From Candidatus Thorarchaeota archaeon MP11T_1 (GTDB lineage: Archaea; Asgardarchaeota; Thorarchaeia; Thorarchaeales; Thorarchaeaceae), in assembly GCA_002825515.1 (NCBI GenBank), contig PJET01000035.1:1-8307 (forward strand): a DNA stretch of 8,307 bases, written 5' to 3'. A model generated the notes under the pieces. The model saw nothing but the letters and a program-made list of their open reading frames with translations. It had not been told where the DNA came from and searched no databases. How positions within the stretch are numbered: the first letter of the stretch is position 1; each line of letters begins with the position of its first letter. Below, piece after piece: positions 1-8,307 of the stretch. A program made the position numbers and the translations under genes.

Positions 1-1
1 T

Positions 2-310
2 ACCAGCTGGCGCAAAACACGCTGCGATAAGTGCCACGAAGAGTTCCTATCAAAAAGACACGTTCTTGACATATCTGTCCAGATGGCGCAGTTATGGAAA
101 TCACTTGGTGGGCATTTCTCAGGCGAGCGTGATATGACCCAAGGTCCGTGGTGCGCCAAGTTACGCTCCCTCCTTGAAGATAGACGAATCACTCAGTTTG
201 GCTTCACACCAGGACCGGAGTTCAATAGCTTGTCCTTGGAAGAAGCTGCTAAAGCTATATTTGAATTTCTTCATGCTCCTTATGAGGATATCACTGGTCA
301 GGAATTCTGA
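2..310 (+). CDS. Partial hypothetical protein with a CxxC pair (5' end outside window)
   Basis: The frame is open from the left edge to a TGA at 308-310, giving about 102 visible residues, and its true start lies upstream of the window. An ATG at 83 is in this frame but has no convincing ribosome site, and the reading frame before it looks like normal protein (TRCDKCHEEF), so 83 is probably internal. The visible C-x2-C pair at the left edge could be half of a zinc knuckle, since its partner pair would be upstream. The C-terminus is acidic and probably helical (EEAAKAIFEFLHAPYEDITG). I do not recognise the family. It is the first of three same-strand genes. Confidence 0.6.
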   Translation, partial: TSWRKTRCDKCHEEFLSKRHVLDISVQMAQLWKSLGGHFSGERDMTQGPWCAKLRSLLEDRRITQFGFTPGPEFNSLSLEEAAKAIFEFLHAPYEDITGQEF

Positions 311-330
311 GGATAATCCACCATTGATCC

Positions 331-603
331 ATGACCACGAAACAGACACGTTCCAAAGGCCACCGTCGCGACCGACGCAGGGCCAAAGCGAGCAATTGGA
401 CTCGACAGGGAAAGTGTAGCATGGGGAAGCGTATTGGTCATGGACCAGGCGCAGCCCCGCAAGTTGAAATCCAAACCCAAATAAGCTCCTCCAAAGTTCG
501 TGTAGAGAACGGCCGCCTTGTAGTACCTCAGAAAGTTGAAAACCCTTCTGGTAAAAATGATCCTACTCTAAAAGTCCCTCTCGGAGATTTTGAGGATGGA
601 TGA
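331..603 (+). CDS. Small hypothetical protein with basic N-terminus
   Basis: This is a 90-residue reading frame lying 20 bases after the preceding gene and overlapping the next gene by 8 bases (TGA at 601-603, next ATG at 596). The first 30 residues are strongly basic (KGHRRDRRRAKASNW), and the rest is polar with short valine-rich stretches (SSKVRVENGRLVVPQKV) suggestive of beta strands. The start is uncertain. The ATG at 331 has GAGGA about 17 bases upstream, which is long. An in-frame ATG at 421 has AGGGA at a more usual distance and would give a 60-residue protein without the basic segment. No family is recognised. The basic segment could bind nucleic acid, but this is only a composition argument. 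Confidence 0.5.
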   Translation: MTTKQTRSKGHRRDRRRAKASNWTRQGKCSMGKRIGHGPGAAPQVEIQTQISSSKVRVENGRLVVPQKVENPSGKNDPTLKVPLGDFEDG

Positions 604-838
604 AGAATCTCGGAATATTATCAATTACCTCGGAATGGGAAAACCTCCGAAGTTCGAGGTTGGTAAGATGGTTGTTTCATGTTACAACCCGAAGAAACTA
701 GGCATTGTTGAGAGACTAGAACCAATCGCTTTGGGGAGTCCATCTGTGGCGTATTATCGGTATCACATTCATTGGTTATATGATAAACCTTCAGATCATC
801 ACTACCTAGCAGGAGAACTTCTTGAGCCTCCGAAGTAA
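596..838 (+). CDS. Small hypothetical protein, possible small beta-barrel
   Basis: This frame encodes 80 residues from the ATG at 596, which has GGAG at 583-586 (9-base spacing). An in-frame TTG at 590 is less likely. The pattern FEVGKMVVSCYNPKKLGIVERL followed by YYRYHIHWL, alternating strands and turns, recalls SH3/KOW-like small barrels in which a VGxxV segment begins the fold. This is a fold impression, not a family assignment. The ATG overlaps the end of the upstream frame, suggesting translational coupling. The gene ends in TAA at 836-838 and faces the amidase gene tail to tail across 27 bases. Confidence 0.6.
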   Translation: MDEESRNIINYLGMGKPPKFEVGKMVVSCYNPKKLGIVERLEPIALGSPSVAYYRYHIHWLYDKPSDHHYLAGELLEPPK

Positions 839-845
839 GAGCTAT

Positions 846-866
846 GCCCGCTGAGGTATCGTGGGC
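846..866. terminator. Weak hairpin between convergent genes
   Basis: GCCCGC (846-851) can pair with GTGGGC (861-866), with one G-U pair and a 9-base loop, in the only gap between the two converging transcription units. It is followed on the plus strand by TAAAAACCTAGCTTTTT, so a T run comes only about 13 bases later, and no T run follows on the minus strand. The position suits a bidirectional terminator, but the sequence is not a strong intrinsic one. Confidence 0.25.
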
Positions 867-1591
867 TAAAAACCTAGCTTTTTACGCTTCGTTACCTCTT
901 CCTCAACCATCTCCATATCTAGCCCAGCCGTGTCAATCTTCCCTCGGCTGATGTGATAGTGATTCAGGAATCCGGAGTACTCCTTGGGCTCCGCTAGTTT
1001 CGTGGTCACTGGGAACCCCTGCGCAGTGCGCGGAAACTTAGGCGGTACATGGGGGAATAGCTCGGTGAAGCCCCACATCAACTGAAGCAGAGAAGCAATT
1101 TGAGCTTTAGTTGGTAAATGTACCTTTAGTTTTGTGCCGTGTACCGGCACTACCGCCGTCTCGTGCCCCGGCACATTCCACTTCTTCTGTAATTTGGCCG
1201 TGTATTGATCCCCTGACCATGCCCCAGGCATGTAGGATATTTCCACACCTGGACCTAATCCATTACAACCGCCGCCCTGGCTCCAACCGGCATGTTTGAT
1301 ATCCAGGTTCTGGTAAATGGTAGCGAACCCTTTATCGTCACAATCGTCATCAATCATGAAGTTACATGATAGACCACGGGCGATGAGACCGTTGTACATA
1401 TGCTTAGCGCGGTACGTCACAGACCAATGGACTGTGAACTGTTTCATCTTTGGGGAGAGTTCCTCAAATGAAATATCACGCCGGCTGAATTTGCCCTTCG
1501 GATGAAAGTCAAGACCGCCTTCCTCATCCCACTTAACTACTCTGCATCCAATATCAAACGAACGTTCAGCTGCAAAAATTCTAGTATTCAT
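866..1591 (-). CDS. N-acetylmuramoyl-L-alanine amidase (Amidase_2 / AmpD-T7 lysozyme type)
   Basis: A 241-residue protein predicted to cut the amide bond between N-acetylmuramic acid and L-alanine in peptidoglycan, most likely the phage endolysin. Visible family marks are FTVHWSVT (H55, first zinc ligand), DIKHAGW near H100 with GPGVEISY after it (the conserved core strand), and NHYHISRGKIDTAG near the C-terminus, giving H211 as second zinc ligand, K218 as catalytic lysine and D220 as third ligand, as in the HxxxxxxKxD ending of AmpD-like enzymes. No signal peptide or transmembrane segment is seen and no cell-wall-binding domain is obvious, so export would need a holin elsewhere. The 35-residue lysine/acid-rich tail (EMVEEEVTKRKKLGF) is a simple C-terminal helix. 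The ATG at 1591 is 3 bases after the stop of the upstream gene, and its ribosome site is weak. Confidence 0.85.
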   Translation of the reverse strand: MNTRIFAAERSFDIGCRVVKWDEEGGLDFHPKGKFSRRDISFEELSPKMKQFTVHWSVTYRAKHMYNGLIARGLSCNFMIDDDCDDKGFATIYQNLDIKHAGWSQGGGCNGLGPGVEISYMPGAWSGDQYTAKLQKKWNVPGHETAVVPVHGTKLKVHLPTKAQIASLLQLMWGFTELFPHVPPKFPRTAQGFPVTTKLAEPKEYSGFLNHYHISRGKIDTAGLDMEMVEEEVTKRKKLGF

Positions 1592-1594
1592 ATA

Positions 1595-2335
1595 CTAGAA
1601 TACGATTCCATTAGTAGGATCTTTCCATATGTCACTAAGCCATCGCCACAAACGCGGCTGAACATATTGCTGAATGTAGGTCCGGTCCTGGGCCTGTTTT
1701 CCTGCGTACTGAAGTGCAGCAACAGAGCGTGAAACCCAACTAATCTTCAAAGGATCTTCGTGGTAGATTTTGGTCTTGGGCGTCTCATTTTTGCTGTAGA
1801 TAGACACGCTTTTGTCGAGTTTATCAGAGAAGTAGCTAGGAAGAGACTCTTCCCTTTCGTTGATAAAATGTTGGACGATTCCCCTCGATGATGCATGACA
1901 AGATGCAGTTTTGTGTGGGGTTTGTGAGTATGCCATCCATAGTCGTCCTTTGTTGGCATACCGCACCCAAATATTGGTGCTGCGGGTGTTCAAACCCTCC
2001 AATACGATGACTGTATCAATTTGTTTCCAGTCTTCAGATTTCAGGATTTCGTGGATAAAACCCCATCCATCAAGATAAGAAATCAGTGCTACGCGCCGAG
2101 GTTGTAGATTTTTCTGAGTTTTAAGTACACCCTTCAGGATGGAGCAGTCTCCACTTTTTCTGTATTCGGAAGCCGCTTTGCGGAAGCCTCTTACTGTTCC
2201 CCCACCAGTAGAGATACCTGTGCTGCTATTGATGTTGATTACAGCTGGTGGCTCACTAAATTCCCCCGCTTGCTTGCGACAGCTCATTTTGCCACCACAA
2301 GCTAAAGCCGATATGATTACATCTCTCTTAACCAT
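1595..2335 (-). CDS. Alpha/beta-hydrolase-like protein beside the endolysin
   Basis: This frame encodes 246 residues. The centre reads RRVALISYLDGWGF (81-93), then IDTVIVLEGLN (106-116), then GRLWMAYSQTPHKTASCHASS (130-150). This is a beta strand, a sharp turn at the place of a nucleophile elbow, an acidic strand end and a histidine, the order expected of an alpha/beta hydrolase. S86, D89 or E113, and H141 are candidate active residues, but the classical GxSxG is not present, so catalysis is unproven. I recall similar uncharacterised proteins (SFSAGYGA / DGLH motifs) in bacteria, without a known function. The N-terminus (VIISALAC at 6-13) resembles a very short lipobox but is too short to call. 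The ATG at 2335 lacks a clear ribosome site, and an in-frame ATG at residue 17 is an alternative. The gene directly precedes the amidase gene, so a role in envelope attack is possible. Confidence 0.6.
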   Translation of the reverse strand: MVKRDVIISALACGGKMSCRKQAGEFSEPPAVININSSTGISTGGGTVRGFRKAASEYRKSGDCSILKGVLKTQKNLQPRRVALISYLDGWGFIHEILKSEDWKQIDTVIVLEGLNTRSTNIWVRYANKGRLWMAYSQTPHKTASCHASSRGIVQHFINEREESLPSYFSDKLDKSVSIYSKNETPKTKIYHEDPLKISWVSRSVAALQYAGKQAQDRTYIQQYVQPRLWRWLSDIWKDPTNGIVF

Positions 2336-2357
2336 AACTGGAGATATACCACCAAAG

Positions 2358-2606
2358 TTACTGATTTGTTTGGAGTTTTTCCTGGATGGCTAGCAAGAGC
2401 GTGTCTGGCACGGGCTCGCCATCTAATCTTTCAATTGAAAATGGATAAACAGAAATATGGTATTCGTCTCTCGGCTCCCCCAGTTCATCCATAGCTTCGT
2501 GTATTTCATTTTTTAATGCTACGAATACACTACTTATAGCATCTTTAATTCTATTGGAATATTTGTACTCGAATTTTCTAATCAAAGAGTTGTAAGGGGA
2601 TGGCAT
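2358..2606 (-). CDS. Small hypothetical protein
   Basis: An 82-residue frame starting at ATG 2606 and overlapping the end of the sugar-nucleotide enzyme gene by 29 bases. The N-terminal half is amphipathic helical (SNRIKDAISSVFVALKNEIH), followed by EYHISVYPFSIERL and a short C-terminal helix. The ribosome site is weak (GAGAAG). No family is recognised. It ends in TAA 22 bases before the hydrolase-like gene, so it belongs to the same run. Confidence 0.55.
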   Translation of the reverse strand: MPSPYNSLIRKFEYKYSNRIKDAISSVFVALKNEIHEAMDELGEPRDEYHISVYPFSIERLDGEPVPDTLLLAIQEKLQTNQ

Positions 2607-3608
2607 AAGGACTTCTCATTCGCCTATCAAAATCAGCGATTGTTGAGATTAGACCCTCCTCCAAAGGAATCCTCGGCTTAAAACCCAAAAGCTTCTGAGC
2701 TTTTGTTATGTCCGGACGACGTTTCTTCGGATCATCAGCTGGCAAAGCCTTGAAGTATATACGTGAACTAGATGGAACTGATCTTGACGCAATGATCTCT
2801 AGTATTTTCTGAGCCAGGTCTAGAATTGTAATCTCACTAGGATTACCAAGATTGACAGGTCCATCTAGCTTAACAACATTTGCCGCCATGAATAACCCAT
2901 CAATCAAGTCATCAACATAGCAAAGAGATCTAGTTTGAAAGCCATCTCCGAAGACTGTAATTGGTTGCCCTTTCAGAGCTTGAACTACGAAGTTACTCAC
3001 AGCTCGTCCATCATCAAAAGCCATGCGCGGACCATACGTATTGAAGATACGCACGATACGAACATCCGCCCCTTTTCGGCTGGCGTCCATGAGCATGGTC
3101 TCGGCGGCGCGTTTCCCCTCATCGTAACAAGCTCTCTCCCCAATTGGATTTACGTTCCCCCAGTACTCCTCTCTTTGGGGATGCATCAAAGGATCACCAT
3201 ACACCTCTGACGTGCTAGCATGGACAATCCGAGGTATACCGTGTCTACCGCTCCATTTACGAGCCCAAAGAAGGATACGATGAACTCCAAAAATGGACGT
3301 TGTTAATGTTTTGTATGGATCTTTTTGATACTGAACTGGAGAAGCAGGGCACGCTAGATTGAAAATAACATCTATATCTGGGGGAATAGAAGATAGACTT
3401 CCATTAGAGCCCCAATCATCTCTGACATCCCTGAGATAGAAATGGAACCTATCTGATTTTCTAGCTTCTATTAGATTGTTTCCCGATCCTGTTGAAAAAT
3501 CATCCAGTGCATGGACCTCATATCCCTCGTTTAGTAAGCGGTCACAGAGGTGAGATCCAATAAACCCAGCTGCGCCGGTAACAAGAGCTTTACTCCTTTA
3601 CTCTTCAT
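2578..3608 (-). CDS. UDP-glucuronate decarboxylase-like NAD-dependent SDR, start disrupted by 8-bp duplication
   Basis: Predicted to convert UDP-glucuronate to UDP-xylose using bound NAD+ (extended short-chain dehydrogenase/reductase family). The frame is open from 3597 to the TAG at 2578-2580. Counting from the AAA at 3591, it shows ALVTGAAGFIGSH (NAD-binding GxxGxxG, residues 6-12), the acidic pair D30-D31, NLACPASPVQY typical of UXS enzymes, HASTSEVYG (S126-T127-S128-E129), YDEGK (Y156/K160, the YxxxK catalytic pair), RIFNTYGPRM, and FGDGFQTRSLCYVDD near the substrate site. Length matches the family. No ATG, GTG or TTG exists in this frame before a GTG at 3204, which would delete the whole NAD-binding half. 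The ATG at 3608 (ATG AAG AGT AAA) is out of frame by exactly one 8-bp repeat unit. The gene is therefore off, phase-variable, or affected by an assembly error. A phage could use such an enzyme to alter host surface or virion sugars. Confidence 0.85.
3588..3603 (-). repeat. Perfect 8-bp tandem repeat (GAGTAAAG x2) at a gene start
   Basis: On the minus strand GAGTAAAG occurs twice back to back (3603-3596 and 3595-3588), and a third copy lies at 3619-3612 across the stop codon of the macrodomain gene. With a single unit, the ATG at 3608 would read MKSKALVTGAAGFIGS, a typical SDR start. With two units the frame is lost and hits a stop about 25 codons later. Such a repeat can gain or lose units by strand slippage. 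Confidence 0.9.
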
Positions 3609-3613
3609 CTGCT

Positions 3614-4123
3614 TTACTCGTCATCTGGCAAATCGTACACGGTGACGTTAATGCTACGCTTCAGAAGTTCTTGTTCAATTAGAGGTTCCACTTTGTCCCA
3701 GGTTCCTCCAGCAAGGCCGCAACCAATTCGAGGCATATGAACAGCGGCATTGTACTCACTGATTTCATCGCCAGCCTTGGATAGGCATTGTTGCAGCGCC
3801 TTGTAGTCGATAGGTATTGGATTCTCCTTATTGACGACGCCGTTTTGTGCCACCATGTTAATAACAACCAAATCACTGAGAATCTGGATGCTTTGGATAT
3901 CGCCTAGATTGAGCTTCCCGTAGCGTTCACGCCACCATTTGCGATACTCAGTTTCGACCTTTGGCCAACGTCGAGCTAGAGCACCGGAGAATCCAGCACC
4001 GTACTTGCCCTCGTTGTTGACGATTTGGAGAATATAACGGAGGTTACTTCCTTGAGGAATGGTCGCATCACCCTTCGCAAAACGAAGAAGTCCTTTGGGA
4101 TTATGATCACTTGGCTTTCTCAT
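3614..4123 (-). CDS. Macrodomain protein, ALC1/TARG1/DarG-like class (ADP-ribose binding or hydrolysis)
   Basis: A 169-residue protein consisting of one macrodomain, the fold that binds ADP-ribose and in many members removes it from protein, nucleic acid or phosphate. Motifs in order: KGDAT (17-21), IVNNEGKYGAGFSG (34-47, the ribose-binding loop), LVVINMVAQNGV (85-96), and MPRIGCGLAGGTW (130-142) followed by VEPLIEQEL and NVTVYDLP. The last block closely resembles the ALC1-like class (TARG1, DarG, yeast Poa1p). Where TARG1 has a catalytic lysine and aspartate, this protein seems to have Q93 and A138, so the mechanism may differ. The start at 4123 is chosen over the frame's longer form (4153) because GAAGGA lies 6 bases before it and its ATG follows the IF-1 stop by one base. 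Possible roles are reversing host ADP-ribosylation or clearing ADP-ribose-1''-phosphate from RNA repair. Confidence 0.85.
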   Translation of the reverse strand: MRKPSDHNPKGLLRFAKGDATIPQGSNLRYILQIVNNEGKYGAGFSGALARRWPKVETEYRKWWRERYGKLNLGDIQSIQILSDLVVINMVAQNGVVNKENPIPIDYKALQQCLSKAGDEISEYNAAVHMPRIGCGLAGGTWDKVEPLIEQELLKRSINVTVYDLPDDE

Positions 4124-4124
4124 G

Positions 4125-4328
4125 TTATTTCCTTCGGTAAATGATTCGACCAAGTTCTACATCAACCTTATCGCCCTCTACAACTTTAATATTGTTAGTT
4201 CTCATCTTACCAGATAGTTGGCAGAGGATAGTTTTCTCCTCACCTTCTATATCCAGAAGTACGGAGAAGAAGCCATTACCTCGGGCAGCTTGTACTATCC
4301 CATTAATTTTGGGTTTGTCAGATGGCAC
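4125..4328 (-). CDS. infA: Translation initiation factor IF-1 homologue
   Basis: A 67-residue OB-fold protein. In bacteria IF-1 binds the A site of the 30S subunit and helps IF-2 and IF-3 select the initiator tRNA. Visible IF-1 marks are the NGIVQ first strand (9-13), ARGNGFFSVLLD (15-26), the signature QLSGKMRTNNIKV (37-49), GDKVDVEL (52-59) and the final RIIYRRK. Compared with the 72-residue E. coli protein, the TPYDLSK loop before the last strand is missing (VEL runs directly into GRI). It starts with GTG at 4328, with GGAG 8 bases upstream; no ATG exists near. The first 34 bases overlap the end of the upstream gene, and the stop is one base from the macrodomain ATG, so all three are translationally linked. 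Phage-borne IF-1 has been reported in huge phages and would favour phage mRNA or replace a host factor. Confidence 0.88.
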   Translation of the reverse strand: MPSDKPKINGIVQAARGNGFFSVLLDIEGEEKTILCQLSGKMRTNNIKVVEGDKVDVELGRIIYRRK

Positions 4329-4855
4329 TGTATCCGCTCCTGCAATTTAGCATTACTGGAGGGATACCCAGAGGCCCACGCCTCCTCGATCTCAAAACCC
4401 TTGGGATACTTGACTTTTAATGAGGTCATTATCTGGCGAGAGTATATTTCTACATACCCAGATGATATATATCGAAGGGCTTTATATCCCAATAACGTGG
4501 AACTCATATTGTATTGCCATATTTCATCTTTAAAATAACAACTACGAAGAGTTCCATCATCACCCAAGAAGTTTAGAAGCGTCTGATTTTTACCAAAGAG
4601 AGCTAAGACCCAGTAGCTATTTTTAGCAATCAAATACGGTGATGCTTTTCTGAAGACATCTTTGGTACAGGTACTTTCTTCTCTGGCGGGGTAGACTTGG
4701 ACAGATTTATTCTTAGCGATCCTGAGACGATTTCCTTCTGCATCGACCCAGAGATGCCAGTCTTCTTTAGGATTGAGACCTACGATGTCTACGAGCAAAT
4801 CAAAAGGGGAATTTAGAAATGCGCGTGCACTCGCTATTGCACGTTTCTTCTGCAT
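4295..4855 (-). CDS. Hypothetical protein, 186 residues
   Basis: No family recognised. The protein has a basic, helical N-terminus (MQKKRAIASARAF), then a stretch rich in aromatic residues and alternating strands (WHLWVDAEGNRLRIAK, SYWVLALFGKNQTLL, GDDGTLRSCYFKDEIW), giving a mainly beta centre, and a lysine-rich end. No transmembrane or signal segment is evident. The ATG at 4855 overlaps the NAD synthetase-like gene by 22 bases, but the ribosome site is weak. Its 3' end overlaps the IF-1 start by 34 bases. The position between the NAD-related gene and IF-1 gives no clear functional hint. Confidence 0.65.
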   Translation of the reverse strand: MQKKRAIASARAFLNSPFDLLVDIVGLNPKEDWHLWVDAEGNRLRIAKNKSVQVYPAREESTCTKDVFRKASPYLIAKNSYWVLALFGKNQTLLNFLGDDGTLRSCYFKDEIWQYNMSSTLLGYKALRYISSGYVEIYSRQIMTSLKVKYPKGFEIEEAWASGYPSSNAKLQERIQCHLTNPKLMG

Positions 4856-5478
4856 AATTGAAGTTCGTTGGAAATATGGTAGTATGGCCTAGTTATAATC
4901 TTATGGCGTGTTCTCTTCTCACGCTGATGAACTATGGCAATCCATTTTTTCTGTTCTTGAGTGAAGTAAGGCCAACGAGAATGTGTATGCGGAGGGTTTT
5001 CGCTGGTAATGATACCATATGTGCGTTCGGCATTATTACAGAATTCGATCATTTGGAATCCCGGAGGATCGTTATACTTGTACTCATCATTCCAAAGGAA
5101 CTTATAGAGCTGAACAATTTCGGAATACTCTAAATCAAATAGTGGAAAGATATCAGCTAATGCACTTCCGATTTTGCTGTAGTCTCGGTAGTACAAGCCG
5201 TAAGTCCTATCAATTGGACCAACTATCAAGCCATTATGTTCACTGGCATAGTAATGACACTCAGCAAAGCCCTCTGTGTTACTGGTAGGAGGATGAAGAT
5301 AATTGTGTTTTTTGAGTCCGCTGTGAATTTTCGTAGCCTCTATACACAGGTGAGTTACAATCGCATCCTGGCGCGACCCTTTGTTGTTAGTTACAAATAC
5401 AGCTTTACCGTACTGCTTGGCATAATCGGCCAACCACTTAGCAAGATGCTCAATTAGCAACCCCTCATTTACTATCAT
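4834..5478 (-). CDS. NAD synthetase-like protein with degenerate ATP loop
   Basis: A 214-residue protein resembling the NadE amidating domain, which makes NAD+ from nicotinate adenine dinucleotide, ATP and ammonia. The strongest match is LIVGPIDRTYGLYYRDYSKIGSALADIFPLFDL (84-116), which fits the NadE order GTxNxxE-GYxTxYGD-xADIxPLxxL, followed by SEIVQLYKFLW. DPPGF (137-141) and a C-terminal KRTRHKIITRP (188-198) also fit. The N-terminus AVFVTNNKGSRQDAIVTHLCIEA (26-48) lies where SGGxDS should bind ATP, but only the aspartate (D38) is kept, so catalysis is doubtful. It could be an NAD(H)-binding relative with another job. The start at 5478 is chosen because GGAG lies 6 bases before it and its ATG overlaps the glycosylase stop (ATGA). 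ExsB/QueC-type PP-loop enzymes are a less likely alternative. Confidence 0.6.
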   Translation of the reverse strand: MIVNEGLLIEHLAKWLADYAKQYGKAVFVTNNKGSRQDAIVTHLCIEATKIHSGLKKHNYLHPPTSNTEGFAECHYYASEHNGLIVGPIDRTYGLYYRDYSKIGSALADIFPLFDLEYSEIVQLYKFLWNDEYKYNDPPGFQMIEFCNNAERTYGIITSENPPHTHSRWPYFTQEQKKWIAIVHQREKRTRHKIITRPYYHISNELQLCRRNVQ

Positions 5479-6068
5479 CCAACACTCCAATCGGGATTAT
5501 CCATATCAGAGGCAGCGCGCACAAATGCGACTGCTACTTTTCTTGGATCTATACCCGCTTCTTCGCAAAGATCTATCATCTTATCTTCATCGGCGGGTAA
5601 ACCCAACTCGATGAGCTTGCGCCTGACATGTCGATCAATGGGGAAACTGGGAACTTTGAGTGCATCCCGGCAGAATAGTGAGATAACTTTAGTAGAACTT
5701 GAGCCTACTAGACTCAACATGATTCTGCGGCCGATTGGCGGTTTACGAGCGCAGAATATATCAAAATCAGATTTCTTCCAGGCGCTATTTGGATCGGTGA
5801 GGTTGTACACCGCTGTTTTGATGAAGCTTCTCTGCCATTGTAGCGGGTACATCTGGACAATCTCATCTTCTGAAAGAGAGACCAGATCACGTCCATTCAG
5901 AATCTTGAGAGCGCGTCCTTGGATGTTCTTGCGACGATTGAACTTCCATGGACCTGCTCCTATACAAATGACAAAAGCATCCGAGAAACTACGGCCCCGA
6001 AGCCAACCAAATGGCGTTGCTAAGTGCTGATTTTGTTCCCAGAAATCAATGAGAGTTTCGACCTGCAC
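5475..6068 (-). CDS. HhH-GPD-type DNA glycosylase-like protein
   Basis: A 197-residue protein resembling the endonuclease III/OGG superfamily of base-excision enzymes. The key block is IGRRIMLSLVGSSSTKVISLF (112-132), in the place of the helix-hairpin-helix LPGVGRKTA with K127 as candidate catalytic lysine, followed by FPIDRHVRRKLIELGLP (142-158), in which D145 matches the invariant aspartate of VDTHVxR. No four-cysteine Fe-S loop is present at the C-terminus. The N-terminal part is helical, as expected. The start is GTG at 6068 with GGGAG 8 bases upstream, inside the preceding small gene. The stop overlaps the next start (ATGA). A role in repair of damaged or modified phage DNA is plausible; the exact base is unknown. 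The hairpin departs from consensus, so an inactive or divergent relative is possible. Confidence 0.6.
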   Translation of the reverse strand: MQVETLIDFWEQNQHLATPFGWLRGRSFSDAFVICIGAGPWKFNRRKNIQGRALKILNGRDLVSLSEDEIVQMYPLQWQRSFIKTAVYNLTDPNSAWKKSDFDIFCARKPPIGRRIMLSLVGSSSTKVISLFCRDALKVPSFPIDRHVRRKLIELGLPADEDKMIDLCEEAGIDPRKVAVAFVRAASDMDNPDWSVG

Positions 6069-6216
6069 TGCCGCCTCTCCCTTTGTGCGTCAATCTACGC
6101 TGAATAGCTTTTCTCTTCAGCATTTTGGGAGTCTTCATCTTGCGCTTTTCTGCTTTACGAAGCTTGCGAGCAACATGGCGCTTAAGCCTCATAGTTGGTG
6201 ATTTGTTATTTCTCAT
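6046..6216 (-). CDS. Small, extremely basic protein (56 residues)
   Basis: This frame encodes 56 residues, starting at ATG 6216, with AAGGA five bases upstream and the stop of the preceding gene overlapping it (ATGA). It ends in TGA at 6048-6046, inside the glycosylase gene. About 40 percent of residues are K or R (for example RLKRHVARKLRKAEKRKMK at 10-28), with GRGGSAGR near the end. Strong ribosome site, coupling and overlap on both sides support a real gene. Such composition suggests RNA or DNA binding. The central basic helix is reminiscent of ribosomal protein bS21's tail, but the bS21 N-terminal motif is absent, so I do not assign it. Confidence 0.65.
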   Translation of the reverse strand: MRNNKSPTMRLKRHVARKLRKAEKRKMKTPKMLKRKAIQRRLTHKGRGGSAGRNSH

Positions 6217-6446
6217 CTAGTTCCTTTTACTGCATTCTTAGCAACGGAATCCACTAGACCTTGAAGATCAAGGTTTGTGGTCTCGGGAAGCTTGACATCC
6301 TTGAATATCTCTAAAGCATCGTTAGCTACTTTGTGGGCTTCAGATAGTATACCATTGGCTGTTAGATTAAGATTATGCGCTCTGCATAGAGCTGTGTAAG
6401 CGTTATTGAAAGCATGAAACCACACTTGGTATTCCTGGTATGTCAT
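6213..6446 (-). CDS. Small hypothetical protein, 77 residues
   Basis: An all-helical-looking 77-residue protein: QEYQVWFHAFNNAYTALCRAH, then ILSEAHKVANDALEIF, then LDLQGLVDSVAKNAV, three amphipathic segments separated by polar turns. Its ATG overlaps the stop of the preceding gene and its TGA overlaps the start of the following one, so it is translationally coupled on both sides. No family recognised. Confidence 0.65.
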   Translation of the reverse strand: MTYQEYQVWFHAFNNAYTALCRAHNLNLTANGILSEAHKVANDALEIFKDVKLPETTNLDLQGLVDSVAKNAVKGTR

Positions 6447-6706
6447 GATATCGGTAATGTCCTTGGTTTGAAGTCTGGAATGAGACCGGCTTTAACGATT
6501 CTTATAAGAGCCTTACCAAACTTCTCAGAGTTCAAACCTTGGTAGACTTCATCTGCATCTGCTTTTTCGCACCCAATAGATCTGATCGTGAAAGTGTAGA
6601 CTTCTCCATCATTGATGTAGACTTTCCAACCCGAATCATACTTGTTTACTGTACCATCAGGGTTGTGAGATTTGACAAACCTTGCCTTGTATTTGGGACT
6701 TTTCAT
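6443..6706 (-). CDS. Small hypothetical protein, 87 residues
   Basis: An 87-residue protein with a good ribosome site (AAAGGA, 6 bases before ATG 6706) and stop/start overlaps with both neighbours. The first half looks beta (YKARFVKSHN, SGWKVYINDGEVYTFTIRSIG), and the second is helical (ADEVYQGLNSEKFGKALIRIVKAG). No family recognised. Confidence 0.65.
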   Translation of the reverse strand: MKSPKYKARFVKSHNPDGTVNKYDSGWKVYINDGEVYTFTIRSIGCEKADADEVYQGLNSEKFGKALIRIVKAGLIPDFKPRTLPIS

Positions 6707-7008
6707 ACATCGTCCTTTGGTAGAACATTTTCCGCTAATACACCAGCTACCCTGTAGTCAATTCCAGGGTGCTTTACAATGATACCGCCAGAAAGCAAAC
6801 GAGAAGCAACCTCTCTGATATCAGTGAAGCTGGATAGTTCTCTAAACTTCCATTCCTTTAGAAAGGCGAAATGCTGGTCAAGCACTAGTTGTGCTTGTTC
6901 AATCAAATCATTCCACTGCTCGGAGTGATCTTCTCTCATCCATTGACCAAAAGTCTTATCTTCTGGGACGTTTTTACACACCGTGTTCCAGTCACTCAGA
7001 TCGACCAT
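6703..7008 (-). CDS. Small hypothetical protein, 101 residues
   Basis: The start is placed at ATG 7008, which shares its A with the TAA stop of the release factor gene (TAATG) and has AGGAG 7 bases upstream. The longer form from 7029 is less likely. The protein is tryptophan-rich near the N-terminus (DLSDWN, FGQWMREDHSEQWNDL), helical in the middle, and ends in a short beta segment (GGIIVKHPGIDYRVAGVL). It is tightly coupled to the release factor. No family recognised. Confidence 0.65.
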   Translation of the reverse strand: MVDLSDWNTVCKNVPEDKTFGQWMREDHSEQWNDLIEQAQLVLDQHFAFLKEWKFRELSSFTDIREVASRLLSGGIIVKHPGIDYRVAGVLAENVLPKDDV

Positions 7009-7674
7009 TACCATTCTCCTCGCATCCACTTCTTAAGCTTCCAAGTCTTACCAGTGCGATGGTCCTTTACTTGATCATCTTGCAGACGATAAGTACGAAT
7101 CTTATCTCCGCGCATGCCTGAACCCACTTGCTCTTTACGAAGCTTCTCGCGGTCCTCTCGATATGCTTTTGACTTCCGGCCACCAATTTTATCTGCCAGA
7201 ATTTTCAGAGCCATTTCTTTGCTCTGGTGTTGACTTCGCATATCGATTCTTACGCTAGTTCCTGTTGGTTTGTGGACTGCTGTGATACAGCTTTCCGTTC
7301 TGTTTCTATGTTGCCCGCCTGGGCCGGATCCTCGACTAGCTCTTGTCTCGATTTCACTACCATCGAGCACATAAATCTCATCTACTTCAGGATCGAGCAC
7401 AGCAACAGTTACAGTACTGGTGTGCACACGCCCACGTTTTTCAGTGGGAGGGATTCGTTGCCAACGATGGCCACCCGCTTCATCTTTGAAGAGAGCTTTC
7501 GCTCCATTACCTTTGAAGAGTACTGTGAGAATACCGGGCTGACTCTCTAGGAGTTCAGAGTCAAAGTCCCCTCCGATCTCCCGCCTTTACATAGGCTGAC
7601 AGCATATCTTCGCACAGTAACTTCGAATCTTGGCCTCCTTCGGCCGCCCTAATTTCGATTACAACAGATTCCAT
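7008..7674 (-). CDS. Class I peptide chain release factor (RF1-like, no domain 1) made by +1 frameshift
   Basis: Predicted to release finished peptides at stop codons. The gene is in two frames. Frame one runs from ATG 7674 (AGGAG 7 bases upstream) through 37 codons, VVIEIRAAEGGQDSKLL to DRRGL, and meets TGA at 7563-7561. The +1 frame continues from GAC 7562 (DSELLESQPGILTVLFKG) to TAA at 7010-7008. The joined protein has 221 residues: a PCRF-type domain 2, GGHRWQRIPPTEKRGRVHTS with a recognition-like PPT at 75-77 (RF1 has PAT/PVT, RF2 has SPF), the GGQ catalytic motif SGPGGQHRNRT (GGQ 119-121), RSQHQSK, and a C-terminal GDKIRTYRLQDDQVKDHR. Bacterial RF1/RF2 are about 350 residues; domain 1 is absent here. 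Neighbours are tRNA-Pro upstream and a coupled small gene downstream. If the shift were an assembly error the gene would simply be continuous, but the exact recoding motif argues against that. Confidence 0.85.
7560..7575 (-). promoter_or_regulatory. RF2-type programmed +1 frameshift site
   Basis: The mRNA-sense sequence is CGGAGGGGACTTTGAC. It contains the SD-like GGAGG (7574-7570), a 3-base spacer GGA, the slippery CTT (7566-7564), the stop TGA (7563-7561) and a following C. The E. coli prfB site is AGGGGGTATCTTTGAC with the same order and spacing. Slipping one base forward at CTT reads GAC next and joins the two halves of the release factor. Confidence 0.85.
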
Positions 7675-7701
7675 TTTTCTACTCCTAGATGTTGAATCCG
7701 G

Positions 7702-7773
7702 TCGGGGATGCGAGAGTCGAACTCGCCAACGCTAGTTCCCAAAACTAGTCGCCCACCCCGAGCGCTATCCCCG
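7702..7773 (-). tRNA. trnP(ugg): tRNA-Pro (anticodon UGG)
   Basis: This is a 72-base cloverleaf. The acceptor stem is CGGGGAT (7773-7767) with ATCCCCG (7709-7703), fully paired. A short D arm CGCT...GGCG contains one G-U pair. The anticodon stem CTAGT/ACTAG has loop TTTGGGA, so the anticodon is TGG with G37, as in proline tRNAs. The variable region is 5 bases, and the T stem GCGAG/CTCGC has loop TTCGACT. The discriminator is A, and CCA is not encoded (CCG follows), so the tail must be added. It reads proline CCA and, with wobble, other CCN codons. Its 5' part lies inside the HNH coding sequence, and it ends 27 bases before the release factor ATG, so it is probably cut from a shared transcript. 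Confidence 0.92.
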
Positions 7774-8281
7774 ATTTCAGTTTTAGTTCTCCTGCATGAA
7801 CTGCGGCGTGACAACATCTGCACAACAACACACAGTTTTTAAGTTCCTTTTCTATACGCTCCCATGCCCAGCCTCTCGATGATGCAAAATTCGGATCTTT
7901 TTTGGTTGGATCTAAATGGTGAACATCTAAAGCGCACTTAAATCTACTATACCCACATTCAATACACCTACCACCAAGAAATTCTCTCACCCGGTTTTTT
8001 TGCTTTTGACCATATGTCAGCGTGTACTCGTTATGACATTTACCACAGATTGATCTTTTGTTTCCGTAGAATTTTTCTGGACGTGTCTCGCCACATTTGC
8101 ATTTGCATCCTAGAGCTTTCTTCGCATCACGGGGAAGTTTTCCACCCGGACCTCTGAACAGTTTAACTCCCTGTTTCTTAATCCAATACCTAATAGTAGA
8201 TGGGCTTTTACCTGTTATCGTAGATATTTCCCGAACCGTATGTTTCTCGCTAGCTAGCGTTCTCAACAATTCTGTATCCAT
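7745..8281 (-). CDS. HNH endonuclease with N-terminal helix-turn-helix, overlapping tRNA-Pro
   Basis: A 178-residue protein. Residues 4-38 form a helix-turn-helix (VREISTITGKSPSTIRYWIKKQG) that would recognise DNA. Next is a zinc-ribbon-like segment with cysteines at 61, 63, 79 and 82 (CKCG...CGKC). The nuclease part is CIECG (C106, C109), LDVHHLDP (D119, H121, H122), N149 and LCRCCHAAVH (C154, C157, H158/H162): zinc-binding cysteines around a DHH...N...H active site. This is the build of free-standing phage homing endonucleases, which nick or cut DNA to spread their own gene. The ATG at 8281 has no strong ribosome site. The last eight residues and the TAG stop (7747-7745) are encoded by the 5' half of the tRNA gene, down to its anticodon stem. 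Confidence 0.88.
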   Translation of the reverse strand: MDTELLRTLASEKHTVREISTITGKSPSTIRYWIKKQGVKLFRGPGGKLPRDAKKALGCKCKCGETRPEKFYGNKRSICGKCHNEYTLTYGQKQKNRVREFLGGRCIECGYSRFKCALDVHHLDPTKKDPNFASSRGWAWERIEKELKNCVLLCRCCHAAVHAGELKLKSGIALGVGD

Positions 8282-8307
8282 AACTCAATACAGAATTATT
8301 ACTTGTT
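8282..8307. other. Right-edge 26 bases, no feature seen
   Basis: The 26 bases upstream of the HNH gene are AT-rich. No promoter, ribosome site or other element can be supported here, and any promoter for the long minus-strand run must lie outside the window or inside coding sequence. Confidence 0.5.

Follow-up and report, generated by a model that had tools for sequence, protein, structure and literature searches.

How is a release-factor gene translated when its reading frame closes at a TGA after 37 codons and its conserved protein sequence continues directly afterwards in the +1 frame, and is such an interruption an accident of one contig or a device that phages keep? The question is raised by a gene in the window, by which we mean the whole stretch of DNA analysed here, 8,307 nucleotides of contig PJET01000035.1 from an assembly named Candidatus Thorarchaeota archaeon MP11T_1. 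An earlier note on this DNA had read the gene as a phage-type release factor lacking domain 1 and carrying an RF2-style +1 frameshift site within domain 2.

The interrupted gene and its surroundings

The gene begins with ATG at 7674-7672 of the minus strand, its frame 0 is closed by TGA at 7563-7561, within GGAGGGGACTTTGAC, and the +1 frame terminates with TAA at 7010-7008 (Table 1). With CTTT taken as a single step, translation yields one release factor of 221 residues, in which the PCRF profile covers residues 3-90 (profile positions 101-194 of 194, that is, its second half) and the RF-1 domain residues 103-206. The note's description thus held in three respects: a 37-codon frame ending in TGA with a +1 continuation, the absence of domain 1 (only the second half of PCRF and the RF-1 domain are present) and a site in domain 2 after residue 37. 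The full layout of the site is GGAGG-GGA-CTT-TGA-C.

Table 1. Features of the release-factor locus, in window coordinates.
Feature	Position	Strand	Detail	Basis
Phage RF1-type release factor gene, without domain 1	7008..7674	-		translation, PF03462, PF00472, profiles, AF2 model
Ribosome-binding site AGGAG	7682..7686	-	7 bases 5' of ATG	sequence
Frame-0 ORF, 37 codons + TGA	7561..7674	-	N-terminal part of domain 2	
Internal SD-like putative stimulator GGAGGGG	7568..7574	-	GGAGG ends 3 bases before CTT	
Slip site CTT-TGA-C	7560..7566	-	P-site CTT, gate stop UGA, then C	
+1-frame part	7008..7562	-	remaining domain 2 (PPT) and domain 3 (GGQ)	
tRNA-Pro (TGG)	7700..7773	-	immediately upstream of the release-factor gene	

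Long tRNA arrays are the setting of many relatives of the gene. In the window, the tRNA-Pro gene is overlapped by the 3' end of an HNH endonuclease ORF (7745-8281, minus strand); the same strand also encodes a macro-domain protein (3614-4129) and an NAD-dependent epimerase/GDP-mannose dehydratase-like protein (2578-3597).

An RF1-type factor

Class I release factors are recognized by motifs named PxT, SPF and GGQ, and RF1 reads UAG and UAA but not UGA. The window product has PPT as its stop-reading motif, with Q72 before it, and GGQ as its hydrolysis motif. It scored 195 and 189 bits with RF1 profiles, 127 with RF2, 78 with PrfH and 26 with ArfB, each below the profile's own cut-off; those of the prfA equivalogs, which describe full-length proteins with domain 1, stand at 400 and 423 bits, so that the product fails both. 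When a profile of the related proteins was compared with known structures, RF1 chains came out on top (240 bits), with RF2 (153) below them and PrfH at 83. The shifted product is predicted to take the RF1 core fold: its AF2 model (mean pLDDT 90.3, pTM 0.75) finds its best match in ribosome-bound Thermus RF1 (TM 0.91-0.92), with at most 0.86 against RF2 and 0.70, the lowest of the three, against PrfH. The frameshift site falls in this model at the turn between a helix (15-34) and a strand (38-45).

In a tree of the family, the phage genes formed one clade (support 100), with seven bacterial RF1 rows as its neighbours and the two RF2 rows lying elsewhere. This tree has 136 rows, was built by a quick method with the shift residue masked, and has low support on 55 of its 133 inner branches; it predates the last 15 genes found, and the outgroup row L361, which is cut by a TGA, was dropped from it. 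We therefore rejected an RF2-type identity (PPT motif, RF2 profile at 127 against 195 bits for RF1, tree position), and likewise membership of PrfH (77.8 bits against a cut-off of 166.65). As its ancestry lies on the RF1 side, the factor did not receive its frameshift site along with an RF2 gene. The epithet 'RF2-style' accordingly fits the parts and spacing of the site, which are those of prfB, and does not fit the factor (PPT; 195 against 127 bits); the suggestion that the device was acquired independently stands in that it did not come with an RF2 gene, and the motif may have arisen anew or been copied.

The RF1-type reading motif is widespread in the family. PxT is present in 46 of 62 genes with a frameshift at UGA, 13 of 18 with a frameshift at UAG or UAA, and 57 of 59 with an in-frame UGA, and the Q before it occurs in all parsed genes but one. 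Some members depart from this. In 34 of 78 parsed frameshift genes, Gln stands in place of the His in the RF1 motif GRxHTS (GRVHTS/GRVQTS), irrespective of the gate codon, as we call the stop at the site. In the 485-kb phage L005 (2428-3082), the PxT loop is deleted (HRVQRTSNGRIHSS), yet the frameshift site is kept, and the TAG-gated gene L209 (about 6001-6664) has SPL-D as its codon-reading motif, which resembles PxT less than it does the RF2 motif. A 164-residue protein of an uncultured phage, annotated PrfB (BFVD A0A6J5T9T2) and 49% identical over 156 columns, is possibly a family member called from an internal start.

Conservation of the frameshift site

The first relative found, the GC-rich L001 (50% identical), has GGAGATGTCTTTGAC at the same codon, as L005, from an uncultured phage, has GGAGGGGTCTTTGACC, and in an alignment with 12 relatives of 41-54% protein identity residues are conserved on either side of the frame break. 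From 467 sources, outgroup records included, 144 distinct genes were drawn by script. They came from pattern searches of IMG/VR, two site-blind profile searches, one of genome contigs, and plasmid and phage records; the pattern searches favour frameshift genes by design, only the two profile searches being blind to the site. As parsed by the script, 79 of the 144 genes, the window's included, have a +1 break at codon 26 after an EGG motif, 59 have no frame break and one or two in-frame UGA in the same region, four are uninterrupted, one (L307) has a break at codon 36 and is left out of the 79, and one (L289), which nearly duplicates L283 but bears an indel, was likewise excluded. Several loci stand outside these counts and were read by eye: L151, L153 and L161 are frameshift genes, L146, L147 and L405 have two in-frame UGA, L004, L006 and L007 have in-frame UGA, and L465 and L002 are uninterrupted. 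By name, L402, L403, L410, L412 and L420 are the contigs of L146, L147, L151, L153 and L161.

The stop at the break is TGA in 61, TAG in 16 and TAA in two of the 79 frameshift genes, and it is preceded by CTT in all 79, a codon used for only 120 of the 753 downstream leucines of the same genes. An SD-like stretch of four or more bases lies just 5' of the site in 70 of the 79, leaving nine without one, compared with 12 of 44 in-frame-UGA genes and none of four uninterrupted genes; the mean anti-SD pairing of the three groups is -8.0, -2.8 and -0.2 kcal/mol, respectively (codon, SD-like and pairing-energy counts were made on 129 genes). The stretch persists while the residues that it encodes vary (RRGL, LERL, QEGL), and such constancy of CTT and SD-like bases through residue change bears the marks of selection on nucleotides. 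C follows the stop in 54 of the 79 genes; the other 25 have another base there, unlike prfB. Thus the conservation of CTT and a stop at the same codon was found in 79 distinct genes and that of the SD-like stretch in 70, and the seven-base CTTTGAC of the earlier note was conserved in part, its CTT being constant, its TGA giving way to TAG (16) or TAA (2), and its final C being kept in 54. Judged from these comparisons, the frame break is programmed recoding, and the window site exemplifies a widespread pattern.

Relatives with in-frame UGA, and evolution of the gate

Among the 59 genes without a frame break, the in-frame UGA is at codon 25 in 49 and elsewhere in ten. Codon 25 is a Trp position in the seven complete bacterial RF1 rows compared, and the genes with UGA at this codon form one clade of 34 on the tree (support 99). 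All in-frame stops between EGG and GGHR of the unshifted genes are UGA, with no UAG or UAA among them.

The frequency of interruption is best judged from the site-blind searches. Among the best 80 of 288 relatives in the first of these, 75 loci were parsed into 69 distinct genes, of which 65 are interrupted (26 by frameshift, 39 by in-frame UGA) and four are neither; the five unparsed loci, read by eye, added three frameshift and two in-frame-UGA genes. The second search gave, for the best 80 of 351 (73 loci parsed, 69 distinct genes, contigs largely those of the first), 21 frameshift, 44 in-frame UGA and four neither. Both sets favour the window's kin, since only the best 80 of 288 and of 351 were kept. 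Six relatives in all (L148, L154, L163, L191, L465 and L002) are uninterrupted, so the gate is not indispensable.

The gate has also changed in identity and in place. The 16 TAG rows on the tree require 14 changes between TGA and TAG, at least six of them forced by well-supported (starred) branches, which indicates that the gate codon has been swapped repeatedly. L149 reads in frame and keeps a UGA at the frameshift codon, and it groups with frameshift genes, beside a TAG-gated row (support 91, branch not starred). In L307, a separate CTTTGAC site follows GGGGG at codon 36; at this second position an in-frame UGA occupies the identical codon in L150 and L164 and precedes it by one or two codons in L188 and L196.

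Members with in-frame UGA also occur on plasmids of Rhizobium, Bosea and Variovorax. On the plasmid of Variovorax sp. SRS16 (L128, 2974-3678), the gene is divided by its in-frame TGA and annotated as a pair of proteins, and three other Variovorax plasmids with a tblastn match carry the same pair of annotations; the coding strand of the Bosea plasmid copy (L130) has no annotation. Other features were seen in the phage loci. tRNA genes called as Pyl with a CTA anticodon are present in L176 (10130-10206), L177 (9842-9917) and, twice, in the 735-kb phage of L007, and these tRNAs of in-frame-UGA phages are possible readers of amber codons. tmRNA-like genes lie near the release factor in L162 (8009-8348), L176 (6651-7164) and L177 (7185-7641).

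Use of UGA elsewhere in the genomes

The in-frame-UGA relatives could be accounted for by a genome-wide reassignment of UGA (code 4), of which the window gene would then be a broken member. Phages using code 4 and having both an RF1 and a UGA-reading tRNA are known, according to the accessible part of one report (PMC10746230). The question was approached by counting internal TGAs in AT-rich loci, coding density under three codes being too blunt, especially in GC-rich DNA. In 45 AT-rich in-frame-UGA loci (four loci with GC above 0.48 were left out), 39 of 302 long code-4 ORFs had an internal TGA, up to four of seven in L169; many of these may be spurious, given that several hold 4-13 TGAs and that tRNA arrays make up many of the loci. 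On the other side, in five 20-kb samples from three huge in-frame-UGA phages, none of 72 long ORFs had a TGA at least 60 codons from its ends, and Trp is encoded by TGG in these phages. The 455 tRNAs of 60 loci (five with odd loops and no clear anticodon) included none with a UCA anticodon, nor did the tRNA regions of five huge phages, in which a few tRNAs lacked a clear anticodon; for two of these phages the regions cover 36 and 59 tRNAs, against 43 and 62 by Infernal. Each of the five has a single RF-1 domain match. Moreover, family members sit on the Rhizobium, Bosea and Variovorax plasmids, and TGA ends 48% of neighbouring ORFs at UGA-frameshift loci and 33% at in-frame-UGA loci. The same test gave eight of 21 ORFs with an internal TGA in the GC-rich 485-kb phage, a setting in which it carries no information, and two of nine long code-4 ORFs in the window.

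The huge-phage samples and the tRNAs thus contradict a reassigned code for the phages sampled, and we regard reassignment as a very improbable explanation. As the replicons tested otherwise use UGA as a stop, the UGA in the release-factor gene is special.

A proposed mechanism and its alternatives

The frame break and its conservation can be read directly in the DNA, as can the stimulator and the in-frame UGA of the sister groups. That the ribosome slips, that it does so when termination is slow, and what purpose this serves are inferred from prfB. By this analogy, a ribosome would reach CUU-UGA with the internal SD-like stretch pairing behind it. Where UGA is read fast, a peptide of 37 residues would be released; where it is read slowly, the CUU tRNA would slip by one base and the full factor would be made. 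Slow termination would thus most likely be the condition under which the gate yields the factor. Where a relative's gate is UAG or UAA, the gate codon is one that RF1 reads, and the factor could close its own gate by direct self-regulation. As RF1 does not read UGA, such a gate on an RF1-type factor would give no direct feedback, and the gating of the window gene, whose product is RF1-type, would not be simple RF2-style self-regulation. In the UGA-gated genes, that of the window among them, the loop would be indirect: the gate would signal that RF2 is scarce, and the newly made RF1-type factor would take over UAA (and UAG), freeing RF2 for UGA until the gate closes. We consider it quite probable that the window factor is made only by way of a programmed +1 frameshift and that its gene, through this conditional synthesis, senses termination capacity and couples this sensing to a termination factor.

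The gate codon showed no link with the recognition motif (PxT 46/62 against 13/18, Fisher p = 1.0), and a motif class that is alike in both gate groups makes a general sensor of termination more plausible than a gate tuned to the factor's own codon. Nor was there a clear difference in the stop usage of neighbouring ORFs, of which TGA ends 48% at UGA-gated and 44% at UAG-gated loci; at the single TAA-gated locus measured it ends one of nine. When neighbouring genes were clustered, only the clusters formed by the release-factor gene and by its antisense ORFs had more than ten frameshift members among the 30 largest listed.

Other explanations would dispense with the sensor or with the shift. Obligate recoding might merely fix the factor at a low level, the stop sensing nothing. 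That gate codon type is uncorrelated with the recognition motif, that neighbours use stops alike and that some members are ungated would all suit this account; however, an A-site stop has been kept across deep divergence in two different recoding forms, and a weak start site would presumably be a simpler route to a low level, so we hold the account to be rather improbable. It is unlikely, though deserving of some weight, that the factor mainly rescues ribosomes whose termination is blocked or damaged, in the manner of PrfH, with the gate detecting the failure. Such a role would be compatible with the sensor reading, and it is favoured by the absence of domain 1, as in PrfH, by the matches of PrfH structures in sequence (83 bits) and fold (TM 0.70), and by a gate that may be any of the three stop codons. 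It is disfavoured by the PrfH score (78 bits against a cut-off of 166.65) and by the RF1 stop-reading residues, which are largely kept in all three groups of genes (PxT and the preceding Q, as counted above).

The remaining two explanations concern the reality of the shift, and we give them hardly any credence. A one-base difference in a single read set can mimic a frame break, and the near copy L289 does carry an extra indel relative to L283, so a sequencing error or a pseudogene might be suspected. The same break, codon and motif recur, however, in 79 distinct genes from many separate metagenomes, with protein conserved on both sides, and since CTT and a stop are kept at the same codon in all of them an error is not a reasonable explanation; the conserved site contradicts it, and contradicts a pseudogene as well. 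Alternatively, the downstream part might be translated alone from an internal start with the shift unused, the window indeed holding a 139-residue ORF that begins with GTG. A product from this GTG would be without the PPT codon-reading loop, and invariant residues of domain 2 stand between the shift and the GTG.

Comparison with known systems

In the bacterial prfB site as in that of the window, CTT occupies the P site and a stop the A site, an SD-like stretch lies three bases upstream and C often follows the stop, and the prfB frameshift mechanism has the same parts in the portion of a 2016 review accessible to us (PMC5009743). The two differ in place and in logic. The prfB site lies near codon 26 in domain 1 of an RF2 gene, whereas that of the window is at codons 37-38, in domain 2 of a gene that lacks domain 1. 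In prfB, the gate codon is one that the encoded factor itself reads (UGA, read by RF2), in contrast to the window's UGA gate on an RF1-type factor, and the phage family, unlike prfB, has sister groups with in-frame UGA. According to the accessible text of a 2025 survey, the prfB gate is nearly always TGA, TAG serving in none of 8,164 prfB genomes, and conserved frameshift elements are absent from prfA (PMC12421855); the phage family uses TGA, TAG or TAA. The 2016 review knew of no RF2 gene whose frame runs on past an early in-frame UGA, nor of an RF1 gene with UAG in that role, as far as the part accessible to us goes (PMC5009743).

Among viruses, the same portion of that review names a release factor of a giant virus in whose gene readthrough and frameshifting both occur (PMC5009743). 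The class I release factor of Mimivirus and Megavirus is likewise viral and, in the available part of its description, recoded at internal stops by frameshift and readthrough (PMC3521657). It is, however, a factor of eukaryote/archaea type from a different protein family, comes from viruses of amoebae and has both events in one gene. PrfH, like the window factor, is a class I factor without domain 1; the window factor lies far under its cut-off.

The loci L002-L007 presumably derive from the study of huge phages that lists release factors. Release factors 1 and 2 are named there among the translation genes of huge phages and, in the part of the study available, without mention of a frame break or in-frame stop, the word 'frameshift' occurring 0 times in the main text (PMC7162821). 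In the open-access literature searched, we found no report of a recoded phage RF1.

Implications

Programmed frameshifting has been described for bacterial RF2, and none is known for RF1; phages appear to carry RF1-type genes of both recoded kinds, among which the gate codon has been swapped in nature. We think it likely that this phage RF1-type clade is built around a conserved premature stop whose identity, position and mode of passage all change; it would then constitute a phage-encoded termination thermostat and the first case of recoding control in RF1-type factors. Genes gated in this way are likely to be miscalled as truncated ORFs, as with the Variovorax plasmid copy annotated as two proteins, and the gate variants offer many natural tests of what the gate senses. 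Since most relatives found keep a stop that would be passed by slipping or readthrough, these sequences suggest that phages use the gate stop to sense the quality of termination in the infected cell, and that termination capacity may limit infection by large phages.
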